A stretch of DNA of 64,000 nt from the NCBI RefSeq assembly GCF_000519325.1, contig NZ_KI912613.1:3570918-3634917 (forward strand), in the 5' to 3' direction. Made by a program: the position numbers and the translations under genes. The notes under the pieces are model-generated. The model was given only the letters and a program-made list of their open reading frames with translations. It was not told the origin of the DNA and did not search any database. Shown piece after piece: positions 1 to 64,000 of this stretch; positions within the stretch are counted from its first letter, which is position 1, and each line of letters opens with the position of its first letter. This stretch comes from Patulibacter minatonensis DSM 18081. Its GTDB lineage: Bacteria; Actinomycetota; Thermoleophilia; Solirubrobacterales; Solirubrobacteraceae.

Positions 1-1991
1 TCGTCGGTCGCGCTCGCGCCGCGGCACGGGCGGCGGTCGCGACGGCGCTCGGCGGGCCCGAACCGTCCCCGCCGCCGCCGGCCCGCGACCCCGCGAGGTT
101 CGCCGACTACTGGGTCTCGTCGGTCTCGCCGTGCCTCGACGACGGCTTCGCGCCGCCGGTGCTCGAGGGGTGGACGACGCTCAGCCGCGACCCGGTCGAC
201 GAGGACGAGGACCCCGACGACCGGGGCGACGAGATCGATCCCGATCCCGGGATCGAGGACGAGGACGCGCCCGGACCCGCGCGCCGACCGCGCGTGGCGT
301 TCGACGTCGTCCGGCTGCACCGCTCGGAGCGCGAGGTCGAGCGCAGCGTGCTGCGCGCCCTGATGCCGGACGAGGCACCGGCGCTGGTGGACGTCGCGTG
401 GGACCGCGTCGCCGACGCCGTGTGGGCGCCGCGCCTGCGGACCGCGTTGCTCGCGTGGGAGCGGGCCGGTGCGCCGGCGCCGTTCGCGATCGCCGACTAC
501 CGCGACGCCGTGCTGCACGACCTCGACCGGCCGGGGTGGCCGGAGCTCGCGACGATCGGCCTCGTCCTGACGCTCGTCGACGAGGGCGGCTGGTCGCTCG
601 AGGCCCCGCTGGAGGGACCGCTCTGGGTCTCGGGCGGGGGCTGGAGCCTGCAGCCGCAGGGCCTCGGCGAGAGCGTCCTGGACGACGCGTGGGACGAGGA
701 CGGCTGGGAGCAGCTGGTCGAGGACGCCGGGGTCGCCGAGCTCGTCGTCCGTCCGGGTGCCGCGCAGCGCCGGCCGTCCGTCCCCGACCGGTGGCCGGAC
801 GACGAGGTCGGCGGGCGACCGGACGGTTCCCGGTGGGCGGTCGACCCGCGCGGTGCCCCGTCGCCCAGGACGGGTGCGGAGCCGGACGTCGACGATCCTG
901 CCGTCCCGGGACGGCAGGTGCCCGGTGCGACGACGCCGGAACACCGGACACCCGCGGTCGAGTTCGTGACCGGCACCGCCGGCCGCGCGCACGCGACGCG
1001 CGCCTCCGGGACGCCCGAGCCGTCGCCGGACGAGGTCCTGACGATCGCGCTCGCCCGCCCGTCGGGGCGGCTGTGGCGGACCGCCGCGGCCGCGCTCCTG
1101 CTGCTGGTGCTGCTGGCGACCTTGGTCCTCCTGGTCGTGGCCTCGGCGCGCACGGACTCCGCCTGGCAGACGGTGTCGGCGGTGCTCGTCGCGGTCGCCG
1201 TCCCGTCCGGTGTCGCCGCGTGGCTGCTGCCGCGGCTGCGCGCCCGCCTGTCGAACGGCACCCTCGTCGTCATGGGCGACACGGTCGTCGTCCGCCACCC
1301 CGGCGTCCTCCGGGAGCCGCTCGAGCTGCCGCGCCAGGCGATCCGGGCGGTGCTGTTCGACGACGGCGACTGGTCCGACGACCGGCGGTTCCCGATCGGC
1401 GCGACCGAGCGGCTCGTCGTCAGCGGCCGCTCGGAGGCCACGGGGTGGCTCTGGACCCGCGAGGACCCGACGCTCGTGCCGATGGTCGGCCACGGGTCCG
1501 AGGCCCCGAACCTCGCCCTGCTGCTCGACGGTGCCCCGGTCGCCCCGCGGCCGCGCAGGATCGCGTCGTGGGGCCCGATCCCCGGCGAGGTCCTGAGCGG
1601 GCTGCTCGTCGCGGTCCAGGACGTCGAGGCCGCGCGCCGGGCGTTCGCCCCGTGGGCGCTCGGGCGCGCCGCGACCAACGACGACCTGCGCCGCGTGGGC
1701 CTCGCGTTCCTGGACGGCGAGACCGACGGGTCCGGGACGCTCGGCGAGGCCGAGCTGCTCGGTGGCACGCCCGCGCCGGCCGGCGGTGCGCCGCGGCGGA
1801 CGCTCCTGCGGGCCCGCGAGCTCCGGAAGGGCTGGCTGCTGCTCGCCGCCGGGGTGGTGGTGCCGTTCCTGGCGCTCTGGGCGGTCGGGATCGGGCTGCT
1901 CTGGCGGATCCGCGACGGGCGCGGCCAGCTCCCCCTGATCGTGGGCGGCCTGGCGATCTTCGTCGGCCGCCTCGCGCTCTGGATCGGCTGA
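1..1991 (+). CDS. Membrane protein of unknown function, 5' end outside the window
   Basis: The frame is open from base 3 to the TGA at 1989-1991. Residues encoded before the first in-frame GTG (159), such as RFADYWVSSVSPCLDDGF, look like real protein, so I read the gene as entering from the left rather than starting at 159. The first part is Asp/Glu-rich and probably cytoplasmic. Two adjacent membrane segments lie at about nt 1070-1150 and 1165-1225, and two more close the protein at about nt 1835-1985. A soluble segment of about 200 residues lies between the pairs. I recognise no domain and give no function. The call of a real gene is firm because the hydrophobic segments and codon pattern persist over 1.9 kb. 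Confidence 0.7.
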   Translation, partial: VGRARAAARAAVATALGGPEPSPPPPARDPARFADYWVSSVSPCLDDGFAPPVLEGWTTLSRDPVDEDEDPDDRGDEIDPDPGIEDEDAPGPARRPRVAFDVVRLHRSEREVERSVLRALMPDEAPALVDVAWDRVADAVWAPRLRTALLAWERAGAPAPFAIADYRDAVLHDLDRPGWPELATIGLVLTLVDEGGWSLEAPLEGPLWVSGGGWSLQPQGLGESVLDDAWDEDGWEQLVEDAGVAELVVRPGAAQRRPSVPDRWPDDEVGGRPDGSRWAVDPRGAPSPRTGAEPDVDDPAVPGRQVPGATTPEHRTPAVEFVTGTAGRAHATRASGTPEPSPDEVLTIALARPSGRLWRTAAAALLLLVLLATLVLLVVASARTDSAWQTVSAVLVAVAVPSGVAAWLLPRLRARLSNGTLVVMGDTVVVRHPGVLREPLELPRQAIRAVLFDDGDWSDDRRFPIGATERLVVSGRSEATGWLWTREDPTLVPMVGHGSEAPNLALLLDGAPVAPRPRRIASWGPIPGEVLSGLLVAVQDVEAARRAFAPWALGRAATNDDLRRVGLAFLDGETDGSGTLGEAELLGGTPAPAGGAPRRTLLRARELRKGWLLLAAGVVVPFLALWAVGIGLLWRIRDGRGQLPLIVGGLAIFVGRLALWIG

Positions 1992-2103
1992 GGCGCCCGG
2001 ACGCACCGGCCGTCGGGCGTCCGGCGGCGCGCGTTGGCGCGGGGCCGGGACACCGGTCGCGATCGCGGGGGACTTCCCCGATGCCGTCCCCGCGGGCCGA
2101 CGG

Positions 2104-2109
2104 CACCCT
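2104..2109 (+). promoter_or_regulatory. Possible -10 element, near-leaderless start
   Basis: CACCCT lies 7 nt before the ATG at 2117. It is a weak match to the TANNNT pattern seen before many other genes here. Confidence 0.3.
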
Positions 2110-2116
2110 GCGAGGC

Positions 2117-3616
2117 ATGCGTTCCTCCGTCCGCCGCCGCGCCCGCGCGCTGGCCGCCACCACCGTCCTGTCCTCCGCCGTCCTCGCGTCGACCGCACCG
2201 CCGTCGGGGGCGACCGCCGTCGTCTACCGCGACGGGAACGACGTCCACCTGAAGAGCGTCGACGGCACCCGCAGCAAGCGGATCACGAGCGACGGCACGT
2301 CGAGCTCGTACTACACGGTGCCGACCGCCGACGACGCGGGCAACGTCGTCGCGATCCAGGGCAGTGGCACGTCGCGGATGATCGTCTGGCACCCCGTGGG
2401 CGGCGGGACGCCGATCCGCAACGTCATGCCGTGGAAGATCGGCAGCGCCGTCAACGCCGGTCCGACGTGGTCCCGGCTGAACGCGTCGGGCACGTCCCTG
2501 GCGTACGGCTACCTCTACAACCGCGACATCCACACCGCGCTGTCGCCGCACCTCGCGATCGTGAACCCGAAGGCGCCGGGGAGCCCGACCTCGCCGACGT
2601 ACGACGTGGCGGGGTACACCGATGGCTCGTGGTTCGGGAGCAAGGTGCTGACGACGAACGGGCAGCAGCTGTTCGTGGAGACGACCCCGGGGACGTTCCA
2701 GGGCTGGCTCGTCTCGCCGTCGGGCATCACCGGCGGCGAGCTCTCGCGGGACGGCTCCCGGGTCCTCGTCCGCCTCGGCAACGGGGCGCTCGAGCTCGAC
2801 ACCCTCGACGGCCGGACGCCCCCGGCGGCGGGTCCGACGTCGGGCTGCCAGATCGCCCCGAACGGCAACGACCGGTTCTCCGGCCAGGTCCGCATGGCGC
2901 TCTCCGCCGACGGCCGCCGCGTCGCCTGGTCCGACGCGTCGGGCGTCCACGTCGCGACGGTCGCGACCACGACGACCCCGGAGGCCGCGTGCCGGCTGAC
3001 CGAGCACGTGGTCCTGAGCCCGACGGGCGGCATGCCGTCCTTCACCGAGTACACGATCCCGGCGCCCACCGATCCGGGGAACCCGGGCGATCCCGGCAAC
3101 CCGGGCGATCCGGGGAACCTGGGCGATCCCGGCAATCCGGGGAATCCGGGCGATCCCGGCAATCCCAGCGACCCGGGCAACCCGGGGGATCCCGGGAACC
3201 CGGGGGACAAGGGGCCGACGGGCGGCGGGACCACGACGACCACCACCACAACGACGCCCGACGGCGGGAAGATCCCGGACGGCGGGAAGACGCCCGGCGG
3301 CGGGAAGACCCCGGTCGCCTTCCGCGTCGCCGAGGTCCCCTCGCTCACGACCGCGAAGCTCCGCAAGGGCCAGGCGCTCACGGCGACCGCGCCGGGTCCG
3401 GGGCGGATCACCGCCACGGTCCTGCGTGCGAAGACGACGGTCGCGCGAGGCGTCGCGACCACGAAGCGCGCCGGCTCCGCCCGGGTCACCCTGAAGCTCA
3501 CCGGCGCGGGACGCCGTGCGACGCTCCGCAACAGGCGCGTCGTGGTCGCGATCACCTTCCAGCCGAAGAACGGAAAGCCGATGACGCTCAAGCGCAGCGT
3601 CGTCGTCCGCGGCTGA
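2117..3616 (+). CDS. Secreted beta-propeller-like protein with collagen-like GNPGDP repeats
   Basis: The protein has 499 residues. I chose the ATG at 2117 because it begins a Sec signal peptide (basic MRSSVRRRAR, then a hydrophobic stretch ending near ATA at about residue 34); the upstream in-frame extension is Arg/Pro-rich noise. Residues about 35-310 carry motifs such as YRDGNDVHLKS, LSADGRRVAWSDASGV and ELSRDGSRVLV, typical of TolB/WD40-like (PD40) propeller blades. Residues about 318-365 are a Gly-Asn-Pro-Gly-Asp-Pro repeat, followed by a Thr run and GGGK repeats. The last ~95 residues form a basic beta domain of a type common on secreted proteins of this lineage. A surface or matrix role is inferred; no enzyme signature is visible. 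Confidence 0.75.
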   Translation: MRSSVRRRARALAATTVLSSAVLASTAPPSGATAVVYRDGNDVHLKSVDGTRSKRITSDGTSSSYYTVPTADDAGNVVAIQGSGTSRMIVWHPVGGGTPIRNVMPWKIGSAVNAGPTWSRLNASGTSLAYGYLYNRDIHTALSPHLAIVNPKAPGSPTSPTYDVAGYTDGSWFGSKVLTTNGQQLFVETTPGTFQGWLVSPSGITGGELSRDGSRVLVRLGNGALELDTLDGRTPPAAGPTSGCQIAPNGNDRFSGQVRMALSADGRRVAWSDASGVHVATVATTTTPEAACRLTEHVVLSPTGGMPSFTEYTIPAPTDPGNPGDPGNPGDPGNLGDPGNPGNPGDPGNPSDPGNPGDPGNPGDKGPTGGGTTTTTTTTTPDGGKIPDGGKTPGGGKTPVAFRVAEVPSLTTAKLRKGQALTATAPGPGRITATVLRAKTTVARGVATTKRAGSARVTLKLTGAGRRATLRNRRVVVAITFQPKNGKPMTLKRSVVVRG

Positions 3617-3661
3617 GCCCGGGCACCGGCGGCGCCCGTCCGCCGTCCGGCGACGCGCACC

Positions 3662-3782
3662 GACGTGGTCGCAGTCTGGTCGCTGGGGGCGCGCGAAGCA
3701 CGACCACGTGGCGCCGACCCCTGACGTGGTCGCAGTTCGGCCGTCGGGGGCGTTCGAACCACGACCACGTCCCACCGACCGC
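3662..3782. repeat. Locus A: two dyad repeats, 61-bp period, upstream of flagellin
   Basis: Two units begin at 3662 and 3723, exactly 61 bp apart. Each has the arms ACGTGGTCG and CGACCACGT: 3663-3671 with 3701-3709, and 3724-3732 with 3762-3770. The dyad spans 47 bp both times, while the 29-nt loops differ at many positions. The repeats fill the middle of the 327-nt gap between the propeller gene and flagellin; nothing coding is visible there. One of six loci with the same period. Confidence 0.85.
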
Positions 3783-3846
3783 GGCCTCGCCGCCCCCCAC
3801 CCACGGCCCATGGTGGACGCCGGCTGGACACCTCCGACGGGTCGGC

Positions 3847-3873
3847 TCAAGTCCCGGACCCGGACGCCGATCA
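3847..3873 (+). promoter_or_regulatory. Sigma-28 (FliA/WhiG-type) promoter of flagellin
   Basis: TCAAGTCC at 3847-3854, 11 nt, then GCCGATCA at 3866-3873. The family consensus is TAAAGTTT-N11-GCCGATAA; the spacing is exact and the -10 half matches 7 of 8 bases. Transcription would start near 3880, leaving a leader of about 64 nt that includes the ribosome binding site at 3930. Confidence 0.85.
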
Positions 3874-3929
3874 ACGGTGCGCAAGGGGCGACACGGACGT
3901 CGCCCCAGGAACATCAACCACAGCGGATC

Positions 3930-3935
3930 AAGGAG
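3930..3935 (+). promoter_or_regulatory. Ribosome binding site of flagellin
   Basis: AAGGAG, 8 nt before the ATG at 3944. It is one of the few strong Shine-Dalgarno sequences in the window, which fits a very highly translated gene. Confidence 0.85.
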
Positions 3936-3943
3936 ATCAGCGC

Positions 3944-4747
3944 ATGTCCCTTCGCATCAACACCAACGTCGAAGCCTTCAACGCCCACCGCAACCTCAAC
4001 GCCACGAGCGACAAGATCGCCAAGTCCATGGAGCGCCTGTCCTCGGGCCTGCGCATCAACCGCGCCTCGGACGACGCGGCGGGCCTGGCGATCTCGGAGA
4101 AGATGCGGGGCCAGATCGGCGGTCTCGATCAGGCCAAGCGCAACGCGCAGGACGGCATCTCCCTCGTGCAGACGGCGGAGGGGTCGCTGACCGAGGTCCA
4201 CTCGATCCTGCAGCGCGTGCGCTCGCTGGCGGTGCAGTACCAGAACGGCACCGTCGGCTCGGACGACAAGGCGGCCATCGACGCCGAGGTCTCGCAGCTC
4301 ACCACGGAGCTCGGCGCCATCGGGACGCGGGCGGACTTCAACGGCACGAAGCTCCTCAACGCGTCCGGCACCGTCACGTTCCAGGTGGGCGCGAACGACT
4401 CGGAGACGACCACGGTCAGCCTCGTCAGCCTCGGCTCGAAGCTCGGCTCGGTCGCCGGTGCGACCACCCTCTCGGGGATGACCCTGTCCTCCATCGACGC
4501 GGCGATCAAGGACGTGTCCCAGACCCGCGCGGACTTCGGTGCCGTGCAGAACCGCCTGGAGCACACCCTGAACAGCCTGTCGGTGACGCAGGAGAACCTG
4601 ACCGCGTCGGAGAGCCGCATCCGCGACGTCGACATGGCCAACGAGATGGTGGCGCTCACGAAGAACCAGGTGCTCTCGCAGGCCGGCACGGCGATCCTGT
4701 CGCAGGCCAACCAGGCCTCGCAGGGCGTCCTGTCGCTCCTGCGCTAG
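3944..4747 (+). CDS. fliC: Flagellin (minimal, D0/D1 only)
   Basis: The 267-residue subunit of the flagellar filament is exported through the flagellar type III apparatus. The N-terminal half opens with SLRINTNVEAFNAHRNL and contains SMERLSSGLRINRASDDAAG and AQDGISLVQTAEGSL, the classic D0/D1 sequences. The C-terminal half has SRIRDVDMANEMVALTKNQV and ends in QANQASQGVLSLLR, the helix that packs with the N-terminus. The family ranges from about 250 to over 500 residues; here only about 45 residues separate the conserved ends, so the outer D2/D3 domains are absent. The ATG follows AAGGAG at 8 nt and a sigma-28 promoter. The next genes downstream are glycosyltransferases, suggesting a glycosylated filament. 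Confidence 0.97.
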   Translation: MSLRINTNVEAFNAHRNLNATSDKIAKSMERLSSGLRINRASDDAAGLAISEKMRGQIGGLDQAKRNAQDGISLVQTAEGSLTEVHSILQRVRSLAVQYQNGTVGSDDKAAIDAEVSQLTTELGAIGTRADFNGTKLLNASGTVTFQVGANDSETTTVSLVSLGSKLGSVAGATTLSGMTLSSIDAAIKDVSQTRADFGAVQNRLEHTLNSLSVTQENLTASESRIRDVDMANEMVALTKNQVLSQAGTAILSQANQASQGVLSLLR

Positions 4748-4754
4748 TCCTGAT

Positions 4755-4776
4755 CCGCCGGCCCCCGGGCCGGCGG
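4755..4776 (+). terminator. GC-rich hairpin after flagellin
   Basis: A 22-nt near-perfect inverted repeat with arms CCGCCGGCCC and GGGCCGGCGG begins 8 nt after the flagellin stop. It has no T-run, as is usual in high-GC actinobacteria. Confidence 0.6.
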
Positions 4777-4800
4777 CGAGGGATCGGGGAAGGGGTGCCA

Positions 4801-4828
4801 CGGCCCCGGGGCGAGAGCTCCGGGGCCG
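4801..4828 (+). terminator. Second hairpin after flagellin
   Basis: Arms CGGCCCCGG (4801-4809) and CCGGGGCCG (4820-4828) around a 10-nt loop. With the preceding hairpin it should insulate the next gene from flagellin transcription. Confidence 0.5.
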
Positions 4829-4931
4829 CGGTCGTTCCCCGGCCGCCCGTCCGCGGCGTCGCGACCGCCCGCGCCGTCGCGTGCGGACGCCGCGCTCCGC
4901 GCAGCCGTTCCGAAACGCCGGTCCACCCGTC

Positions 4932-4958
4932 TCAAGATGCGCCGCGCCCGGCCGACGA
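4932..4958 (+). promoter_or_regulatory. Sigma-28-type promoter, leaderless start of the glycosyltransferase
   Basis: TCAAGATG at 4932-4939, 11 nt, then GCCGACGA at 4951-4958. Only 7 nt separate the -10 element from the ATG at 4966, so transcription should begin at or next to the start codon. It shares TCAAG-N14-GCCGA with the promoters at 3847 and 8993. Confidence 0.7.
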
Positions 4959-4965
4959 AGGGTGC

Positions 4966-7533
4966 ATGGCGCTCCGACTGACCCCAGAACCCGCCGCGAC
5001 GGCCGAGCCGCTCGCCGCACGCCTGGCGCCGCGCGCCGACCGCCTGCTGCGCGACCACGACCTGCCCGGGTGGAGCGCGCTCCACCGGTCGGTCGACGAC
5101 GAGCCGGACGTCCACCGCCGCTACGAGGCGCGCCGGACCCTCGGCGAGCGGGCCCTCGCGCACCCCGGCGGCTCGCCCGCGCAGGTCGCGGCCCGGATGC
5201 TCGTGGTGGCCGGCCGCCTGCTCCACCTGCTCCACGACGAGCCCCGCGAGCCGGTCCTCCTGAACCAGGCCGGGGTCGCGCTCTACGAGCTCGGCCGCCT
5301 CGACGACGCCGAGGCCCTGTTCCGCGCCGCCCACGCGCTCGACCCGCGCCTGCACCAGGTCGTCCGCAACCTCGGCGAGGTGCGCCGTCGCCGCGAGGCC
5401 GGCCGCACCCGGCAGGACGGGCTGCCCGTCGAGGTCCGCATCGGCGTCGAGGCCCTCGTCCCGAAGGTGCGCGACGTCGTCGGCCGCGCCCGGCCCGCGG
5501 AGGGCCTCACCGTGTCCCTGTGCATGATCGTCAAGGACGAGGAGGCGATGCTGCACCGGTGCCTCGCCGCCGCCGCGCCGTGGGTCGACGAGCTGATCGT
5601 CGTCGACACCGGCTCCACCGACCGCACGGTGGAGATCGCGGAGTCCCACGGTGCACGCGTGCTGCACCACGTGTGGCAGAACGACTTCGCGGCGGCCCGC
5701 AACGTCTCGTTCGACGCCGCGACCTCGGACTGGGTGCTCTACCTCGACGCCGACGAGGTCCTCGTCGACGGGGACGGCCCCCGACTGCGCGAGCTCCTGG
5801 GCCGCACGTGGCGCGAGGCGCTGTTCCTCGTCGAGACGAACCACACCGGCGACCTCGAGGACGGCACCGCGACCACGCACGACGCGATGCGCCTGTTCCG
5901 CCACCGCCCGGAGCGCCGCTTCAAGGGCCGGCTCCACGAGCAGATCCAGCACGTCCCGGCGTACCTGCCCGAGCGGCTCGAGGTCTCCACCGTCCGGATC
6001 GAGCACTTCGGCTACCTCGGCGAGGTCCGCGAGCGCAAGGACAAGGTGCACCGCAACCGCGACCTCCTGGAGCGGCAGTTCGCCGACGGCGAGGACACCC
6101 CGTTCCTGCGCTTCAACCTCGGCATGGAGCACGTCGCCGCCGACGACGTCCATGCCGCGATCCCGCACCTCCTGCAGAGCTGGACGGCGCTCCGGGACGA
6201 CCCCGACCGCGGCGCCTACGGGTTCGTGCCGATGCTCGCCTCGCACCTCGTCGACGCCCTCCGCGCCGCCGGCCGGCACGACGAGGCGCTCGCCCGCGCG
6301 GAGGAGGTCCTCGAGCTCTTCCCGTCGTTCACCGACGTCGTCCTGATGCAGGGCCACGTCCACCGCGCGACGGGCGACCCGGCCCGGGCCGAGGAGCGCT
6401 ACCGCCACGCGATGGACCTCGGCGACGCGCCCAGCACGTACGTCGCGACCGTCGGCGCGGGGACCTACCTCGCAGCCCGCGCGCTCGCCGACATGCTCGC
6501 GGGGGAGGGGCGCGACGACGAGGCCGAGGCCCTCCTCGAGCGCACCCTGCGCGAGCACCCGACGCACTTCCGCACCGCGGAGGCGCTGGCCGCCCTGCTG
6601 CTCCGCCGCGGCCTGCCCGCGGCCACGGTCGTCCGGCGGATCCACGGGATCGTGCCGGACCTGCCGCCCAGCGGCCGGTACCTCGTCGCCGCGGCGCTCC
6701 ACCGCGCGGGCGCGGCCGACGAGGCCGAGGCCGAGCTGCGCGCCGTCCTCGCCGCGAGGCCCGGATCCGACGCCGCCCGACTGCAGCTCGTCGAGACGCT
6801 CGTCCTCCAGGGCCGCCTCGAGGACGCCGCGGCCGAGGCCGGCCGCGTGCCGGAGGACAGCCCGCGGGAGGAGGCCGCCCTGCGCCACGCGCTGTTCTGC
6901 CGCCTCGCCGCGGGGCGGTCCGCCGACGACGTCCTGGTGCGTGCCGCCACGGTCCTGCCGCCCGGCGACCTCGCGCTCTTCGCGGCCTGGGCCCGCCGGA
7001 CGGACGGCACCGCCGACGGGCCAGCGATCCCCGTGGCGCCGAACGGACCGCGCGGAGCCGCCGGGTCCGACGCCTCCTCCGGGTCCGCCACGTCGTCCGC
7101 GGCCGTGGGCCTCCCCGCCTCGGCCGCCGAGCTCGCCCTGACCCTGCTGAACGCCCTCGCCCGCCTGGAGCGGTTCGAGGCGTTCGAGCGCCTCGCCGCG
7201 GTCTACGAGCGGACCGCCCTGCCCTGGCGGCAGCGCCGGGAGCGCCTGGCGCGCCTCTACCTGCGCCGCGGCTTCCTGCAGTCCGCCGCCGACGAGTGGA
7301 TGGCGGTGATCCGGCGGGACGGCCCCGACGTCGACGCGCTCCGCGGCCTCGCCGTGATCGCCCAGGAGATGGGGATGGACGACGACGCCGCGGTCTTCGC
7401 CGCCGACGCCGACGCGCTCGCCGGTGTCGACCGCCCCTCCGCGGGCGACGCGACGCCCGGTGCGCCGCCCCCGGGATCCACCGCGACGCCCGCAGGCGCG
7501 GTGTCTCTCGGCGCCGCCGAGGCGGTCCGATGA
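4966..7533 (+). CDS. TPR-containing family 2 glycosyltransferase, probable flagellin glycosylation
   Basis: The protein has 855 residues. Tetratricopeptide-like helices (about residues 85-150, e.g. NQAGVALYELGRLDDAEALF) lead into a GT-A glycosyltransferase fold starting at TVSLCMIVKDEE (residue 182), with VDTGSTDRTVE and the metal-binding DADE at 261-264, then FRHRPERRFKGRLHEQI. Further TPR blocks follow to about residue 810. This SunS/TPR-GT2 architecture transfers sugars to proteins. It sits directly behind flagellin, has its own sigma-28 promoter and overlaps the next gene by ATGA, so flagellin is the likely acceptor (inference). The ATG at 4966 is the only start compatible with the promoter. 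Confidence 0.85.
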   Translation: MALRLTPEPAATAEPLAARLAPRADRLLRDHDLPGWSALHRSVDDEPDVHRRYEARRTLGERALAHPGGSPAQVAARMLVVAGRLLHLLHDEPREPVLLNQAGVALYELGRLDDAEALFRAAHALDPRLHQVVRNLGEVRRRREAGRTRQDGLPVEVRIGVEALVPKVRDVVGRARPAEGLTVSLCMIVKDEEAMLHRCLAAAAPWVDELIVVDTGSTDRTVEIAESHGARVLHHVWQNDFAAARNVSFDAATSDWVLYLDADEVLVDGDGPRLRELLGRTWREALFLVETNHTGDLEDGTATTHDAMRLFRHRPERRFKGRLHEQIQHVPAYLPERLEVSTVRIEHFGYLGEVRERKDKVHRNRDLLERQFADGEDTPFLRFNLGMEHVAADDVHAAIPHLLQSWTALRDDPDRGAYGFVPMLASHLVDALRAAGRHDEALARAEEVLELFPSFTDVVLMQGHVHRATGDPARAEERYRHAMDLGDAPSTYVATVGAGTYLAARALADMLAGEGRDDEAEALLERTLREHPTHFRTAEALAALLLRRGLPAATVVRRIHGIVPDLPPSGRYLVAAALHRAGAADEAEAELRAVLAARPGSDAARLQLVETLVLQGRLEDAAAEAGRVPEDSPREEAALRHALFCRLAAGRSADDVLVRAATVLPPGDLALFAAWARRTDGTADGPAIPVAPNGPRGAAGSDASSGSATSSAAVGLPASAAELALTLLNALARLERFEAFERLAAVYERTALPWRQRRERLARLYLRRGFLQSAADEWMAVIRRDGPDVDALRGLAVIAQEMGMDDDAAVFAADADALAGVDRPSAGDATPGAPPPGSTATPAGAVSLGAAEAVR

Positions 7534-8981
7534 GCACGACGGAGCAGCCCGTCGGCAGCGGCGTCCGCCGCACCGACCACGAGGACCACTACTTCGAGCA
7601 CGTCCGCCCGGAACTCCGGGTCCGCGTGCCGCTGACCGCCGCACGGGTCCTCGACGTCGGATGCGGCGCCGGGAGCCTCGGTGCCGCGCTGAAGGCCGAG
7701 CGGCCGGGCCTCCGGGTCGTCGGCCTGGAGGGCTTCCCGGAGGCCGCCGCCGAGGCCCGCACCCGCCTGGACGAGGTCCTCGAGGTCGACCTCGACGCGA
7801 TCGACGGGCTCCCGCACCCGGAGGGCACGTTCGACGCGATGATCTTCGGCGACGTCCTGGAGCACCTCCGCGACCCGCAGCGGCTCCTGCGGGTCCTGCT
7901 GCCGCACCTCGCCCCGGGCGGCGTGCTCGTCTGCTCGATCCCGAACGTCAAGCACTGGAGCGTCGTCCACCCGCTGCTGGTCCAGGACCGCTGGACCTAC
8001 GAGGACGCGGGCCTCCTGGACCGCACCCACGTCCACTTCTTCACGCTCGAGGAGGTCGGGACGATGCTCGACGAGCTCGGCCTCGAGGCCGTCGAGATCG
8101 GCGTCAACGACCTCGCGCCGCTGCCGGGCGCGCTGACGCCGCTCGTCGACGCCGCCGTCGCGCTCGGCGCCGAGCGCGACGAGACCGCGGCCCGCCTCGG
8201 TGCCTACCAGTACCTCCTGACCGTCCGACGGACGGGGGAGGACCCGCGCCGCGCCGCGCAGGACGACCTCGCGGAGAGGACCGACGCCTCCGCGGACCAC
8301 GTCCCGCCACGCGCGGGCCGCCACGACGCCACCGCCCGCGGCCTCGACCGTCACCCACCCGGCACGCCGCCGGAGCTGACGATCGTGATCCCGACGCTCG
8401 ACGCCGCCGGCGACCGGCTCCGCGCCTGCGTCCGCGCTCTCCAGGACCGCACCGACGTGCCGTACGAGATCGTGGTCGTCGACAACGGTGCGCCGCCCCA
8501 GGGCTTCACGGCCCCGGTCAACGCGGGTCTGCGCGCGGCGCGCGGTCGCTACGCCGTCGTCTGCAACGACGACGTCGAGGTCCAGGACGGCTGGTGGCCG
8601 CCGCTCCGGCGGGCGCTCGACCGGGGCGAGGCGGTCGCGTTCCCGTGGACCGCGGACGGCCCGATGCGGGAGGACTTCGCGGCCTGGTGCTTCGCGGTCT
8701 CCCGCGACGCCCTGGACCGCCACGCCGTCCTCCCCGGGGAGTTCCTCGATCCGGCGCTGGTCGTCTGGTACCAGGACACCGACCTGCTGGCCCGCCTGCG
8801 CGCCGCGGGGACCCCGCCGGCGCTCGTCCGGGAGTCGCAGGTGCGTCACGGCCTCAGCGAGACGGTGGCGTCCGAGGACCCGGCGCTCCGGGCGTGGATC
8901 GCCGTCCAGGTCGAGGACGACCGCCGCGCCTTCGAGGCACGGCACGGCACCGGGGTCCCCGGCGCCGCGGTGACGAGCTGA
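7530..8981 (+). CDS. Fusion of SAM-dependent methyltransferase and family 2 glycosyltransferase
   Basis: The protein has 483 residues. The first half is a class I methyltransferase: VLDVGCGAGSLG (about residues 40-51) binds SAM, followed by FGDVLEHLRDPQRLL and PGGVLVCSIPN, as in UbiG/Coq3-like enzymes. After a Pro/Arg-rich linker, a GT-A glycosyltransferase starts near residue 283 (LTIVIPTLDAAGDRL) with VVVDNGAP and NDDVEVQDGWW, and a conserved WYQDTDLLARL block. Its ATG overlaps the previous stop (ATGA), so the two are co-translated. Fusion of a sugar transferase to a methyltransferase suggests a methylated glycan on the filament, as known for some flagellins; the target is inferred from context. 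Confidence 0.85.
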   Translation: MSTTEQPVGSGVRRTDHEDHYFEHVRPELRVRVPLTAARVLDVGCGAGSLGAALKAERPGLRVVGLEGFPEAAAEARTRLDEVLEVDLDAIDGLPHPEGTFDAMIFGDVLEHLRDPQRLLRVLLPHLAPGGVLVCSIPNVKHWSVVHPLLVQDRWTYEDAGLLDRTHVHFFTLEEVGTMLDELGLEAVEIGVNDLAPLPGALTPLVDAAVALGAERDETAARLGAYQYLLTVRRTGEDPRRAAQDDLAERTDASADHVPPRAGRHDATARGLDRHPPGTPPELTIVIPTLDAAGDRLRACVRALQDRTDVPYEIVVVDNGAPPQGFTAPVNAGLRAARGRYAVVCNDDVEVQDGWWPPLRRALDRGEAVAFPWTADGPMREDFAAWCFAVSRDALDRHAVLPGEFLDPALVVWYQDTDLLARLRAAGTPPALVRESQVRHGLSETVASEDPALRAWIAVQVEDDRRAFEARHGTGVPGAAVTS

Positions 8982-8992
8982 TCGCGCGGCGC

Positions 8993-9019
8993 TCAAGGTC
9001 CCGGTCCCGCCGCCGATCA
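8993..9019 (+). promoter_or_regulatory. Sigma-28-type promoter, leaderless start of CHAP gene
   Basis: TCAAGGTC at 8993-9000, 11 nt, then GCCGATCA at 9012-9019; the -10 half is identical to that of flagellin. The start codons GTG 9025 and ATG 9028 are 5 and 8 nt downstream, at the expected transcription start. Confidence 0.8.
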
Positions 9020-9027
9020 CCCGCGTG

Positions 9028-9651
9028 ATGACCCTCGCCACGACGCTCGACCGGATCGCGCAGCTCCAGGCGCTGGCGGACCCCCAGGCCGCCGCCCGCA
9101 CCGCGGCGGCGCAGCGCGCCGCCGCGGCGGGCGCGACGCAGGCGGCGACCACGACCGCCGCCACCGCGACCCCCACGGGGTTCGCGACGGCGCTCCGGAC
9201 CGCGTCGTCGACGGGCGCGACGACGCCGATGATCGAGGCCGCCCGCAGCCAGCAGGGGGTCACCGAGCAGCCGCCGGGGTCGAACGACGCGCCGCAGATC
9301 GCGGCGTACCGGCAGGCGACCGAGGGCGCCCCGGGACCGGGGCCGTGGTGCGCCTACTTCGTCTCCTGGGCCGCCCGGCAGGCGGGGACGCCGCTCGGCG
9401 ATCGCGGCCAGGGGTTCGGCTCCGTGGACGCGATGTGGTCGTGGGCGCAGGGCGCCGGCCGCGGCGTCCCGAACGGTCCCGGGATCTCCCCGCAGGTCGG
9501 CGACGTGATCGTCCTGGACCAGCACACGGGCATCGTCACGGGCGTCCGTCCCGACGGCACCGTGGAGACGATCGAGGGCAACACCTCGGACCGCGTCGAC
9601 GTCCGCACCCACCCGGCGGGCGAGGCGATCGGGTACGTCCGGATGACGTAG
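9028..9651 (+). CDS. CHAP-domain peptidoglycan hydrolase, probably flagellar
   Basis: The protein has 207 residues (208 if the GTG at 9025 is used). The N-terminus TLATTLDRIAQLQALADPQ is not a Sec signal peptide; it resembles the short leader of flagellar rod-associated hydrolases in Gram-positive bacteria. An Ala/Thr-rich linker follows. The CHAP domain (about residues 75-205) has the catalytic Cys108 in GPWCAYFVSWAA, His166 in LDQHTGIVTGV and a polar EGNTS segment, the usual Cys-His-Asn/Glu arrangement that cuts peptidoglycan amide bonds. The sigma-28 promoter and missing signal peptide suggest export through the flagellar apparatus to open the wall for rod or filament assembly (inference). 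Confidence 0.8.
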   Translation: MTLATTLDRIAQLQALADPQAAARTAAAQRAAAAGATQAATTTAATATPTGFATALRTASSTGATTPMIEAARSQQGVTEQPPGSNDAPQIAAYRQATEGAPGPGPWCAYFVSWAARQAGTPLGDRGQGFGSVDAMWSWAQGAGRGVPNGPGISPQVGDVIVLDQHTGIVTGVRPDGTVETIEGNTSDRVDVRTHPAGEAIGYVRMT

Positions 9652-9758
9652 GAGGGGCGGGAGGAGCGCGCCGAACCGGACGACACCCGCTGCCCGTCGG
9701 CCGCATCCGCCCGGGCCGGGTCGGCACGGTCGACCTCGCGACGGGCGGGGAACGCGGG

Positions 9759-9764
9759 TACCGT
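9759..9764 (+). promoter_or_regulatory. -10 element, leaderless start
   Basis: TACCGT, 6 nt before the GTG at 9771. Confidence 0.6.
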
Positions 9765-9770
9765 CGCGTC

Positions 9771-10331
9771 GTGCGCGTGATCGTGTCGTCGAGAGCCGTG
9801 GTCGGCTGTGCGGTCCTCCTGCTCGCCGCGAGCGTCGCCCTGCTGTGGGTGCCGTGGTTCCCGTTGAACCCGCGGGTCGAGTGCGGGTGGACGTGCTACG
9901 TGCCGCTGGAACCGGGCCGGAAGGGGCCGACGTTCCTGTCGCTCGGCGGCCGGGGCGGGCACTCGGCCGCTGTCCTCGCGTCCATCACCGCGATCCTGGC
10001 GACCACGTCCGCCGTCGTCGTCGCGGTGACGCGACGACACCTGCCGCGCGTCGCGCCGGTGTCACTGATGGTCCTCGGGACGGCGTCGCTGATCGCGTCG
10101 ACCGTCGCGATCCTCCGCATCACGGGAGCCGACATCATCCTGGTCCCGGGGCCCGACCAGGGCCATCTGGTCGGCGATCCGTCGGTCGGGACGGGGGCGG
10201 TCGTCGCCCTCGCGACCGGTGCCGGCACCGTCGTCCTCGGCCTGCTCGCCCTCGTCGCTCCAAGGGCCCCCGGGCCGGCGCGCAGGGAGTCGCGCGCGGC
10301 CGCGGCGCTCCCGCGGGCGCAGGAGCCGTAG
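9771..10331 (+). CDS. Four-helix membrane protein with CGWTCY motif
   Basis: The protein has 186 residues. I chose the GTG at 9771 because a TACCGT hexamer lies 6 nt upstream and the N-terminus then begins a membrane helix (SRAVVGCAVLLLAASVALL). CGWTCYVP at residues 38-43 is predicted outside or at the membrane face, followed by SLGGRGGHS and three more helices, the last with GTGAVVALATGAGTVVLGLL. The same layout, with CGWTCY at identical residue numbers, occurs in the protein at 47315-47932, so these are paralogs. The two Cys residues could bind metal or form a disulfide. I do not recognise the family. Confidence 0.75.
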   Translation: MRVIVSSRAVVGCAVLLLAASVALLWVPWFPLNPRVECGWTCYVPLEPGRKGPTFLSLGGRGGHSAAVLASITAILATTSAVVVAVTRRHLPRVAPVSLMVLGTASLIASTVAILRITGADIILVPGPDQGHLVGDPSVGTGAVVALATGAGTVVLGLLALVAPRAPGPARRESRAAAALPRAQEP

Positions 10332-10404
10332 CGGCTGCCCGCTCGTGCGCGGGTCGAAGCGATGGAGCGGCGCCGACGTCCGCCGACCGCGTGCGCCCGG
10401 CCCC

Positions 10405-10950
10405 TCAGCCCACCGACCGCACGACCCTCGCCGGATTGCCGGCCACGAGCGTCGCCGCGGGCACGTCGCGGCTGACGACCGCGCCGGCGGCGATCACCGC
10501 GCCGTCCCCGACCGCGACCCCGCCGACCACGATCGCGCCGGCGCCGATCCACACGTCCTCGCCGATCCGGATCGACGCGACGACGACGCCGTCCCGGCGC
10601 TCCGCGACCGCCGTCGGGTGCCCGCTGGAGAGCAGGCTGACGTTCGGCCCGATCATCGTGCGGGCGCCGATCTCGATGCCGCCGATGTCGTTCAGCGTGC
10701 AGCCGTGGTTGACGAAGACGTCGGCGCCGACGCGCAGGTCGACGCCGTGGTCGCAGTGGAGCGGCGGGACGAGGCGGAAGCCCTCGGGAGCGGGGCGTCC
10801 GGTCAGCGTCGCCCAGGCCTCGAGGATCGCGTCCTGGTCGGCGTACGGGAGCCGGTTGAGCGCCTCGCAGCACGCGAACGCCCGCGGCACGCCGTCCATC
10901 GCGGCCCGGAGCTCGGCGCTGCCCCGCGGCAGGTGCCGCTCGCCCTTCAC
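10405..10950 (-). CDS. Maltose/galactoside O-acetyltransferase family (hexapeptide repeat)
   Basis: The protein has 181 residues. The N-terminal segment ends in [18 protein letters not shown] and is followed by left-handed beta-helix repeats with [27 protein letters not shown]-like turns and [20 protein letters not shown], the Maa/NodL/LacA pattern. These enzymes move acetyl from acetyl-CoA to sugar hydroxyls; the active His is the one in FVNHGCT. The GTG start (10950-10948) overlaps the TGA of the upstream gene, so the two are translationally coupled. Specific sugar unknown. Confidence 0.9.
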
Positions 10951-11414
10951 GCGCCGCGCCGGAGCGGCGCCCACATCGCCGGGTACGGACCCGCCCGCAT
11001 CGTGTCCGTCGCCGCGGACGCCGGGATCACGTTGTGCATCGACAGGTGCAGGACCTCCGGGTCGGAGGCGTCGACGACGACCTGCCAGCCCCAGTCCCCG
11101 GCGTACGTGCAGGAGACGGTCAGCACGCGGCCGGCCGAGGTCCCGGAGAGGACCCGCGGCTCCGGCTTCTGGTGCCACGAGTCCCCCCAGAGCCCGACGA
11201 CGGTGCCCGGGGCCTCGCCGGCGCCGAGCACGAGCAGGCCGTCCTGCTCGCCGTCCTGGGGGTGCGACCACGTGTACGCGATCTCGGTCAGGTGCCCACC
11301 GGCCGCGCCCCGGACGACGGCCCCGGCCGGGGCGTCCTGCAGCGGGTCGTCGGGCATCAGGCGGAACCCGTTGGTGCCGGTCCAGGATCCGGTGTGCCCG
11401 GCGAACGCGTCCAT
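10947..11414 (-). CDS. Lipocalin-like hypothetical protein (DUF1579-like)
   Basis: The protein has 155 residues, cytoplasmic, with no signal peptide or membrane segment. It begins [17 protein letters not shown] and has alternating beta-strand patterns ([47 protein letters not shown]). This resembles DUF1579 or other small calycin-fold proteins that start with a G-x-W motif; similarity is by eye only. A TACGGT hexamer lies 6 nt before the ATG. It is co-translated with the acetyltransferase downstream. Confidence 0.6.
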
Positions 11415-11420
11415 CGGCGG

Positions 11421-11426
11421 ACCGTA
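11421..11426 (-). promoter_or_regulatory. -10 element, leaderless start
   Basis: TACGGT on the minus strand, 6 nt before the ATG at 11414. Confidence 0.6.
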
Positions 11427-11447
11427 CCGCCGGGTGCGGCGCGTGCC

Positions 11448-11903
11448 CTACGCCGTCGTGGTGCCCGCGGGCTCCGGTGCGCCGGGCTTCGCCGCCGGGT
11501 CGACCCACATGACCTGCCAGCCGTGGCCGTCGAGGTCGAAGAAGCTGCGCGTGTACATGAAGCCGAAGTCCTCGACCCCGTCGGCCTCGGTGGCACCCTC
11601 GGCCAGCGCCGTGGCGGAGACCGCGTCGACCTCGTCCTTGGACCCGACGGTGAACGTGTAGAGCGCCAGGGCGTGGGTGGACGGGTCGCCGGCGGGCAGC
11701 TTCGAGTACTGCGCGAAGCTCTCGCGGCTGGACAGCATCACGGACGCCTCGTCACCGAAGACGAGCAGCGCGTTCTGTCCCTCGACGCTGGCCCGCGGGT
11801 CGAGTCCGAAGCCCAGCTTCAGGAAGAACGCCCTGCTGCGCTCGACGTCGGCGACCTGCATGTTGACGATCAGGGAGCGTGAGGGATGTGCGGGAGTGGT
11901 CAT
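11448..11903 (-). CDS. VOC-family protein (glyoxalase/bleomycin-resistance fold)
   Basis: The protein has 151 residues. The ATG at 11903 starts [19 protein letters not shown]; the open frame continues upstream but into the sigma-factor gene, in another frame, so I reject the longer form. Paired beta-alpha-beta-beta-beta units are visible: [16 protein letters not shown] in the first half and [16 protein letters not shown] in the second. The DLDGH motif carries the usual metal ligand region. Such proteins are metal-dependent lyases, dioxygenases or resistance proteins, and the substrate cannot be told. Single gene. Confidence 0.85.
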
Positions 11904-12012
11904 GGTGGGGTCCGTCCGGAGGTTCGGTGGGGTGTCGCTGATGGTCAGACCCCACGCGGACCCGGAACTCATCTGACGGACGTCGAGTTGGCGCGAGGAC
12001 GCTCCCCGCCGA

Positions 12013-12837
12013 TCAGTCGACGAGGGAGCCCAGGAGCTCCGCGTCGCCCCCGAGCGCGACCCGCAGGCGCTTGCGGAGCGTCCCGGCGATCTGGCAGACG
12101 CGGGACTCGGAGACGCCGAGCAGCTCGCCGATCTCCCGCAGACGCCGCTCCTCGACGTAGAGCAGCAGCGCGACCTCGCGCTCGCGCGACGGCAGCGCGG
12201 CGACCGCGGCGGCGACCCGGTCACGGGCCTCCTTGACGGCGGTGGCGTGCTCGGGATCCATCGAGCGGTCGCGCATCGCGATCGTCTCCGCCCGGTCGAC
12301 GACGACGCCGTCGGAGCCGGAGACCGTGGTGGCGAGCGACTCGACCTCGGCCAGGGCCAGCTGGTCGCGCCGGCCCCGGACCTCGTCGGGCGTGCTCTCC
12401 AGGCGGTCGGCCAGCTCGACGTCGGTCGGCTCGCGCTCGAGGTGCCCGCGCAGCTCCCGACGCGCCTTCTCGGCGTCGCGCTCCCAGCGGCGCAGCGACC
12501 GCGGCGCCCAGTCGCGGCGGCGGAGCTCGTCGAGGACGGCACCGTGGATGCGCGTCCAGGCGAACTGCTCGAGCGTCGCGCCCTTGACGGGGTCGTACCG
12601 CTCGATCGAGACGACGAGGGCTTCGTAGCCGGCCGCCGCGAGGTCGTCCATCTCGCAGTAGGCGGGGAGCTGCCGGATCTTCCTCGTGACGATGTGCCGG
12701 ACGAGCGGCGTCAGGAGGAAGACCAGGTCGTCGCGCTCCTGCTTCGACCCCGTCGCGCGGTACCGCTCCCAACGGGCGAGCAGCTGCTCGGACGTCGGGC
12801 GACGGTCTGGACGCTGGCGGGTGGTGAGCGGGCTCAT
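12013..12837 (-). CDS. fliA: RNA polymerase sigma factor, FliA/WhiG family (sigma-28)
   Basis: The protein has 274 residues. Region 2 includes LVFLLTPLVRHIVTRKI, MDDLAAAGYEALVVSIERYD and the hallmark WTRIHGAVLDELRRRDW-APRS, which in FliA reads RIRGAMLDELRxxDWVPRS. Region 3 (REPTDVELADRLESTPDEV) and region 4 (LPSREREVALLLYVEERRLREIGELLGVSESRVCQI) follow. Region 1.1 is absent, as in the family. It should recognise promoters like those at 3847, 4932 and 8993, about 4-9 kb away. No anti-sigma FlgM is adjacent; the upstream 438-nt gap may hold its control sites. WhiG-like developmental roles are possible, but nearby flagellar targets favour motility. Confidence 0.93.
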   Translation of the reverse strand: MSPLTTRQRPDRRPTSEQLLARWERYRATGSKQERDDLVFLLTPLVRHIVTRKIRQLPAYCEMDDLAAAGYEALVVSIERYDPVKGATLEQFAWTRIHGAVLDELRRRDWAPRSLRRWERDAEKARRELRGHLEREPTDVELADRLESTPDEVRGRRDQLALAEVESLATTVSGSDGVVVDRAETIAMRDRSMDPEHATAVKEARDRVAAAVAALPSREREVALLLYVEERRLREIGELLGVSESRVCQIAGTLRKRLRVALGGDAELLGSLVD

Positions 12838-13275
12838 GGAAATCCGATCCGGGGGATGCTTCGGGGCGATCGAGGGGGAGGGGGTCCCCCGTCCTGGGGA
12901 CCTACGATCGTCGGATCTGGAGGCCGAAGTTGGCGGAACTCAACGGATGATCCCCCCGTGTACGGCGTTCATACGCTGGATGTCCAAAGCGCTAAACACC
13001 CGCCCCGACGGGCGGTGTTTCGAAACCGGATCCCGTTCTACGACGGGTAACGCTGGTCACGCGGGCCTCGCGGCCGTGTCGCACATCGCCTCCCCCGATC
13101 GGTGGATGTCCAGTGCCGATCGGCGTTCTTGAGCGTCTTGCGTGCCCTGGGCCACAGTAGGGCATGGCGGCCGCTGCATCAAACGTTTAGACGTCCAGAT
13201 CGCGAAAATGGACGATCGGTGGACGCGCGGGACGCGGCGTCCGTTCGGCGGGCCGAATCCGCGTCCCGGGCGCGG
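12838..13275. other. 438-nt regulatory gap upstream of fliA
   Basis: No gene is visible. The stretch is richer in A/T than its surroundings. It holds an inverted repeat at 12994-13020 (AAACACC(C)GCCC with GGGCGGTGTTT) and three near-palindromic 10-mers of the form TGGAYGTCCA/TAGACGTCCA at 12977-12986, 13103-13112 and 13188-13197, plus AAACGTTT at 13181-13188. The sites look like operators for a dimeric regulator, but none is a known consensus to me. Confidence 0.45.
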
Positions 13276-13545
13276 TCAGGCCGAGGCGAAGAGCCGCCGG
13301 AGGGTGTCGCGGTGCTTGACCAGGAGGACGATCGCCACGGCCACGAGGATCAGGACGATCCAGCCCGCGCTGAGGTCGGAGGAGCCGTGTCCGGACCCGT
13401 AGTAGTGATGGCCGCCGTACGAGCCGGAGCCGTGGGACGTCGACGCGTGGTACGAGGACGACGATCCCGAGGAGTGGCTCGAGAAGTGGTGGCTGCCGAT
13501 GCCGGCGCGGGGGAGGACGGCGGTGGTGGGGACGGCGGTGAGCAT
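13276..13545 (-). CDS. Small His/Ser/Gly-rich single-pass membrane protein
   Basis: The protein has 89 residues. The ATG at 13545 has CAGGAT 6 nt upstream; the longer frame to 13728 runs into the divergent hydrolase promoter. Residues about 15-58 are a low-complexity His/Ser/Gly/Tyr segment (SHHFSSHSSGSSSSYHAST, YGGHHYYGSGHGSS), then one membrane helix (AGWIVLILVAVAIVLLV) and a basic tail KHRDTLRRLF. With a basic C-terminus inside, the His-rich part would face outside and could bind metal. Family not recognised. Confidence 0.6.
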   Translation of the reverse strand: MLTAVPTTAVLPRAGIGSHHFSSHSSGSSSSYHASTSHGSGSYGGHHYYGSGHGSSDLSAGWIVLILVAVAIVLLVKHRDTLRRLFASA

Positions 13546-13694
13546 GGGTCCATCCTGCGACGGACCGGCAGCCGCGACCATCGCCGCCCGGGGTGGACCG
13601 CACCACCCCCTCCGCGCCGGGCGCGCCCGGCGCAGCCCGTCGGCCGGCGTCGGCGTCCGCCCGAGCCCGTCGCGGAGCGCCCGTCGCCCCGTTG

Positions 13695-13700
13695 TAGGTT
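13695..13700 (+). promoter_or_regulatory. -10 element, leaderless start
   Basis: TAGGTT, 6 nt before the ATG at 13707. Confidence 0.6.
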
Positions 13701-13706
13701 CACGGC

Positions 13707-14552
13707 ATGTCGACCCCGCACCGCACACGGACCGTGACCGTCGGAGGGGTCGGCTCCCCGGTGCTCGACCAGGGCCCGGCGGACGCCGACGAGGCGGTCG
13801 TGTTCGTCCACGGCAACCCGGGTGCGCGGGCGGACTGGGCGGACCTGCTCTCCCGCCTGCCGTCCGGCGTCCGCGCGATCGCGCTGGACATGCCGGGTTT
13901 CGGGGCCGCCGACGCCCCCGCCGACTTCCCCTACGACGTCGACGGGTACGGCCGGCACCTCGGCGGGGTGCTGGACGAACTCGGCGTGCGGCGGGTCCAC
14001 CTGGTCCTGCACGACTTCGGGGGGCCGTGGGGCCTCTCGTGGGCGGCCCGGCACCCCGGTGCGGTGCGGAGCATCGTCCTGTTGAACACCGGCTCGCTGA
14101 GCGGCTACCGCTGGCACCACTGGGCGCGGATCTGGCGCACGAGGGTGCTCGGCGAGCTCTTCATGGCGCTGTCGTTCCGCCCGCTCCTCGTCCGGGTCTT
14201 CCGCCGCGAGAACCCCGGCCTCTCCGACGCCCACCTCGGCCGGATCTACGACCAGCTGGCGCCGCGGACGACCAAGCGGGCGGTCCTCCGCCTCTACCGT
14301 GCGACACCGCCGGACTGGATGGGGCGGGACCGCGAGGCCCTGCGGGCGATCGATCCCCCGGTGCTCGTGGTGTGGGGGACCGACGACCGGTACCTGCCCA
14401 CCGTGCAGGCCGACCGTCAGGTGGAGACCTTCCCGTCGGTGCGGGTCGAGAAGCTCGAGGGCCGCGGCCACTGGGCGTACCTCGAGGACCCGGAGGCCGT
14501 CGCCGCCCACGTGCTCCCCTTCCTGGCGCAGCAGGTGGCGGCCACGGAGTGA
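13707..14552 (+). CDS. Alpha/beta hydrolase, haloalkane dehalogenase-like
   Basis: The protein has 281 residues. FVHGNPGARADWADLL gives the oxyanion HGNP motif. The nucleophile elbow reads LHDFGGPWGLSWA, that is Asp rather than Ser, as in haloalkane dehalogenases and epoxide hydrolases. VVWGTDDRYLPTVQ holds the acid region, and EGRGHWAYLEDPEAV the catalytic His. Substrate cannot be assigned from sequence. It is a single gene whose 3' end faces the mutase gene at 14698. Confidence 0.9.
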   Translation: MSTPHRTRTVTVGGVGSPVLDQGPADADEAVVFVHGNPGARADWADLLSRLPSGVRAIALDMPGFGAADAPADFPYDVDGYGRHLGGVLDELGVRRVHLVLHDFGGPWGLSWAARHPGAVRSIVLLNTGSLSGYRWHHWARIWRTRVLGELFMALSFRPLLVRVFRRENPGLSDAHLGRIYDQLAPRTTKRAVLRLYRATPPDWMGRDREALRAIDPPVLVVWGTDDRYLPTVQADRQVETFPSVRVEKLEGRGHWAYLEDPEAVAAHVLPFLAQQVAATE

Positions 14553-14697
14553 CGGACGGGACCGTCGCGCCGGCGGTCGGTGCGACCTCCGGCGCGGCCG
14601 CCCGGCCCTCCGCACGGGAGGCGCTCCGCCGATCGGCGACGGGCCACGCCGCGCGCGCCCCGCCTGCCGGGCCCGCGCCGTCGGGCCGGTCCCGCGA

Positions 14698-16752
14698 TCA
14701 GCTCGCGGCGCCGGCCTCGATCGACCCGCCGGTGGGGGCGGGGACGTCGGCGGCGTCGAGCACGCCGTTGGCCTCCGCGACGATGCGCGTGATGTCGGCC
14801 ATGATCACCGAGATGTCGAAGTCCTTGGGCGTGTAGACGCCCGCGACGCCGGCGTCGGCCAGCGGCTGCGCGTCGGCCTCGGGGATGATGCCGCCGACGA
14901 TCACGGGCACGTCGACGCCCTTGTCGCGGAGCTCCTGGATCACGGCCGGGATCAGCTCCAGGTGGCTGCCCGAGAGGATCGAGAGGCCGATGACGTGGAC
15001 GCCCTCCTGCTCGGCCGAGTGCGCGATCTGCTCGGGCGTCAGGCGGATGCCCTCGTAGACGACGTCCATGCCGACGTCGCGGGCGCGGACGGCGATCTGC
15101 TCCGCGCCGTTGGAGTGGCCGTCGAGGCCCGGCTTGCCGACGAGGATCTTGATGCGGCGGCCCATGGCCTCCGACACCCGCTCGACCTCGGCCTGCACGG
15201 CCTCCAGCGACTCGGAGCGGTCCGTCGTGGACGCGGCCTCGCCGACGCCCGTCGGGCCGCGGTACTCGCCGAACGCGGCGCGCAGCGTCTTGGCCCACTC
15301 GCCGGTCGTGACCCCCGCGCGGGCGGCCTCGATCGACGCGGGCATGATGTTCTCGTCCGACCCGGCGACCTCGGCCAGGCGGGTCAGCGCGGCGTCGACG
15401 GCGGCCTGGTCGCGACCGGCGCGCCACTCGGCGATCGCGTCCTTCGCGTGCTGCTCGACGGCGTGGTCGACGGTCATGATCCCGCCGTCGCCCGCCGCCG
15501 TCAGGGGGGAGGGCTCGGTCTCCGTGTACTTGTTGATGCCGACGACGGTGAGGTCGTTGCGCTCGATCCGGGCGATCCGCTCGCGGTGGCTCTCCACGAG
15601 CGAGCTCTTCATGTAGTCGACGGCCTCGACCGCGCCGCCGTGCTCGGCGACCACGGCCATCTCGGCACGGGCGCCCTCGAGGAGCTCGTCGACCAGGCCC
15701 TCCATGACGACGGAGCCCTCGAAGATGTCGGGGTACTCGAGCAGGTCGGTCTCGAACGCCAGGACCTGCTGGATGCGCAGGGCCCACTGCTGGTCCCAGG
15801 CGCGGGGGAGCCCGAGGGCCTCGTTCCACGCCGGCAGCTGCAGCGCGCGGGCGCGGGCGTTGCGGCCGAGCGTGACGGCCAGCGCCTCGAGCACGATCCG
15901 CTGGACGTTGTTCTCCGGCTGCGCCTCGGTCAGGCCGAGCGAGTTGACCTGCACGCCGTAGCGGAAGCGCAGGGCCTTCTCGTCGGTGATCCCGTAGCGG
16001 TCGCGACCGAGGGCCTCCCAGAGGACGCCCATCGCGCGGAGCTTCGCGTGCTCCTCGATGAACCGCACGCCGGCGTTGACGAAGAACGAGATGCGGGAGA
16101 AGACCTTCGGCATCACCGACGGGTCGACCTTCTCGGCCGCCGCGTCGAGCACCGCGATCGCGTTGGACATCGCGTAGGCGATCTCCTGGACCGGCGTGGC
16201 CCCGGCCTCCTGCAGGTGGTAGCTGCAGATGTTGATCGGGTTCCACTTGGGGACGTGCTCGACCGTGTAGGCGATCATGTCCGCGATCAGCCGCATCGAG
16301 GGGCCGGGCGGGAACGCGTAGGTGCCGCGCGCCAGGAACTCCTTGATGATGTCGTTCTGCGTGGTGCCCTGGAGCGCGCGCTGGATCTCCTCCGGATCGC
16401 TGTCCGGGTTCTGCTCCTCGGCGGCGACGATGTACATCGAGAGCATCCACGCGGCGACCGCGTTGATCGTCATCGACGTGTTCATCGTCTGCAGCGGGAT
16501 GCCGTCCATGAGGACCCGCATGTCGCCGATGTGGGAGACCGGGACGCCGACCTTGCCGACCTCGCCGCGCGCGAGCGTGTCGTCGGGGTCGTAGCCGGTC
16601 TGTGTCGGCAGGTCGAACGCGACGGAGAGGCCGGTCTGGCCCTTCGCGAGGTTGCCGCGGTAGAGCTCGTTGGACGCCTTCGCCGTGGAGTGCCCGGCGT
16701 AGGTCCGCATCAGCCAGGGACGGTCCGGCTTCGGCAGGCGTGGGCTGGTCAT
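14698..16752 (-). CDS. meaA: Acyl-CoA mutase, MeaA type (ethylmalonyl-/methylmalonyl-CoA mutase)
   Basis: The protein has 684 residues, one chain with both domains. The N-terminal TIM barrel opens with RPWLMRTYAGHSTAKASNEL and GQTGLSVAFDLPTQTGYDPD, the wording of MeaA proteins; then TMNTSMTINAVAAWMLSMY and PINICSYHLQEAGATP. The C-terminal cobalamin domain has VGKPGLDGHSNGAEQ (His of DxHxxG near residue 546) and ends with VIVGGIIP and GVAGVYTPKDFD. MeaA rearranges (2R)-ethylmalonyl-CoA to methylsuccinyl-CoA in the ethylmalonyl-CoA pathway; classical methylmalonyl-CoA mutase is the alternative. The crotonyl-CoA carboxylase/reductase at 26174 supports the former. TACACT lies 6 nt before the ATG. 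Confidence 0.85.
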   Translation of the reverse strand: MTSPRLPKPDRPWLMRTYAGHSTAKASNELYRGNLAKGQTGLSVAFDLPTQTGYDPDDTLARGEVGKVGVPVSHIGDMRVLMDGIPLQTMNTSMTINAVAAWMLSMYIVAAEEQNPDSDPEEIQRALQGTTQNDIIKEFLARGTYAFPPGPSMRLIADMIAYTVEHVPKWNPINICSYHLQEAGATPVQEIAYAMSNAIAVLDAAAEKVDPSVMPKVFSRISFFVNAGVRFIEEHAKLRAMGVLWEALGRDRYGITDEKALRFRYGVQVNSLGLTEAQPENNVQRIVLEALAVTLGRNARARALQLPAWNEALGLPRAWDQQWALRIQQVLAFETDLLEYPDIFEGSVVMEGLVDELLEGARAEMAVVAEHGGAVEAVDYMKSSLVESHRERIARIERNDLTVVGINKYTETEPSPLTAAGDGGIMTVDHAVEQHAKDAIAEWRAGRDQAAVDAALTRLAEVAGSDENIMPASIEAARAGVTTGEWAKTLRAAFGEYRGPTGVGEAASTTDRSESLEAVQAEVERVSEAMGRRIKILVGKPGLDGHSNGAEQIAVRARDVGMDVVYEGIRLTPEQIAHSAEQEGVHVIGLSILSGSHLELIPAVIQELRDKGVDVPVIVGGIIPEADAQPLADAGVAGVYTPKDFDISVIMADITRIVAEANGVLDAADVPAPTGGSIEAGAAS

Positions 16753-16758
16753 CCCGGG

Positions 16759-16764
16759 AGTGTA
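16759..16764 (-). promoter_or_regulatory. -10 element, leaderless start of meaA
   Basis: TACACT on the minus strand, 6 nt before the ATG at 16752. Confidence 0.65.
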
Positions 16765-16896
16765 AGCCGCACCCCCCGTCCGAGGGGTGGTGCGTGATCC
16801 ACCGCATCGGACGTCCCCACATCCGGGCACCACATCGCGGGCCGGGGAATGCGACCGGCGGTAGGTTCCGGACCCCGCGGCCCGGGGCGTCCGCGG

Positions 16897-17973
16897 CTAC
16901 GGCAGGACCCGCGCCGAGCGGTAGGCGTCCAGCGTCCGCAGGACCGCCTCCGGCGTCCGCCGGTGCCCCGTGAACCCGAGGTCGCGGCTGCGGCCCGTGT
17001 CGGCGAAGACCTCGAACGGGCGTCCGAGGTCGGCGTCGGTGTGCCACCACGACGCGACCCGCGAGAGGTCGGGCTCGACGAGGCCCTCGCGCTCCGCGAT
17101 GGCCCGCCACGTGTCCTCGAGGCCGGCCATCTGCCGCTCCAGCGGGCGGGGCTCGCCGGCGAAGCCCTCCGGCTCGACGCCCAGGTGCTCCGCGATCCGC
17201 GGCCACAGGGTGCGCCAGCGGAAGACGTCGCCGTTGACGACATTGAACGCGGTGTCCGCGGCCCGCGGGGTCGTCGCGGCCCACGTCATGTGCTCGGCGA
17301 GCAGATCGGCGTCGGTGACGTCGCAGACGCCGTTCCACTGCTCCTCGGAGCCCGGGAAGACGAACGGCCGGCCGAGCTCGCGGCAGAGCGCGGCCTGGGC
17401 GCCGATCGTGAGGCCCATGTTCATCGCGTTGCCGACGGCGAAGCCGACGACGGTGTGCGACCGGTGGACGCTCCACGTCGCGCCGAGGCGCGCCGACGCG
17501 GCGAACAGCTCGTCCTCCTGGTCGTAGTAGAAGTTCGCGACGTCCAGGCGCGGCTCCTCCTCGCGGAACGGGGTGTCGGGGACCTCGCCGGTGCCGTACG
17601 CCTCGAAGGGGCCGAGGTAGTGCTTCAGGCCCGTGACGAGCGCGACGTGCCGTACGCTGCCCGCCGGCTCGATCGCCGCGAAGAGGTTGCGCATCATCGC
17701 GGTGTTGACCTCGCGGTTCTCGTCCTCGGTGTCCCGCTTCGACCATGAGGTGTAGAAGACGTGCGTCGGCGCGAGGCCGAGGAGCGCCGACGCCACGCCG
17801 TCCGCGTCGAGGAGGTCGGCGGCCACCGCTCGGGCGCCCGCGGGAGGCCCGCCGGGATTGCGGGCGAGGCCGACGACCTCACCGCCGCGACCGGTCAGGA
17901 GGCGGACGATCGCGGCGCCGGTGATGCCGGTGGCGCCCACCACCAGGGCGACGGGGATCTCGGGCTCGGGCAC
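16897..17973 (-). CDS. SDR-family reductase, PRISE-like (progesterone 5-beta-reductase/iridoid synthase group)
   Basis: The protein has 358 residues and a GTG start. The Rossmann motif VVGATGITGAAIVRLL is followed by ARNPGG. Further diagnostic blocks are VALVTGLKHYLGPFEAYG and ANFYYDQEDELFA, which match the VTGxKHY and NFYY(xxE/D) motifs of the PRISE subgroup, where the Lys and Tyr act in NADPH-dependent 1,4-reduction of enones. Also visible: RSHTVVGFAVGNAMNM and FVFPGSEEQWNG. The natural substrate is unknown. GAGAGAGG about 10 nt upstream may serve as ribosome binding site. Confidence 0.85.
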   Translation of the reverse strand: MPEPEIPVALVVGATGITGAAIVRLLTGRGGEVVGLARNPGGPPAGARAVAADLLDADGVASALLGLAPTHVFYTSWSKRDTEDENREVNTAMMRNLFAAIEPAGSVRHVALVTGLKHYLGPFEAYGTGEVPDTPFREEEPRLDVANFYYDQEDELFAASARLGATWSVHRSHTVVGFAVGNAMNMGLTIGAQAALCRELGRPFVFPGSEEQWNGVCDVTDADLLAEHMTWAATTPRAADTAFNVVNGDVFRWRTLWPRIAEHLGVEPEGFAGEPRPLERQMAGLEDTWRAIAEREGLVEPDLSRVASWWHTDADLGRPFEVFADTGRSRDLGFTGHRRTPEAVLRTLDAYRSARVLP

Positions 17974-18066
17974 TGGGGGACCGCCTCTCTCGCGCCGGGG
18001 TCCGGCGCGTCGACTCGGCCTCCGACGGTAGCGGCCCGTCACCCGCGGCCCCTGACGCCCGGGAGA

Positions 18067-18072
18067 TAGGGT
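18067..18072 (+). promoter_or_regulatory. -10 element, leaderless start
   Basis: TAGGGT, 7 nt before the GTG at 18080. Confidence 0.55.
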
Positions 18073-18079
18073 CGGAGGG

Positions 18080-18994
18080 GTGACGTACGACCCGCCGCAG
18101 ACCGTCGACCTGATGCACATGGGCAAGCCGAAGGCGATGTCCGCGCACCTCTTCGACGACGTGATCGTCGACCCCGGGTGCGAGAAGACGATCGACAAGG
18201 TCGTCGAGGCGCTCGACGGCCGCACGCCGCGGGCGATCCTGCTGACGCACATCCACTTCGACCACGCGGGCGGCACCGGGGCGCTGGTGCGGCGGTTCCC
18301 GGACGTCGAGGTCTGGGTCCACGAGCGCGGCGCGCGGCACATGATCGACCCGACCCGCCTGGTGGCCAGCGCCCGCAAGGTCTTCGGCGACTACTTCGAC
18401 ATGCTCTGGGGCGAGGTCGTCCCGATCCCGGAGCAGAACGTCCGCGTCCTGCACGGCGGCGAGTCCGAGGGTCCGTGGGAGGTCGCCTACACGCCGGGCC
18501 ACGCCCAGCACCACGTCTCGTACTTCCACACGCCGACCCGCACGGCGTTCACGGGCGACGTCACCGGCATCCGCATCGACGGCGGCCCCGCGCTGCCGCC
18601 GACCCCGCCGCCGGACATCGACCCGCCGCTCTGGCACCAGTCCCTCGAGACGGTCGCCGCCTGGGAGCCCGAGCGCCTGGCGTTCATGCACTTCGGCCAG
18701 ACCACGGACGACGTGATGGAGCAGATCGCCACCTGCCACGAGTCCCTGGACCAGTTCGCCGAGGCCGCCCGCACGACCGACGCGGCGGGCATGGCCGAGT
18801 GGATCCGCGCCTGGGTCCTGGAGCGCGCGGGGGAGGAGGGCCTGCCGACGTACTACGCGGCCGGCCCGTTCGAGGGCCTGCACGCGGGCCTCGCCCGCTA
18901 CTGGAAGCGGGTGCACGCGGAGGCCGAGGCCGACGCCGCCGCGGCGCACGACGAGACGGTCGTGGGCGACGAGCACCGCCCGACGACGGGCTGA
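18080..18994 (+). CDS. Metallo-beta-lactamase-fold hydrolase
   Basis: The protein has 304 residues. LLTHIHFDHAGGTGAL (about residues 54-69) is the HxHxDH zinc motif; YTPGHAQHHVSYF gives the third His, FTGDVTGIRI the bridging Asp, and MHFGQT a late His. The fold covers glyoxalase II, lactonases and quorum-quenching enzymes. The order of motifs fits a glyoxalase II- or lactonase-like enzyme with a long helical C-terminus, not a beta-lactamase. No signal peptide, so cytoplasmic. Transcribed alone; repeat locus B follows. Confidence 0.88.
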   Translation: MTYDPPQTVDLMHMGKPKAMSAHLFDDVIVDPGCEKTIDKVVEALDGRTPRAILLTHIHFDHAGGTGALVRRFPDVEVWVHERGARHMIDPTRLVASARKVFGDYFDMLWGEVVPIPEQNVRVLHGGESEGPWEVAYTPGHAQHHVSYFHTPTRTAFTGDVTGIRIDGGPALPPTPPPDIDPPLWHQSLETVAAWEPERLAFMHFGQTTDDVMEQIATCHESLDQFAEAARTTDAAGMAEWIRAWVLERAGEEGLPTYYAAGPFEGLHAGLARYWKRVHAEAEADAAAAHDETVVGDEHRPTTG

Positions 18995-19066
18995 GCGCCG
19001 GTCCCGACGCGACGGCAGGCGCGGGCAACGAGTCCGCCCCGCGGCGGCACGCGGGGGGCCGGCCGG

Positions 19067-19240
19067 GGTCACGGACGGTCGGAAACCGGCCACGAACGAC
19101 CCCCGACCCGGCCGTCCCGTCACGCCGAGGTCACGGACGGTCGGGTACCGACCACGAACGACCCCCGACCCGGCCGTCCCGTCACGCCGAGGTCACGGAC
19201 GGTCGGGTACCGACCACGAACGACCCCCGACCCGGCCCTC
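19067..19240. repeat. Locus B: about 2.8 tandem copies of a 62-bp dyad repeat
   Basis: Units begin at 19067, 19129 and 19191. Each starts GGTCACGGACGGTCGG and contains the dyad GGTCGGGTACCGACC (the first copy reads GGTCGGAAACCGGCC) and a CCGACCCGGC tail. Copies two and three are identical over almost their whole length. The locus sits in a 310-nt gap between convergent genes; nothing coding is visible. The unit shares its start, centre and tail with locus C, but the segment between centre and tail differs. Confidence 0.9.
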
Positions 19241-19304
19241 CAGCACGACGGGCGCGGCGGACGTGTCGGGGACCACGCGTGGCCGATCGACGGCCGGGTC
19301 GCCG

Positions 19305-20096
19305 TCACCCGCCGCGGGACGCCTCGGCGACGACCCGGTCGATCGCGTCGACGTCGTCCGTCGCCACGCGCCGCCCTTCCCGCGACCCACGCGGGAGCAC
19401 GTAGAGCGACGGCGTCTCGTTCGTCCCCAGGCCCCGGGCGAGGGCCTCGGCGGCAGCGATGCCGGAGCGCGACGCCGGGGTCTCCCGGGTCTGCACCCGG
19501 TTCGTGGCGATCCTGTTGACCGTCGCGATCCGGCGGAGCGTGTCGTCCGTCGCCCAGGCGTCCTGCTCGGAGCCCTGGTTCCAGTAGAGCGCGTCGACGA
19601 AGGTCCAGAAGCGTCCCGCGGGGGCCAGCGCGTAGGCGGCGCGACGTGCGCCCTCGCCGTCGGTCGTCCCGGCCGGGGCGTCGCGGTAGTTCACGAGCTC
19701 CAGCCGCAGGTTCGCCTTCCCGGTCCGGACGAGCCGGTCGACGATCTCGCGCTGCGGGCCCAGCTCGTGCGCCTGGCAGCTCGGGCACTTGAGGTCCGCG
19801 ATCTCGAGGAGCGTGACCGGGGCGCCGGGGTCGCCGAGGACCGTGCCGCGTTGCGGGAGACCACGCAGCATCGCGGCGGTCTCGCGCGACCCGCGGACGC
19901 CGTCGCGGTCCGGGGTGCCCTTCGCCGCCGGGTCGGGCCTGAACGCCCCGACGGCGACGACCACCGCGACCACGACGACCACGACCCCCACCGCGCCGCC
20001 GAGCAGCCGGAGCCGGCGGCGGCGCTGCTCGGCCGCGTGCTCCGCGGACTCCCGGGCCTCGCGGGCGCGCCGCGCCGCGGCGGCCTCAGCAGGCAC
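19305..20096 (-). CDS. Membrane-anchored DsbA/thioredoxin-like protein (CPSC)
   Basis: The protein has 263 residues. I take the GTG at 20096, which overlaps the upstream gene by 11 nt and gives VPAEAAAARRAREARE, a charged cytoplasmic segment, before one membrane helix (a run of Val at about residues 28-48). The extracellular part is a DsbA/BdbD-like thiol oxidoreductase with LLEIADLKCPSCQAHEL (CPSC active site) and the cis-Pro region TNETPSLYVLP. It should form or rearrange disulfides in exported proteins. It is the last gene of the sigma operon 21203-19305, and a second copy of the type lies at 21336. Confidence 0.85.
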   Translation of the reverse strand: MPAEAAAARRAREARESAEHAAEQRRRRLRLLGGAVGVVVVVVAVVVAVGAFRPDPAAKGTPDRDGVRGSRETAAMLRGLPQRGTVLGDPGAPVTLLEIADLKCPSCQAHELGPQREIVDRLVRTGKANLRLELVNYRDAPAGTTDGEGARRAAYALAPAGRFWTFVDALYWNQGSEQDAWATDDTLRRIATVNRIATNRVQTRETPASRSGIAAAEALARGLGTNETPSLYVLPRGSREGRRVATDDVDAIDRVVAEASRGG

Positions 20097-20640
20097 GGGG
20101 ATCGCCCGGGTCGACGGCGGGACCCGCGTCCCGCGGCGGGACGAGGAACGCCGACCCGACGGAGCACCGCAGCACCCGGGCCAGGTCGAGGGACGTCCCA
20201 TCGCCGGCCGCTCCGGTCGATGCCGCTCCTGCCGCCGTCACCCCGGACGACCGTGCGTCGCTCTCCGGCGACCCGGCACGGGCCTCTGCCGGCCCCATCG
20301 TCGCCGCCCGACGGGCCGACCCGTCCGCGACGTCTGACGCACCCGGGGCGCCGGACGAGCCGGTGGACGTGAAGGCGAACACGACGACCACCGCCAGGAC
20401 CGCGGCGCACGCGACCGCGGCGAGACGACCGCGGAGCGCCGGCGCACGGCCGGCCGCGGGGAACGGGAGCACCGGATCCGGGGTGGCACGCGGCGCCTTC
20501 AGGACGGTCGGCGGGGGGACGGGACGGCGGTCGACGTCCCGCCCCGGTGCGGCGCCCCGCCCACGCGCGGTCGCCCGCTCGTCGGCGGCGCGCATCAGGG
20601 CGAGCCGGAGCTCGGGGAGGTCGACGTCGGGCCCGCTCAT
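20086..20640 (-). CDS. Single-pass membrane protein, candidate anti-sigma factor
   Basis: The protein has 184 residues. The ATG at 20640 overlaps the stop of the ECF sigma gene (ATGA). A cytoplasmic segment of about 60 residues (MSGPDVDLPELRLALMRAAD...) precedes one membrane helix (LAAVACAAVLAVVVVFAFTS); the outside part is Ser/Ala/Gly-rich and ends with LARVLRCSVGSAFLVPP. Position and topology fit an anti-sigma factor for the gene upstream, but there is no HxxxCxxC zinc motif, so it would be a non-ZAS type. Function is inferred only from context. Confidence 0.55.
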   Translation of the reverse strand: MSGPDVDLPELRLALMRAADERATARGRGAAPGRDVDRRPVPPPTVLKAPRATPDPVLPFPAAGRAPALRGRLAAVACAAVLAVVVVFAFTSTGSSGAPGASDVADGSARRAATMGPAEARAGSPESDARSSGVTAAGAASTGAAGDGTSLDLARVLRCSVGSAFLVPPRDAGPAVDPGDPRAC

Positions 20641-21203
20641 GCCGGGGGCACCAGTCCGCGGAGGGTGGACAGGCCGCGGCTGACCCGCTGCCGGACGACG
20701 GCGGTGGAACAGCCGAGCTCCCGCGCGATCTCCGCGTAGTCGCGCCCGTCGAGGACGTGGGCGACGACGGCGTCGCGGTGCTCGGCGGGCAGCCGGTCGA
20801 GCAGCACGAGAGCGTCTGCACCGCGGGCGACGTCCGCCAGGTGCTCCAGGTGCTCGACCGTCTCGTCGGTCAGGTCGAGGGCCGGCAGGCCGAGGCGATC
20901 GCGGGCGTCGTGCCGCACCCGGGCGCTGCGGTAGCTGTGCGAGAGGACGTTGCGCGCGATGCCGAAGAGCCAGGCCACCGCGGACGCGCCGTCCCGTCCC
21001 TCGAACCGGTCCGCGGACTCGAGCGCCGCGGCGAAGACCTCGGCGGTGAGGTCCGCCGCGAGCTCCGGGGTGCTCGTCCGCCGGAGCATGAAGACGAGGA
21101 CCGCCCGTTCGTGCCGCTCGTAGAACTCCCCGAACGCCGCGCCGTCGCCTGCGGCCAGCAGCTCGTGGTCCGGTCTGGGTCGTCGTCTCCGCACACGCAT
21201 CAT
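20637..21203 (-). CDS. ECF-type RNA polymerase sigma factor
   Basis: The protein has 188 residues. I start at the ATG at 21203 (MMRVRRRRPRPDHELLAAG); the next codon is also ATG. Region 2: FGEFYERHERAVLVFMLRRT, LTAEVFAAALESADRFEG and AVAWLFGIARNVLSHSYRS. Region 4: LPAEHRDAVVAHVLDGRDYAEIARELGCSTAVVRQRVSRGL, a clear helix-turn-helix. It is translationally coupled to the membrane protein behind it and then to a DsbA-like protein, suggesting a response to envelope or thiol stress. Its promoter consensus cannot be read from this window. Confidence 0.9.
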   Translation of the reverse strand: MMRVRRRRPRPDHELLAAGDGAAFGEFYERHERAVLVFMLRRTSTPELAADLTAEVFAAALESADRFEGRDGASAVAWLFGIARNVLSHSYRSARVRHDARDRLGLPALDLTDETVEHLEHLADVARGADALVLLDRLPAEHRDAVVAHVLDGRDYAEIARELGCSTAVVRQRVSRGLSTLRGLVPPA

Positions 21204-21335
21204 CAAGGGAGTACCGCGACGGTGCCGGGTGTGACGAGGACAATCCGTCGACCGGCCGGCGGCGAGGTCCACCTCCGGCGCGCTCTGCACCCGGCATGCA
21301 CGAGGACGGGGTCCGGTCGCGCTCGACGGCCGCGC

Positions 21336-22076
21336 CTACCGCGTCCCTCCACGCTCCAGACGGGCGACGGCCTCCTCGATCCCGCGCGCAGAGGTGTTCG
21401 AGACGGCGAGGGTGGATCCGCCGTCGCGGCGCCGCACGTACAGAGCGGGCGTCCCGGTCGCCTCCAGGCGCGAGAAGCGCTGGTCGTCGGCCCGCGCCGC
21501 ACGGCGGGACGCGGCGGTCTCCCGCATGGTGCCGGCACCGACCGGCGCCCCTGCGAGGCGGCCGAGCTCGACGAGGCGAGCGGGCGTGGCCCACTCGCGG
21601 GTCTCGTCGCCCTGGCGGCGCAGCACCTCCCGGGCGAAGCGCCACAACCGGTTCCGGGACGCGAGGTTCAGCGCCGTGGTGCGCAGCCGCGCACCGTCGT
21701 GCGTCCCGACGTTCCCGTCGATGATGTCCACGAGGTGGAGCTCGATCGCCGCACGCCCGGGGCGCACCAGCCGGCGGACGACCGTGCCGAGCTCGGTCTG
21801 CTCGAAGCTCCGGCACGCCGGGCACTTCAGGTCGGCGAACAGCACGATCCGGACCGGCGCGCTCGCGCGGCCCAGGAGGTTCCCGTGCTCGCGGACCCCC
21901 GGGTACGCGGGGGTCGCGGCGAGGGCGGCCGACGGCGCACCGGACACGAGCGCCGCGGACGTCGCCGTGGCGAGCGACGCCACCGTCGTCACGATCGCGG
22001 TCCGTCGCGTCAGGAGCCGGCCCTCCGGATCGGTCGTGCCGCGGGCGACGGGACGGGGCGATCCGGGACGGGACAT
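21336..22076 (-). CDS. Exported DsbA-like thiol oxidoreductase (CPAC)
   Basis: The protein has 246 residues. The N-terminus holds a Tat-like signal (LLTRRTAIVTTVASLATATSAALVSG, with RR before the hydrophobic run). The mature part has VLFADLKCPACRSFEQTEL with the CPAC active site and TGTPALYVRRRDG with the cis-Pro. It is the same type as the protein at 19305 (DLKCPSC), but with a cleavable signal rather than an anchor, so the region encodes two extracytoplasmic disulfide enzymes around one sigma factor. TAGCCT lies 6 nt before the ATG, so it has its own promoter. Confidence 0.85.
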   Translation of the reverse strand: MSRPGSPRPVARGTTDPEGRLLTRRTAIVTTVASLATATSAALVSGAPSAALAATPAYPGVREHGNLLGRASAPVRIVLFADLKCPACRSFEQTELGTVVRRLVRPGRAAIELHLVDIIDGNVGTHDGARLRTTALNLASRNRLWRFAREVLRRQGDETREWATPARLVELGRLAGAPVGAGTMRETAASRRAARADDQRFSRLEATGTPALYVRRRDGGSTLAVSNTSARGIEEAVARLERGGTR

Positions 22077-22082
22077 GTCCGG

Positions 22083-22088
22083 AGGCTA
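22083..22088 (-). promoter_or_regulatory. -10 element, leaderless start
   Basis: TAGCCT on the minus strand, 6 nt before the ATG at 22076. Confidence 0.6.
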
Positions 22089-22130
22089 CCGGCGGCTCGC
22101 CGGGCGATCGACCGACCGGATCACCGCGCC

Positions 22131-22480
22131 GCGGTCACGGATGCCCGGATACCGACCGGAAGTGACCTCCGACCCGGGTCGCCGTTGTGTTGCGGTCACG
22201 GATGGTCGGATACCGACCGGAGGTGACCTCCGACCCGGCTCGTCGTCGCGCCGCGGTCACGGATGGTCGGATACCGACCGGAGGTGACCTCCGACCCGGC
22301 TCGTCGTCGCGCCGCGGTCACGGATGGTCGGATACCGACCAGCGGTGACCTCCGACCCGACCCGACCCGATCCGATCCGATCCGACCCGATCCGATCCGA
22401 CCCGACCCGACCCGATCCGATCCGACCCGACGCGCGCCGCGGTCACCGATGGCCGGAGACCGACCGGGAACGGACCCGGC
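22131..22480. repeat. Locus C: four 61-bp dyad repeats, a CCGAY microsatellite and a fifth, decayed copy
   Basis: Units begin at 22131, 22192, 22253 and 22314, each exactly 61 bp apart. Within each unit GGTCAC pairs with GTGACC around the inner dyad GGTCGG-TA-CCGACC (with one extra A). After the fourth unit comes a run of about 16 CCGAC/CCGAT pentamers (22352-22432), then a divergent copy starting at 22439. The 419-nt gap between the DsbA-like and OsmC genes contains nothing else I can identify. Confidence 0.92.
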
Positions 22481-22495
22481 CCGTCGCGCCGCCCC

Positions 22496-22981
22496 TCACG
22501 CCCACCGGAACGCCGCGTCGATCACGATCTCCGACCGGAGGGAGTTGGCGATGAAGCACTCGTGGTGCGCCAGGTCGACGAGCCGCCGGAGGCGGTCCTC
22601 GGACGTGTCCCCGCGGACCGTGATCGCCGGGCGCAGGACGATCCGCTCCACCCACATCGGCGTGAAGCCGGAGCCGTCGGTGGGCTCGGGCATCTCGCCG
22701 GTCGCCTCGTCGCGGTAGTCGACGACGTCGACGCGGGCGCGCGCGGCGACCGCGAGGAACGCGAGGAGCTGGCACGAGCTGGCCGCCGCGACCAGCAGCT
22801 GCTCGGGGTTCAGCCGCGCCGGATCGCCGCCGAACGCCGGGTCGCTCGTCAGGTCGAGCTCCGTGCGCGCCGGCGTCGCCTGCACCCGGTGGGCGCGGTC
22901 GTAGTGGTCGTACCCGACACCTGTGGAGCCGTCCCACGTGCACGTGGTGGCGTAACGGTGGACGGCCGCGCCCTCGGTCAT
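22496..22981 (-). CDS. OsmC/Ohr-family peroxiredoxin-like protein
   Basis: The protein has 161 residues. The two family cysteines are in LLVAAASSCQLLAFLAVAA and LAHHECFIANSL; they reduce organic hydroperoxides using thiols. NPEQLLVAA is the usual approach to the first Cys, and RIVLRPAITV a core strand. The protein groups better with OsmC-like YhfA/SACOL forms than with Ohr, judging from the missing TSKVYT motif; that split is tentative. The start is the ATG at 22981. A locus C repeat lies immediately downstream. Confidence 0.88.
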   Translation of the reverse strand: MTEGAAVHRYATTCTWDGSTGVGYDHYDRAHRVQATPARTELDLTSDPAFGGDPARLNPEQLLVAAASSCQLLAFLAVAARARVDVVDYRDEATGEMPEPTDGSGFTPMWVERIVLRPAITVRGDTSEDRLRRLVDLAHHECFIANSLRSEIVIDAAFRWA

Positions 22982-23095
22982 GCGGACACCTTGGCACAGC
23001 ACGGCGGGTGTCCTATGGTGGAGATGACGGCCCCGCGACCTGAGGTCCCCCGGCACGATCGCCGCCTCGGTCCGCATCCCCCGGGACTTCCCCGT

Positions 23096-23101
23096 TACCC
23101 T
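23096..23101 (+). promoter_or_regulatory. -10 element, leaderless start of clpS
   Basis: TACCCT, 8 nt before the GTG at 23110. Confidence 0.55.
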
Positions 23102-23109
23102 GCACGACC

Positions 23110-23397
23110 GTGAGTCAGACCATCGAGCAGACCCGCGCCGCCGACCCGCTGACGGGACTCGGTGGGGCGTGGAACGTGATCGTCCGGGACGACGACCACA
23201 ACACGCACCAGGGCGTCGCGGTGGTCCTCGCCCGGTTCATCCCCGGCGTGTCCGTCGACTCGGGCCTCCGGATCGCCGACAAGATCCACCACACCGGCGC
23301 GGCCATCGTGTGGACCGGCCACAAGGAGCTGGCCGAGCACTACTGGGAGCAGCTGCGCGACGCGGGCCTGACGATGGCCCCGCTCGAGCAGGCCTGA
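23110..23397 (+). CDS. clpS: ATP-dependent Clp protease adaptor ClpS
   Basis: The protein has 95 residues, the usual size. WNVIVRDDDHNTHQGVAVVL corresponds to the ClpS core (VxLxNDDxxTxxxV) whose Asp residues bind the N-terminal amine of N-degron substrates; KIHHTGAAIVWTGHKELAEH matches the VHxxGxxxVxTGxxExAE block of the ClpA/ClpC contact face. It delivers destabilised-N-terminus proteins to ClpC-ClpP. The unstructured N-terminus of about 15 residues is shorter than in E. coli. No clp gene is adjacent. Ends at a bidirectional terminator. Confidence 0.9.
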   Translation: MSQTIEQTRAADPLTGLGGAWNVIVRDDDHNTHQGVAVVLARFIPGVSVDSGLRIADKIHHTGAAIVWTGHKELAEHYWEQLRDAGLTMAPLEQA

Positions 23398-23443
23398 GCC
23401 CCGCGGTCCGGGTCCCGACCCGGGCGACGACCTCGAGAACCAC

Positions 23444-23469
23444 GAAGGCCCGCCGATCGGCGGGCCTTC
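23444..23469. terminator. Bidirectional rho-independent-type hairpin
   Basis: A perfect 12-bp stem, GAAGGCCCGCCG with CGGCGGGCCTTC, loop AT, followed by TCG-TCGTT on the plus strand. It lies between convergent genes clpS and 23504-23896. Confidence 0.85.
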
Positions 23470-23503
23470 GTCGTTCCCGGCGCGCCCTGGAGCGCCCGGA
23501 CGT

Positions 23504-23896
23504 TCAGCTGGCGACCGGGGCCCCGGTCATGCGCTCGTCGTCCTCGGCCTTCGCCGGACCGAACGGCTCGTCGCCGTACGGGTCGGTGACGCCGGCACCG
23601 CGGCCGTGCGCGATCGCGACGTTCTTCTCGTACGCGAGGGGCTTCTGGAAGAGCTTCGTCTGGACGGTCCGGAACTCGATCCAGGTCTCGGAGTTCCACA
23701 TCCGCGTCCAGGTCTCCTGGTCGGGGACCGCGATCGACATCCGGAACTTGTAGGCGTCCTCGCGCGAGCGGATGACCCGGACCTCGAGCGCGCCTTCACG
23801 CAGGAGCTTCGGCGTCAGCTCCTGGAGCTTCGCGGCGAGGTTGTCGGCCTGCAGGCCTGTCGCGTAGAACGGGATCTCGTAGGCGATCGTCGTCAT
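23504..23896 (-). CDS. Conserved hypothetical protein
   Basis: The protein has 130 residues. It is soluble, with no signal peptide: MTTIAYEIPFYATGLQADN, then a helix (LAAKLQELTPKLLREGAL), strands (EVRVIRSREDAYKFRMSIAV) and a Trp-rich block (ETWTRMWNSETWIEFRTVQ). The acidic tail GDEPFGPAKAEDDERMTG is probably disordered. The helix-strand pattern could be a ferredoxin-like alpha/beta fold; I do not recognise the family. It is clearly coding by composition and by its terminator and isolated position. Confidence 0.6.
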   Translation of the reverse strand: MTTIAYEIPFYATGLQADNLAAKLQELTPKLLREGALEVRVIRSREDAYKFRMSIAVPDQETWTRMWNSETWIEFRTVQTKLFQKPLAYEKNVAIAHGRGAGVTDPYGDEPFGPAKAEDDERMTGAPVAS

Positions 23897-24183
23897 CGTG
23901 CGCCTATCGTCCCACGTCCGGGCCGATCGCGCGGGCGAGGCGTCGGGCCGGGGCGGCCGCAGCGATCCGCCGACCGCGTTCGTCACAGGGGAGCCCGGTC
24001 CCCGAGCACGCGTCCTCGGACGCGCCCGCCGGCGGCCGGGGCGATCGACCGCAGGACGCCCCACCCGGAGCCTGGAAACATTCTTGGAGGAACGTGCGTG
24101 CGTTCCGTCGTCCCCCGACGTCCTCACCCCGACGGCGCGCAACGGATGCGCCGTCACCGTCCCCCAGAGAACGAGGAACTCCC

Positions 24184-24624
24184 ATGTCCCGCATCAGCAG
24201 CACCGTCCGGCCGACCCGTGCGACGAGCGTCGTCCTGGCCGGCGTCGCCGCCCTCACCGCGTTCGCCGGCCCCGCGGTCGCCGCCGACGCCCCGGTCATC
24301 AGCGCGCAGAAGACCTGGACCGGGGCGAAGACGCCCGTGTCCGTCCCCGGCAACCACCTGCACAAGGGCGACACCATCCCGAAGGGCGCGGTGCTCGTGT
24401 ACCGCGAGGTCACGGTCACCGGGCCCACCTCGAAGCGGCGACTCGTGCTCACGCTGCCGCGCCGCAAGGGCCTGACCGGCATCGCCGTGTCGGAGGGCTC
24501 GTCCGTCAGCGTCCAGGTCGCCAAGGGCCACGAGCAGTACGAGGGCAAGCGGCGAACCGTCCTCACCGTGCAGGGACGCAAGGGCGACGGGGGCAAGGTC
24601 ACCGTCTACGGGTACGGCCGCTGA
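24184..24624 (+). CDS. Small secreted protein, function unknown
   Basis: The protein has 146 residues. The ATG at 24184 has AGGA about 6 nt upstream and begins a Sec signal (SVVLAGVAALTAFAGPAVA, cleavage near ADA at residue 34). The mature protein is a ~110-residue beta-rich domain: KGDTIPKGAVLVYREVTV, SKRRLVLTLPRRKGLTG, QYEGKRRTVLTVQGRKG. An upstream in-frame GTG (24094) is less likely because it would bury the signal peptide. The next gene, a sigma/anti-sigma fusion, starts 10 nt after the stop, so the two are probably one transcript; this protein may be a target or sensor partner (inference). Confidence 0.65.
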   Translation: MSRISSTVRPTRATSVVLAGVAALTAFAGPAVAADAPVISAQKTWTGAKTPVSVPGNHLHKGDTIPKGAVLVYREVTVTGPTSKRRLVLTLPRRKGLTGIAVSEGSSVSVQVAKGHEQYEGKRRTVLTVQGRKGDGGKVTVYGYGR

Positions 24625-24634
24625 ACGCTGCCCC

Positions 24635-26074
24635 GTGAGCCCCAGCTCCTCGTCCCGCGACGATGCGCTGCTCGCCCGCCTCGCCGCCGGGGACGAGGCG
24701 GCGTGGGACGCGATCGACCGTCGTCACCGTCCGGCGCTCCGGCGCTGGGCGGCGTCCCTGTCCCGTCCTGGCGTCGTCGACCCCGACGACGTCGTCCAGG
24801 ACGTGCTCGTCCGCGCGCACCGGGAGCTCGCGGGCGGGTTCGTCCCCGACCACCTGTCGGCCTGGTTGCACCGGATGGTCCGCAACGCCGCGATCGACGC
24901 CGTCCGGGCACGGGCGCGCCGGGTGGCGGATCCCCTGGACGATGCGCTCGTCGCCGACACCGGCGGAGGTCCGGACGTCGTGATCGTGCGCCGCGAGCGG
25001 CTGCGTCGCGTCATCGACGACGTCGCGCGCCTGCCGGACGCCCAGCGGCGCGCGCTCGTCGCGGTCGCGGTCGACGACCGGCCCGTCGAGGAGGTCGCGG
25101 ACGAGCTGGGGATCAGCGCCCCCGCCGTCCGCATGACCGTCCGTCGGGCCCGCGAGAACCTCGTCCGGACCGAGGAGGCCCGGGACGCCACGTGCGACCG
25201 GATCCGCGAGGTCCTGCACGACGCCCACGACCGCGGGCGCCGGCCGTCGGAGCAGGCCCGGCTGCACCTCCAGCACTGCTCCGACTGCCGCGCGTACCGC
25301 AAGGCGTTCCGCCGGGTCGACCGTCGCCTGCGGGTCCTCGTCCCACCGATCGTCCCGCTGGCCGGACTCCTCGGAGGGGGCGGGGTCACGGTCGGCGTGG
25401 TCGGCAAGTCGGTCGTCGCGGGCGTGCTCGCGGTGGCGGTCGCCGGCGGTGGCGTCCTCGTCGAACGACAGCACCAGAAGGGCCCCGGCGATCCGTCTCC
25501 CGTGACGCTGCAGGCGGGGATCGTCTCCGACCGAGAGGTCCGGCGTGGCGGGGCGCTGCCGCCCGGGACCTACGCGGTGACCGCCCGCGTCCGGCTGCCG
25601 GCCGGCGTCCCGGCGCGGGGGCAGCAGCGCGCGGTCACCCTGCGGTGCCCACCCGGCACCAGGACGAAGCAGATCATCTACCCGGCGAGCCCGAAGTCGT
25701 TCGACGTGGCGACGGACATCGACTCCAGGCTCGGGATCGGCGGGCCGACCCTCCGCCTGATCTTCGACGACCGGCGCCTGCCACGAGCACGGACGACACG
25801 CGTCGGCGCGCTGTGCCGACGACCGGACGGCGCGGGGTCGCTCGTCCAGCACCCGAGGCGGGCGCGCCCGGGAGAGGTCCCGATGACGACCGGCACGGGC
25901 TTCACGTACCTCCGTCGGCGTCCGGGCGGGGTCATGCGGGCCACGCTGTCGGCCTACGAACCCGTCTCCGTGATCCGGACGTCCCGCCGTGGCGGGTGGG
26001 TCTACGTCGCCGCGGACCTGCCCGGCGTCCGCGGATGGGTCCGCCTGTCCCAGCTGCGACCGGCGGGTCCGTGA
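24635..26074 (+). CDS. One-chain ECF sigma / zinc anti-sigma / membrane / SH3-like fusion
   Basis: The protein has 479 residues and a GTG start. Order: sigma region 2 (DDALLARLAAGDEAAWDAID, DVVQDVLVRAHREL, LSAWLHRMVRNAAIDAVRAR); region 4 (LPDAQRRALVAVAVDDRPVE, VADELGISAPAVRMTVRRAR); a zinc anti-sigma-type motif H211-x3-C215-x2-C218 (HLQHCSDC) with Cys187 upstream; one hydrophobic membrane segment at about 235-275; and about 200 extracytoplasmic residues ending in an SH3-like GWVYVAADLPGVRGWVRLSQL. Known actinobacterial ECF groups (ECF52/53-like) also fuse sigma to zinc-finger and membrane parts. A membrane-held, self-inhibited regulator is inferred; release would need proteolysis or a conformational switch. 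Confidence 0.85.
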   Translation: MSPSSSSRDDALLARLAAGDEAAWDAIDRRHRPALRRWAASLSRPGVVDPDDVVQDVLVRAHRELAGGFVPDHLSAWLHRMVRNAAIDAVRARARRVADPLDDALVADTGGGPDVVIVRRERLRRVIDDVARLPDAQRRALVAVAVDDRPVEEVADELGISAPAVRMTVRRARENLVRTEEARDATCDRIREVLHDAHDRGRRPSEQARLHLQHCSDCRAYRKAFRRVDRRLRVLVPPIVPLAGLLGGGGVTVGVVGKSVVAGVLAVAVAGGGVLVERQHQKGPGDPSPVTLQAGIVSDREVRRGGALPPGTYAVTARVRLPAGVPARGQQRAVTLRCPPGTRTKQIIYPASPKSFDVATDIDSRLGIGGPTLRLIFDDRRLPRARTTRVGALCRRPDGAGSLVQHPRRARPGEVPMTTGTGFTYLRRRPGGVMRATLSAYEPVSVIRTSRRGGWVYVAADLPGVRGWVRLSQLRPAGP

Positions 26075-26138
26075 CGGGACCGCGCCGCCTGCCGCTGGAC
26101 GACCGCGGCGGCGCGCTGATGCTGGATCGTGACGAAGC

Positions 26139-26169
26139 ACCTGCGGCCGCGGTGAACACGGCCGCAGGT
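26139..26169 (-). terminator. Terminator hairpin of ccr
   Basis: Stem ACCTGCGGCCG / CGGCCGCAGGT (11 bp) with a 9-nt loop, 4 nt beyond the ccr stop. Works in either direction for the two convergent genes. Confidence 0.75.
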
Positions 26170-26173
26170 CCGG

Positions 26174-27430
26174 TCAGACGCCGATCTCGCCCTTGATGGC
26201 GCCCGGGCCCTCGCCGGTGCGGCCCTCGTCCTCGGTCTTCGCGCCGACGAGGATGGCGATCTTGCCGGAGTGCTTGTTGTCGCGCATGAGCTGGTGGACG
26301 TTGGCGGTCTCCTCGAACCCGACCGTCTTCCAGAGCACCGGCTTGACCTTGCCCTCGGCGATGAGGGCGTTGGCCTTCATGCACTGGTAGGCGTTGGCGA
26401 AGTGGGAGCCGATGATCTCCTTCTGCTTCATCCAGAGGTACCGCACGTCGAAGTCGAGCGTGTAGCCCGACGTCGCGCCGCAGATGACGACCTTGCCGAA
26501 CGGCTTGACCGTGAAGACGGAGGTCGGGAACGTGGCCTTGCCGACGTGCTCGAAGACGACGTCGGGCGCGTCGCCGAGGAGCTCCTTGACCTTCTTGGAG
26601 AACGCGCGGGAGTGGCCGAAGCGCTCCTTCTCCTGCTCCGGCGTCTCGTCGCCGGTGCGCATCATGCCCTTGAAGTCGTTGCGGTTGATGTACCCGACCG
26701 CGCCGAGCTCCTTGACGAGCTCGCCCTTCTCGTCGGACGACACCACGCCGACGCACTCCGCGCCGGCGGCGAGGCAGAGCTGGATCGCGAAGACGCCCAG
26801 GCCGCCGGCGGCGCCCCAGATCAGGACCTTGTCGCCGGCCTTGATGGCGGCGCGGTCCATGAGCATGCGGTAGGCGGTGAAGTACGTCAGGCCGTAGGAC
26901 GCGGCCTCGGCCCAGGAGAGGTGCGCCGGCTTCGGGAGCAGCTGCTGCGCCTGGACCTTGCAGAACTCGGCGAAGGAGCCCCAGGTGGTCTCGTAGGCCC
27001 AGATCTTCTGCGACGGGGCGGCCATCGGGTCGAGGCCGTGGACCTCGACGTCCTCGTAGGACGCCTGGTTGCAGTGGATGACGACTTCGTCGCCGACCTT
27101 CCAGCGCGTGACGCCGTCGCCGACCTTCCAGACGATGCCCGACGCGTCGGAGCCGCCGATGTGGTGGCCGAACTCGGGGTGGTCGCCGTACTTGAAGACG
27201 GAGACGGGCTGGCCGAGGGCGGCCCAGACGTTGTTGAAGTTCACGCCGGCGGCCATGACCCGCACGACGACCTCGAACGCGCCGGGCTGCGGCACGTCGA
27301 CGGTCTCGAGCTGGATCGCGTCCTCGGGCTCGCCGAGGCGGTCTTCGCGGATCGCCCAGGCGGACATCGTCGCGGGCAGCTCCCCGGGGGCCGTGCGCGC
27401 GGTGTGCAGGTCTGTGAGGTCGACGGACAT
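26174..27430 (-). CDS. ccr: Crotonyl-CoA carboxylase/reductase
   Basis: The protein has 418 residues, within the family range. It converts crotonyl-CoA, CO2 and NADPH to (2S)-ethylmalonyl-CoA. This MDR-superfamily subfamily is recognised by GVNFNNVWAALGQPVSVF (with the Asn that binds CO2), GHHIGGSDASGIVWKVGD, YETTWGSFAEFCKVQAQQLL (Phe-Glu of the active site), IWGAAGGLGVFAIQL for NADPH, and IIGSHFANAYQ with the active-site His. It pairs with the MeaA-type mutase at 14698; other pathway genes are not in the window. TAGGGT lies 7 nt before the ATG. Confidence 0.95.
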   Translation of the reverse strand: MSVDLTDLHTARTAPGELPATMSAWAIREDRLGEPEDAIQLETVDVPQPGAFEVVVRVMAAGVNFNNVWAALGQPVSVFKYGDHPEFGHHIGGSDASGIVWKVGDGVTRWKVGDEVVIHCNQASYEDVEVHGLDPMAAPSQKIWAYETTWGSFAEFCKVQAQQLLPKPAHLSWAEAASYGLTYFTAYRMLMDRAAIKAGDKVLIWGAAGGLGVFAIQLCLAAGAECVGVVSSDEKGELVKELGAVGYINRNDFKGMMRTGDETPEQEKERFGHSRAFSKKVKELLGDAPDVVFEHVGKATFPTSVFTVKPFGKVVICGATSGYTLDFDVRYLWMKQKEIIGSHFANAYQCMKANALIAEGKVKPVLWKTVGFEETANVHQLMRDNKHSGKIAILVGAKTEDEGRTGEGPGAIKGEIGV

Positions 27431-27437
27431 CCGCGGA

Positions 27438-27443
27438 ACCCTA
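27438..27443 (-). promoter_or_regulatory. -10 element, leaderless start of ccr
   Basis: TAGGGT on the minus strand, 7 nt before the ATG at 27430. Confidence 0.6.
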
Positions 27444-27502
27444 CCCACAGTACGACCGGACCGGATGCCCGCCCGGCCCCCGTTGGAGAACCGCTGGGGG
27501 TG

Positions 27503-27931
27503 CTAGGGCAGCAGCAGCTCGCCGTCGGAGCTGCCGCGGGTCTTCCCGACCCGCAGCCGGGCGTCCTCGATCCCGGATCCGGCCTGCAGGCGCCAGGTCC
27601 CGCGGGTGACCGTGCCCTGGATGGCGGCGACGCCGCCGGGCGCGATCGGATCCTTGGTCGCGCGCGTCCGCCCGCCCGATCCGGAGGGCGCCAGGGTCGC
27701 CCGGACGGACTTCGTCGACTGGTTGCTGATGACGATCCGGACCGGACCGCCGCCGAGGCGCGCGGGGGAGATCGTGACGCCCTTGTCGGTGATGGCCGCG
27801 CTGACCTGGAGCGTCGCCGGAGGACGCGAGCCGTTCGGCTTGTCCTTCTGGTCGACGCGGCCGCAGCCGGTCAGGACGGAGCCGGCGACGACCGCGGTGC
27901 TCATGAGGACGATGGAACTGCGGGCGTGCAT
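27503..27931 (-). CDS. Small lipoprotein
   Basis: The protein has 142 residues. MHARSSIVLMSTAVVAGSVLTGC is a lipoprotein signal with lipobox VLTGC, so the mature Cys would be acylated and held on the outer face of the membrane. The rest is a beta-sandwich-like domain (GPVRIVISNQSTKSVRATLAP, GGVAAIQGTVTRGTWRL), reminiscent of cupredoxin-like or other small extracytoplasmic beta folds, but with no visible copper ligands. The gene lies between ccr and ygfZ in the same direction. Function unknown. Confidence 0.7.
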   Translation of the reverse strand: MHARSSIVLMSTAVVAGSVLTGCGRVDQKDKPNGSRPPATLQVSAAITDKGVTISPARLGGGPVRIVISNQSTKSVRATLAPSGSGGRTRATKDPIAPGGVAAIQGTVTRGTWRLQAGSGIEDARLRVGKTRGSSDGELLLP

Positions 27932-28066
27932 CGCTTCCGGGCTCTCCAGGTTCGGTCGCGGCAGGGGCCGCGGACGATCGGTCGCAACCCTACCCGAGGT
28001 CGCGTTCCGTGTCCGATCGATCTGCGACACCCGTCGAGCGGACGGTGCGCGCGCGGTCGCGGGACC

Positions 28067-29122
28067 TCAGGCCGAGACGTCGCCGCCGGCCCGGCGGAAG
28101 GGCAGGGCGACGACCCGCGCGGACGTGGGGCCGCCCTCGGCCGGCCGCAGCACCACGGTGTCCTCCGGCTCGATCTCCCGCCGCACGAGCGCCAGGGCGA
28201 TCGGTCCGAGGGCGGGGGAGTCGACGCAGGTCGTCACGCGACCGAGCTCGCGCCCGTCCCGGACGATCACGGTGCCGACCGGCACCGTGCGCTCCAGCTC
28301 GAGACCCCGCAGGTGCCGGTTGGGCCGGCCGCGCCAGTGCAGGCGCGCGACGGTCTCCTGCCCGACGTAGCACCCCTTCGTGAAGCTCACAGCCCGTTCG
28401 ACGATCCCGGCCTCGGCGGGCATGACGCTCTCGTCCATCTCGTGATGCAGGCGGGGACGGCCCGCCTCGACGCGCGTGACCTCCGCCGCGGAGGCGTCGA
28501 CCGGACGCGCGCCGTGCTGCTCGAGGGCCGACCGGACGGCGTCGGTGTCCGCGGCGGCGGGCAGCACGTCGACGCCCGCGGGCGTCCGGACGAGGCGGAC
28601 GGGGACCCCGTCGACGTCGGCGGCGACGGTCGCGTGCTCCTCGTCCGCGAGCGCCTCCGCCGCCGGGCCGAGCACGGACCCGGTGCGAGGTCCGGCCAGG
28701 GAGAGCAGCCCCAGCTGCAGCGTCCGCTTGTGCAGCTCGACGTCGAACCCGATCAGGTGACGGCGCAGGTGGTCGAACAGCGCCTGGAGCCCGCTGCGCT
28801 CGCACAGGAGCAGCAGCTCGACGTCGTCGGACGTCCCCACGTGCACGATCCGCAGGTCGGCGACGATCTTCCCCTTCGGCGTCAGGAGCGCCGCGTAGGT
28901 CCCCGTTCCGGGCTCGAGGGCCTCGACGTCCGCGGTGACCTGGCCGGTCAGGAAGGTGCGCGCCTCCGTGCCGGTCAGCGCGAGCTTCCCCGACGGGGAC
29001 CGGTCGACGAGGCCGGCGCCCTCGCGCAGGTCGCGGTAGCCGGCGGCGACGACCTCGGGGTCGGGGGGCTCGTCGGCCGGGGGCGCGGCCGGTGCGTCGT
29101 GGGTCTGGGGGACATCGGGCAC
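28067..29122 (-). CDS. ygfZ: Folate-binding protein YgfZ/CAF17 (Fe-S cluster assembly or repair)
   Basis: The protein has 351 residues and a GTG start with TACTGT 7 nt upstream. The signature SFTKGCYVGQETVARLHWRG (K-G-C-Y-x-G-Q-E) defines the family and supplies the Cys needed for function. LVDRSPSGKLALTGTEARTFLTGQVTADV is the GcvT-like folate-binding start, and the C-terminal barrel has RELGRVTTCVDSPALGPIAL. YgfZ uses tetrahydrofolate to help maintain certain Fe-S enzymes such as radical-SAM proteins. Cytoplasmic. The N-terminal Pro/Asp-rich ~30 residues are extra. Confidence 0.92.
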   Translation of the reverse strand: MPDVPQTHDAPAAPPADEPPDPEVVAAGYRDLREGAGLVDRSPSGKLALTGTEARTFLTGQVTADVEALEPGTGTYAALLTPKGKIVADLRIVHVGTSDDVELLLLCERSGLQALFDHLRRHLIGFDVELHKRTLQLGLLSLAGPRTGSVLGPAAEALADEEHATVAADVDGVPVRLVRTPAGVDVLPAAADTDAVRSALEQHGARPVDASAAEVTRVEAGRPRLHHEMDESVMPAEAGIVERAVSFTKGCYVGQETVARLHWRGRPNRHLRGLELERTVPVGTVIVRDGRELGRVTTCVDSPALGPIALALVRREIEPEDTVVLRPAEGGPTSARVVALPFRRAGGDVSA

Positions 29123-29129
29123 GTCTCCG

Positions 29130-29135
29130 ACAGTA
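29130..29135 (-). promoter_or_regulatory. -10 element, leaderless start of ygfZ
   Basis: TACTGT on the minus strand, 7 nt before the GTG at 29122. Confidence 0.6.
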
Positions 29136-29182
29136 GCGCCCGCCGATCCGGTTCCCGACGCAGGGCGTTCCGGACGATCATC

Positions 29183-29188
29183 TAGAGT
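29183..29188 (+). promoter_or_regulatory. -10 element, leaderless start
   Basis: TAGAGT, 8 nt before the ATG at 29197; divergent from the ygfZ promoter about 50 nt away. Confidence 0.5.
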
Positions 29189-29196
29189 GCAGGCCG

Positions 29197-29562
29197 ATGT
29201 CGCTCGCCAAGAACTTCCAGCGGGTCCTCGACTCCCTGCCCGACGACTGGTCGGACCTGTCGCTCGATCTGCGGATCGTCGACGAGGACCGCTACGTGGA
29301 GGCGGCCACGTACGTCACCACGACGTGCAACGCGCAGCCGTACTCCCGGCACGACTGGCACTGGCGGATCCTCGTCGCGCACCGGTTCGGCCACGCCGCG
29401 GCGCCGACCGCGGTGCTGTCGGCGCTGTCGCTGCTGGACCAGGCCGGGATCACGGGCGAGATCGTCGTGCGGGACGTCCGCGTCGGACGCGCCGAGGTGG
29501 AGCCGATGTGGGGGCGGGGAGAGACCGCCCGCCAGGAGTTCCGTCGGCTCCGCGCCCACTGA
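29197..29562 (+). CDS. Conserved hypothetical protein
   Basis: The protein has 121 residues, cytoplasmic. It begins MSLAKNFQRVLDSLPDDWSD and has alternating strands (LSLDLRIVDEDRYVEAATYV), a His/Trp-rich block (SRHDWHWRILVAHRFGH), a helix (PTAVLSALSLLDQAGI) and a final strand GEIVVRDVRVGRAEVEPMW. No known motif. The small neighbour at 29579 starts 17 nt after its stop, so the two form a probable operon, divergent from ygfZ. I cannot assign a function. Confidence 0.6.
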   Translation: MSLAKNFQRVLDSLPDDWSDLSLDLRIVDEDRYVEAATYVTTTCNAQPYSRHDWHWRILVAHRFGHAAAPTAVLSALSLLDQAGITGEIVVRDVRVGRAEVEPMWGRGETARQEFRRLRAH

Positions 29563-29578
29563 CGGCCGGGCGACGCAC

Positions 29579-29929
29579 GTGCGCATCGCCGTCGTGGTTC
29601 CCGATCTGCTGTTCGGGTCGCAGGCCATGGAGATCGTGAAGGCCGCCGGGCACGACCCGGAGCTGACGTCGGACATCGACGGGCTCGTCGAGCTCCTGGC
29701 GGCGGAGGACTTCGCCGCCATCGTCGCCGACCTGAGCGTCGACGGGGTCGAGCGGGCCGAGGCCATCGCCGACGTCCGGCCCGCCGGCGTCCCGGTGCTG
29801 GCGTGCTTCCCGCACGTCGAGCCCGAGGTCCGCTCCGTCGCGCTCGAGGTCGGGCTGGACCAGGTCGTCCCGCGCTCGCGCCTGGCGCGCGAGGGCGGGG
29901 CCCTGCTGAACGCCCTGCTCGACGCCTAG
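29579..29929 (+). CDS. Receiver-like protein without phosphorylation site
   Basis: The protein has 116 residues and a GTG start. The alternating beta/alpha pattern (RIAVVVPDLLFGSQAMEIVK, FAAIVADLSVDGVERAEAI, GVPVLACFPHVEPEVRSVAL, GLDQVVPRSRL) is that of a response-regulator receiver domain. In place of the usual Asp-Asp pair there is a VPD near the first strand; D appears after the third strand (VADLS), and the conserved Lys is replaced by Arg in VPRSRL. It is probably a pseudo-receiver that binds another partner. No output domain. Confidence 0.6.
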   Translation: MRIAVVVPDLLFGSQAMEIVKAAGHDPELTSDIDGLVELLAAEDFAAIVADLSVDGVERAEAIADVRPAGVPVLACFPHVEPEVRSVALEVGLDQVVPRSRLAREGGALLNALLDA

Positions 29930-30008
29930 GGGACCGGGGCGGGCCCCGCCCCGAGCGTCCCGACGCCGGCCGTGCCGAACGTCGGCGAGGCTCGGGGCAC
30001 CCGCGGGC

Positions 30009-31112
30009 TCAGCTCCCCGGCGCCTTGCTCCAGACCATCGCGTCGACGTCCGGCGCCTTCTTCGTGATGCCGACCTTCGCCTCCCAGGTCGCCCACGTGC
30101 GCAGCTCGGCACGGGGGAGCGTGCCGGTCCGGCCGACCTGGTCGACGAAGGCCGGCTTGACCGCGGCGAGCTGCTGCTCGGTGGTCGCCGGATCGATGCT
30201 CTTGTCGCCCGACCCGCTGCGCAGGGCCTTCACCGCCTCGTCGTCCTGGCCCTTCGGGGTCGACGCGACGGCCTCGTAGCCGGCGGCGCTCGCCCGGGCG
30301 AACGCGAGGACGTCGTCGCCGCGGGACGCCAGCGTCTTCGGCGTGGCGACGATCAGCAGCTCGGGGTAGACCGGCGCGCCGTAGGCGTCGAGGCGGAAGA
30401 CGTGGGTCTTCGGCCGTCGGGCGGTCAGGGCGACGCCCTCCGCGTTCCAGAACCCGATCGCCGCGGCGACCTTGCCGCTGAGCACCGACGGGACGGCCTC
30501 GAAGCCGATCGTCGCACGCTCGACCTGCTTCGGATCGCCACCGTCGCCGCGGACGATCTGGTCGAGCGCCGCGTCGTCGCTGGGCAGGCCGGTGACGCCG
30601 ACCCTCTTCCCCTCGAGGTCGCGCGGCCGGCGGACGCCCGGCGACGCCAGGACCGCGGCGAGCGGCCGCTGCACGAGCGCGCCGACGGCCACGAGGTCCG
30701 CGCCGTCCTGCCGCGCCAGCGCGACGTCGTGGATGTCCATGACCGCGAGGTCGGTCTTGCCGGCCGCGAGGAGCTTCGCCCCGTCCGCGCCGGAGCCCGG
30801 GATCCGGATCTGCACCTTCAGCCCCGCCTTGCGGAAGAGCCCGCGCTCCTGCGCCACGTAGAGGCCCGTGTGGACCGCGTTGGGCGCGAAGTCGAGGGTG
30901 AGGCTGAGCGGCCGTGACGCGGCGCCGGGCTCGGTCGTCGCGCCCCCGGCCGTGCGCGTGCCGGTGCTCCCGCCGTCGGAGCCCCCGCAGCCCGCCAGCA
31001 GGCCGGCGCTCACCGCGAGCGCCGCCAGCCGGACCACCGTCCCCGTCGATCGTCGGCGGGACGCCGATCGGACGAGGGTGGCCGGGCTCCGGGGGTCCTG
31101 CGATCCAGACAT
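30009..31112 (-). CDS. ABC transporter substrate-binding lipoprotein, NMT1/ThiY-like
   Basis: The protein has 367 residues. The signal ends in the lipobox LLAGC (about residue 43). The mature domain starts LSLTLDFAPNAVHTGLYVAQ, the NMT1/ThiY wording; then KVQIRIPGSGADGAKLLAAG, DLAVMDIHDVALARQDGADL and DLEGKRVGVTGLPSDDAALD. Relatives bind HMP/thiamine precursors, sulfonates or nitrate. The ligand cannot be told by eye. No permease or ATPase gene lies within 10 kb on either side, so the partner is elsewhere or the protein has another role. CACCCT lies 7 nt before the ATG. Confidence 0.88.
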   Translation of the reverse strand: MSGSQDPRSPATLVRSASRRRSTGTVVRLAALAVSAGLLAGCGGSDGGSTGTRTAGGATTEPGAASRPLSLTLDFAPNAVHTGLYVAQERGLFRKAGLKVQIRIPGSGADGAKLLAAGKTDLAVMDIHDVALARQDGADLVAVGALVQRPLAAVLASPGVRRPRDLEGKRVGVTGLPSDDAALDQIVRGDGGDPKQVERATIGFEAVPSVLSGKVAAAIGFWNAEGVALTARRPKTHVFRLDAYGAPVYPELLIVATPKTLASRGDDVLAFARASAAGYEAVASTPKGQDDEAVKALRSGSGDKSIDPATTEQQLAAVKPAFVDQVGRTGTLPRAELRTWATWEAKVGITKKAPDVDAMVWSKAPGS

Positions 31113-31451
31113 GGCACACAGGGTGGCGGACCGGGGGATCCGGCGGCTTGACGGCCGGTTGAATGAAGCGAGCTGCTCTGAGCCGGCCAGTTCCGGACGA
31201 CGATCACTCCGTCCATCGGAACTCGTCACTGAAGGTCCTGCTTCAGAACCTCGAACAACCCGACCCGTGTCTTCGAGAAATCGGGCCTCGATTCGGCGAC
31301 TCAGCGCGCATCTCGGCTCTAGCAAGATGCTCATGGACGCACAAGCAGGCCTACGCGTCCAGTTTTCCGGCGAGGTCGATATTGCTGCCCGGGTGGCTGG
31401 TACCTTGCTCGCCGCTGTCCACTCGGCAGTTCTCTTACCAGGAGTAGTTGT
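31113..31451. other. Lower-GC gap of 339 nt before the secreted protein
   Basis: No convincing gene. The stretch contains AT-rich words (e.g. GGTTGAATGAAG, CAGTTTTCC, GATATTGC) rare elsewhere in the window, and leads into the equally low-GC gene at 31452. AGGAG at about 31440 is its ribosome binding site. I see no repeat ends or tRNA remnant that would mark an insertion boundary. Confidence 0.5.
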
Positions 31452-32450
31452 ATGCGTAGAAGTGTTGTGGTCGCCTTCGTTGCGACGTCCTTGGCGATCG
31501 GAGTCGCACAGTCGGCGTCGGCGGATGTTCGCCGCGGAGGCGTCGATGACCCAGTCGGCGATAGCACCGGCGGGGCGACTAGGGACATCACGCGGTTCGC
31601 GGCCAGTTACGACCAGAACGGCAGGATCTACGGCAACGTCACGTTCGCAGCGCCGTACGATCCCGCGCAGCCGTCGTTTGTGTCGATGAAGTTCGCGTCG
31701 ATCGACGGATCGACGTGTGGCGGCGTCAGTGCGAGCCTGTTCGGGTTCCAAGACTCCGCGTCGCCTATTTTCACGATTGATGGCGTCCGTGGAACCGGTT
31801 CTGGATTCGGGACGCAGCTGGACACCACGAGCGTGGCGTTCTCGGCGACCAACTCACAGTTGGCGAATCGCGACTGGAAGTGCGTGACCGTCACGGTGTC
31901 GCCGAAGGACGGCGACGGGACGATTTCTGATCAGCTCACCGGACCGCTGTACTTCGATGGGTTCGCTCCCGACAGCGACGGTGACGGCGTCGCAGACAGC
32001 ATCGACAAGTGCCCGACGGTCGCCGCACCCGGCACCGCCGACGGGTGCGTCCCGCCGGCCACGACGCCTGCTCCGACGCCTGGGGGCGGCTCAGGTAGCG
32101 GCACCGCGCCGGCCACCACGACGGCGTCGGCAACGTTCAAGGCTTTGAAGACCGTGAAGCGCGGGAAGTCCACGGCGCTGCGTCTGACGGTGAAGAACCC
32201 GACGTCCGCGCTGATCAAGGGCGTGAAGGTCATGTTCACCGCCCCAAAGAACACGACGTTCAAGAACGGCAAGAAGCGGTCGAAGACCGTGACCGTCGCC
32301 CTCGGAGACATCGGTGTCGGAAAGACCAAGACGGCATCCGTGACGGTCCAGACGACCAAGAAGTCGAGGAAGTCCTCGACGATCGCAGTCAAGGTGCAGC
32401 CGACTGGATTGAAGAGCACGAAGGTGTCAGTGCCCCTGAAGACCCGCTGA
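31452..32450 (+). CDS. Secreted protein with thrombospondin type 3 calcium motif, lower-GC island
   Basis: The protein has 332 residues. MRRSVVVAFVATSLAIGVAQSASA is a Sec signal, preceded by AGGAG. Residues about 25-170 are a beta domain with DITRFAASYDQNGRIYGNV. DSDGDGVADSIDKCP (about 175-190) is a thrombospondin type 3 / dockerin-like calcium loop. After a Pro/Thr/Gly linker, the C-terminal ~110 residues form a CARDB/DUF11-like beta domain (ALRLTVKNPTSALIKGVKVM) rich in Lys and Thr. Codons use A/T third positions far more than neighbours, suggesting recent gain or a different expression class. Surface role inferred. Confidence 0.75.
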   Translation: MRRSVVVAFVATSLAIGVAQSASADVRRGGVDDPVGDSTGGATRDITRFAASYDQNGRIYGNVTFAAPYDPAQPSFVSMKFASIDGSTCGGVSASLFGFQDSASPIFTIDGVRGTGSGFGTQLDTTSVAFSATNSQLANRDWKCVTVTVSPKDGDGTISDQLTGPLYFDGFAPDSDGDGVADSIDKCPTVAAPGTADGCVPPATTPAPTPGGGSGSGTAPATTTASATFKALKTVKRGKSTALRLTVKNPTSALIKGVKVMFTAPKNTTFKNGKKRSKTVTVALGDIGVGKTKTASVTVQTTKKSRKSSTIAVKVQPTGLKSTKVSVPLKTR

Positions 32451-32475
32451 GATCCAACCGCCCGCAAGAGAGTCG

Positions 32476-32494
32476 CCGCCGCGCACTGCGGCGG
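32476..32494 (+). terminator. Terminator after the low-GC secreted protein
   Basis: Stem CCGCCGC / GCGGCGG with 5-nt loop, followed by TGGGTTTCGTCGGTTT: the most T-rich terminator tail in the window. Confidence 0.7.
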
Positions 32495-32735
32495 TGGGTT
32501 TCGTCGGTTTCCGCGCCTTGAAGGTCTTCCGGAACAGTCGAGACGGCGCTGCGAGCGACAAGCGGTGAAGCGTCGCTGAGCAGTGGACCGTCAACGTGTC
32601 CCAGCGAAGTCTGCGGCAGCGCCGCGGGGCTTCGCGCTCAAGCCAGCGACCGGTCGGATGCGATCGGCCGGCCGGCCGGCCCGGGCAAGTCGACTCGAGG
32701 GTTCTGTGTCAACCCGCGCCCGCGGCCCCAGTCGT

Positions 32736-32741
32736 TACGGT
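32736..32741 (+). promoter_or_regulatory. -10 element, leaderless start of greA
   Basis: TACGGT, 6 nt before the ATG at 32748. Confidence 0.65.
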
Positions 32742-32747
32742 GGTGTG

Positions 32748-33221
32748 ATGGAAGCCAGCGGCGAATCGATCTCCCCCGAGGGCCTCGAGGCCCTGAAGGC
32801 GGAGCTGGACGAGCTCGAGGGTCCGGCGCGCCGGGACATCGCCGCGCGCATCCAGCGGGCGCGCGAGCTCGGCGACCTGAAGGAGAACGCCGAGTACCAC
32901 CAGGCCAAGGACGACCAGGCGCACCTCGAGACCCGGATCGCCGGCCTGCTGGAGCGTCGCCGGAACGCCGTCGTGACCGAGGTCTCGACGAGCGGGAACG
33001 TCGTCGGGTTCGGCTCCACCGTGACGCTCGTCGACGTCGACACCGAGAAGGTCCAGAAGTGGTCCCTCGTCGGTGCCGCGGAGGCCGACGCGAGCGCCGG
33101 CAAGATCTCCGTCGAGTCGCCGGTCGCCCAGGCGGTCCTCGGCCACGCGCTCGGCGACGTCGTGAAGGTCACGACGCCGCGCGGCGTGCGCAACCTGCGC
33201 GTCGACAAGCTCGGCGACTGA
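32748..33221 (+). CDS. greA: Transcription elongation factor GreA
   Basis: The protein has 157 residues, the usual length. ISPEGLEALKAELDELEGPA starts the N-terminal coiled coil, and ARELGDLKENAEYHQAKDDQ is the coil tip whose acidic pair (Asp-Glu) enters the polymerase secondary channel and stimulates RNA cleavage. The C-terminal domain has ISVESPVAQAVLGHALGDVV. GreA rescues backtracked RNA polymerase. I start at the ATG preceded by TACGGT; the longer open frame upstream is low-complexity and lacks homology to the coil. Single gene. Confidence 0.95.
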   Translation: MEASGESISPEGLEALKAELDELEGPARRDIAARIQRARELGDLKENAEYHQAKDDQAHLETRIAGLLERRRNAVVTEVSTSGNVVGFGSTVTLVDVDTEKVQKWSLVGAAEADASAGKISVESPVAQAVLGHALGDVVKVTTPRGVRNLRVDKLGD

Positions 33222-33253
33222 CCCCCGGCCGCCCCGGGTGGCCCGGGGCCGGG

Positions 33254-33369
33254 GCGAGGCGGGGAGCGATCCGGCTCTGGTTCGTCGGACGAGCCATCGA
33301 CGCATCGGTCGGTCTGCGAGCGGGGAGTGATGCGCGCTTGGTTCGTCAGACGAGCCATCGACGCATCGC
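33254..33369. repeat. Locus D: two repeats with 61-bp period
   Basis: A 30-bp core starting TGGTTCGTC occurs at 33278 and 33339, exactly 61 bp apart, differing at one base (GTCGGAC versus GTCAGAC) that is the central base of the small dyad GGTTCGTC-N-GACGAGCC. CGGGGAG upstream is also repeated, but with 62-bp spacing. The rest of the 313-nt gap between greA and the nuclease gene shows no gene. Confidence 0.85.
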
Positions 33370-33534
33370 GCGGCCCGCGGCCCGCGAACCGCGAGCCCTG
33401 TGCCGCCGGAGCCGTCTCGCGCCCGGCGGCCGTGCCGGCCTCCGGAGGCGGAGACGCTCGCGCGTCACGACCTCCGCAGGCACCACCGGTCCCGCCACCC
33501 CGAACAGGGCGGCGGGACGCTCCGGGCTCCGGGC

Positions 33535-36500
33535 TCAGCGCACCCGCAGCGTGATCTTGCGGGTCACGACCGTCTTGCCGACCGTGATCCGCACGGTCAG
33601 GCGCTGGGTGCCCCGGCGGGCGCTGCTGCCGACCTTCACCGGGATGCTGACGCGGCCCGTCTTCCCGGCCTTGACCGTGCCGTAGCGGGCGCTGCCCGAC
33701 TTCCCGGCGCGGAGGGCGGCGGGGAGGGAGACCTTCACCTGCGCGCCGCGGAACGACGAGGTCGTCAGGTTGCGCAGCGAGACCGAGACGCGCGCGGTGC
33801 GGCCGCGGGTGACCGTCCGGGTGGACGCGATCGACACGCTCACGCGGCCGTCGTCGCCCTTGTCGCCCTTGTCACCCTTGGCTCCGGCGTCGCCCTTGTC
33901 GCCCTTCGTGCCGGTGCCCGTCGCGCCGGTGTCGCCCTTGGCGCCCGTATCGCCCTTGGCGCCCGGTGTGCCGGCGTCGCCCTTCGGGCCGGTCGCGCCG
34001 GGGGTGCCCGGATCGCCCTTCGGGCCGGTCGAGCCGGTCGCGCCGGGCGTGCCCGGGGTCCCGGGGGTGCCCGGAGTACCCGGGGTGCCGGGCGTGCCCG
34101 GATCGCCCTTCGGGCCGCTCGGCGCCGCGATGCTCCTGCCCGTCAGCGGCACCGAGAGGTTCCCGCCGTCGGTGGTGATGGCCAGCGTCGCGGTGGACGT
34201 CGTCGTCGCGCGACCCGGGGCGAACCGGATCCGGATGCGGCACGAGGCGCCCGCGGCGACCGTCTGGTCGGCCGCGCAGGTGCTCGACGTGATCTGGAAG
34301 TCGTCGGCCGAGGCGTCGTCGGTGTCCGTGATCCGGACCTTCGACACCGTCAGCGCGGCGTTCCCCGTGTTCGTCACCGTGACGTCCTGCGAGCCGCCGA
34401 ACGTCCCGACGGGCTGGTCGGCGAACGTCGGCGCGGTCGCCTCGGCCTTCGGCGCCGGCGCCACGGCGTCGATCGTCACGAGCTCCGGGTCGTGGTCCGA
34501 GATGCCCTGGCCGGTCGCCTGGTCGAACGGGTGGTCGTTGTTGCTGTGGACGTACCGGACGTCCGCCACGCGGGCGGCGAGGCCCGACGTCGCGAGCGGG
34601 TGGTCGAGCGTCTGCAGCCGGCCGTTGAACTGGTAGCTGTAGCGCTCCTGCGCGGGGGCGCGCTCGCCGAGGTTCGTGAGCGTGCCGCCCGACGTCGCGG
34701 TGATCAGCGGCGACTCGTCCTCGAACGAGTTGTAGTCGCCGACCGAGAGGACCTCCTGGCCGTCCGCCTTCAGGCGCGCGGCCTCGTCGCGGACGATCGT
34801 CGCCATCGCGTCGCGGCAGGCGTCCGAGCCGGCCTTCGACCGGAAGTGGTTGCTGATGATCGTGAACCGCACGCCGGGCTTCGGCTCGACGTCGAGCGCG
34901 AGCGGCGGACGACCGAACAGCTTGCCGCCCTCCGAGCAGTTCGGGATCGTCGTGGTGGTGTCCTTCGCGAGCTGCCGCGGGGCGCCGTGGACGACGACGC
35001 CGGACTTGACCAGCACGCCGACGTCGATGCCGCGGGTGTCGTTGCCCTCGGGCGCGTAGGCGGTGTAGCCGCCGATCTTCGCGGCGAGGTCGTCGAGCAC
35101 CTGCTGGCTCGTCTTCTGCGTGCCGGTCGTGCTCGTCCGGCCGTCGCCGATCTCCTGCACCGCGACGACGTCCGGGGCGCGCAGGCGGTCCTTGATCGCG
35201 GTCGCCGTGCGCTCGAGCTGCGCCTGGTACTCGGCGGGCGTGATGACGTGGTTCAGGTCCCCGACGGCACCGTCCGGGAAGAGGTTCTCGACGTTGAAGC
35301 TCGCCACGCGCGTCTGGCCCGCGGCCGCGGCCGGGGCGGTCGCGACGGCCGGCTCGGCCGGGTCGGGCGTGACCGTCGGCAGCGCACCGGGCTGCGGGGC
35401 GATCGAGTAGTTGTAGTACGAGAAGCCCATCGGGCCGGTCGCGCCGGTGACCTTCGAGAAGAGGCTCCCGATCACGGCCGTCGTCGACGGCGCCGCCGGG
35501 TAGTACGGGTTGTTCGGGTCGCCCGCGCCCGCGTCGTCGACGAGCTTCAGGAGGCTCGGGCCCGGGTTCTGCCGGAAGACGCGCGACTTCGCGTCGCCCG
35601 GCGTCAGGAAGAGGTCGCCGAACTTCGACGTGCCGCCGCTGTTGGCGACGCCCGTCGGGAGGGTGACGAGCATGCCCTCGAGCTGCTCGTAGTAGCTGCG
35701 GGTGCCGTCCGCCGACGGGTTCGTGACGGTCTGCGCCTCGGCCTTCGCCTGGTCGATGACGACCGGGTCGGGCTTCTCGGCGGCCGTGGCGTCGCCCTCG
35801 ACGGTGACGACCGGCGCGTTCGTGGCGGTGCTGCCGCGGAGCGTCGTCTCGTTGAACTTCTCGAAGACCGTGCCCGTGACCTTGATCTTCTTGCCGATCA
35901 GGGCCTTGCGGTCCGTGGCCGTCCCGATGCCGCGCACGCGGGAGACGAAGACGCCCTCGGAGGTGGCCGGGTTGCCGTCGTCCTGGCCCTTCGGCGTCTG
36001 GATCCAGACGCCGGCGTCGGCCGGGTAGGTCGTGTCGTACGTGTAGCCGACGCGGTCGTCGACGCCGGTGACGACGCCCTCGACCGTGACCTCCTGGCCG
36101 TTCTTCGGGCTCGCGACGCCGCTGCCCTGGACCTGGCTGATCGGGGTGATCGTGCCGCCCGGGTCGGGGTCCGTGCCCGGGTCGGGGTCGACGCCCGTGC
36201 AGGTCACGGGTGCCGCGGCCGAGTTCTTCGGCGCCGGCGCCGCGATCGTGAAGTCGGTGGCGTTCTGGTCCGTGTCCTGGCAGCCGTCGAGCTTGCGGAT
36301 CGCGGCTGTCGAGTTGCTGAGGTTCGCGGTGGGGCTGCCCTCGAACGCGTTCGTGGTCGTGCCGTAGCCGACGCGGTCGCGGAGCGTGGAGCCCTTGAGC
36401 AGGTCGACCCGGCCCGCGGTGCCGGACATCAGGAGGTCGCCGGTGGCGTCCGGGGTCGGGAGCGCCGGCAACGTCGTGCCGCTGCCCGTGGACTCCTTGA

Positions 36501-36837
36501 TCAGGTAGCGCCCACCCGCCGGGATCGTCCCGGTCAGCGGCGTGGTCCCGGTCCCGGTGCCCGTGGCGGAGCGGTAGATGACGCTCCAGTTGCCCGCGGT
36601 CAGGTCGACGGGGGCGGCGCTCCGGTTGACGAGCTCGATGAAGTCGCTGTTGTACTGGGCGCCGGAGTTGCCCCCTCCGCCGTAGACCTGCGAGATCGCG
36701 AGGTCGGGAGAGCCGGCGGCCGACGCCGCCTGCGGGAGGGTGGCGGCGACGCCGAGCGATGCGGCGACCGTGAGCGCGGCGAGCACGCGCGTGGGAGCGG
36801 GGCGGTCGCCGGGTGGCAGACCGATGAGACGGGACAC
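33535..36837 (-). CDS. Secreted ExeM/NucH-type nuclease with collagen-like segment
   Basis: The protein has 1100 residues. GTG start with GAGAGGA upstream, then a Sec signal ending ASAAG near residue 42. Order: lamin-tail-like domain (DLAISQVYGGGGNSGAQYNS, FIELVNRS); OB-fold domain (QEVTVEGVVTGVDDR, GVFVSRVRGIG); endonuclease/exonuclease/phosphatase domain (VASFNVENLFPDG, VVAVQEIGDGR, GDYNSFEDESP, GISDHDPELV, with catalytic Asn, Glu, Asp and His); HYDIN/ASPM-like beta domain (VTVTNTGNAALTVSKVRITD); collagen Gly-x-y repeats at about 908-990; and a Lys/Arg-rich beta C-terminus. It degrades extracellular DNA, for nutrient gain or biofilm turnover. The collagen-like insert is unusual for ExeM. 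Confidence 0.92.
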   Translation of the reverse strand: MSRLIGLPPGDRPAPTRVLAALTVAASLGVAATLPQAASAAGSPDLAISQVYGGGGNSGAQYNSDFIELVNRSAAPVDLTAGNWSVIYRSATGTGTGTTPLTGTIPAGGRYLIKESTGSGTTLPALPTPDATGDLLMSGTAGRVDLLKGSTLRDRVGYGTTTNAFEGSPTANLSNSTAAIRKLDGCQDTDQNATDFTIAAPAPKNSAAAPVTCTGVDPDPGTDPDPGGTITPISQVQGSGVASPKNGQEVTVEGVVTGVDDRVGYTYDTTYPADAGVWIQTPKGQDDGNPATSEGVFVSRVRGIGTATDRKALIGKKIKVTGTVFEKFNETTLRGSTATNAPVVTVEGDATAAEKPDPVVIDQAKAEAQTVTNPSADGTRSYYEQLEGMLVTLPTGVANSGGTSKFGDLFLTPGDAKSRVFRQNPGPSLLKLVDDAGAGDPNNPYYPAAPSTTAVIGSLFSKVTGATGPMGFSYYNYSIAPQPGALPTVTPDPAEPAVATAPAAAAGQTRVASFNVENLFPDGAVGDLNHVITPAEYQAQLERTATAIKDRLRAPDVVAVQEIGDGRTSTTGTQKTSQQVLDDLAAKIGGYTAYAPEGNDTRGIDVGVLVKSGVVVHGAPRQLAKDTTTTIPNCSEGGKLFGRPPLALDVEPKPGVRFTIISNHFRSKAGSDACRDAMATIVRDEAARLKADGQEVLSVGDYNSFEDESPLITATSGGTLTNLGERAPAQERYSYQFNGRLQTLDHPLATSGLAARVADVRYVHSNNDHPFDQATGQGISDHDPELVTIDAVAPAPKAEATAPTFADQPVGTFGGSQDVTVTNTGNAALTVSKVRITDTDDASADDFQITSSTCAADQTVAAGASCRIRIRFAPGRATTTSTATLAITTDGGNLSVPLTGRSIAAPSGPKGDPGTPGTPGTPGTPGTPGTPGATGSTGPKGDPGTPGATGPKGDAGTPGAKGDTGAKGDTGATGTGTKGDKGDAGAKGDKGDKGDDGRVSVSIASTRTVTRGRTARVSVSLRNLTTSSFRGAQVKVSLPAALRAGKSGSARYGTVKAGKTGRVSIPVKVGSSARRGTQRLTVRITVGKTVVTRKITLRVR

Positions 36838-37009
36838 GGGGTTCCTCTCGGGAAGGGGCGGGAGGGACGCCGGGTCGCGGCGCACCGTTGGCGACCGTAC
36901 GGCCACCGGACCCACGCGCCGTCACGCCCCGGTGAACGCCGCGTGTCCCCCGTGTGACCGCCGATCCGGTACCGCCGTAAGCCGTCGCGGGCCCCGGCGG
37001 GCGGGTCCG

Positions 37010-37756
37010 TCAGGCCCCGAAGAGGTCCTCGTCCGCGGGGCGCACGAGCGTGCTCGCGCCCGGGCCGTCCTCGGCCGTCACGTGGTCGCCCAGGCCGCCG
37101 ACGACGACCGCCGGCTGACCGGACGCCTTGCCGCGCATCAGGTCGGCGGCGGACGCGACGTGGTCCGCCGTGGCGATGACCGTGGCCTTGAGCTCCCGCC
37201 CGTGGCGGTCCGTCGCGCCGCGCTCGTCGGCGACGGCACGCAGGCCGGCGCAGCCGATCGCGACCTCGGCCTGGCCGTGGCGCCAGGCCCGGCCGAACGA
37301 GTCGGCGATCACGACCGCGGGTCGGCCCGGCAGCGCCGCGCGGAGCCGGCGGGCGGAGGCGTCGGGGTCGGCGGGCAGCGTGACCGCCCAGCCGTCCTCC
37401 ACGTTGGAGCGGTCGACCCCGGCGTTCGCGCACACGAAGCCGTGGTGGGTCCGGCAGATCAGGACGCCGCGGCGCGCGCGGACGATCTCGCGGGTGCCGT
37501 CGAGGATCAGCTGGACGAGCTCGGGCTCCTTCTCGAGCTCGGCCGCGAGCTCCGCGGCCCGCGCCGAGACCTCGACGGTCGCCAGGTCGACGAGTGCGCC
37601 CTCGGCCTTCGAGACGACCTTGTGGGAGACGACGACCGCGTCGTCGGCCCGGAACGGCGCGCCGTCGTGGGCCGCGAGGACGAGTGCGGCGAGGTCGTCG
37701 CCGGGCGCGACCTCGGGCAGGGGCCGCAGCGCGCGGACGGTCAGGGGTGCCGTCAC
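37010..37756 (-). CDS. cofE: Coenzyme F420-0:L-glutamate ligase
   Basis: The protein has 248 residues and a GTG start 4 nt after the cofC stop. It adds gamma-linked glutamates to F420-0 using GTP. Family blocks: VVVSHKVVSKAEGALVDL, LILDGTREIVRARRGVLICR, HHGFVCANAGVDRSNVEDG and VVIADSFGRAWRHGQAEVAIG. In most actinobacteria this domain is fused to a nitroreductase-like C-terminal half (FbiB); here only the ligase is present, as in archaeal CofE, so the dehydro-F420 reductase must be separate. Last gene of the cofD-cofC-cofE operon. Confidence 0.93.
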   Translation of the reverse strand: MTAPLTVRALRPLPEVAPGDDLAALVLAAHDGAPFRADDAVVVSHKVVSKAEGALVDLATVEVSARAAELAAELEKEPELVQLILDGTREIVRARRGVLICRTHHGFVCANAGVDRSNVEDGWAVTLPADPDASARRLRAALPGRPAVVIADSFGRAWRHGQAEVAIGCAGLRAVADERGATDRHGRELKATVIATADHVASAADLMRGKASGQPAVVVGGLGDHVTAEDGPGASTLVRPADEDLFGA

Positions 37757-37760
37757 GGGC

Positions 37761-38411
37761 CTAGAGGATGCGGGGCAGCAGCCCGCGCGTGTGCGACGCG
37801 CCGCCGCGGACCTCGTCCAGCCGCGCCTGCAGGGCGGCGAGGTCGTCGCCGGTGTCGACGTCGAGCATGACCGTCAGGGGCTCGGACTCGTAGACCGCGG
37901 CGCCGGCCGCCTCGCCGGCCTGCGCGTGGCGCTTGCGGCTGCCCTCGCCGAACGACGGGGTCATGACGTCCGGCGGCGTCAGCACGAGCGCGTTGGTGCC
38001 CTCGCCGTGGCGGTCGGGGACGATCGTGACCTCGCGGCCCTCGGGGGCCGCGCTGAGCAGGCCGTCGATCTCCGCCGGGTCGATCGCCGGGGTGTCCGCC
38101 GGCAGCAGGATCACGCGCTCGGCGCCCTTGGAGAGCGCCATGCCGACGCCGAGGACCGCGGCCTCGCTGTGCCCGAGGTCCCGGGCGTCCATCAGGACCT
38201 CGGCGTTGTAGTTGATCGCGATCTGCTCGGCGATCGGCTCGCCGGTGACGACGATCACGCCGTCGACGAGCTCCGCGCGCCGCAGGGCGATCAGGACGTC
38301 GGTCACCATCGCCTGCATCAGCGCGACGCGGGAGCGCGCGGGCAGGCGGTCGGCCAGCCGGGTCTTCGCCTGCGGGAACCGCTTGACGGGGACGACCGCG
38401 ATGGTCCTCAT
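37761..38411 (-). CDS. cofC: 2-Phospho-L-lactate/phosphoenolpyruvate guanylyltransferase
   Basis: The protein has 216 residues. MRTIAVVPVKRFPQAKTRLA is the nucleotide-binding start of CofC/FbiD, ILLPADTPAID the metal-binding region, and FGEGSRKRHAQAGEAAGA a family block. It activates the three-carbon side-chain precursor with GTP for CofD. Its ATG overlaps the cofD stop (ATGA). Whether it uses phospholactate or phosphoenolpyruvate (the actinobacterial route) cannot be read here. Confidence 0.93.
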   Translation of the reverse strand: MRTIAVVPVKRFPQAKTRLADRLPARSRVALMQAMVTDVLIALRRAELVDGVIVVTGEPIAEQIAINYNAEVLMDARDLGHSEAAVLGVGMALSKGAERVILLPADTPAIDPAEIDGLLSAAPEGREVTIVPDRHGEGTNALVLTPPDVMTPSFGEGSRKRHAQAGEAAGAAVYESEPLTVMLDVDTGDDLAALQARLDEVRGGASHTRGLLPRIL

Positions 38412-39379
38412 GCGGGGCTCCGGTCGCCCGCGGCCAGGTCGGCGGCGAAGGCGAGGACGTCCGCGGCGACGGACGCGCGGGACTCCGCGTCGGCCATCAG
38501 GACGTTCGCGGTGCGCACGGCGACGCCGGGGAGCTCGACCTCCTCGTCGGTCAGCAGCCCGTCGAGCAGGCCGTCGTAGACGCGGGCGATGCCGGGGGCG
38601 TCCATCGAGACGTCGGCCCACCGCAGGAACGACGCGGTCGGGCCCTTGAGGACCTGGCCGTCGACGAGCGGGGCGACGGCGACGACGGGCGCCGCGGCGG
38701 AGCGCAGGGCCTCCCGCACGCCCGGCACCGCGAGGATCGGGCCGATCGAGATCACGGGGTTGGACGGCCCGACGACGATCGCCCGCGCCGACGCGATCGC
38801 GCGCAGGACCTCGGGGGTCGCGGTCGCCTGCTCGGCACCGTCGAACGCGACGTCAAGCACGACGGGCGCGGGCTCCTCGCGCAGGCGCCGGATCATGAAC
38901 TCCTGGAAGTCCCACCAGCGGTCGTCGGCGCGCACCCGGGTGCGGACGGGCTCGTCGGCGGGGGGCAGCACGTGGGCGGCGACCCCGTAGGCCGCCGCGT
39001 TCTCGGCGAGCACCTCGGTCGGCCGGGCGCCCTCGGCGAGACGGCGGGCACGGCGGACGCACAGCGCGAGGTCGCGGTCGCCGAGGTTGAACCAGACGTC
39101 GTCGCCGAGCTCGCGCAGGGCGTCCATCACGAGGAACGTGTCGTCCTTCAGGCCCCAGCCGCGCTCGTCGATCCGGTCGGCGAGCCAGAACGTGACGAGG
39201 TCGGGATCGGGGCTCACGAGACCGCCGTGGATCTCGACGTCGTCCCCGGTGTTCGCGATCACGACGAGGTCGTCCTGGGCGTGCTGCAGGATCCCACGGG
39301 CGAGCTTCGCGCCCCCGGTCCCCCCGGCGAGCACGACGACCGGGGCCTCGGGCAGTGGGCGGGCGACCGCAGAAGACAC
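38408..39379 (-). CDS. cofD: 2-Phospho-L-lactate transferase (F420 biosynthesis)
   Basis: The protein has 323 residues, the FbiA equivalent. VVVLAGGTGGAKLARGILQ is the Rossmann-like nucleotide site, VVIANTGDDVEIHGGLVSPD and GWGLKDDTFLVMDAL are diagnostic, and VGPSNPVISIGPILAVPGVR is the active-site block. It joins the activated side chain to Fo, making F420-0 or its dehydro form. I take the GTG at 39379, which has TATACT 8 nt upstream, the best -10 hexamer in the window. First gene of the operon; Fo synthase is not in the window. Confidence 0.94.
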   Translation of the reverse strand: MSSAVARPLPEAPVVVLAGGTGGAKLARGILQHAQDDLVVIANTGDDVEIHGGLVSPDPDLVTFWLADRIDERGWGLKDDTFLVMDALRELGDDVWFNLGDRDLALCVRRARRLAEGARPTEVLAENAAAYGVAAHVLPPADEPVRTRVRADDRWWDFQEFMIRRLREEPAPVVLDVAFDGAEQATATPEVLRAIASARAIVVGPSNPVISIGPILAVPGVREALRSAAAPVVAVAPLVDGQVLKGPTASFLRWADVSMDAPGIARVYDGLLDGLLTDEEVELPGVAVRTANVLMADAESRASVAADVLAFAADLAAGDRSPA

Positions 39380-39387
39380 GACGGCGG

Positions 39388-39393
39388 AGTATA
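39388..39393 (-). promoter_or_regulatory. -10 element, leaderless start of the F420 operon
   Basis: TATACT on the minus strand, 8 nt before the GTG at 39379. Confidence 0.7.
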
Positions 39394-39472
39394 GGCCCGG
39401 ACCCGGCCGGTCCGGAGCCTCCCGCGAGGCCGGGTGGACGTCCGGACGGTCGCGTGCGACGGTTGCGTCCAC

Positions 39473-40465
39473 ATGCGCGTCCACGCCCACCGGGGGAACA
39501 CGCTGGCGGCCGGAGCGGTCGTCCTGGCGGCCGCCGTCGTCGAGGCCGAGCTGCGGTCCGGGACGACCACCGCCGTCCGCGTCGCGCTGCTGGTGCTGCT
39601 GGCGTCGGTCGCGGCCCTCGGCGCCCTCGGGTCGCCCGTCGAGGCGGCGGGTCTGCGCGCCTACCAGGAGCTGCTGCTCGCGATCACCGCCCTCGCGGTG
39701 ACCGGGCTCGTCGCGCACGGGCTCGACCTCTCCGGGGCGTCCCCGGGGCGGCCGGTCGAGGCGTTCTGGGTCGCGGTGGTCGCGGGCGCGGGCGCGGTCG
39801 TCGCCCTCGTGCTCGCGCGGGTCCGGTCGGCGACGATCGTCCTCGGGCTCGGCGCCGCGGCGGCGGTCCTGGCGCTCGTCGCGGGCACCGGCGCGGCGTG
39901 GACCGGCGACGACCCGCGGGTCGGGATCCGCTGGGCGCTGCTCGCGGCCGCGGTCGTCCTGGTCGGCGCGATCATGGTGCGGATCGACCGGCGGTACCAG
40001 CAGGCGGTCGCGCTGGCCGACGCCCTGGCCGGCGTCGTGGTCCTGCTCGCCGCCACGTTCCTCGTGGACGACGTCCGCGGGGCGGCGGAGCTCCTCGGCC
40101 TGCCGCGGGCGACGGAGGACGCCGGTCTGGGCTGGCAGCTCCTGATGCTGACCGCGGGGTTCGCGCTCGCCGGGCTCGGGGCGACGCTCCACGAGCGCGG
40201 ACCTGGCTGGCTCGGGGCGCTGGCGCTCGTCGCGAGCCTCGGGGTGCTGGCGCGGGACGGCGGCGGCTTCGCCGGCTGGCCGCTCGTGCTCGTCGCGGTG
40301 GCGGCGGTCCTCGTGGCCGTCGCGCTCCGGCCGGTGGCCCACCGGGGCGTGGTCGACGACCCGGTGCCCGACGACGACCTCCCGCCGCCGGTCCCGTTCC
40401 GGCCCCGGGGCCTCGCACGGGTCCCGCCGGACCGCGACCGCGGCGACGCCGACGACCTGCTGTAG
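39473..40465 (+). CDS. Polytopic membrane protein of unknown function
   Basis: The protein has 330 residues from the ATG at 39473 (an in-frame GTG at 39434 is possible). I count about nine hydrophobic helices, e.g. GNTLAAGAVVLAAAVV, VRVALLVLLASVAALGAL, ELLLAITALAVTGLVAHGLD, FWVAVVAGAGAVVALVLA, WALLAAAVVLVGAIMV and WPLVLVAVAAVLVAVAL. The C-terminal ~45 residues are Asp/Pro/Arg-rich and cytoplasmic. No charged in-membrane residues or motifs suggest a transport family. It lies between the F420 operon (divergent) and an SDR gene (convergent). Confidence 0.65.
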   Translation: MRVHAHRGNTLAAGAVVLAAAVVEAELRSGTTTAVRVALLVLLASVAALGALGSPVEAAGLRAYQELLLAITALAVTGLVAHGLDLSGASPGRPVEAFWVAVVAGAGAVVALVLARVRSATIVLGLGAAAAVLALVAGTGAAWTGDDPRVGIRWALLAAAVVLVGAIMVRIDRRYQQAVALADALAGVVVLLAATFLVDDVRGAAELLGLPRATEDAGLGWQLLMLTAGFALAGLGATLHERGPGWLGALALVASLGVLARDGGGFAGWPLVLVAVAAVLVAVALRPVAHRGVVDDPVPDDDLPPPVPFRPRGLARVPPDRDRGDADDLL

Positions 40466-40501
40466 CGCGGCGCCGTCGTCCGCCCGGGGCGCGGCCCCTG
40501 C

Positions 40502-41251
40502 TCAGGCGGTGCGGTGCACGTCGCGGCCGGTCGCCTGGTCGCGGGGCCGGACGACGATGGAGTCGAGGTTGACGTGCTCCGGGCGCGTGGCGACGAACGC
40601 CACGAGGTCCGCGACGTCGTCGGCGACCAGCGGGGTCATCCCGGCGTAGACCGCGGCGGCCTTCTCCTCGTCGCCGTCGAAGCGGACGCGGGCGAAGTCG
40701 GTCTCGACCATCCCGGGCTGGATCTCGGTGACCCGGATCGGACGGCCGAGGAGCTCCAGGCGGAGCGTCCTGGTGGTCGTCCAGACGCCGTGCTTGGCGG
40801 CGATGTACCCGCCGCCGCCGGGGTAGATCTCGAAGCCGGCGATCGAGCCGACGTTGATGATCGTCCCCGAGCCCGAGGCCTCCAGCGCGCCGATCAGGGC
40901 CTTCGTGACCCGGACGGTGCCCAGCACGTTGGTCTCGTACATCGTGCGCCAGCCGTCGAGGTCGGCGTCGAGCACCGGATCCGCCCCGAGGGCACCGCCG
41001 GCGTTGTTGACGAGCACGTCCAGCGTCGGCACCTGGGCCGCGAACGCGTCGACGGACGCGTCGTCGGTGACGTCCAGGGCGATCGCCCGGCCGTCGATGT
41101 CGGCCGCGATCGCCTCGAGCCGGTCGACCCGCCGCGCGCCGAGCACGACCTCGTACCCCGCCGCGGCCAGGCGGCGCGCGGAGGCCTCGCCGATGCCGCC
41201 GCTGGCCCCGGTGACGACGGCGACGGGGCGGGCGGACGGGCTCTCGGGCAT
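40502..41251 (-). CDS. SDR-family oxidoreductase, YdfG-like
   Basis: The protein has 249 residues. AVVTGASGGIGEASARRLA binds the dinucleotide, with ARR after the second strand favouring NADPH. DVLVNNAGGALG, INVGSIAGFEIYPGGGGYIAAKHG (catalytic Ser, Tyr-x-x-x-Lys as YIAAK) and RVTEIQPGMVETDFARVRF complete the classical SDR pattern. The GMVETDFxxVRFxGD wording resembles YdfG, 3-hydroxy-acid dehydrogenase. TAGAAC lies 7 nt before the ATG. Confidence 0.88.
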   Translation of the reverse strand: MPESPSARPVAVVTGASGGIGEASARRLAAAGYEVVLGARRVDRLEAIAADIDGRAIALDVTDDASVDAFAAQVPTLDVLVNNAGGALGADPVLDADLDGWRTMYETNVLGTVRVTKALIGALEASGSGTIINVGSIAGFEIYPGGGGYIAAKHGVWTTTRTLRLELLGRPIRVTEIQPGMVETDFARVRFDGDEEKAAAVYAGMTPLVADDVADLVAFVATRPEHVNLDSIVVRPRDQATGRDVHRTA

Positions 41252-41300
41252 GCCCCGCGTTCTAGCACGACCGGGCCCGGGCGCCCCCGGCGGCGACCGG

Positions 41301-41306
41301 TACCGT
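41301..41306 (+). promoter_or_regulatory. -10 element, leaderless start of amidase
   Basis: TACCGT, 6 nt before the ATG at 41313. Confidence 0.6.
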
Positions 41307-41312
41307 GGCCGG

Positions 41313-42722
41313 ATGGAGATCGACGAGCTGCTCTGGGCCGGCGCCGACGCGCAGGCCGTCGCCCTCCGCGAGGGGCGGGTGACCGCGCCCGACCTGCTCG
41401 AGGCCGTCCTCGCCCGGCTGGAGGCGACCGCCCCGGCGCTCAACGCGTTCCGCATCGTCTTCCCGGAGTCCGCACGTACCGAGGCCGCCGCGGCCCAGGC
41501 GCGACTGGACGCGGGGGAGACCACGCCGCTCCTCGGCGTGCCGGTGGCGGTCAAGGACGACCAGGACGTCGCCGGCGACGTGTCGCCCGCCGGGGGCCGG
41601 CCGCAGGGGCCGCCCGCGACGCAGGACGGCATCATGGTCCGCCGCCTGCGGGCCGCGGGCGCCGTGGTCGTCGGCCGGACCCACGTGCCCGAGCGGATGC
41701 TCTGGCCGTTCACCGAGACCCTGACCTACGGCGCGACCCGCAACCCGTGGGACCTCGACCGCACGCCGGGCGGCTCGTCGGGCGGCACCGCGGCCGCGCT
41801 GGCGGCGGGGATCGTCGGTGTCGCGTCCGGCTCCGACGGCGGCGGCTCGATCCGCATCCCGTCGTCGATGTGCGGCCTGTTCGGTCTGAAGACCACGCGC
41901 GGCGTGCTGCCCGACGACGGCGAGGAGCACTGGCACGGCCTGGCGGTCGCCGGGCCGATGGGCCGGTCCGTGGCCGACGCCGCGGCGATGATGGACGTGA
42001 TCGCCGACGACGGCTGGGCGTCGGGCGAGGCCCCGTCGGGCGAGCCGCAGCCGAGCTACCGCGAGGCCGCCGACGCCGATCCGCGTCCGCTGCGGATCGC
42101 GATCTCGTGGCGCGCGCCGATCGGGAAGGTCCCGATCGAGGCCCGCCGCCGCGCCGCGATCCTGGAGACCGGCGACCGCCTGCGCGCGCTCGGTCACGAG
42201 GTCGTCGAGCGCGAGGTCCCGTACGGCCCGCGCGCCTTCCCGCAGTTCCTCGTCCGCTACCTGCGGGGCGTCGCCGACGACGTGGAGCCGCTGCCGCGGA
42301 AGGACTGGCTGGAGCCCCGGACGAGGAACGCCCGGCGCCTCGGCCGGCTCGTCCCCGACGCCGTGCTGGCGTGGGCACGCGCGCAGGAGCAGGTCCTCCA
42401 CGAGCGCTTCCGTCCGCACTTCCAGGCGTTCGACGTCGTGCTCCAGCCGGGCATGACGGACGTGCCGTGGAAGATCGGCGCGTTCCACGGGCGCGGCGCG
42501 CTGACGACGATGCTCGGCGTCGCCCAGCGGATGCCGCACATGCCCGTCTGGAACGTGCTCGGGTACCCCGTCGCCGCCGTGCCGATCGGCCTGGACGACG
42601 CCGGCCTCCCGATGGGCTGCCAGTTGATCGGGCCGCCGCGGTCCGAGCGGCGGCTCCTGTCGCTCGCCGGCCAGCTGGAGCGCGACCGGCCCTGGGCGCA
42701 CCTGCGCGCCGCGGGGGTCTGA
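41313..42722 (+). CDS. Amidase signature family enzyme
   Basis: The protein has 469 residues. [20 protein letters not shown] holds the catalytic Lys; [20 protein letters not shown] and [20 protein letters not shown] carry the Ser-cisSer-Lys triad of the family (GatA, FAAH, aryl-acylamidases). The C-terminus has [18 protein letters not shown] and [15 protein letters not shown]. It hydrolyses an amide bond; the natural substrate is unknown. It lacks the companions gatB/gatC and so is not the tRNA amidotransferase subunit. A longer frame upstream (from 40854) is antisense to the SDR gene. Confidence 0.92.
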
Positions 42723-42803
42723 CGGACGGGCGCCGCGGGCCGCGGAGGCCGCCGGTCACGCGTGGGGAACGCCCCGGCCGTGCCGATCCCTCACGATGAG
42801 GGC

Positions 42804-43601
42804 ATGACCTCCGGGCACGACACCGCCGTCCTCGACGAGCTCCTCGCCGTCGCCGAGGCGGCCGCGCGCGCCGCGGCCGCCGAGCTGACGTCGCGGGCCG
42901 GTGACCTCCAGGCGCTCCGGATCGACACGAAGTCGACGGCCACCGATCCGGTGTCGGAGGCCGACGTCGCCGCCGAGGAGGCGATCCGTCGCGTCCTCGC
43001 CGCCCGGGTCCCGGACGACGGGATCGTGGGGGAGGAGGGCGACGACGTCCTCGGCACCACCGGTCGCCGCTGGATCGTCGACCCCCTCGACGGCACCGTG
43101 AACTACCTCTACGGCAACCCGCAGTGGTGCGTGTCGGTCGCGTGCGAGGACGTCGTGGGCGTCGTCTACGACCCGGGGCGCGAGGAGCTGTGGGCCGGCG
43201 CCGCCGACGGCCGCGCGACGCTGAACGGCACGCCGCTGCCCCGTGCCGCGGCGCCCGACGGCGGCCTCGGGCACGCGCTGGTCGCGACCGGCTTCGGCTA
43301 CGACCCGGAGGTCCGGCGCATCCAGGCGTCGATCGTCTCGCGGGTGCTGCCGGAGGTCCGAGACGTCCGCCGGGCGGGCGCCGCGGCGCTCGACGTCGTC
43401 TGGGTCGCCGGTGGCCGGACCGACGCGTTCTACGAGTACGGCGTGAAGGCCTGGGACACCGCCGCGGGCGAGGTCATCGTGGAGGCCCTGGGCTACGAGG
43501 TCCGGACGATCCTGGGCCACGGCCCGATGGGCGACGGCAAGCTCGTCGCGCCGCCGGAGCTCGTCGACGGACTGCTCGCGCTGGTCGCGCCGGACGCGTA
43601 G
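42804..43601 (+). CDS. Inositol monophosphatase family phosphatase
   Basis: The protein has 265 residues. Metal sites: TDPVSEADVAAEEAI, GIVGEEGDD (Glu-Glu), WIVDPLDGTVNYLYGNPQWC (D-P-L-D-G-T, the hallmark) and VKAWDTAAGEVIVEALG (the W-D-x-A-A-G-x-x motif). It hydrolyses inositol-1-phosphate or related sugar phosphates (SuhB, histidinol-phosphatase HisN and CysQ are relatives). CACGAT lies 6 nt before the ATG. Ends in a strong terminator. Confidence 0.9.
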   Translation: MTSGHDTAVLDELLAVAEAAARAAAAELTSRAGDLQALRIDTKSTATDPVSEADVAAEEAIRRVLAARVPDDGIVGEEGDDVLGTTGRRWIVDPLDGTVNYLYGNPQWCVSVACEDVVGVVYDPGREELWAGAADGRATLNGTPLPRAAAPDGGLGHALVATGFGYDPEVRRIQASIVSRVLPEVRDVRRAGAAALDVVWVAGGRTDAFYEYGVKAWDTAAGEVIVEALGYEVRTILGHGPMGDGKLVAPPELVDGLLALVAPDA

Positions 43602-43613
43602 GCCGGAGAACGA

Positions 43614-43640
43614 CGAGACCCCCGCGGGGCGGGGGTCTCG
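43614..43640. terminator. Terminator between inositol phosphatase and tRNA-Leu
   Basis: Stem CGAGACCCCCGC / GCGGGGGTCTCG (12 bp) with loop GGG; serves both convergent units. Confidence 0.85.
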
Positions 43641-43645
43641 AGAGG

Positions 43646-43728
43646 TACCCGGGGAGGGATTCGAACCCTCACTCCGTTGCCGGAAGCGAATTTTGAGTCC
43701 GCCGCGTCTACCGTTCCGCCACCCGGGC
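43646..43728 (-). tRNA. tRNA-Leu (anticodon CAA)
   Basis: 83 nt. Acceptor GCCCGGG pairs with CCCGGGT, discriminator A. The D-arm reads TGGCGGAACGGTAGACGCG, the anticodon loop is CTCAAAA, giving CAA at 34-36 (reads UUG). A long variable arm is present, as in class II tRNA-Leu, and the T-arm is GAGGGTTCGAATCCCTC. The 3' CCA is not encoded (CCT follows). Confidence 0.93.
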
Positions 43729-43752
43729 AGGTGGTTCCCGGGATCGTAGGGG

Positions 43753-44244
43753 TCAGGCGGGGACGGTGCCCTGCGGACGCACGTCGGCGCTGCGGGTGTC
43801 GGGCACCGTGCGCTCGACCTCCTCCTGCCAGTTCTGGGAGAAGGCGACGATCGTCACGATGATCACGAGCACCTGGACGGCGAGGATGATGATCGTCAGG
43901 AAGCCGAGGTCGGCGGAGAGCGCGGCGTCCTTGTAGCCGATCGCGTCGCGCTCGTACCACGAGTTGATCGAGACGCCGGCGAAGATCGCGACGAACGCGC
44001 CGATCCCGGCGGCCATCGGCAGCACCCCGCGGCTCCAGCGCACGACCTGGACGATGAAGATCAGGTTCAACGCGATGAACGCGATGTTCAGGGGCTTGGC
44101 GTCCTCCATGAGGTCCCAGCCCTTGATGGTCGTGGCGGCGATGACCGCGCACGAGCCGAGCAGCGAGAGGATGACCACGAGGCGCATCACCTTGCTGGCC
44201 GACTTCTCCCGGTTGGGGTACTCGAGCTCCACGTTTCGCGCCAT
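43753..44244 (-). CDS. Four-helix membrane protein between two tRNA-Leu genes
   Basis: The protein has 163 residues. MARNVELEYPNREKSASKVM is a basic cytoplasmic start, followed by helices LVVILSLLGSCAVIAATTI, IAFIALNLIFIVQVV, VLPMAAGIGAFVAIFAGVSI and GFLTIIILAVQVLVIIVTIV. The tail NWQEEVERTVPDTRSADVR is soluble. A TAGGCT hexamer lies 10 nt before the ATG at 44244. No family recognised; the pattern resembles small YccF- or DUF-type membrane proteins. Transcribed toward the tRNA-Leu(CAA) gene, possibly as a joint transcript. Confidence 0.65.
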   Translation of the reverse strand: MARNVELEYPNREKSASKVMRLVVILSLLGSCAVIAATTIKGWDLMEDAKPLNIAFIALNLIFIVQVVRWSRGVLPMAAGIGAFVAIFAGVSINSWYERDAIGYKDAALSADLGFLTIIILAVQVLVIIVTIVAFSQNWQEEVERTVPDTRSADVRPQGTVPA

Positions 44245-44315
44245 GACGCCGAGGAGCCTACACTCCACGGCGGAGGTCCGGGCGAGTTTCGGACCCTCGG
44301 TCGCAAACACGCCGA

Positions 44316-44397
44316 GCGGGCGTGGTGGAATTGGTAGACACGCGGGCTTTAGGTGCCCGTGGCGCAAGCCGTGGGGGTTCGAGTCCCTTCGCCCGCA
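44316..44397 (+). tRNA. tRNA-Leu (anticodon TAG)
   Basis: 82 nt. Acceptor GCGGGCG pairs with CGCCCGC, discriminator A. D-arm TGGTGGAATTGGTAGACACG, anticodon loop TTTAGGT gives TAG at 34-36 (reads CUA/CUN). A long variable arm is present, and the T-arm is GGGGGTTCGAGTCCCTT. The 3' CCA is not encoded. Confidence 0.93.
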
Positions 44398-44420
44398 TCC
44401 CGTCACGAGGGGTCCCGAGG

Positions 44421-44442
44421 GACGCCCCGTCGGGGCGGCGTC
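44421..44442. terminator. Hairpin between tRNA-Leu and the PBP gene
   Basis: GACGCC (44421-44426) pairs with GGCGTC (44437-44442); the right arm overlaps the stop codon of the PBP gene. Confidence 0.5.
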
Positions 44443-46651
44443 ACTTCTTCAGCGCCGCCTGCAGGACCGCCCTGGCGACGGGGGCCGCGGTCGCGCCGCC
44501 CTGACCGTCCCCGCGGCGCAGGACGCCCACGGCCACGGGATCCCGCTCGCCGCCGGACGACGGCGCGAACGCCGCCATCCACGCGTCGGTGTCCGACGAG
44601 TCGTTCGGGTCGCAGATCGTCGTCGACGTGTCCGGCGGCGCGGTCGTCGTCGGGTCCACGGGGTCCGTGAACGAGTCGTCGGGCGGGGTTTCCTCGGTCG
44701 TCGTGTCGTCCGTCGTCGTCGGGTCCGCATCGTCCGTGCTCGTGGTCGGAGGATCGTCCAGGGCGTCGGGATCGGCGCCGCCGTCGGTCGTGGTGCCCTG
44801 GGCCAGGGTCAGCCCCGCGGGCCGGAGGAGCGCGCCGCGACGACCGCGGTACGCGGCACCGTCGGTGCTCGCCCCGTCGCGCGTCGTGGTGCCGTCGGTC
44901 CCGCCCGTGCCGCCCCCGCCGGAGGGGCCCTCGCTGCGGCAGGTGCCGATCTCGGCCGTGCCGGTCTTCCCGGCGACCGTGACGTCCGGGATCTGCGCGG
45001 ACGTGCCGGTGCCGTCGGAGACGACGGCCTCCATCATCGTCAGCAGGTCCGACGCGACGCTCGTGTCGATGACGTTGCGGACCTTCGCCTCCGCGTCGGT
45101 GCGGCGGAAGGTCAGCACGGGCTGGTCGCCGCCGGTCGCGACGGTGGTGGCCATCATCGCGACCTGCAGCGGGGTCGCCCGGACGCTCGACTGCCCGATG
45201 CCCGAGAGCGCCAGGTCGGCGTCGTCGAGGTCGTCCGGGATGCGGCTGCGGACCGCCCCGTCGACCGGGGGCGTGCGGTTGAAGCCGAACGCCTCGGCCA
45301 TCTTCACGAACGGCGTCGAGCCGACCTTCACCGCCAGCGGCGCGAAGACCGAGTTGCAGGACTGGGCGAACGCCTCCACCAGCGTCCCGCCGCAGCTCTC
45401 GCCGTCGGCGTTGCGGATGCCCAGGGCCGAGGTGGCGACCGGGAACTGCTCGTCGGTCGTCGTCGACCCCTCCTTCAGCGCCGCGGCCGCGGTGATGATC
45501 TTCATCGTCGATCCGGGGGCGCTGGCCTCCTGCCACGCGTCACCGGAGAACGCCAGGACCTCGCCCGTGCGGGTGTCGATGGCGGTCAGGCCACCCCCGG
45601 ACGGCGCGGACGCCTGCGCCTGGACGGCGGCCTCCATGACGGGCAGCGAGACCGACGAGACGACCGTCTTCGGCGGGATCGCCTTCTGCCGGCCGAGGAC
45701 GCGGTCGCCGGCCTTCAGCGTCAGGCCGGGGGTCCCGACGAGGTCGTCGTTCAGGAGGCGCTCGAGCCCCGACACGCCGACCTGGGTGTTCGCGGGGATC
45801 CCCTTCGCCTGGTACGCCGCGCGGTCGGACTCCGGGATCGGGCCCATCGCGCCGCGGATCTCCTTGACGACGTCGGCGGGCGCGGACGACCGCCGGTCCC
45901 TGCCCTGCGCGATCGGCGTCTTCCCGTCGCGGAACATGATCGTTCCGCGGGTCGGGATCTGCGCCTGACGGGTGAGCCGCTCGCCGGTGCGCAGCCCGGG
46001 GAACGCCAGGCTGCGGGACCACGCGATGCGGGCGTCGTTCCCGGAGCCCAGGACCCGGAGCCGGAGGTCGCCCTCGATCGTCCCGAAGAGCTTCGTGCGG
46101 ATGCTGATCGGCGCGACGAACTCGTTGCCGTCGCGGGTCGACCCGCCGGTCTCGATCGACTCGCCGGTCGCCAGGCGGTAGGCGTCGCGGTTCAGGCCCG
46201 CGAAGCGCTTGACCGGGTAGACGCGCTGGGCGTCGGTGTCGATCGAGTCGAACATCGCCTGGTAGTCGCGGGAGGCGAAGGCCGACAGGAACTGGTCGAC
46301 GACCGCCTGCTCGGCGTCGCGCTCGTCGTCGCCGGCGCCGCACGAGGAGACCAGCAGGATCACCACGATCAGCGCGACGCCGCCGATCGCCGCGAACAGG
46401 GCCTGCCGCGGAGGCGTCCAGCCGCCCGGCTCGGGCCCGTGGCCGCCGTCGGCGGGACCGCCCGTCGGACGGTGCGGGAGGCGCGGGCCGCCGCCGCCGG
46501 TGCCCCCGACGCGTGCGGGCTCCTGCTCCGCCGCGCTCGGGCGCGGCCGTGGGCGGGGCCGGTCGTCGTGCCCCGCGCGCGGGATCGCCGGGCGGAAGGG
46601 CTTGAGGGGCTTCAGCTCCTCCTGGTCGTCGTCGTCCCAGTCGTCGCTCAT
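44441..46651 (-). CDS. Penicillin-binding protein (class B transpeptidase, MecA-type N-domain)
   Basis: The protein has 736 residues. A disordered Pro/Arg/Gly-rich cytoplasmic start precedes one membrane helix (ALFAAIGGVALIVVILLVSS). Next come an NTF2/MecA-like N-domain (VVDQFLSAFASRDYQAMFDS) and a PBP dimerisation region. The transpeptidase has S381-TMK (APGSTMKIITA), SCN (FAQSCNSVFAP) and KTG at 562-564 (VAGKTGTAEIG). It cross-links peptidoglycan stems. Unusually, about 115 Thr/Asp/Gly-rich residues sit between KTGTAEIG and the strand DAWMAAFAP, which are normally adjacent. The ATG at 46651 starts MSDDWDDDDQEELKPLKPF. Confidence 0.92.
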   Translation of the reverse strand: MSDDWDDDDQEELKPLKPFRPAIPRAGHDDRPRPRPRPSAAEQEPARVGGTGGGGPRLPHRPTGGPADGGHGPEPGGWTPPRQALFAAIGGVALIVVILLVSSCGAGDDERDAEQAVVDQFLSAFASRDYQAMFDSIDTDAQRVYPVKRFAGLNRDAYRLATGESIETGGSTRDGNEFVAPISIRTKLFGTIEGDLRLRVLGSGNDARIAWSRSLAFPGLRTGERLTRQAQIPTRGTIMFRDGKTPIAQGRDRRSSAPADVVKEIRGAMGPIPESDRAAYQAKGIPANTQVGVSGLERLLNDDLVGTPGLTLKAGDRVLGRQKAIPPKTVVSSVSLPVMEAAVQAQASAPSGGGLTAIDTRTGEVLAFSGDAWQEASAPGSTMKIITAAAALKEGSTTTDEQFPVATSALGIRNADGESCGGTLVEAFAQSCNSVFAPLAVKVGSTPFVKMAEAFGFNRTPPVDGAVRSRIPDDLDDADLALSGIGQSSVRATPLQVAMMATTVATGGDQPVLTFRRTDAEAKVRNVIDTSVASDLLTMMEAVVSDGTGTSAQIPDVTVAGKTGTAEIGTCRSEGPSGGGGTGGTDGTTTRDGASTDGAAYRGRRGALLRPAGLTLAQGTTTDGGADPDALDDPPTTSTDDADPTTTDDTTTEETPPDDSFTDPVDPTTTAPPDTSTTICDPNDSSDTDAWMAAFAPSSGGERDPVAVGVLRRGDGQGGATAAPVARAVLQAALKK

Positions 46652-46925
46652 CGCGTCACCGCCGGGACGGAGGGCGGGACGACCCGCGGGAGCGTGGGGG
46701 CGAGCACCGACGACCCGCGACCCGCCGGGCGCGGGCGTGACGGCACCCCGGCCGGTCCCGTGGGGGGACCGGTCGTCCGGGCGGCCGAGGCGGTGGTGGG
46801 ACGTACGCGCACCGGACCATCGTGCCGCACCGGCGCCCGGCGCGGGGAGGCGTGGCGCGGGGGAGCGCCCCGGACCGGGTGCCGCGGGTCGTCCACGTGC
46901 TGTCGCGACCGGGCCCGCGCGCCGG

Positions 46926-46931
46926 TACGGT
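46926..46931 (+). promoter_or_regulatory. -10 element, leaderless start
   Basis: TACGGT, 7 nt before the GTG at 46939. Confidence 0.55.
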
Positions 46932-46938
46932 GCCTGCC

Positions 46939-47397
46939 GTGTCCGTCGCCGCGTCCGTCCGCCCACTGCGCCCGGACGACCACCGGGCGTGGGCCGTGCT
47001 CTGGGACGGCTACCTGCGCTTCTACCGCGAGGAGCTGACGCCGGAGGTCACGGCCGACACGTTCCGGCGGCTGTGCGCCGGGACCGCCGGCGTCTTCGCG
47101 CTGGTCGCCTGCGACGCGGACGATCGCCCGATCGGCCTGGCGCACGCGATCGTGCACCCGTCGACGTGGTCCCCCGGCGGGTACTGCTACCTCGAGGACC
47201 TCTTCGTCGATCCCGCCGCGCGCGGCGGGGACGTCGGCCGGCTCCTGGTCGACGCGGTGGCGGCGGAGGCCGCCGCCCGCGGGACGACGAAGCTCTACTG
47301 GCAGACCCAGGCGTTCAACGGTCGTGCCCGGTCTCTGTACGACCAGGTCGGGACCCTGTCGTCCGCGGTGGTGTACGAGCGGGATCCGGCGACGTAG
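46939..47397 (+). CDS. GNAT-family N-acetyltransferase
   Basis: The protein has 152 residues. VRPLRPDDHRAWAVLWDGYL is motif C/D, PIGLAHAIVHPSTWSPGGYC and YLEDLFVDPAARGGDVGRLL give the acetyl-CoA pyrophosphate loop (R/G-x-x-G-x-G/A variant), and KLYWQTQAFNGRARSLYDQV the C-terminal strand. Transfers acetyl from acetyl-CoA to an amine; substrate unknown. The GTG at 46939 follows TACGGT at 7 nt; the upstream open frame is not coding. Its last 83 nt overlap the convergent gene at 47315. Confidence 0.88.
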   Translation: MSVAASVRPLRPDDHRAWAVLWDGYLRFYREELTPEVTADTFRRLCAGTAGVFALVACDADDRPIGLAHAIVHPSTWSPGGYCYLEDLFVDPAARGGDVGRLLVDAVAAEAAARGTTKLYWQTQAFNGRARSLYDQVGTLSSAVVYERDPAT

Positions 47398-47932
47398 GCC
47401 CGCCCGGCACCGGTTCCGCGGGGTCCGCGACGGCGACCGCCACGGTGGGCCGGAGCGCGACCGCGGCGCCGAGCAGCACCGCTCCCGCGCTGGCCGCGAG
47501 CGCCACGACCGCCCCGGGCCCGGGGTTCGCCGAGAACACGCCGTCGGCGGTGGTCTGCACCATCGTGCCCCCCTCGGCGTAGCGGACGATCACGACCACG
47601 GTCCCGATCAGCGTCCCGAGCCCGGCGGCGGAGATCGTCCACCCGAGCGCGACCGGTGGGCCGTCCGACGACCACAGCGCGGTCACGAGGACCGCGACGG
47701 CCAGGACCGCGAGCACGACGAGCAGGATCCCGACGAGCGGTGCGACCTGCAGGCCTCCGCGGCCCCCGAGGGCGGCGATCGACACGGGTCTCGAGGTCGG
47801 GACGTAGCACGTCCACCCGCAGTGACCCTTGTGGCCGTTGGCCGTCAGCCAGGTCAGGAGCGGCGAGACCGTGCAGGCGGCCCCGACGACGGCGGCGCTC
47901 GCCACGAGGGGGGTACGCCGGCCGGCCCGCAT
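47315..47932 (-). CDS. Four-helix membrane protein with CGWTCY motif (paralog of 9771)
   Basis: The protein has 205 residues. Helix 1 (VASAAVVGAACTVSPLLTWL), then CGWTCYVP at residues 38-43, ALGGRGGLQ, and helices VGILLVVLAVLAVAVLVTAL, ISAAGLGTLIGTVVVIVRY and GPGAVVALAASAGAVLLGAAV. It shares the spacing of CGWTCY, GGRGG and the GAVVALA helix with the protein at 9771-10331. The ~45-residue Pro/Thr/Arg tail is not shared and overlaps the acetyltransferase gene on the other strand. TACGGT lies 6 nt before the ATG. Family unnamed as far as I know. Confidence 0.7.
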   Translation of the reverse strand: MRAGRRTPLVASAAVVGAACTVSPLLTWLTANGHKGHCGWTCYVPTSRPVSIAALGGRGGLQVAPLVGILLVVLAVLAVAVLVTALWSSDGPPVALGWTISAAGLGTLIGTVVVIVRYAEGGTMVQTTADGVFSANPGPGAVVALAASAGAVLLGAAVALRPTVAVAVADPAEPVPGGPTSPDPARTPPRTTGSRPGRTETGHDR

Positions 47933-47938
47933 CCCACG

Positions 47939-47944
47939 ACCGTA
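47939..47944 (-). promoter_or_regulatory. -10 element, leaderless start
   Basis: TACGGT on the minus strand, 6 nt before the ATG at 47932; the same spacing as its paralog at 9771. Confidence 0.6.
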
Positions 47945-48034
47945 CTACGGGTGCCCGGAGATCCCGGCACGGATCCGCCGGTTCACCGAATTCGACCGCC
48001 GGTAGCTCTTTGCCGCGGACGGCGGTCGGGGAGG

Positions 48035-48040
48035 TACGGT
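48035..48040 (+). promoter_or_regulatory. -10 element, near-leaderless lipase start
   Basis: TACGGT, 7 nt before GTG 48048 and 10 nt before ATG 48051; TTGCCG at 48010 could be a -35 with 19-nt spacing. Confidence 0.5.
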
Positions 48041-48047
48041 GTCCACC

Positions 48048-49352
48048 GTGATGCGCCCCCGATCCGCCCTGCGACGCACGATCCGCCCCCTCCGCGCGCC
48101 GCTCGTGGCCGCGGCCGCGGCGGTGGCCGTGGCGCTCGCGGGCCCGCAGGCCGCGAACGCCGCCGATCCGCTGCCGGTGCCGTGGAGCCCGGTGAACCTC
48201 GTCGCGGGCGGTGCGAACCCCGACGCCGCCCCGGGGGCCAACGACTTCTCCTGCAAGCCCGCGCCGGGCACGCGACCCGTGGTGCTGGTCCACGGCCTCG
48301 GTGCGACCCTCGGCACGAACTGGGCGACCTTCGCCCCGCTCCTGAAGAACAACGGCTTCTGCGTCTTCGGGCTCACGTACGGCCGGTCCGCCGGGTTCCC
48401 GTACGTCGCCGGCCTGCAGCGGATGGAGGACAGCTCCGCGGAGCTGCAGGCGCTCGTCGACAAGGTGCTGCAGGCCACCGGCGCCGACAAGGTCGACCTG
48501 CTCGGCCACTCGGAGGGCACCGTGATGCCGCGCTGGTACCTCTCCTTCCGCGGTGGCGCGGCGAAGGTCGACAAGTACGTGCAGCTGACCCCGCTCTGGG
48601 ACGGCACGAACCTGGCGGGCATCGGCGACCTCGTGGCCGCGGACAAGGCCCTCGGGCTGGGCGCGCAGCAGGGCCTGACCACGCTGCTGTCGCCGGTCTG
48701 CGGGTCGTGCGTGCAGTTCGCGCGCGGGTCGGACTACCTGAACGCGGTGAACGCCGCGGGCCCCGCGATCCCGTCGATCCACTACACGGAGATCGCCACG
48801 AAGTACGACGAGCTGGTCCAGCCCTACACCAGCGGCCTGCTCGACGCCCCGAACGTGAAGAACACGGTCCTCCAGGACGTCTGCCCGCAGGACATGTCGG
48901 AGCACCTCGCGGTCGCCTACTCGCCGAACGTCGCGCAGCTCGTGCTGAACGCGCTGGCGCCCGACCGGGCCCGGCCCGTCCGCTGCGTGACGATGCTGCC
49001 GACCGGGCCGGTCGGCACCGTGCCCGACATCGGCCTGGAGCCGCGGTCCGCGAGCGCCGCGAAGCCCGCCGCCGCCGCGCAGTGCGCCAGCCGCCGCTTC
49101 GCGATCCGCGTGCGCCCCACCGGCCGGGCGATCCGCTCGGTCACCGTCCGGGTCGGCGGGCGGAAGGTCGCGACGCGCCGCGCCGCCGGCACGACCGCCG
49201 CGCAGGGCCGGTGGACCGCCACCGTCGACCTCACGCGGTACGGGCGCCGCACGGTGTCGGTGGTCAGCCGGGCCGTGCTGCGCGCGAAGGACGCGAAGGG
49301 CCGCGCGCGCGTCGTGACCGACGCGCGCCGCTACCGGACCTGCGGGGCCTGA
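48048..49352 (+). CDS. Secreted lipase/esterase (class 2 lipase, EstA/LipA type)
   Basis: The protein has 434 residues. Signal peptide PLVAAAAAVAVALAGPQAANA. RPVVLVHGLGATLGTNWAT gives the oxyanion motif, VDLLGHSEGTVMPRWYLS the nucleophile elbow G-H-S-E-G, and CPQDMSEHLAVAYSPNV the catalytic His. It resembles actinobacterial triacylglycerol lipases of the class 2 family. Paired Cys residues (CGSCVQF, VCPQDM, FSCKP) probably form disulfides. The last ~100 residues are a basic beta domain (IRSVTVRVGGRKVATRRAAG) like those on the other secreted proteins here. Start GTG 48048 or ATG 48051. Confidence 0.9.
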   Translation: MMRPRSALRRTIRPLRAPLVAAAAAVAVALAGPQAANAADPLPVPWSPVNLVAGGANPDAAPGANDFSCKPAPGTRPVVLVHGLGATLGTNWATFAPLLKNNGFCVFGLTYGRSAGFPYVAGLQRMEDSSAELQALVDKVLQATGADKVDLLGHSEGTVMPRWYLSFRGGAAKVDKYVQLTPLWDGTNLAGIGDLVAADKALGLGAQQGLTTLLSPVCGSCVQFARGSDYLNAVNAAGPAIPSIHYTEIATKYDELVQPYTSGLLDAPNVKNTVLQDVCPQDMSEHLAVAYSPNVAQLVLNALAPDRARPVRCVTMLPTGPVGTVPDIGLEPRSASAAKPAAAAQCASRRFAIRVRPTGRAIRSVTVRVGGRKVATRRAAGTTAAQGRWTATVDLTRYGRRTVSVVSRAVLRAKDAKGRARVVTDARRYRTCGA

Positions 49353-49381
49353 GCAGGGGCGCGCGGGTCGCCGCCTCCGGG

Positions 49382-49864
49382 TCACCCCGTCGTCATCCCC
49401 ACGACGATCAGCCCGGTCGCGATCGCCCCCGCCGCCGCGCGCAGGTGGTTCAGCGGCGTCCACGTCCCGGTGTAGTCGCTCCAGCGCGCCGCCGCGCCCG
49501 AGGCGTGCGCGTCGACGGTAGACAGCGCGTCGTTCATCGGCACGTGCTTGCCCATCGTCAGGCCGATCACGCCGACGAGGAAGACCCCGGCGCCCGCGGC
49601 GAGCCACGGCGACGACGGGTCCGACCACGACCGCACCGCGACGACGACCAAGGCGACGCAGAGGAGCGCTCCGCCCATCAGGACGATCATGAACGCCGGG
49701 GTGACGGCCTTCTCGTTGATTGCCTGCATCGCCTCGATGCTCGCGCCGGGGTCGAGCTGGTCGAGCGCCGGCATCACGAACGCCGAGAACGCGAACAGGA
49801 CCCCGGCGCTCAGGCCGCACGCCAGCGCGGTCGACAGCGCGAGCCCGAACAGCGGCCCGGTCAT
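49382..49864 (-). CDS. DUF1772 (anthrone oxygenase-like) membrane protein
   Basis: The protein has 160 residues with four membrane helices: LFGLALSTALACGLSAGVLF, TPAFMIVLMGGALLCVALVV, SPWLAAGAGVFLVGVIGLTM and LRAAAGAIATGLIVVGM. FSAFVMPALDQLDPGASIEA and MGKHVPMNDALSTVDA match DUF1772, whose characterised members include anthrone oxygenase-like proteins; many are of unknown role. Its ATG overlaps the stop of the NmrA-like gene (ATGA), so they are one operon, probably controlled by the divergent AraC-type regulator. Confidence 0.88.
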   Translation of the reverse strand: MTGPLFGLALSTALACGLSAGVLFAFSAFVMPALDQLDPGASIEAMQAINEKAVTPAFMIVLMGGALLCVALVVVAVRSWSDPSSPWLAAGAGVFLVGVIGLTMGKHVPMNDALSTVDAHASGAAARWSDYTGTWTPLNHLRAAAGAIATGLIVVGMTTG

Positions 49865-50730
49865 CGGGCCACCGCCGGCACGTCCCAGGCGCCGCGGGCC
49901 GCCGCGTCGCGGACGTAGTCGCGAAACGGCCGGGCGGGCCGGCCGAGCGCCTCGCGCACGCCGTCGGTGGTCGGCGTGTTGCGGCCGTCGAGGACCTCGG
50001 TGAACAGGTAGGCCATGAGGCCCGCCACGTCCTCCGGGACGCCGGCGGCGGCGAGCCCGGCCAGGAAGCCCGGGAGCGGGACCTCCGTGTGGACGACCGG
50101 ACGGCCGATCGCCGCGCCGATCGCCCCGACCGCCTCGGCGAAGGTCAGCGCCTCGGGCCCCGTCAGCTCGTGGAGCCGGCCCGCGTGGCCGTCCTCGGTC
50201 AGGGCGGCGACGGCGACGTCGGCGATGTCCTCGACGTCGACGAACGGCTCCCGCACGTCGCCGACGGGCAGCGCGACCTCGCCGGTCAGCACCGGGTCGA
50301 GCAGGAAGCTCTCGTCGAAGTTCTGGGCGAACCAGGCGCAGCGGACGACCGTCCACGGCGTCCCGGCGGCCTGCACCGCCCGCTCGGCGCGCTCGGCCTC
50401 CGGCTCGCCGCGTCCGGAGAGGAGGACGATCCGCTCGACGCCCGCCGCGGTCGCCTGCCGGGCGAACGCGCCGACGGTCTCGGCGGCGCCGGGCACCGCC
50501 AGGTCCGGCACGTAGGCGACGTAGACGGCCCGGACGCCGTCGAGCACGGCCGGCCAGGTCGACGCGTCGTCCCAGTCGAAGGCGGGCGACGCCGAGCGCG
50601 AGCCGGCGCGGACGTCGACGCCCCGGGCGCGGAGGCGGTCGGCGACGCGTCGCCCGGTCTTGCCGGTCGCGCCGAGCACGAGCACGGGGCGGCGGTCGGT
50701 GGTGGTGGAGTGCTGCGGTGTGGTGGTCAT
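49861..50730 (-). CDS. NmrA-like NAD(P)-binding protein
   Basis: The protein has 289 residues. VLVLGATGKTGRRVADRLRA is the nucleotide-binding start, followed by VRAGSRSASPAFDWDD, AVYVAYVPDLAVPGAAETVG, TVVRCAWFAQNFDESFLLD and VDVEDIADVAVAALTEDGHA. This is the NmrA/HSCARG-type atypical SDR group: NAD(P)-sensing or quinone-reducing proteins that usually lack the Tyr-x-x-x-Lys active site, as here. First gene of a two-gene unit with the DUF1772 protein. Confidence 0.9.
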   Translation of the reverse strand: MTTTPQHSTTTDRRPVLVLGATGKTGRRVADRLRARGVDVRAGSRSASPAFDWDDASTWPAVLDGVRAVYVAYVPDLAVPGAAETVGAFARQATAAGVERIVLLSGRGEPEAERAERAVQAAGTPWTVVRCAWFAQNFDESFLLDPVLTGEVALPVGDVREPFVDVEDIADVAVAALTEDGHAGRLHELTGPEALTFAEAVGAIGAAIGRPVVHTEVPLPGFLAGLAAAGVPEDVAGLMAYLFTEVLDGRNTPTTDGVREALGRPARPFRDYVRDAAARGAWDVPAVAR

Positions 50731-50769
50731 GCCGACGATTCAAGCGCCGCGAGTCTGGACGTTCCATAG

Positions 50770-50783
50770 TCGAATCGCTTCGA
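50770..50783. promoter_or_regulatory. Operator-like dyad in the AraC/NmrA divergent promoter
   Basis: TCGAA-TCGC-TTCGA, a perfect 5-bp dyad located where the -35 region of the AraC-type gene should be and about 40 nt from the NmrA-like start. Candidate regulator site. Confidence 0.4.
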
Positions 50784-50799
50784 TGCATACGCGAGCGTC

Positions 50800-50805
50800 T
50801 ATGAT
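50800..50805 (+). promoter_or_regulatory. -10 element, leaderless start of AraC-type gene
   Basis: TATGAT, 6 nt before the ATG at 50812; 5 of 6 match to TATAAT. Confidence 0.65.
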
Positions 50806-50811
50806 GCGGCG

Positions 50812-51792
50812 ATGGACGCGATGGCCGGCCTCCTCGACGGTCCCCGGGCGCGCGGAGCGTTCCTGCTGCGCTCGGCGATGGACCCCCCGTGGTCGCTGCG
50901 GGTGCAGGACGAGGCGCCGCTCACGATCGTCGCGATCGTCCGCGGTCACGCGTGGCTGCTGCCGGAGGGACGGGACGCCGGGGCCCCGCCCGTGCGGCTG
51001 GACGTCGGCGACGTCGCCATCGTGCTCGGGCCCGACCCATACGTCGTGGCGGACGATCCCGCCACCGCCCCGCAGGCCGTGATCCACCCCGGCCAGCGCT
51101 GCACCACCCCGGACGGCGTCGAGCTCGACGCGATGCGCGAGCTCGGGGTCCGCACCTGGGGCAACGACCCCGACGGCGAGACGGTGATGCTGACGGGGAC
51201 CTACCACCTGGAGGGCGAGGTCAGCCGGCGCCTGCTGCGCGCGCTCCCGCCGCGGCTGGTCCTCCGGGAGGACGAGTGGGACTGTCCGGTGATCCCGTTG
51301 CTCGCGGACGAGGTCGTCAAGGACGCGCCGGGCCAGGAGGCCGTGCTGGACCGGCTCCTGGACGTGCTGCTGATCGCCGTGCTCCGCGCCTGGTTCGCGC
51401 GACCCGAGGCCGAGGCGCCCGGCTGGTACCGCGCGTCGGCCGACCCCGTCGTCGGGCCGACGCTCCGGCTCCTGCACCACGAACCCGCCCGCCCGTGGAC
51501 CGTCGAGGCGCTGGCGAGCGAGGCCGGGGTGTCGCGGGCGGCGCTGGCCCGCCGCTTCCACGACCTGGTCGGCGAGCCGCCGATGAGCTTCCTCACCGGG
51601 TGGCGGATCGCGCTCGCCGCGGACCTCCTGCTCGAGCCGGGCGCGACGGTCGGCTCGGTCGCGCACGAGGTCGGGTACGGCAGCGCGTTCGCGCTCTCGA
51701 CGGCCTTCAAGCGCGTGCGCGGCGTGAGCCCCTCGGTGTGGCGGACGCGGGTCGCCGCAGACGACGCCGCCCCGGTCGAGGCGGCGGTATGA
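50812..51792 (+). CDS. AraC-family transcriptional regulator
   Basis: The protein has 326 residues. The N-terminal cupin-like sensor (PPWSLRVQDEAPLTIVAIVR, VRLDVGDVAIVLGPDPYVVA) belongs to the AraC_binding_2/cupin_6 type, and the C-terminus has two helix-turn-helix units: WTVEALASEAGVSRAALARR and GSVAHEVGYGSAFALSTAFK, ending VSPSVWRTR. Regulators of this type often control a divergent NmrA/oxidoreductase operon and sense small electrophiles or cofactors. It starts 82 nt from the NmrA-like gene on the opposite strand. Confidence 0.92.
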   Translation: MDAMAGLLDGPRARGAFLLRSAMDPPWSLRVQDEAPLTIVAIVRGHAWLLPEGRDAGAPPVRLDVGDVAIVLGPDPYVVADDPATAPQAVIHPGQRCTTPDGVELDAMRELGVRTWGNDPDGETVMLTGTYHLEGEVSRRLLRALPPRLVLREDEWDCPVIPLLADEVVKDAPGQEAVLDRLLDVLLIAVLRAWFARPEAEAPGWYRASADPVVGPTLRLLHHEPARPWTVEALASEAGVSRAALARRFHDLVGEPPMSFLTGWRIALAADLLLEPGATVGSVAHEVGYGSAFALSTAFKRVRGVSPSVWRTRVAADDAAPVEAAV

Positions 51793-51860
51793 CACACGGG
51801 GAGCGCCCGACGCGCAAAGATCCATGGACCCGCCCCGACGATCCCGTCGGTCGGGTCAGG

Positions 51861-51866
51861 CAGGAT
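51861..51866 (+). promoter_or_regulatory. Possible -10 element
   Basis: CAGGAT, 6 nt before the ATG at 51873; the same hexamer and spacing precede the gene at 13545. Confidence 0.35.
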
Positions 51867-51872
51867 CCCCCC

Positions 51873-52598
51873 ATGGACGAGCAGCACCCCGAGCCCGTCG
51901 CTCCCTCACCACCACCTGGCCCGGAGGCCCCCACCGGGTTCCGCCGGCACCTCACGCCGCCGATGGTGATGAGCACGCTGGCGCTCTTCGTCGCGCTCGG
52001 CGGCACCGGCTACGCGGCGACGAAGCTCCCCGCGAAGTCGGTCGGCGGCAAGCAGCTCCAGGACTCCGCGGTGACGTCCTCGAAGGTCAAGAACGGGTCC
52101 CTCCTGGCGAAGGACTTCAAGACCGGCGAGCTTAAGGCGGGCAAGGCCGGGGCGCGCGGGGCCGCGGGCCCCGCCGGCGCGACGGGCGCGACCGGGGCAC
52201 CGGGACCGCAGGGCGCGACCGGCGCGACGGGCGACACCGGGGCCCGCGGCGGCTTCAGCTCGGTCGTCACGCGGTCGATCGAGACGAACGTGGCGGGTGG
52301 CGGCACCGCGGCGCTGGTGGTGGCGCGGTGCAACGTCGACGAGATGGCGACCGGCGGGGGCGGATCGTTCGTCAACGGCTCCGCCGACAACACGTCGCTC
52401 GGGCGCTCCGCGCCGATCCGCGTGCTCCGGAACCCGGACGGGACCGTCGTCTCGACCGGCGTCCAGGACGCCAAGCCGGACGGCGCGAACAGCGCCGACG
52501 GCTGGACGGTCGTCGGGACGAACCGCACCGGCAGCGCGATGAACTCCGCCGACTCCCGGACGCTGCGGGCGTTCGTGCTCTGCGTCCCGCGGCCCTGA
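51873..52598 (+). CDS. Membrane-anchored collagen-like surface protein
   Basis: The protein has 241 residues. After a Pro/Glu-rich start, MVMSTLALFVALGGTGYAA is a membrane anchor or signal segment, followed by KLPAKSVGGKQLQDSAVTSS and KVKNGSLLAKDFKTGELKAG. This N-terminal module is found on many proteins of Solirubrobacterales in my knowledge. A Gly-x-y collagen-like stretch of about 15 triplets follows (GARGAAGPAGATGATGAPGP...). The C-terminal ~120 residues form a beta-rich head with two Cys (ARCNVDEMATGGG, AFVLCVPRP), probably disulfide-linked. A trimeric surface fibre is inferred. Confidence 0.75.
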   Translation: MDEQHPEPVAPSPPPGPEAPTGFRRHLTPPMVMSTLALFVALGGTGYAATKLPAKSVGGKQLQDSAVTSSKVKNGSLLAKDFKTGELKAGKAGARGAAGPAGATGATGAPGPQGATGATGDTGARGGFSSVVTRSIETNVAGGGTAALVVARCNVDEMATGGGGSFVNGSADNTSLGRSAPIRVLRNPDGTVVSTGVQDAKPDGANSADGWTVVGTNRTGSAMNSADSRTLRAFVLCVPRP

Positions 52599-52667
52599 CG
52601 GCCGACGTGCGGCGGTCCCCGTCCGGGACCCGTGCGCCGCGGCGGCGCTCGGCGGTCCCGGGCCAGG

Positions 52668-53375
52668 TCAGGCCGCGGACGCCTCGCCGTAGAGCACCGA
52701 CGGCGGGTTCGACAGTCCGGCCTTCACCTGGCGGCTGATCTCGTCGACGAGGACCTCGTCGTCGTCGGCGCGCAGCCCCGCGATCAGCGCGTCGGCGACC
52801 TCGGAGGCCTGGATCTTGTCGCCTTGCAGGCCCTCGGTCAGGTCGGTCTCGACGTAGCCGACGTGGACGCCGACCACGCGCGTCCCCTGCTCGCGCAGCT
52901 GGACGCGGAGGCCGTTGGTCAGGGACCATGCCGCGGCCTTCGTGGCCGAGTAGTTGGCGAGGTGCGGCATCGCGATCCACGAGACGACGGAGAGCATGTT
53001 CACGAGCGTGCCCCCGCCGTTCCGCGCCAGCACCGGGGCGAACGCCTGCGACACCGCGAGGGTCCCGAAGTAGTTGACGTCGAACTCCCACCGCGCGGTC
53101 TCGACGTCGATGTCGAGCGGCGCGGAGGGCGCCCCGACCCCGGCGTTGTTGACGACGAGCTGGACGTCGCCGAGCTCCTCGGCGAGCGCCCGGACGCCGG
53201 CCGCGTCGGTGACGTCGAGCCGGACGGGGACGACGCGGGGGTCGGTGACGGACGCGGGGTCGCGTGCGCCGGCGTAGACCTTGGCGGCGCCGGCGTCCGC
53301 GAGGGCCGCGGCGAACGCCGCGCCGATCCCGCGGTTGGCGCCGGTGACGAGGACGGTGAGACCTTCGAGCTGCAT
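52668..53375 (-). CDS. SDR-family oxidoreductase
   Basis: The protein has 235 residues. VLVTGANRGIGAAFAAALAD is the dinucleotide site, YAGARDP follows strand two, then DVQLVVNNAGVG, LVNMLSVVSWIAMPHLANYS-ATKAA (catalytic Ser and Tyr-x-x-x-Lys) and VVGVHVGYVETDLTEGL. Classical SDR, closest by wording to short fatty or keto-acyl reductase-like proteins of unknown substrate. Single gene; starts at the ATG 53375. Confidence 0.88.
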   Translation of the reverse strand: MQLEGLTVLVTGANRGIGAAFAAALADAGAAKVYAGARDPASVTDPRVVPVRLDVTDAAGVRALAEELGDVQLVVNNAGVGAPSAPLDIDVETARWEFDVNYFGTLAVSQAFAPVLARNGGGTLVNMLSVVSWIAMPHLANYSATKAAAWSLTNGLRVQLREQGTRVVGVHVGYVETDLTEGLQGDKIQASEVADALIAGLRADDDEVLVDEISRQVKAGLSNPPSVLYGEASAA

Positions 53376-53479
53376 GGTGTTCCGATCTGCGTTGCGTGAA
53401 GCGACTCAGCGAGTCATACAGGTTCGGTCATGCAACCCACTCGGGCGGGGCGATCCCGGCGACCCCGCCGCGCCGGCCG

Positions 53480-54388
53480 TCAGCGGAACGTGCCCTCATC
53501 GCGGACCGACGCGCCCGGGTGCGGTCCCATCCGCAGCAGCCGGTTGGTGGCGGCGTCGCGGGGGAGGGACTCGGCCACGTCGAAGTCGATGGTCAGCAGA
53601 GGACTCGGGGCGCCGAGCCGGTCGACCACGCGGACGGGGAGGGCGTCGTCGGTGCGGAGGTAGATGTCGCGGGTCGTCGTGCGCTCGGTCGCGGGGGCGT
53701 CGAGCCCCTTGCCGGGACCCGACGCGCCGGTGAAGGTCTTCAGCGAGCTCGTGATCCGGACGTGCTCGACAGGCGTGCCCCGGATCTCGGTGGGCTCGAG
53801 GACCTCGACGCCGTCCGCGCCGTCCTTCGCCCGGCGGAGGAGCTCGGCCAGGTCGCCGATCTGCGTCACGCCGAGCCCGGGCGGGGTGGTCGCCAGGTCC
53901 GGGACGGCGCGTCCGTCGCGCGGGAAGAACGCCGGGTCGGTGTGCCGGAGCAGCTCGTCCCGCTCGCGGTCGTAGGTCACGAACGTCCTCGCGTCCTCGT
54001 CGCGGACGGACTCGAGCTCGCCGCCCTGGAAGATCGTCCGGTTGCGTCGTCCGTCGGTCGTCTGCCACGACTCGACGGTGCGGACGCCCGAGCCGCTCGT
54101 GACGGTCGAGCGGTAGTGCAGGATCGTGTCGGGCTTCGTGACCGCGGCCGCCGCGCGGTCGAGGATCCCCGGCACGCTGCCGCCGTCGCCGGGCAGGACG
54201 GCGACGCCGGCGGTCGCGACGACCGCGATGGTGCCGGCGAGGGCGACCGGCCGGACGTACCGGGCGTGTCGTCGGGGCAGCGTCTGCGGGCCGGCGAGCA
54301 GCAGACGCTCGAGGGCGTCCTCGTCGGGGCGGGCCTCGGCCTCGGGACGGAGCTCGCGCAGCAGGGTGGTGGGATCGGTCGGGCTCAT
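53480..54388 (-). CDS. Membrane-anchored extracytoplasmic protein, sigma-factor partner
   Basis: The protein has 302 residues. A cytoplasmic segment (MSPTDPTTLLRELRPEAEAR...), one membrane helix (PVALAGTIAVVATAGVAVLPG) and a ~230-residue outside domain with beta patterns (TILHYRSTVTSGSGVRTVES, EDARTFVTYDRERDELLR, IYLRTDDALPVRVVDRLG). The layout resembles the CU044_5270/LolA-like outside domains on proteins encoded beside actinobacterial ECF sigma genes. The ATG overlaps the sigma stop (ATGA). It may be the anti-sigma or sensor; no zinc motif is seen. Confidence 0.7.
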   Translation of the reverse strand: MSPTDPTTLLRELRPEAEARPDEDALERLLLAGPQTLPRRHARYVRPVALAGTIAVVATAGVAVLPGDGGSVPGILDRAAAAVTKPDTILHYRSTVTSGSGVRTVESWQTTDGRRNRTIFQGGELESVRDEDARTFVTYDRERDELLRHTDPAFFPRDGRAVPDLATTPPGLGVTQIGDLAELLRRAKDGADGVEVLEPTEIRGTPVEHVRITSSLKTFTGASGPGKGLDAPATERTTTRDIYLRTDDALPVRVVDRLGAPSPLLTIDFDVAESLPRDAATNRLLRMGPHPGASVRDEGTFR

Positions 54389-54993
54389 GTGCGGGTCCTG
54401 GTGGTCGTGGGGGTGGTGGGGTTCGGGACGGTGCCCCGGGGGGCGGGACGGTGGGCGGTGTCGGGCCGGACGACGGCGGGCGCCGGGCCGGCGTCCAGCC
54501 GGGCCTGCAGCGCCCGCGCGAGGCGGCGCCGTGCGCGGGAGAGCCGGGCGCGGGTGACGACCGGGCTGAGCTCCAGCACGACCGCGATCCGCCGGGCGGG
54601 GAGGTCCTCCCAGACGTGCAGCAGCATCAGTTCGCGGTCCTGGGGCTCCAGGGTCTCCAGCGCGTCGAGCAGCGCCCGGCGGTGCTCCCGACGCTCGACG
54701 TCCTGCTCGACGCCCGGGCCGTCGAGGTTCGCGACCTCGCGGACGCGGCCGGCCAGCGCCCCGGCGCGCTCGGCGGAGCGGCGTTGGTTCGCGAGGACCT
54801 TCGTCGCGACGTTCAGGAGCCACGGCAGCACGTGGGCCGGGACGTCGCCGAAGCGGCGCCACGCGACGAGGAACGTCTCGGCCGCCAGGTCGTCGACCTG
54901 GTCGGCCGGGGCGCGGGCGGCCAGGTAGCGGTGGACCGTGGCGTAGTGCGCGCGGTACAGCTCGCGGTAGGCGTCGGGGTCGCGGTCGTCCAT
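54385..54993 (-). CDS. ECF-type RNA polymerase sigma factor
   Basis: The protein has 202 residues. Region 2: AYRELYRAHYATVHRYLAAR, VDDLAAETFLVAWRRFGDVP and WLLNVATKVLANQRRS. Region 4: LDALETLEPQDRELMLLHVW and PARRIAVVLELSPVVTRARL. This is the SigE-like actinobacterial type. The C-terminal ~35 residues are Pro/Thr/Arg-rich, an extension of unknown role. Start at ATG 54993 (a GTG precedes it). Followed by its coupled membrane partner. Confidence 0.9.
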   Translation of the reverse strand: MDDRDPDAYRELYRAHYATVHRYLAARAPADQVDDLAAETFLVAWRRFGDVPAHVLPWLLNVATKVLANQRRSAERAGALAGRVREVANLDGPGVEQDVERREHRRALLDALETLEPQDRELMLLHVWEDLPARRIAVVLELSPVVTRARLSRARRRLARALQARLDAGPAPAVVRPDTAHRPAPRGTVPNPTTPTTTRTRT

Positions 54994-55060
54994 CACCGGG
55001 GAGATGTGCGGCCGGCGCGATTCGTGACCGGGGGCGTCGGAGTCCGCGGCCCGGGGTCCG

Positions 55061-55465
55061 TCAGAACGCGACGCCGCGCGCGTCGGCGTACGACCCGACC
55101 GGGACGACCCGCTGCCCGAGCGGGAGGAGGCTGATCGGGATCAGCTTGAAGTTCGCGATGCCGAACGGGATCCCGATGATCGTCACGCAGAGCAGGACGC
55201 CGGTGACCAGGTGCCCCAGGGCCAGCCACCAGCCGGCGAGGAGGAGCCAGATGACGTTCCCGATCCCGGACATCACCCCGGCGTCGGCGGCCGGCACGAC
55301 CGTCCGGCCGAAGGGCCACAGGCAGAACCCGGCGATCCGGAGCGCGGCGATGGAGAACGGGATCGTGACGATCGGGATCACCATCAGGATCGCCGCGAAC
55401 GTGTAGGCGAGCGCCATCCAGAACCCGGCCAGGACGAGCCACAGGACGTTGAGGATCAGGCGCAT
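55061..55465 (-). CDS. yccF: YccF-family membrane protein
   Basis: The protein has 134 residues. Two copies of a YccF/DUF307 unit: LNVLWLVLAGFWMALAYTFA, IPIVTIPFSIAALRIAGFCLWPFGRTVV, then GNVIWLLLAGWWLALGHLVT, IIGIPFGIANFKLIPISLLP and LGQRVV. The family consists of small inner-membrane proteins with no known activity. TAGGCT lies 6 nt before the ATG. Confidence 0.93.
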   Translation of the reverse strand: MRLILNVLWLVLAGFWMALAYTFAAILMVIPIVTIPFSIAALRIAGFCLWPFGRTVVPAADAGVMSGIGNVIWLLLAGWWLALGHLVTGVLLCVTIIGIPFGIANFKLIPISLLPLGQRVVPVGSYADARGVAF

Positions 55466-55471
55466 GGGGCG

Positions 55472-55477
55472 AGCCTA
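55472..55477 (-). promoter_or_regulatory. -10 element, leaderless start of yccF
   Basis: TAGGCT on the minus strand, 6 nt before the ATG at 55465. Confidence 0.6.
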
Positions 55478-55610
55478 CGGCGGGCGGGTGAGGCCGCGAT
55501 CAACGGGCGGGGCGGTGGGTGCCGGGTGGGGCAGCGGCGCGGGGGACGGAGGCGGGGCGCTGCGGGCACCCGATCGCCGGATACGTGGGACGGACGCGCG
55601 GAACGAGTGC

Positions 55611-55712
55611 GACGTGACAACCCCCACCCGTCCCGGAGGGCCTTGTCACGTGTCCGGGTGCTGGGGAGGACGACGTGACGAGGGGCGCCGACACCGGGGG
55701 GTTCGTCACGTC
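55611..55712. repeat. Locus E: two dyads, 61-bp period, with a compensating change
   Basis: Units begin at 55611 and 55672 (61 bp). Unit 1 pairs ACGTGACAA (55612-55620) with TTGTCACGT (55643-55651); unit 2 pairs ACGTGACGA (55673-55681) with TCGTCACGT (55703-55711). The A-to-G change in one arm is matched by T-to-C in the other, so pairing is kept while sequence changes. Loops differ. Lies in the 838-nt gene-free stretch 55466-56303. Confidence 0.88.
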
Positions 55713-55797
55713 CTTCTGATTGGAACCGAGACGCCGGGGTCGCTACGGCCGCGGTCGGCTCGACCCAGCCCCGGCGGGTGCGAGAGACGGCAGCGGT

Positions 55798-55975
55798 GCG
55801 GCCGAGGCGGACGGGACGGCCGAAGGCGGCGGGGCGCCCGAGGCGGACGGGAGGGCAGCGGAGGGCGGCGGGGCGGACGGGACGGCTGCGGAGGGCGGCG
55901 GGGCGGACGGGGCGGACGGGACGGCTGCGGTGGGCGGCGGGGCGGCCGAGGCGGACGGGACGGCCGACCGGGGTG
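55798..55975. repeat. Degenerate GGCGGACGGGACGG low-complexity tract
   Basis: About 180 nt made of irregular repeats of GGACGGGACGGC and GGGCGGCGGGGCGGAC. It gives open frames on several strands, but none with protein-like composition, so I treat it as non-coding between loci E and F. Confidence 0.7.
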
Positions 55976-56010
55976 GGGGAAGACCCGCCGGCGGTGACGG
56001 GTCGACCGCG

Positions 56011-56119
56011 AGGTGCCAAGCCCCCGCCTCGGACCGAGCCCTTGGCACTTCGTGGTCGTTGAGCGACCCCGATGTGCCACGGTCCCACGCCGGCAAGGGC
56101 CCTTGGCACCTCGTGGTCG
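56011..56119. repeat. Locus F: two dyads, 61-bp period
   Basis: Left arms start at 56013 and 56074, right arms TTGGCAC at 56042 and 56103, all offset by 61 bp. Unit 1 pairs GTGCCAAG with CTTGGCAC; unit 2 keeps GTGCCA with TGGCAC. Both units are followed by CGTGGTCGT, which recalls the arm ACGTGGTCG of locus A. Confidence 0.85.
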
Positions 56120-56176
56120 TCGTCTCCGTGACCCTGCGAACCGTGCCGTCCCGGCGTCAGCGCGGACTGCGCCGTT

Positions 56177-56308
56177 TCGCCGTCCCGCCGTCCCGCCGTC
56201 CCGCCGTCCCGCCGTCCCGCCGTCCCGCCGGACACGCCGCCCCGCCGACCTACTCCACCCCGCCGAACTACTCCACCCCGCCGGACTACGCCGCCCCGCC
56301 GGACTACC
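56177..56308. repeat. CCGTCCCG octamer run and 18-bp tandem repeat
   Basis: About seven copies of the octamer CGTCCCGC are followed by about four copies of an 18-bp unit of the type CCCCGCCGGACTACTCC, ending inside the stop codon of the VOC gene (56304-56306). On the plus strand the 18-mers would read PPxYxxPPxY, but no gene with a start site supports that. Confidence 0.65.
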
Positions 56309-57041
56309 CCGTCCCGACGTACACCGACTCGACGTTGTTCCCGTCGGGGTCGACGACGAAGCCGCCGTAGTAGTGCGGGCCGTACTCGGGGCGCGGGCCC
56401 GGTGCACCGTTGTCGGCGTACCCGGCGGCCAGGGCGGCGGCGTGGAACGCGTCGACCGTCGCGCGGTCCGGTGCGAGGAAGCCCAGGTGGACGTGCTCGG
56501 TGCGGGCGCCGCCGGCGACCAGCGAGAAGGTGCCGCCGCCCGGGCCCTCGCGGACGTACGAGACCCGCTCGCCCGTGTCGGTCAGCCGCCGGATCGGGGC
56601 GTGGGGCGCGATCGCCTCGAAGAACGTCCGCGACGCGGCGAGGTTGCCGACGCGGATCCAGAGGTGGTCGACGTTGCCGTCGGTCCGCCGGCCGTCGCGA
56701 TGGACGGCCTCGACGCTGTTGCCGTCGGGATCGCGGAGGAACGCCCCGTAGTAGGTCGGGGTGAAGTCGCGGACCCCGGGCCGCCCGTCGTCGGGCGCCC
56801 CGACCTCGACGCCGGCGCGCCAGAAGGCGTCGACCAGGTCCCGCGACGCCACCGAGAACGCCAGGTGGAGGTTCCTCGTGACCGGATGCCCCGGACCCGC
56901 CTCGGCGAACGAGAAGTCGCGCCACTGCAGGTAGACCGGCCCGCCGGTCGGTCGCTCGAGCCGGGCGGCCTCGAGCACGGGCCGGTAGAAGCGCTCGGCT
57001 GCCCGGCGGTCGGAGACGCGGATGGTGACGTGGTCGAACAT
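56304..57041 (-). CDS. Tandem VOC-domain protein
   Basis: The protein has 245 residues and two glyoxalase-fold modules. Module 1: MFDHVTIRVSDRRAAERFY to YYGAFLRDPDGNSVEAVHRD; module 2: VDHLWIRVGNLAASRTFFEA to YYGGFVVDPDGNNVESVYVG. Each ends with the D-P-D-G-N-x-V-E motif containing the metal-ligand Glu. Fused VOC modules occur in extradiol dioxygenases, and in simple lyases and resistance proteins; I cannot choose. A TACGGT hexamer lies 13 nt upstream of the ATG. Confidence 0.88.
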   Translation of the reverse strand: MFDHVTIRVSDRRAAERFYRPVLEAARLERPTGGPVYLQWRDFSFAEAGPGHPVTRNLHLAFSVASRDLVDAFWRAGVEVGAPDDGRPGVRDFTPTYYGAFLRDPDGNSVEAVHRDGRRTDGNVDHLWIRVGNLAASRTFFEAIAPHAPIRRLTDTGERVSYVREGPGGGTFSLVAGGARTEHVHLGFLAPDRATVDAFHAAALAAGYADNGAPGPRPEYGPHYYGGFVVDPDGNNVESVYVGTG

Positions 57042-57118
57042 CTGCCGGGTCGCCACCGTACACCGGCCCCGAACGGGCGGCGAGCGGTGCACGCCGCCCG
57101 GCGCGGCACCGGGGATCC

Positions 57119-57985
57119 TCAGCCGGCCTTCGCCCGTCGCTTCGAACCGCCTCGGGACGTCGCCGTCCCGCCGCCCTTCTTCGACCGGGCCCTCGCCGTC
57201 GCCAGGCTCTCCTCGAGCGCCGCCATCAGGTCCTTCGGGGCCTTCTGCGGGGCCGGCTCGGGGTCGTGCTCCGGGATCTCGACCTCGCCGTTCTTCCGCT
57301 TCTCGTCGATCAGGCGCAGCAGGCGGACGCGGTGGCAGTCGTCGTAGCGGGAGGGCTTGAAGTCGTCGGTGAGCTCGCCGATCAGGGCGACGGCGTCGTC
57401 GATCTCGCGCTTCGTCGGCTTCCCCTTCTTCCCCGTCGGGATCGCCCCGATGTCGTCGGGGGTGCGGAGCTCGTCGGCGAAGTGCATCGTCGTCAGGGAC
57501 AGCAGGCCGTCCTGCTCGCGGAGGGCGACGAGGTACTCCTTGGCGCGCAGGACGATGCGCCCGATCGCGACCTGGCCCGCCTTCGCCATCACGTCGACGA
57601 GCAGGCGGTACGCGCGGATCGGTCCGTCGCCGTCGCCGGCGGGGAGCAGCCAGTAGGGGTGGTCGAAGTAGACCGGGTCGATGTCCGTGAGCGCGACGAA
57701 GAGGTCGATGTCCACGGTGCGCGTCTTGTCGGGCTGCGCGGCCTCGAAGTCCTCGTCGGTGAGGACGATCATCCGGTCGTCGTCGGTCTCCCAGCCCTTG
57801 GCGACGTCCTCCCAGTCGACCTCCTTCCCGTCGGTCGATGCGACGCGCTGCATCTGCACCCGCTCGCCGGTCTCCTTGTGCACCTGGTGGAAGTGCACGT
57901 CGCGGTCGCGCACCGCCGAGACGAGCTGCACCGGCACGTTGACCAGGCCGAAGCTCAGCGAGCCGGTCCAGAGGGAGCGCGCCAT
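57119..57985 (-). CDS. ku: Ku protein (copy 1), non-homologous end joining
   Basis: The protein has 288 residues. MARSLWTGSLSFGLVNVPVQ is the Ku-core start, then HKETGERVQMQRVASTDGKEVDW, IDLFVALTDIDPVYFDHPYW, RLLVDVMAKAGQVAIGRIVL and a C-terminal tail with SKKGGGTATSRGGSKRRAK. Bacterial Ku forms ring-shaped dimers that load on double-strand DNA ends and recruit LigD. It begins within the stop of the second ku gene (TGATG), so the two are co-translated and may form a heterodimer. LigD is 3 kb away. Confidence 0.95.
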   Translation of the reverse strand: MARSLWTGSLSFGLVNVPVQLVSAVRDRDVHFHQVHKETGERVQMQRVASTDGKEVDWEDVAKGWETDDDRMIVLTDEDFEAAQPDKTRTVDIDLFVALTDIDPVYFDHPYWLLPAGDGDGPIRAYRLLVDVMAKAGQVAIGRIVLRAKEYLVALREQDGLLSLTTMHFADELRTPDDIGAIPTGKKGKPTKREIDDAVALIGELTDDFKPSRYDDCHRVRLLRLIDEKRKNGEVEIPEHDPEPAPQKAPKDLMAALEESLATARARSKKGGGTATSRGGSKRRAKAG

Positions 57986-58968
57986 CAGGACGCCGCCTTC
58001 TTCTTCGTGGTCGACGGCTTCTTCTTCGTCGTCGACGCCTTCTTCTTGGCGGACGCCCTCTTGGTGGCGGTCGACGTCGACCCACCGGACGACGGCTTCC
58101 CGCTCGAGGACTTCGACCCGCCGGACGACGCCTTCGCCTTCGCCGAGCTCGCCCCCGCCGTCGCCTTCTTCCGCTCCGCGGCGGTCTTCCGCTTCGGCTT
58201 CCCGCCCTTCAGGCTCGCCTCCAGCGCGTCGGCGAGATCCCCTCCGTCCTCGGGCTTGCGCTTCGCCTTCTTCGGCTCCTTGCCGTGGCGCTTGCGCTCG
58301 ATGAGGTCCATCACGGCGTCGCGGTAGGTGTCGTGCTGCTCCTCGGGCTCCCAGTCGCCCTGGAGCATCTCGACGAGCGCGCCGGCCATCTTGACCTCGC
58401 GGGCGCCCGGCTTCTTCCGCAGCGACGGGAGCTCGAGGTCGGACTTGTCGACGAGCTCGTCGTCGAAGCGCATGGTCTGGATCCCGAGGGCGCCGCCGAG
58501 CGGGCGGACGGCGACGAGGTTCTCGCGGGAGCGCAGGACGAAGCGCCCGATGCCGACCTTGTCGCTCTTCTCCAGCGCCGCGAGGAGGACGCGGTAGCCG
58601 TGGACGCCGTCGTCCTGGGCGCCGACGAGGTAAGGCTTGTCGTAGAAGACGGGGTCGATCTCCTCGGCGCGGACGAAGTGCTCGATCGCGATGACCTTCG
58701 GGTGCGTGCCCTCGGCCGCGGCGATCTCCTCCTTCGTCAGGACGATCTGGCCGTCGTCGCCCTCGTCGTAGGCCTTCTCGATGTCGGCGTACTCGATCTC
58801 GTCGCCGGACTCGGCGCCGATCCGCCGGTGCTCGATCGTCGCGCCGTCGCTCGCGCGGACCTCCCGGAACCGGAGGGTGTGCGGGCTGGTGGCCGAGAAC
58901 AGCTTCACCGGGATCGCGACGGACCCGAACGTGATCGTCCCGTTCCAGATGGAGCGCGCAGCGGGCAT
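57985..58968 (-). CDS. ku: Ku protein (copy 2) with Lys-rich tail
   Basis: The protein has 327 residues. MPAARSIWNGTITFGSVAIP starts the core, then GAESGDEIEYADIEKAYDEG, IEHFVRAEEIDPVFYDKPYL and RFVLRSRENLVAVRPL. The core ends near residue 255 and is followed by about 70 residues of Lys/Ser/Ala repeats (KRASAKKKASTTKKKPSTTK), typical of the DNA-binding extensions on some actinobacterial Ku proteins. Copy 1 has a shorter tail, so the two may differ in DNA grip. First gene of the pair. Confidence 0.95.
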   Translation of the reverse strand: MPAARSIWNGTITFGSVAIPVKLFSATSPHTLRFREVRASDGATIEHRRIGAESGDEIEYADIEKAYDEGDDGQIVLTKEEIAAAEGTHPKVIAIEHFVRAEEIDPVFYDKPYLVGAQDDGVHGYRVLLAALEKSDKVGIGRFVLRSRENLVAVRPLGGALGIQTMRFDDELVDKSDLELPSLRKKPGAREVKMAGALVEMLQGDWEPEEQHDTYRDAVMDLIERKRHGKEPKKAKRKPEDGGDLADALEASLKGGKPKRKTAAERKKATAGASSAKAKASSGGSKSSSGKPSSGGSTSTATKRASAKKKASTTKKKPSTTKKKAAS

Positions 58969-59046
58969 GGGGACGACGGGTACCCCGTGGGAGCCGGGCG
59001 ACGCACCGACCGCTGGCGGTCGGGCGTACGGGGTAGGGGCCGGGCG

Positions 59047-59958
59047 ATGGCCGCCCCCGACGCATCCGGATCCCCCGACCCCGAGGATCCCGCGCCGCCC
59101 GACGACCGGTCGGCGGACCGGCCGCGGGTCGAGGTCACGCTCTTCACGGACCCGGCGTGCCCGTTCGCGTTCTCGTGGGAACCCGTCCGCTGGGCGCTGC
59201 GGTGGCAGTACGGCCGGCAGCTGCGCTGGCGGACGACGATGATCGTCCTGACCCGCGAGGAGGGGGAGGCCGAGAAGCTCGCCGGGGGCGCCGACGGCCT
59301 GCAGGAGGCGTACGGGATGCCGATCGCGCGCGGCCCGCACGCCCGTCCCGCGTCGAGCGAGCCCGCGTGCCGCGCGGTCGTCGCGGTACGCCTGAACGCC
59401 CCGGAGCACGAGGAGGCGCTGCTCCGTCGCATCCGTGTCCGGACCATGGCGGGCGGGCTGCTCGACGATCCGACCCTGCTCGCCGCGGCGGCGGTCGACG
59501 TCGGCCTGGACCCCGTCCGCGTCCAGACGTGGGCGGCGACCGCGCCGGTCGCGATCGCGCTCGACGAGGACGCCACGGCCGCGCGGACCCCGTCCCCGAG
59601 GGCACGGGCGCTCGACCACCGCCTCGGCGGTCCCGCCGGCGAGCGGCGCTACAGCGCCCCGAGCCTCGAGCTGCGGCTCCCGTCCGGCCCCGGCGTCGCG
59701 AGCGTCCCGGGCTTCAACTCGCACCCGACGTACGAGATCGCGCTGGCGAACCTCGACCCCGCGCTCCGGCGCCGCGACGCCCCCGACGACGTCCCGACGC
59801 TCCTGGACTGGGCCGGCGTGCCGCTCGCGACGGCCGAGGTCGCCGCCATGATGCGGATCGACCGGGACGACGCCCGCGAGCGGCTCGAACGCGTCGCGAC
59901 CCGCATCGATTCCGGCGCCGACGCGTACTGGGCCCTGCCGGACCGCGCGAGAACCTGA
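59047..59958 (+). CDS. DsbA/FrnE-type thioredoxin-fold protein
   Basis: The protein has 303 residues, soluble, with no signal peptide. VEVTLFTDPACPFAFSWEPV carries a CPF motif at the usual redox site: one Cys is present but the second is missing, as in HCCA isomerase/GST-kappa and FrnE-like cytoplasmic members. SVPGFNSHPTYEIALANLDP is a conserved late block. It may bind glutathione-like or mycothiol-like thiols or act as an isomerase; activity unassigned. It diverges from the ku pair, 78 nt apart. Confidence 0.8.
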   Translation: MAAPDASGSPDPEDPAPPDDRSADRPRVEVTLFTDPACPFAFSWEPVRWALRWQYGRQLRWRTTMIVLTREEGEAEKLAGGADGLQEAYGMPIARGPHARPASSEPACRAVVAVRLNAPEHEEALLRRIRVRTMAGGLLDDPTLLAAAAVDVGLDPVRVQTWAATAPVAIALDEDATAARTPSPRARALDHRLGGPAGERRYSAPSLELRLPSGPGVASVPGFNSHPTYEIALANLDPALRRRDAPDDVPTLLDWAGVPLATAEVAAMMRIDRDDARERLERVATRIDSGADAYWALPDRART

Positions 59959-60081
59959 GCAGCCCTCCCGGCGCAGCGGTCCACGGCCGCGCATCGCCGG
60001 TCCCCCACGGCGGTTCCACGGCCCCTCGCGGACGCCCGAACGCGAGTGGTGGACGCCCTCCCGACGGCCCATGCTTCGCGC

Positions 60082-61041
60082 ATGAGCTACGGCCCCGCCC
60101 ACCGCACCTACGCCCGCGACCACGACGCCTGGCGGACGGTCCAGCCGCTGCTGCCCGCCGCCATGCGGACCCTCGGCGACGAGCCGGAGGAGGAGGCGTG
60201 GACGAGCGGGGCCGCGACGCTGCACCTCGACCGCTACCGGGTGGAGGACGCCCCGGCGACCGTCGTCGTGCTCCACGGCGGCGGCGGGCACGGGCGGCTC
60301 CTGTCGAGTGCCGGGCGACTCGCGCGGGACGCCGGCATCGAGGCCGTGATGCCCGACCTGCCCGGGTACGGCCTCACCGACGCGCCGCCGTCGGACCGCC
60401 GCTACGAGGCCTGGGTGCGGCTCGCGGCGGGACTGGTCGTGGCCGAGCGGGAGCGCAGCGGTCGCCCGCTGGTGGTCGCCGGGATGAGCCTCGGCGGGAT
60501 GCTCGCGTGGCACGTCGCGGCGTCGCTGCCGGTCGGCACGGTCGCGGGCGTCGTGGCGACGAACCTGCTCGACACCGCGGACCCGGCGGTCCGGGCGGCG
60601 GTCGTCCGGCACCCGGCGCTCGCGCGCGTCGCGCCGGCCGCGCTCCGGGCGCTGCCGCGACGGCTCGACGACCTCCGCGTGCCGCTCTCGCTGGTCGGGA
60701 ACGTCGGCGGGATCAGCAACGACCCGGCGGTCACCCGGGCGCTCGTCGCCGACCGTCGCGGGACGGGCTCGCGGGTCGCCCTCGGCTTCCTGCGCACGTG
60801 GCTGGCGTACGAGCCGCCGGTCGCCCCGGAGGACTGGGAGCACGGCCCGGTCCTCCTGGCCCACCCGGGAGCGGACGCCTGGACGCCGACGGCGCTCAGC
60901 CTGCGGTTCTTCGACCGGATCGCCGGCCCGAAGCGGTTCCTCGAGCTCGAGGACGGCGGCCACCTGCCGATGGAGGAGCCCGGCCTCACGACGATGCGGG
61001 ACGCGATCGCGGGGCTCGTGGCGACGCCCGCCGGCGGGTGA
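60082..61041 (+). CDS. Alpha/beta hydrolase (esterase-like)
   Basis: The protein has 319 residues. TVVVLHGGGGHGRLLSSAGR gives the oxyanion HGGG, VVAGMSLGGMLAWHVAASL the nucleophile elbow G-M-S-L-G with Ser, LLAHPGADAWTPTALSLRF the acid region, and ELEDGGHLPMEEPGL the catalytic His. It is a monoglyceride-lipase-like or carboxylesterase-like enzyme with no signal peptide. Its stop (61041) is 3 nt from the ligD stop on the other strand (61045), with no room for a terminator. Confidence 0.9.
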   Translation: MSYGPAHRTYARDHDAWRTVQPLLPAAMRTLGDEPEEEAWTSGAATLHLDRYRVEDAPATVVVLHGGGGHGRLLSSAGRLARDAGIEAVMPDLPGYGLTDAPPSDRRYEAWVRLAAGLVVAERERSGRPLVVAGMSLGGMLAWHVAASLPVGTVAGVVATNLLDTADPAVRAAVVRHPALARVAPAALRALPRRLDDLRVPLSLVGNVGGISNDPAVTRALVADRRGTGSRVALGFLRTWLAYEPPVAPEDWEHGPVLLAHPGADAWTPTALSLRFFDRIAGPKRFLELEDGGHLPMEEPGLTTMRDAIAGLVATPAGG

Positions 61042-61044
61042 GTC

Positions 61045-63738
61045 CTAGCCGTTCAGCTCCGGCAGCCGCTGCTCCAGCGTCAGCAGCGGCGCGAAGAGGT
61101 CGCCCCGCCGCGCCACGCGCTCGAGGGTGCGGTCGGCGGTGAAGACGAGGGTCTCGGGGTCGTCGGAGCGCTCGCACGCCTCGACCTCGTCCCAGTCGAT
61201 CGGCGTCGACACCGTCGGGCGGCGGCGGGCGCGCAGCGAGTAGACGCCGACCGTGGTCTTCGCCTGGTCGTTCTGGCTCCAGTCGATCAGGACCTTCCGG
61301 TGGCGGAGCTCCTTCGCCATCTTCGACACGACGAGGTCGGGGAGGTGCTTCTCCAGGAACCGCGCCAGCCACCGGGCGAACGGCTTCGTCTCGTCGTAGT
61401 CGCCAGCCTCGCCCAGCGGGGCGTAGAGCTGCATGCCCTTGGACCCCGACGTCTTGCAGACCGCCTGCAGCTCGAACCGGCCGAGGACGTCGCGGATCGC
61501 CAGGGCGACGCGGCAGCAGTCGACGATCGACGCGCCCGGACCGGGGTCGAGGTCGAACACGAGGGCGCGGGGGCCGGACACGCCGTACTCCGCGTCGGGC
61601 CGCCCGAGCGACAGCGACGGGTGCAGCTCGATCGCCGCGAGGTTCGCCGCCCACAGGAGCGTCGGCAGGTCCTGCACCATCACGAAGTCGACGGTGCCGT
61701 CCTTCTTCCCGTACGGCACGGTCGTCGTCGCGACCCAGTCCGGGCGGTGCTTGTCGGCGTGCTTCTGGAAGAACGCCTTCTCCTCGACGCCGTTCGGGTA
61801 GCGCTTGAGCGTCATCGGGCGGCCCCGCCAGTGGGGGAGGGCGACCGGCGCGATGGCCGCGTAGTACCGCAGCACGTCGGACTTCGTGAACCCGCCGGGG
61901 TAGAGCGCCTTGTCGAGGTTCGACAGCTTCAGCGTCCGCCCCTCGACCTCGACCTGGACGCTCTTCCCGGAGGACGGGATGAGCTCGTCGGGGTCGACGT
62001 CTGCGACCTCCGGCTCGGCATCGCCCGCCGCGTCCGCGGTCGGGTCGGATGGCGGCTCCGGCTCGTCGACGACCGTGGCCTGCACCGGCGCGCCCGTCTC
62101 GGGCCGACCGCCGAGTGCGGCGGCGAGGACGTCGTCGGGGACGTGGTGGGGATCGTCGGAGGCCGGCGCCTTCCCGTCCTCCGAGGACGTCGTGCCCGTC
62201 GACGCCGCTCCGCCCTTCGGGCCACGGGACGTCCGGGAGGACGCCCCGTCCTCGGACGGCGCTGCGGCCTGCTCATCCTCGCCCGCCGCGGACGGCGCCG
62301 CAGCCGTCTCCCGCACGACGTCCTTCGCGTCCTTGTCGTCCCGGAGGCCCTGGTAGGCGCCCTGGCGGATCGAGCCGTCCGACGTCCACTCGGCGAACCG
62401 GACCGCGACGACGAGCGAGGGGGTGCAGAAGCGGGCCTCCTTCGGCGGTTGCCGGCCGGCGAACGGGGACGTCTTGCGCTCCAGCCGCTCGAGCTTCGCC
62501 GTCAGGTCCTCGAGCGTGTCGCGGTCGAACCCGGTACCGACGCCGCCCGCGTACTGCAGTTCACCCGATTCGTCGAAGACCCCGAGCTGGAGCGACCCGA
62601 GGACGCCCGAGCGGCCGCCCTTCCCGGGCAACCACCCACCGACGACGAACTCCTGCCGCTGCTCGTGCTTCACCTTGACCCACGCCTCCGATCGACGCCC
62701 GGGACGGTAAACGGCGTCGGTGCGCTTGGCGATGACGCCCTCGAGGCCCTGCTCGGCGGTCGCCGCGAGGAGCCCCTCGCCCTGGCCGACGTACGCGGCC
62801 GGCGTCTGCCAGTGGTCGCCGTCGAGTCCGAGCTCCTCGAGCCGCTCCCGACGCTCGGACCACGGCAGGCCGATGAGGGCGTGCCCGTCGAGCCAGAGGA
62901 GGTCGAAGACCATGAGCGTCACCGGCCGCTCCTGCGCGAGCCGCTTCACCTGCGCGCCCCGCGCGTGCATGCGCGACTGGAGCGCCTGGAAGCTCGGCCG
63001 CCCGTCGTCGCCGAACGCCACGACCTCGCCGTCGAGGATCGCCTCGTGCGACGAGAGCTGCCGGTTCAACGCCCGCAGCTCCGGATAGGCGGGGGTGATG
63101 TCGTTGCCGGCGCGCGAGAACAGGTGGAAGCGCCCCGGCTGCGACCGGACCACCGCCCGGACGCCGTCCCACTTGACCTCGAACGCCCAGTCCTCGAGTC
63201 TTCGCGGCAGGCTCCCGGGCTTCGCGAGCATCGGCTCGATCGCGTCGGGCATGGGCTCCGCGTCCGCGTCGACCGGCGGATCCATGCGGTGGATCATCCA
63301 GTCCTTCGGGTCCTTGCCGGCGTGGAAGAGGGCGTGCTTCCCGGTCAGCCGGTCGCCGGAGAAGACGACGATGATCTCGTCCTTCCGCCACTTCTCCACC
63401 TCGAAGGTCCCGCGGTCCCAGATCGTCATCTCGCCCGCGCCGTAGTTGCCCTCGGGGATCGTGGCCTCGAAGTCCAGGTACGTCAGCGGGTGGTCCTCGG
63501 TGTGGACGGCCTTGCGGTTCTGCTCCGGGTCGGTCGGCAGGCCGCCCGGGATCGCGAACGAGGCGAGCGCCCCGTCGTGCTCGAGGCGCAGGTCCCAGTG
63601 CAGGCGCGTGGCGTGGTGCTCGTGGACGACGAAGCGCGGGGCGTCCTTTCCGGCCGACGCCCCGTCCTCGTCCCCGGAGGGCTCGGGGGTGTCGTCGAAG
63701 GACCGCTTGCGCCGGTACTCGTCGAGGGGCTCGGCCAT
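61045..63738 (-). CDS. ligD: LigD: multifunctional NHEJ ligase/polymerase/phosphoesterase
   Basis: The protein has 897 residues. Order PE-LIG-POL. The N-terminal 3'-phosphoesterase has RFVVHEHHATRLHWDLRLEH and FEATIPEGNYGAGEMTIWDR. The ATP-dependent ligase has the adenylated Lys189 in EVKWDGVRAVV, EAILDGEVVAF and EGVIAKRTDAVYRPGRRS. A Glu/Ser/Ala-rich linker (about 480-590) leads to the polymerase/primase, with VFDLDPGPGASI (metal Asp pair near 728) and KTSGSKGMQLYAPL. It fills, trims and seals Ku-bound ends. I chose the ATG at 63738 (MAEPLDEYRRKRSFDDTPEP). This domain order differs from mycobacterial LigD (POL-PE-LIG). Confidence 0.96.
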   Translation of the reverse strand: MAEPLDEYRRKRSFDDTPEPSGDEDGASAGKDAPRFVVHEHHATRLHWDLRLEHDGALASFAIPGGLPTDPEQNRKAVHTEDHPLTYLDFEATIPEGNYGAGEMTIWDRGTFEVEKWRKDEIIVVFSGDRLTGKHALFHAGKDPKDWMIHRMDPPVDADAEPMPDAIEPMLAKPGSLPRRLEDWAFEVKWDGVRAVVRSQPGRFHLFSRAGNDITPAYPELRALNRQLSSHEAILDGEVVAFGDDGRPSFQALQSRMHARGAQVKRLAQERPVTLMVFDLLWLDGHALIGLPWSERRERLEELGLDGDHWQTPAAYVGQGEGLLAATAEQGLEGVIAKRTDAVYRPGRRSEAWVKVKHEQRQEFVVGGWLPGKGGRSGVLGSLQLGVFDESGELQYAGGVGTGFDRDTLEDLTAKLERLERKTSPFAGRQPPKEARFCTPSLVVAVRFAEWTSDGSIRQGAYQGLRDDKDAKDVVRETAAAPSAAGEDEQAAAPSEDGASSRTSRGPKGGAASTGTTSSEDGKAPASDDPHHVPDDVLAAALGGRPETGAPVQATVVDEPEPPSDPTADAAGDAEPEVADVDPDELIPSSGKSVQVEVEGRTLKLSNLDKALYPGGFTKSDVLRYYAAIAPVALPHWRGRPMTLKRYPNGVEEKAFFQKHADKHRPDWVATTTVPYGKKDGTVDFVMVQDLPTLLWAANLAAIELHPSLSLGRPDAEYGVSGPRALVFDLDPGPGASIVDCCRVALAIRDVLGRFELQAVCKTSGSKGMQLYAPLGEAGDYDETKPFARWLARFLEKHLPDLVVSKMAKELRHRKVLIDWSQNDQAKTTVGVYSLRARRRPTVSTPIDWDEVEACERSDDPETLVFTADRTLERVARRGDLFAPLLTLEQRLPELNG

Positions 63739-63809
63739 CGGGGCCCACCGGTACCCCGCGTGGGCCCGTGCCACCCGGACCCGCGGCCGCCCGTGCCACG
63801 ATGCAGGGG

Positions 63810-64000
63810 ATGTCGCTCCGCCCGGACGACGCGGCGGCCCCGCGGGGCGTCCGCGGCGAGCTCCTGCTTCTGGGCGTCGCGGTCGCCCTGTTCTCGCTGA
63901 ACCTGCGGCCGGCGCTCGTGGCCGTCGGGCCCCTGGCGCCGCAGCTGCGCGACGACACCGGCCTGAGCGCGGCGTCGACGAGCCTGCTGACCACGCTGCC
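63810..64000 (+). CDS. MFS transporter, CynX/NimT type, 3' end outside the window
   Basis: The first 63 residues only. After MSLRPDDAAAPRGVRGEL, the first helix LLLGVAVALFSLNLRPALVA and the following VGPLAPQLRDDTGLSAASTS match the start of CynX/NimT (cyanate or 2-nitroimidazole) major-facilitator transporters, where N-L-R-P is characteristic. CACGAT lies 7 nt before the ATG; the gene diverges from ligD, 71 nt apart. Substrate open. Confidence 0.8.
   Translation, partial: MSLRPDDAAAPRGVRGELLLLGVAVALFSLNLRPALVAVGPLAPQLRDDTGLSAASTSLLTTL

What the first reader, a model, noticed from the sequence alone, without database searches (positions are those of the whole stretch)
55611..55712. Compensating base change in locus E dyads
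Arms ACGTGACAA/TTGTCACGT in unit 1 become ACGTGACGA/TCGTCACGT in unit 2. Both arms changed so that pairing is kept, the usual mark of selection on a hairpin or a dyad binding site rather than simple duplication.
Basis: seen in the sequence. Interest (0 to 1): 0.65.

Follow-up and report, generated by a model that had tools for sequence, protein, structure and literature searches.

The report
Phased palindromic repeat doublet in Patulibacter
The two matching hairpin-like repeats are real and belong to a large set of paired palindromic repeats that has spread between genes in this one Patulibacter genome; the single 'compensating' base change does not by itself prove a selected hairpin, but the repeats are spaced in steps of about one DNA turn, which suggests that a protein binds them.

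Summary
The sequence observation is right: ACGTGACAA/TTGTCACGT at 55612-55651 and ACGTGACGA/TCGTCACGT at 55673-55711, unit period 61. The inference is weak. The whole genome holds this family at three loci, two dyads each. The variable pair reads A-T 3, G-C 2, A.C 1, no better than independent arms (exact p 0.20, my arithmetic). In the largest related family (105 distinct copies, 40 arrays) arms vary independently and two internal column pairs avoid pairing. Over five families, stem changes between neighbouring units are one-sided 168 times and both-sided-and-kept 8 times. One other family (core GGTACC) does show stem covariation, so a folded form is not excluded. The doublet belongs to a REP/REPIN-like superfamily of imperfect-palindrome doublets and arrays, not found in congeners where I looked, concentrated at gene 3' ends and between convergent genes. 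No RAYT-type (Y1) transposase was found. Unit spacing is quantised at 60-62, 70-73 and 80-82 bp with almost nothing between, although linkers of different arrays are nearly unrelated. I read this as dyads bound as double-stranded (or cruciform) DNA by a protein on one face of the helix. New variant of a known kind; moderate interest.

The parts
55612..55651 (.). Dyad unit 1 of the B doublet: ACGTGACAA N22 TTGTCACGT
55673..55711 (.). Dyad unit 2 of the B doublet: ACGTGACGA N21 TCGTCACGT; unit start-to-start 61 bp
55652..55672 (.). 21-bp linker between the two dyads; on either strand the whole 106-nt doublet can fold into one long hairpin (- strand -60.8 kcal/mol, z -4.1)
56011..56048 (.). C family dyad 1: GGTGCCAAG ... 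CTTGGCAC, in the same intergenic region
56073..56108 (.). C family dyad 2: GTGCCAcgg ... cTTGGCAC, 61 bp from dyad 1, carries an unpaired arm position that recurs in the second C locus (5105844)
55466..56303 (.). Expanded intergenic region (about 850 bp) between yccF (55061-55465, -) and a glyoxalase gene (56304-57041, -); about 108 bp (G007) and about 45 bp (G001) at the same place in congeners, without dyads
3662..3780 (.). A family doublet (ACGTGGTCG N29 CGACCACGT, period 61)
19062..19241 (.). E family array, period 62
22125..22359 (.). E family array, period 61 (GGTCAC-GGA-TGGTCGG-ATA-CCGACC...GTGACC)

Best explanation
The feature is a REP/REPIN-like doublet: two imperfect palindromes held 61 bp apart, one of at least six sequence families of such doublets and tandem arrays that have multiplied between genes in this Patulibacter genome. 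Shown: dyad architecture, doublet and array organisation, absence from orthologous spacers of congeners, bias to convergent gene ends and 3' ends, and unit spacing quantised in steps of about 10 bp while linkers differ. Inferred: the dyads work as double-stranded DNA (or extruded cruciforms) bound cooperatively by a host or element protein sitting on one face of the helix, possibly with a topological or boundary role between convergent genes; the doublet is the copied unit and arrays grow by unequal recombination of units and doublets. The A-T to G-C difference is best read as variation at a purine-tolerant arm position, not as a demonstrated compensatory substitution.
For: Period spectrum of same-arm dyad pairs in 2.44 Mb: 34 at 61, 14 at 72, 7 at 80-81, none at 64-68 and few at 75-79. 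In E the successive spacings are 61-62 (32), 70-73 (40), 80-82 (5), one at 75, though linkers of different arrays are only 37-39% identical against 33-36% for shuffled ones and 87-97% within arrays. Rayleigh R 0.70 at 10.3 bp for 68 intergenic arrays. In E the GGTC half-site repeats 10 bp apart within each arm. Convergent gene pairs hold 28 of 71 arrays against 391 of 2044 gene pairs, p 5e-5; same-strand arrays lie nearer the upstream 3' end in 26 of 36. The B family is three loci of exactly two dyads; C is two loci of two dyads with the same asymmetry in unit 2. E: 107/112 hits (+/-) in this genome, 0 in 40 relatives. The yccF spacer lacks dyads in congeners. B loci flank unrelated genes.
Against: No binding protein is identified. 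Discrete spacings could partly reflect a few founder doublets whose linkers have since diverged. The best-fit step is 9.3-10.0 bp when scanned freely, with only three classes to fit. Internal column pairs 8-9 of E avoid complementarity (p about 0.005) and J outer stems covary, which point to a folded single strand or cruciform. The window doublet lies closer to the start of yccF than to the glyoxalase 3' end. Only 2.44 of 5.52 Mb was read in full.
Confidence: 0.52

Rival explanations
1. Selected hairpin: the repeats act as single strands (RNA 3' structures, or ssDNA hairpins processed by an unknown nuclease as in REPINs), and the paired change is true compensation.
For: J family outer stem covaries across arrays (columns 4, 5, 7 p 0.0005-0.001; columns 1, 3, 5 p 0.0008-0.003 in a set not chosen for pairing). 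Each B unit folds better than shuffles (z -1.9 to -2.8) and the doublet strongly on the - strand (z -4.1). E keeps an internal mismatch, as E. coli REP needs a bulge (PMC8266576). Compensatory changes are common in REPIN hairpins (PMC3116915). The A.C mismatch at 4289258 is a G.U on the other strand.
Against: No covariation in E; one-sided changes far outnumber kept double changes. Steps of about 10 bp in spacing are not expected for RNA or ssDNA hairpins. No PF01797 transposase in the genome, while the same search found it in E. coli.
Confidence: 0.25
2. Neutral mutation: arms are kept alike by template switching at quasi-palindromes or gene conversion, so a paired change arises in one step without selection.
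For: The mechanism is documented to create and maintain stems (PMC8794818). Arms within an array resemble each other more than loops do.
Against: It would also homogenise the internal positions of E, which instead avoid complementarity, and it does not explain fixed spacing or recurrence of the same arms at distant loci.
Confidence: 0.1
3. Conserved operator or terminator of the neighbouring genes (yccF, glyoxalase).
For: Lies 146 bp upstream of yccF; dyads at about three-turn spacing look like operators.
Against: Absent from the yccF upstream region of four congeners; other B loci flank an ECF sigma/alcohol dehydrogenase pair and an IS256-type transposase/CobW pair; no T tract after the dyads.
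Confidence: 0.05

Closest known systems
REPINs / REP doublets of Pseudomonas (PMC3116915)
   Same: Short palindromes in doublets at fixed distance (71 and 110 bp peaks in SBW25), able to form one long hairpin, extragenic, singletons under-represented, tandem arrays
   Different: No RAYT (PF01797) found in this genome; several spacing classes in about 10-bp steps; several unrelated families with few copies each; arms vary independently in the main family
BIME / REP of Enterobacteria (PMC2817692)
   Same: Imperfect palindromes with an internal mismatch, tandem groups; BIMEs bind IHF, gyrase and Pol I
   Different: Different sequence; tandem of near-symmetric dyads; binding proteins unknown
GTAG- and CGTC-tagged REPs (PMC3733652)
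   Same: Located between convergent genes and close to 3' ends; the CGTC class also lacks a dedicated transposase
   Different: No shared foot tetranucleotide noticed by eye; arms separated by long loops (20-29) in A, B and C
Bacterial satellites / VNTR-type tandem repeats (PMC6749651)
   Same: Tandem intergenic units of fixed length, species-specific
   Different: Dyad in the unit and quantised periods shared by unrelated families

Membership tests
REP / REPIN | Short imperfect palindrome, many extragenic copies | tested here: met
   121 E copies in 40 arrays within 2.44 Mb; 107/112 hits genome-wide; arrays intergenic. The B family itself has only six dyads
REP / REPIN | Doublet as the unit | tested here: met
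   B is three loci of two, C two loci of two; E singletons 4 of 40 arrays
REP / REPIN | Cognate RAYT (Y1 / TnpA_REP) gene in the genome | tested here: not met
   PF01797 absent from the genome; E. coli control positive
REP / REPIN | Conserved GTAG-type tetranucleotide at the foot | tested here: inconclusive
   No shared foot motif seen by eye in E, J, A, D, B flanks; no formal motif test
RNA hairpin under selection | Covariation across copies | tested here: inconclusive
   Absent in E, not significant in B and D, present in J
Intrinsic terminator | Hairpin followed by a T run | tested here: not met
   No T run after either dyad on either strand
CRISPR array | Unique spacers between identical repeats | tested here: not met
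   Linkers are 87-97% identical within arrays
Known Rfam RNA | Covariance model match | tested here: not met
   Only two tRNAs in the window
Protein-bound phased DNA array | Binding of a protein | not testable with these tools
   Only spacing and half-site repetition could be tested

The most novel reading that the evidence does not exclude
A lineage-specific chromosome-wide system in which one protein or a protein family recognises several palindrome families, all set out at three, four or five helical turns between dyads, to bridge or wrap DNA at convergent gene ends, spread without a RAYT transposase.
Probability: 0.2. Interest if true: 0.75.

Novelty: new variant of a known kind. Interest (0 to 1): 0.42.

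Why it matters
REP-like repeats are usually explained by single-strand hairpins and a RAYT transposase. Here they abound without that enzyme, and their spacing follows the DNA helix while the sequence between them does not seem to matter. That makes 'folded strand or bound duplex?' directly testable. It is also a caution: a single paired arm change in a dyad is weak evidence, as the family-wide counts show.

Tried and rejected
Operator of yccF: rejected by congener loci. CRISPR: linkers repeat. Rfam RNA: none. RAYT-borne REP: PF01797 absent. A first Markov control was spoiled by runs of N and was replaced. The first J set was partly chosen for pairing, so it was rerun unselected; that set in turn mixes true members and chance hits, which can inflate column association. 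Paper searches for Patulibacter repeats and for helical phasing of REPs gave nothing relevant.

Full report
Observation. One perfect 9-bp dyad is at chance level in this window, but two with the same arms 61 bp apart are not: nine such hits (five arrays) in 1.24 Mb, none in a Markov sequence of the same length.

Place. Relatives of the neighbouring YccF protein point to Patulibacter (Thermoleophilia). The window is part of a 5.52-Mb single-contig assembly. The doublet lies in a region of about 850 bp between yccF and a glyoxalase gene. In G007 the same two genes are about 108 bp apart and in G001 about 45 bp; in G002 and G004 yccF has another upstream neighbour. None has dyads there. The region is thus most likely an addition in this genome, and a second doublet of another sequence (C, GTGCCAAG/CTTGGCAC, also 61 bp apart) lies in it.

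The family. Pattern searches over the whole genome give three B loci, each of exactly two dyads: 1093139/1093200, 3626529/3626590 (the window) and 4289195/4289258, spacing 61, 61 and 63, and none in seven congeners. The three loci have unrelated neighbours: an ECF sigma factor and an alcohol dehydrogenase; YccF and glyoxalase; an IS256-type transposase and a CobW protein.

The superfamily. Reading 2.44 Mb of the genome shows many more dyad arrays with other arms: A (ACGTGGTCG), D (CTGCRG), E (GGTCRYNNN-TGGTCGG-NNN-CCGACCA-NNNYRGACC), J (CGTGTCGG with a GGTACC core) and others. D, E, J and A show an outer stem, an internal loop that is often unpaired, and an inner stem. E has 107/112 hits (+/- strand, up to three mismatches) in this genome and none in 40 relatives. 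Stretches of 200 kb each from two congeners show no such set. Some arrays alternate two unit types (for example 770076 and 2098795), and periods of 122-123 appear, so doublets seem to be amplified as units.

Test of compensation. (a) Own family: the variable pair is A-T in three dyads, G-C in two, A.C in one. With these margins, at least this much agreement has exact probability 4/20 = 0.20 under independent arms (my arithmetic). (b) E, 105 distinct copies in 40 arrays: no stem pair shows a clear excess of Watson-Crick pairs over expectation (the nearest, pair 6/30, has p 0.19 over distinct copies, 0.03 in one draw of one copy per array, and 0.29 averaged over 50 draws); pair 5/31 is AT 46, GT 23, AC 20, GC 8. 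Pairs 8 and 9 are complementary less often than expected, 0.22 against 0.40 and 0.14 against 0.34, p about 0.005 each with one copy per array. (c) Neighbouring units, stem pairs of E, J, A, D and B: 168 one-sided changes, 8 both-sided and kept, 10 both-sided and not kept; double changes expected from independence about 8. (d) J: the outer stem covaries at several columns. So the paired change in B is real but does not show selection on pairing; pairing is conserved through change only in J. A paired change can also come from one template-switch event (PMC8794818).

Spacing. Same-arm dyads lie 61 (34 clusters), 72 (14) or 80-81 (7) bp apart, with none at 64-68 and few at 75-79. In E alone: 61-62 in 32 steps, 70-73 in 40, 80-82 in 5. 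Linkers of different arrays are nearly unrelated (0.37-0.39 against 0.33-0.36 when shuffled), within arrays 0.87-0.97. Half-sites GGTC repeat 10 bp apart inside each E arm. Steps near one helical turn, without sequence conservation between dyads, suggest that the duplex is read by a protein on one face. This is inference: no protein was found, and a few founder doublets could give a similar picture if indels are rare.

Position. Of 71 intergenic arrays with both neighbours called, 28 lie between convergent genes (391 of 2044 gene pairs; odds ratio 2.9, p 5e-5); same-strand arrays lie a median 47 bp from the upstream gene's 3' end and 161 bp from the next start. Genes were called with a simple codon model of my own. 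The same bias is published for REPs (PMC3733652).

Relation to the known. Architecture, doublets, tandem arrays and position are those of REP/REPIN/BIME elements (PMC3116915, PMC2817692, PMC8266576). Membership in the RAYT-linked REP family fails on one tested feature, since no PF01797 gene is present. I therefore call it REP-like, a new variant of a known kind.

Mechanism. Most likely (0.52): REP-like doublets whose dyads are bound as duplex or cruciform DNA in helical phase, copied as doublets by an unidentified route. Next (0.25): folded single strands, supported by J and by the internal mismatch kept in E. The two can hold together if a cruciform is the bound form.

Noticed in passing
window 56003-56119: Second doublet (C family) in the same spacer; a second copy at G000 5105784/5105844 shares the same unpaired arm position in unit 2.
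   Followed up: partly
window 3662-3780: A family doublet about 160 bp upstream of a flagellin-like gene; relatives at G000 770076 (four units), 2031558, 2104154.
   Followed up: partly
window 19062-19241 and 22125-22359: E family arrays, periods 62 and 61.
   Followed up: yes
window 55786-55945 and 56170-56322: Low-complexity GC-rich tandem repeats (units of about 30, 8 and 18 bp) between and beside the two doublets.
   Followed up: no
window 57119-60963, - strand: Two adjacent genes each with a Ku domain (PF02735), i.e. two different Ku proteins side by side.
   Followed up: partly
L189:8191-9027 (G000 4288191-4289027): IS256/Mutator-family transposase directly beside the third B doublet; REP-like repeats as insertion targets are known.
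   Followed up: no
G000 E family, columns 8-9 / 27-28: Internal positions avoid complementarity, so perfect long palindromes are under-represented.
   Followed up: partly
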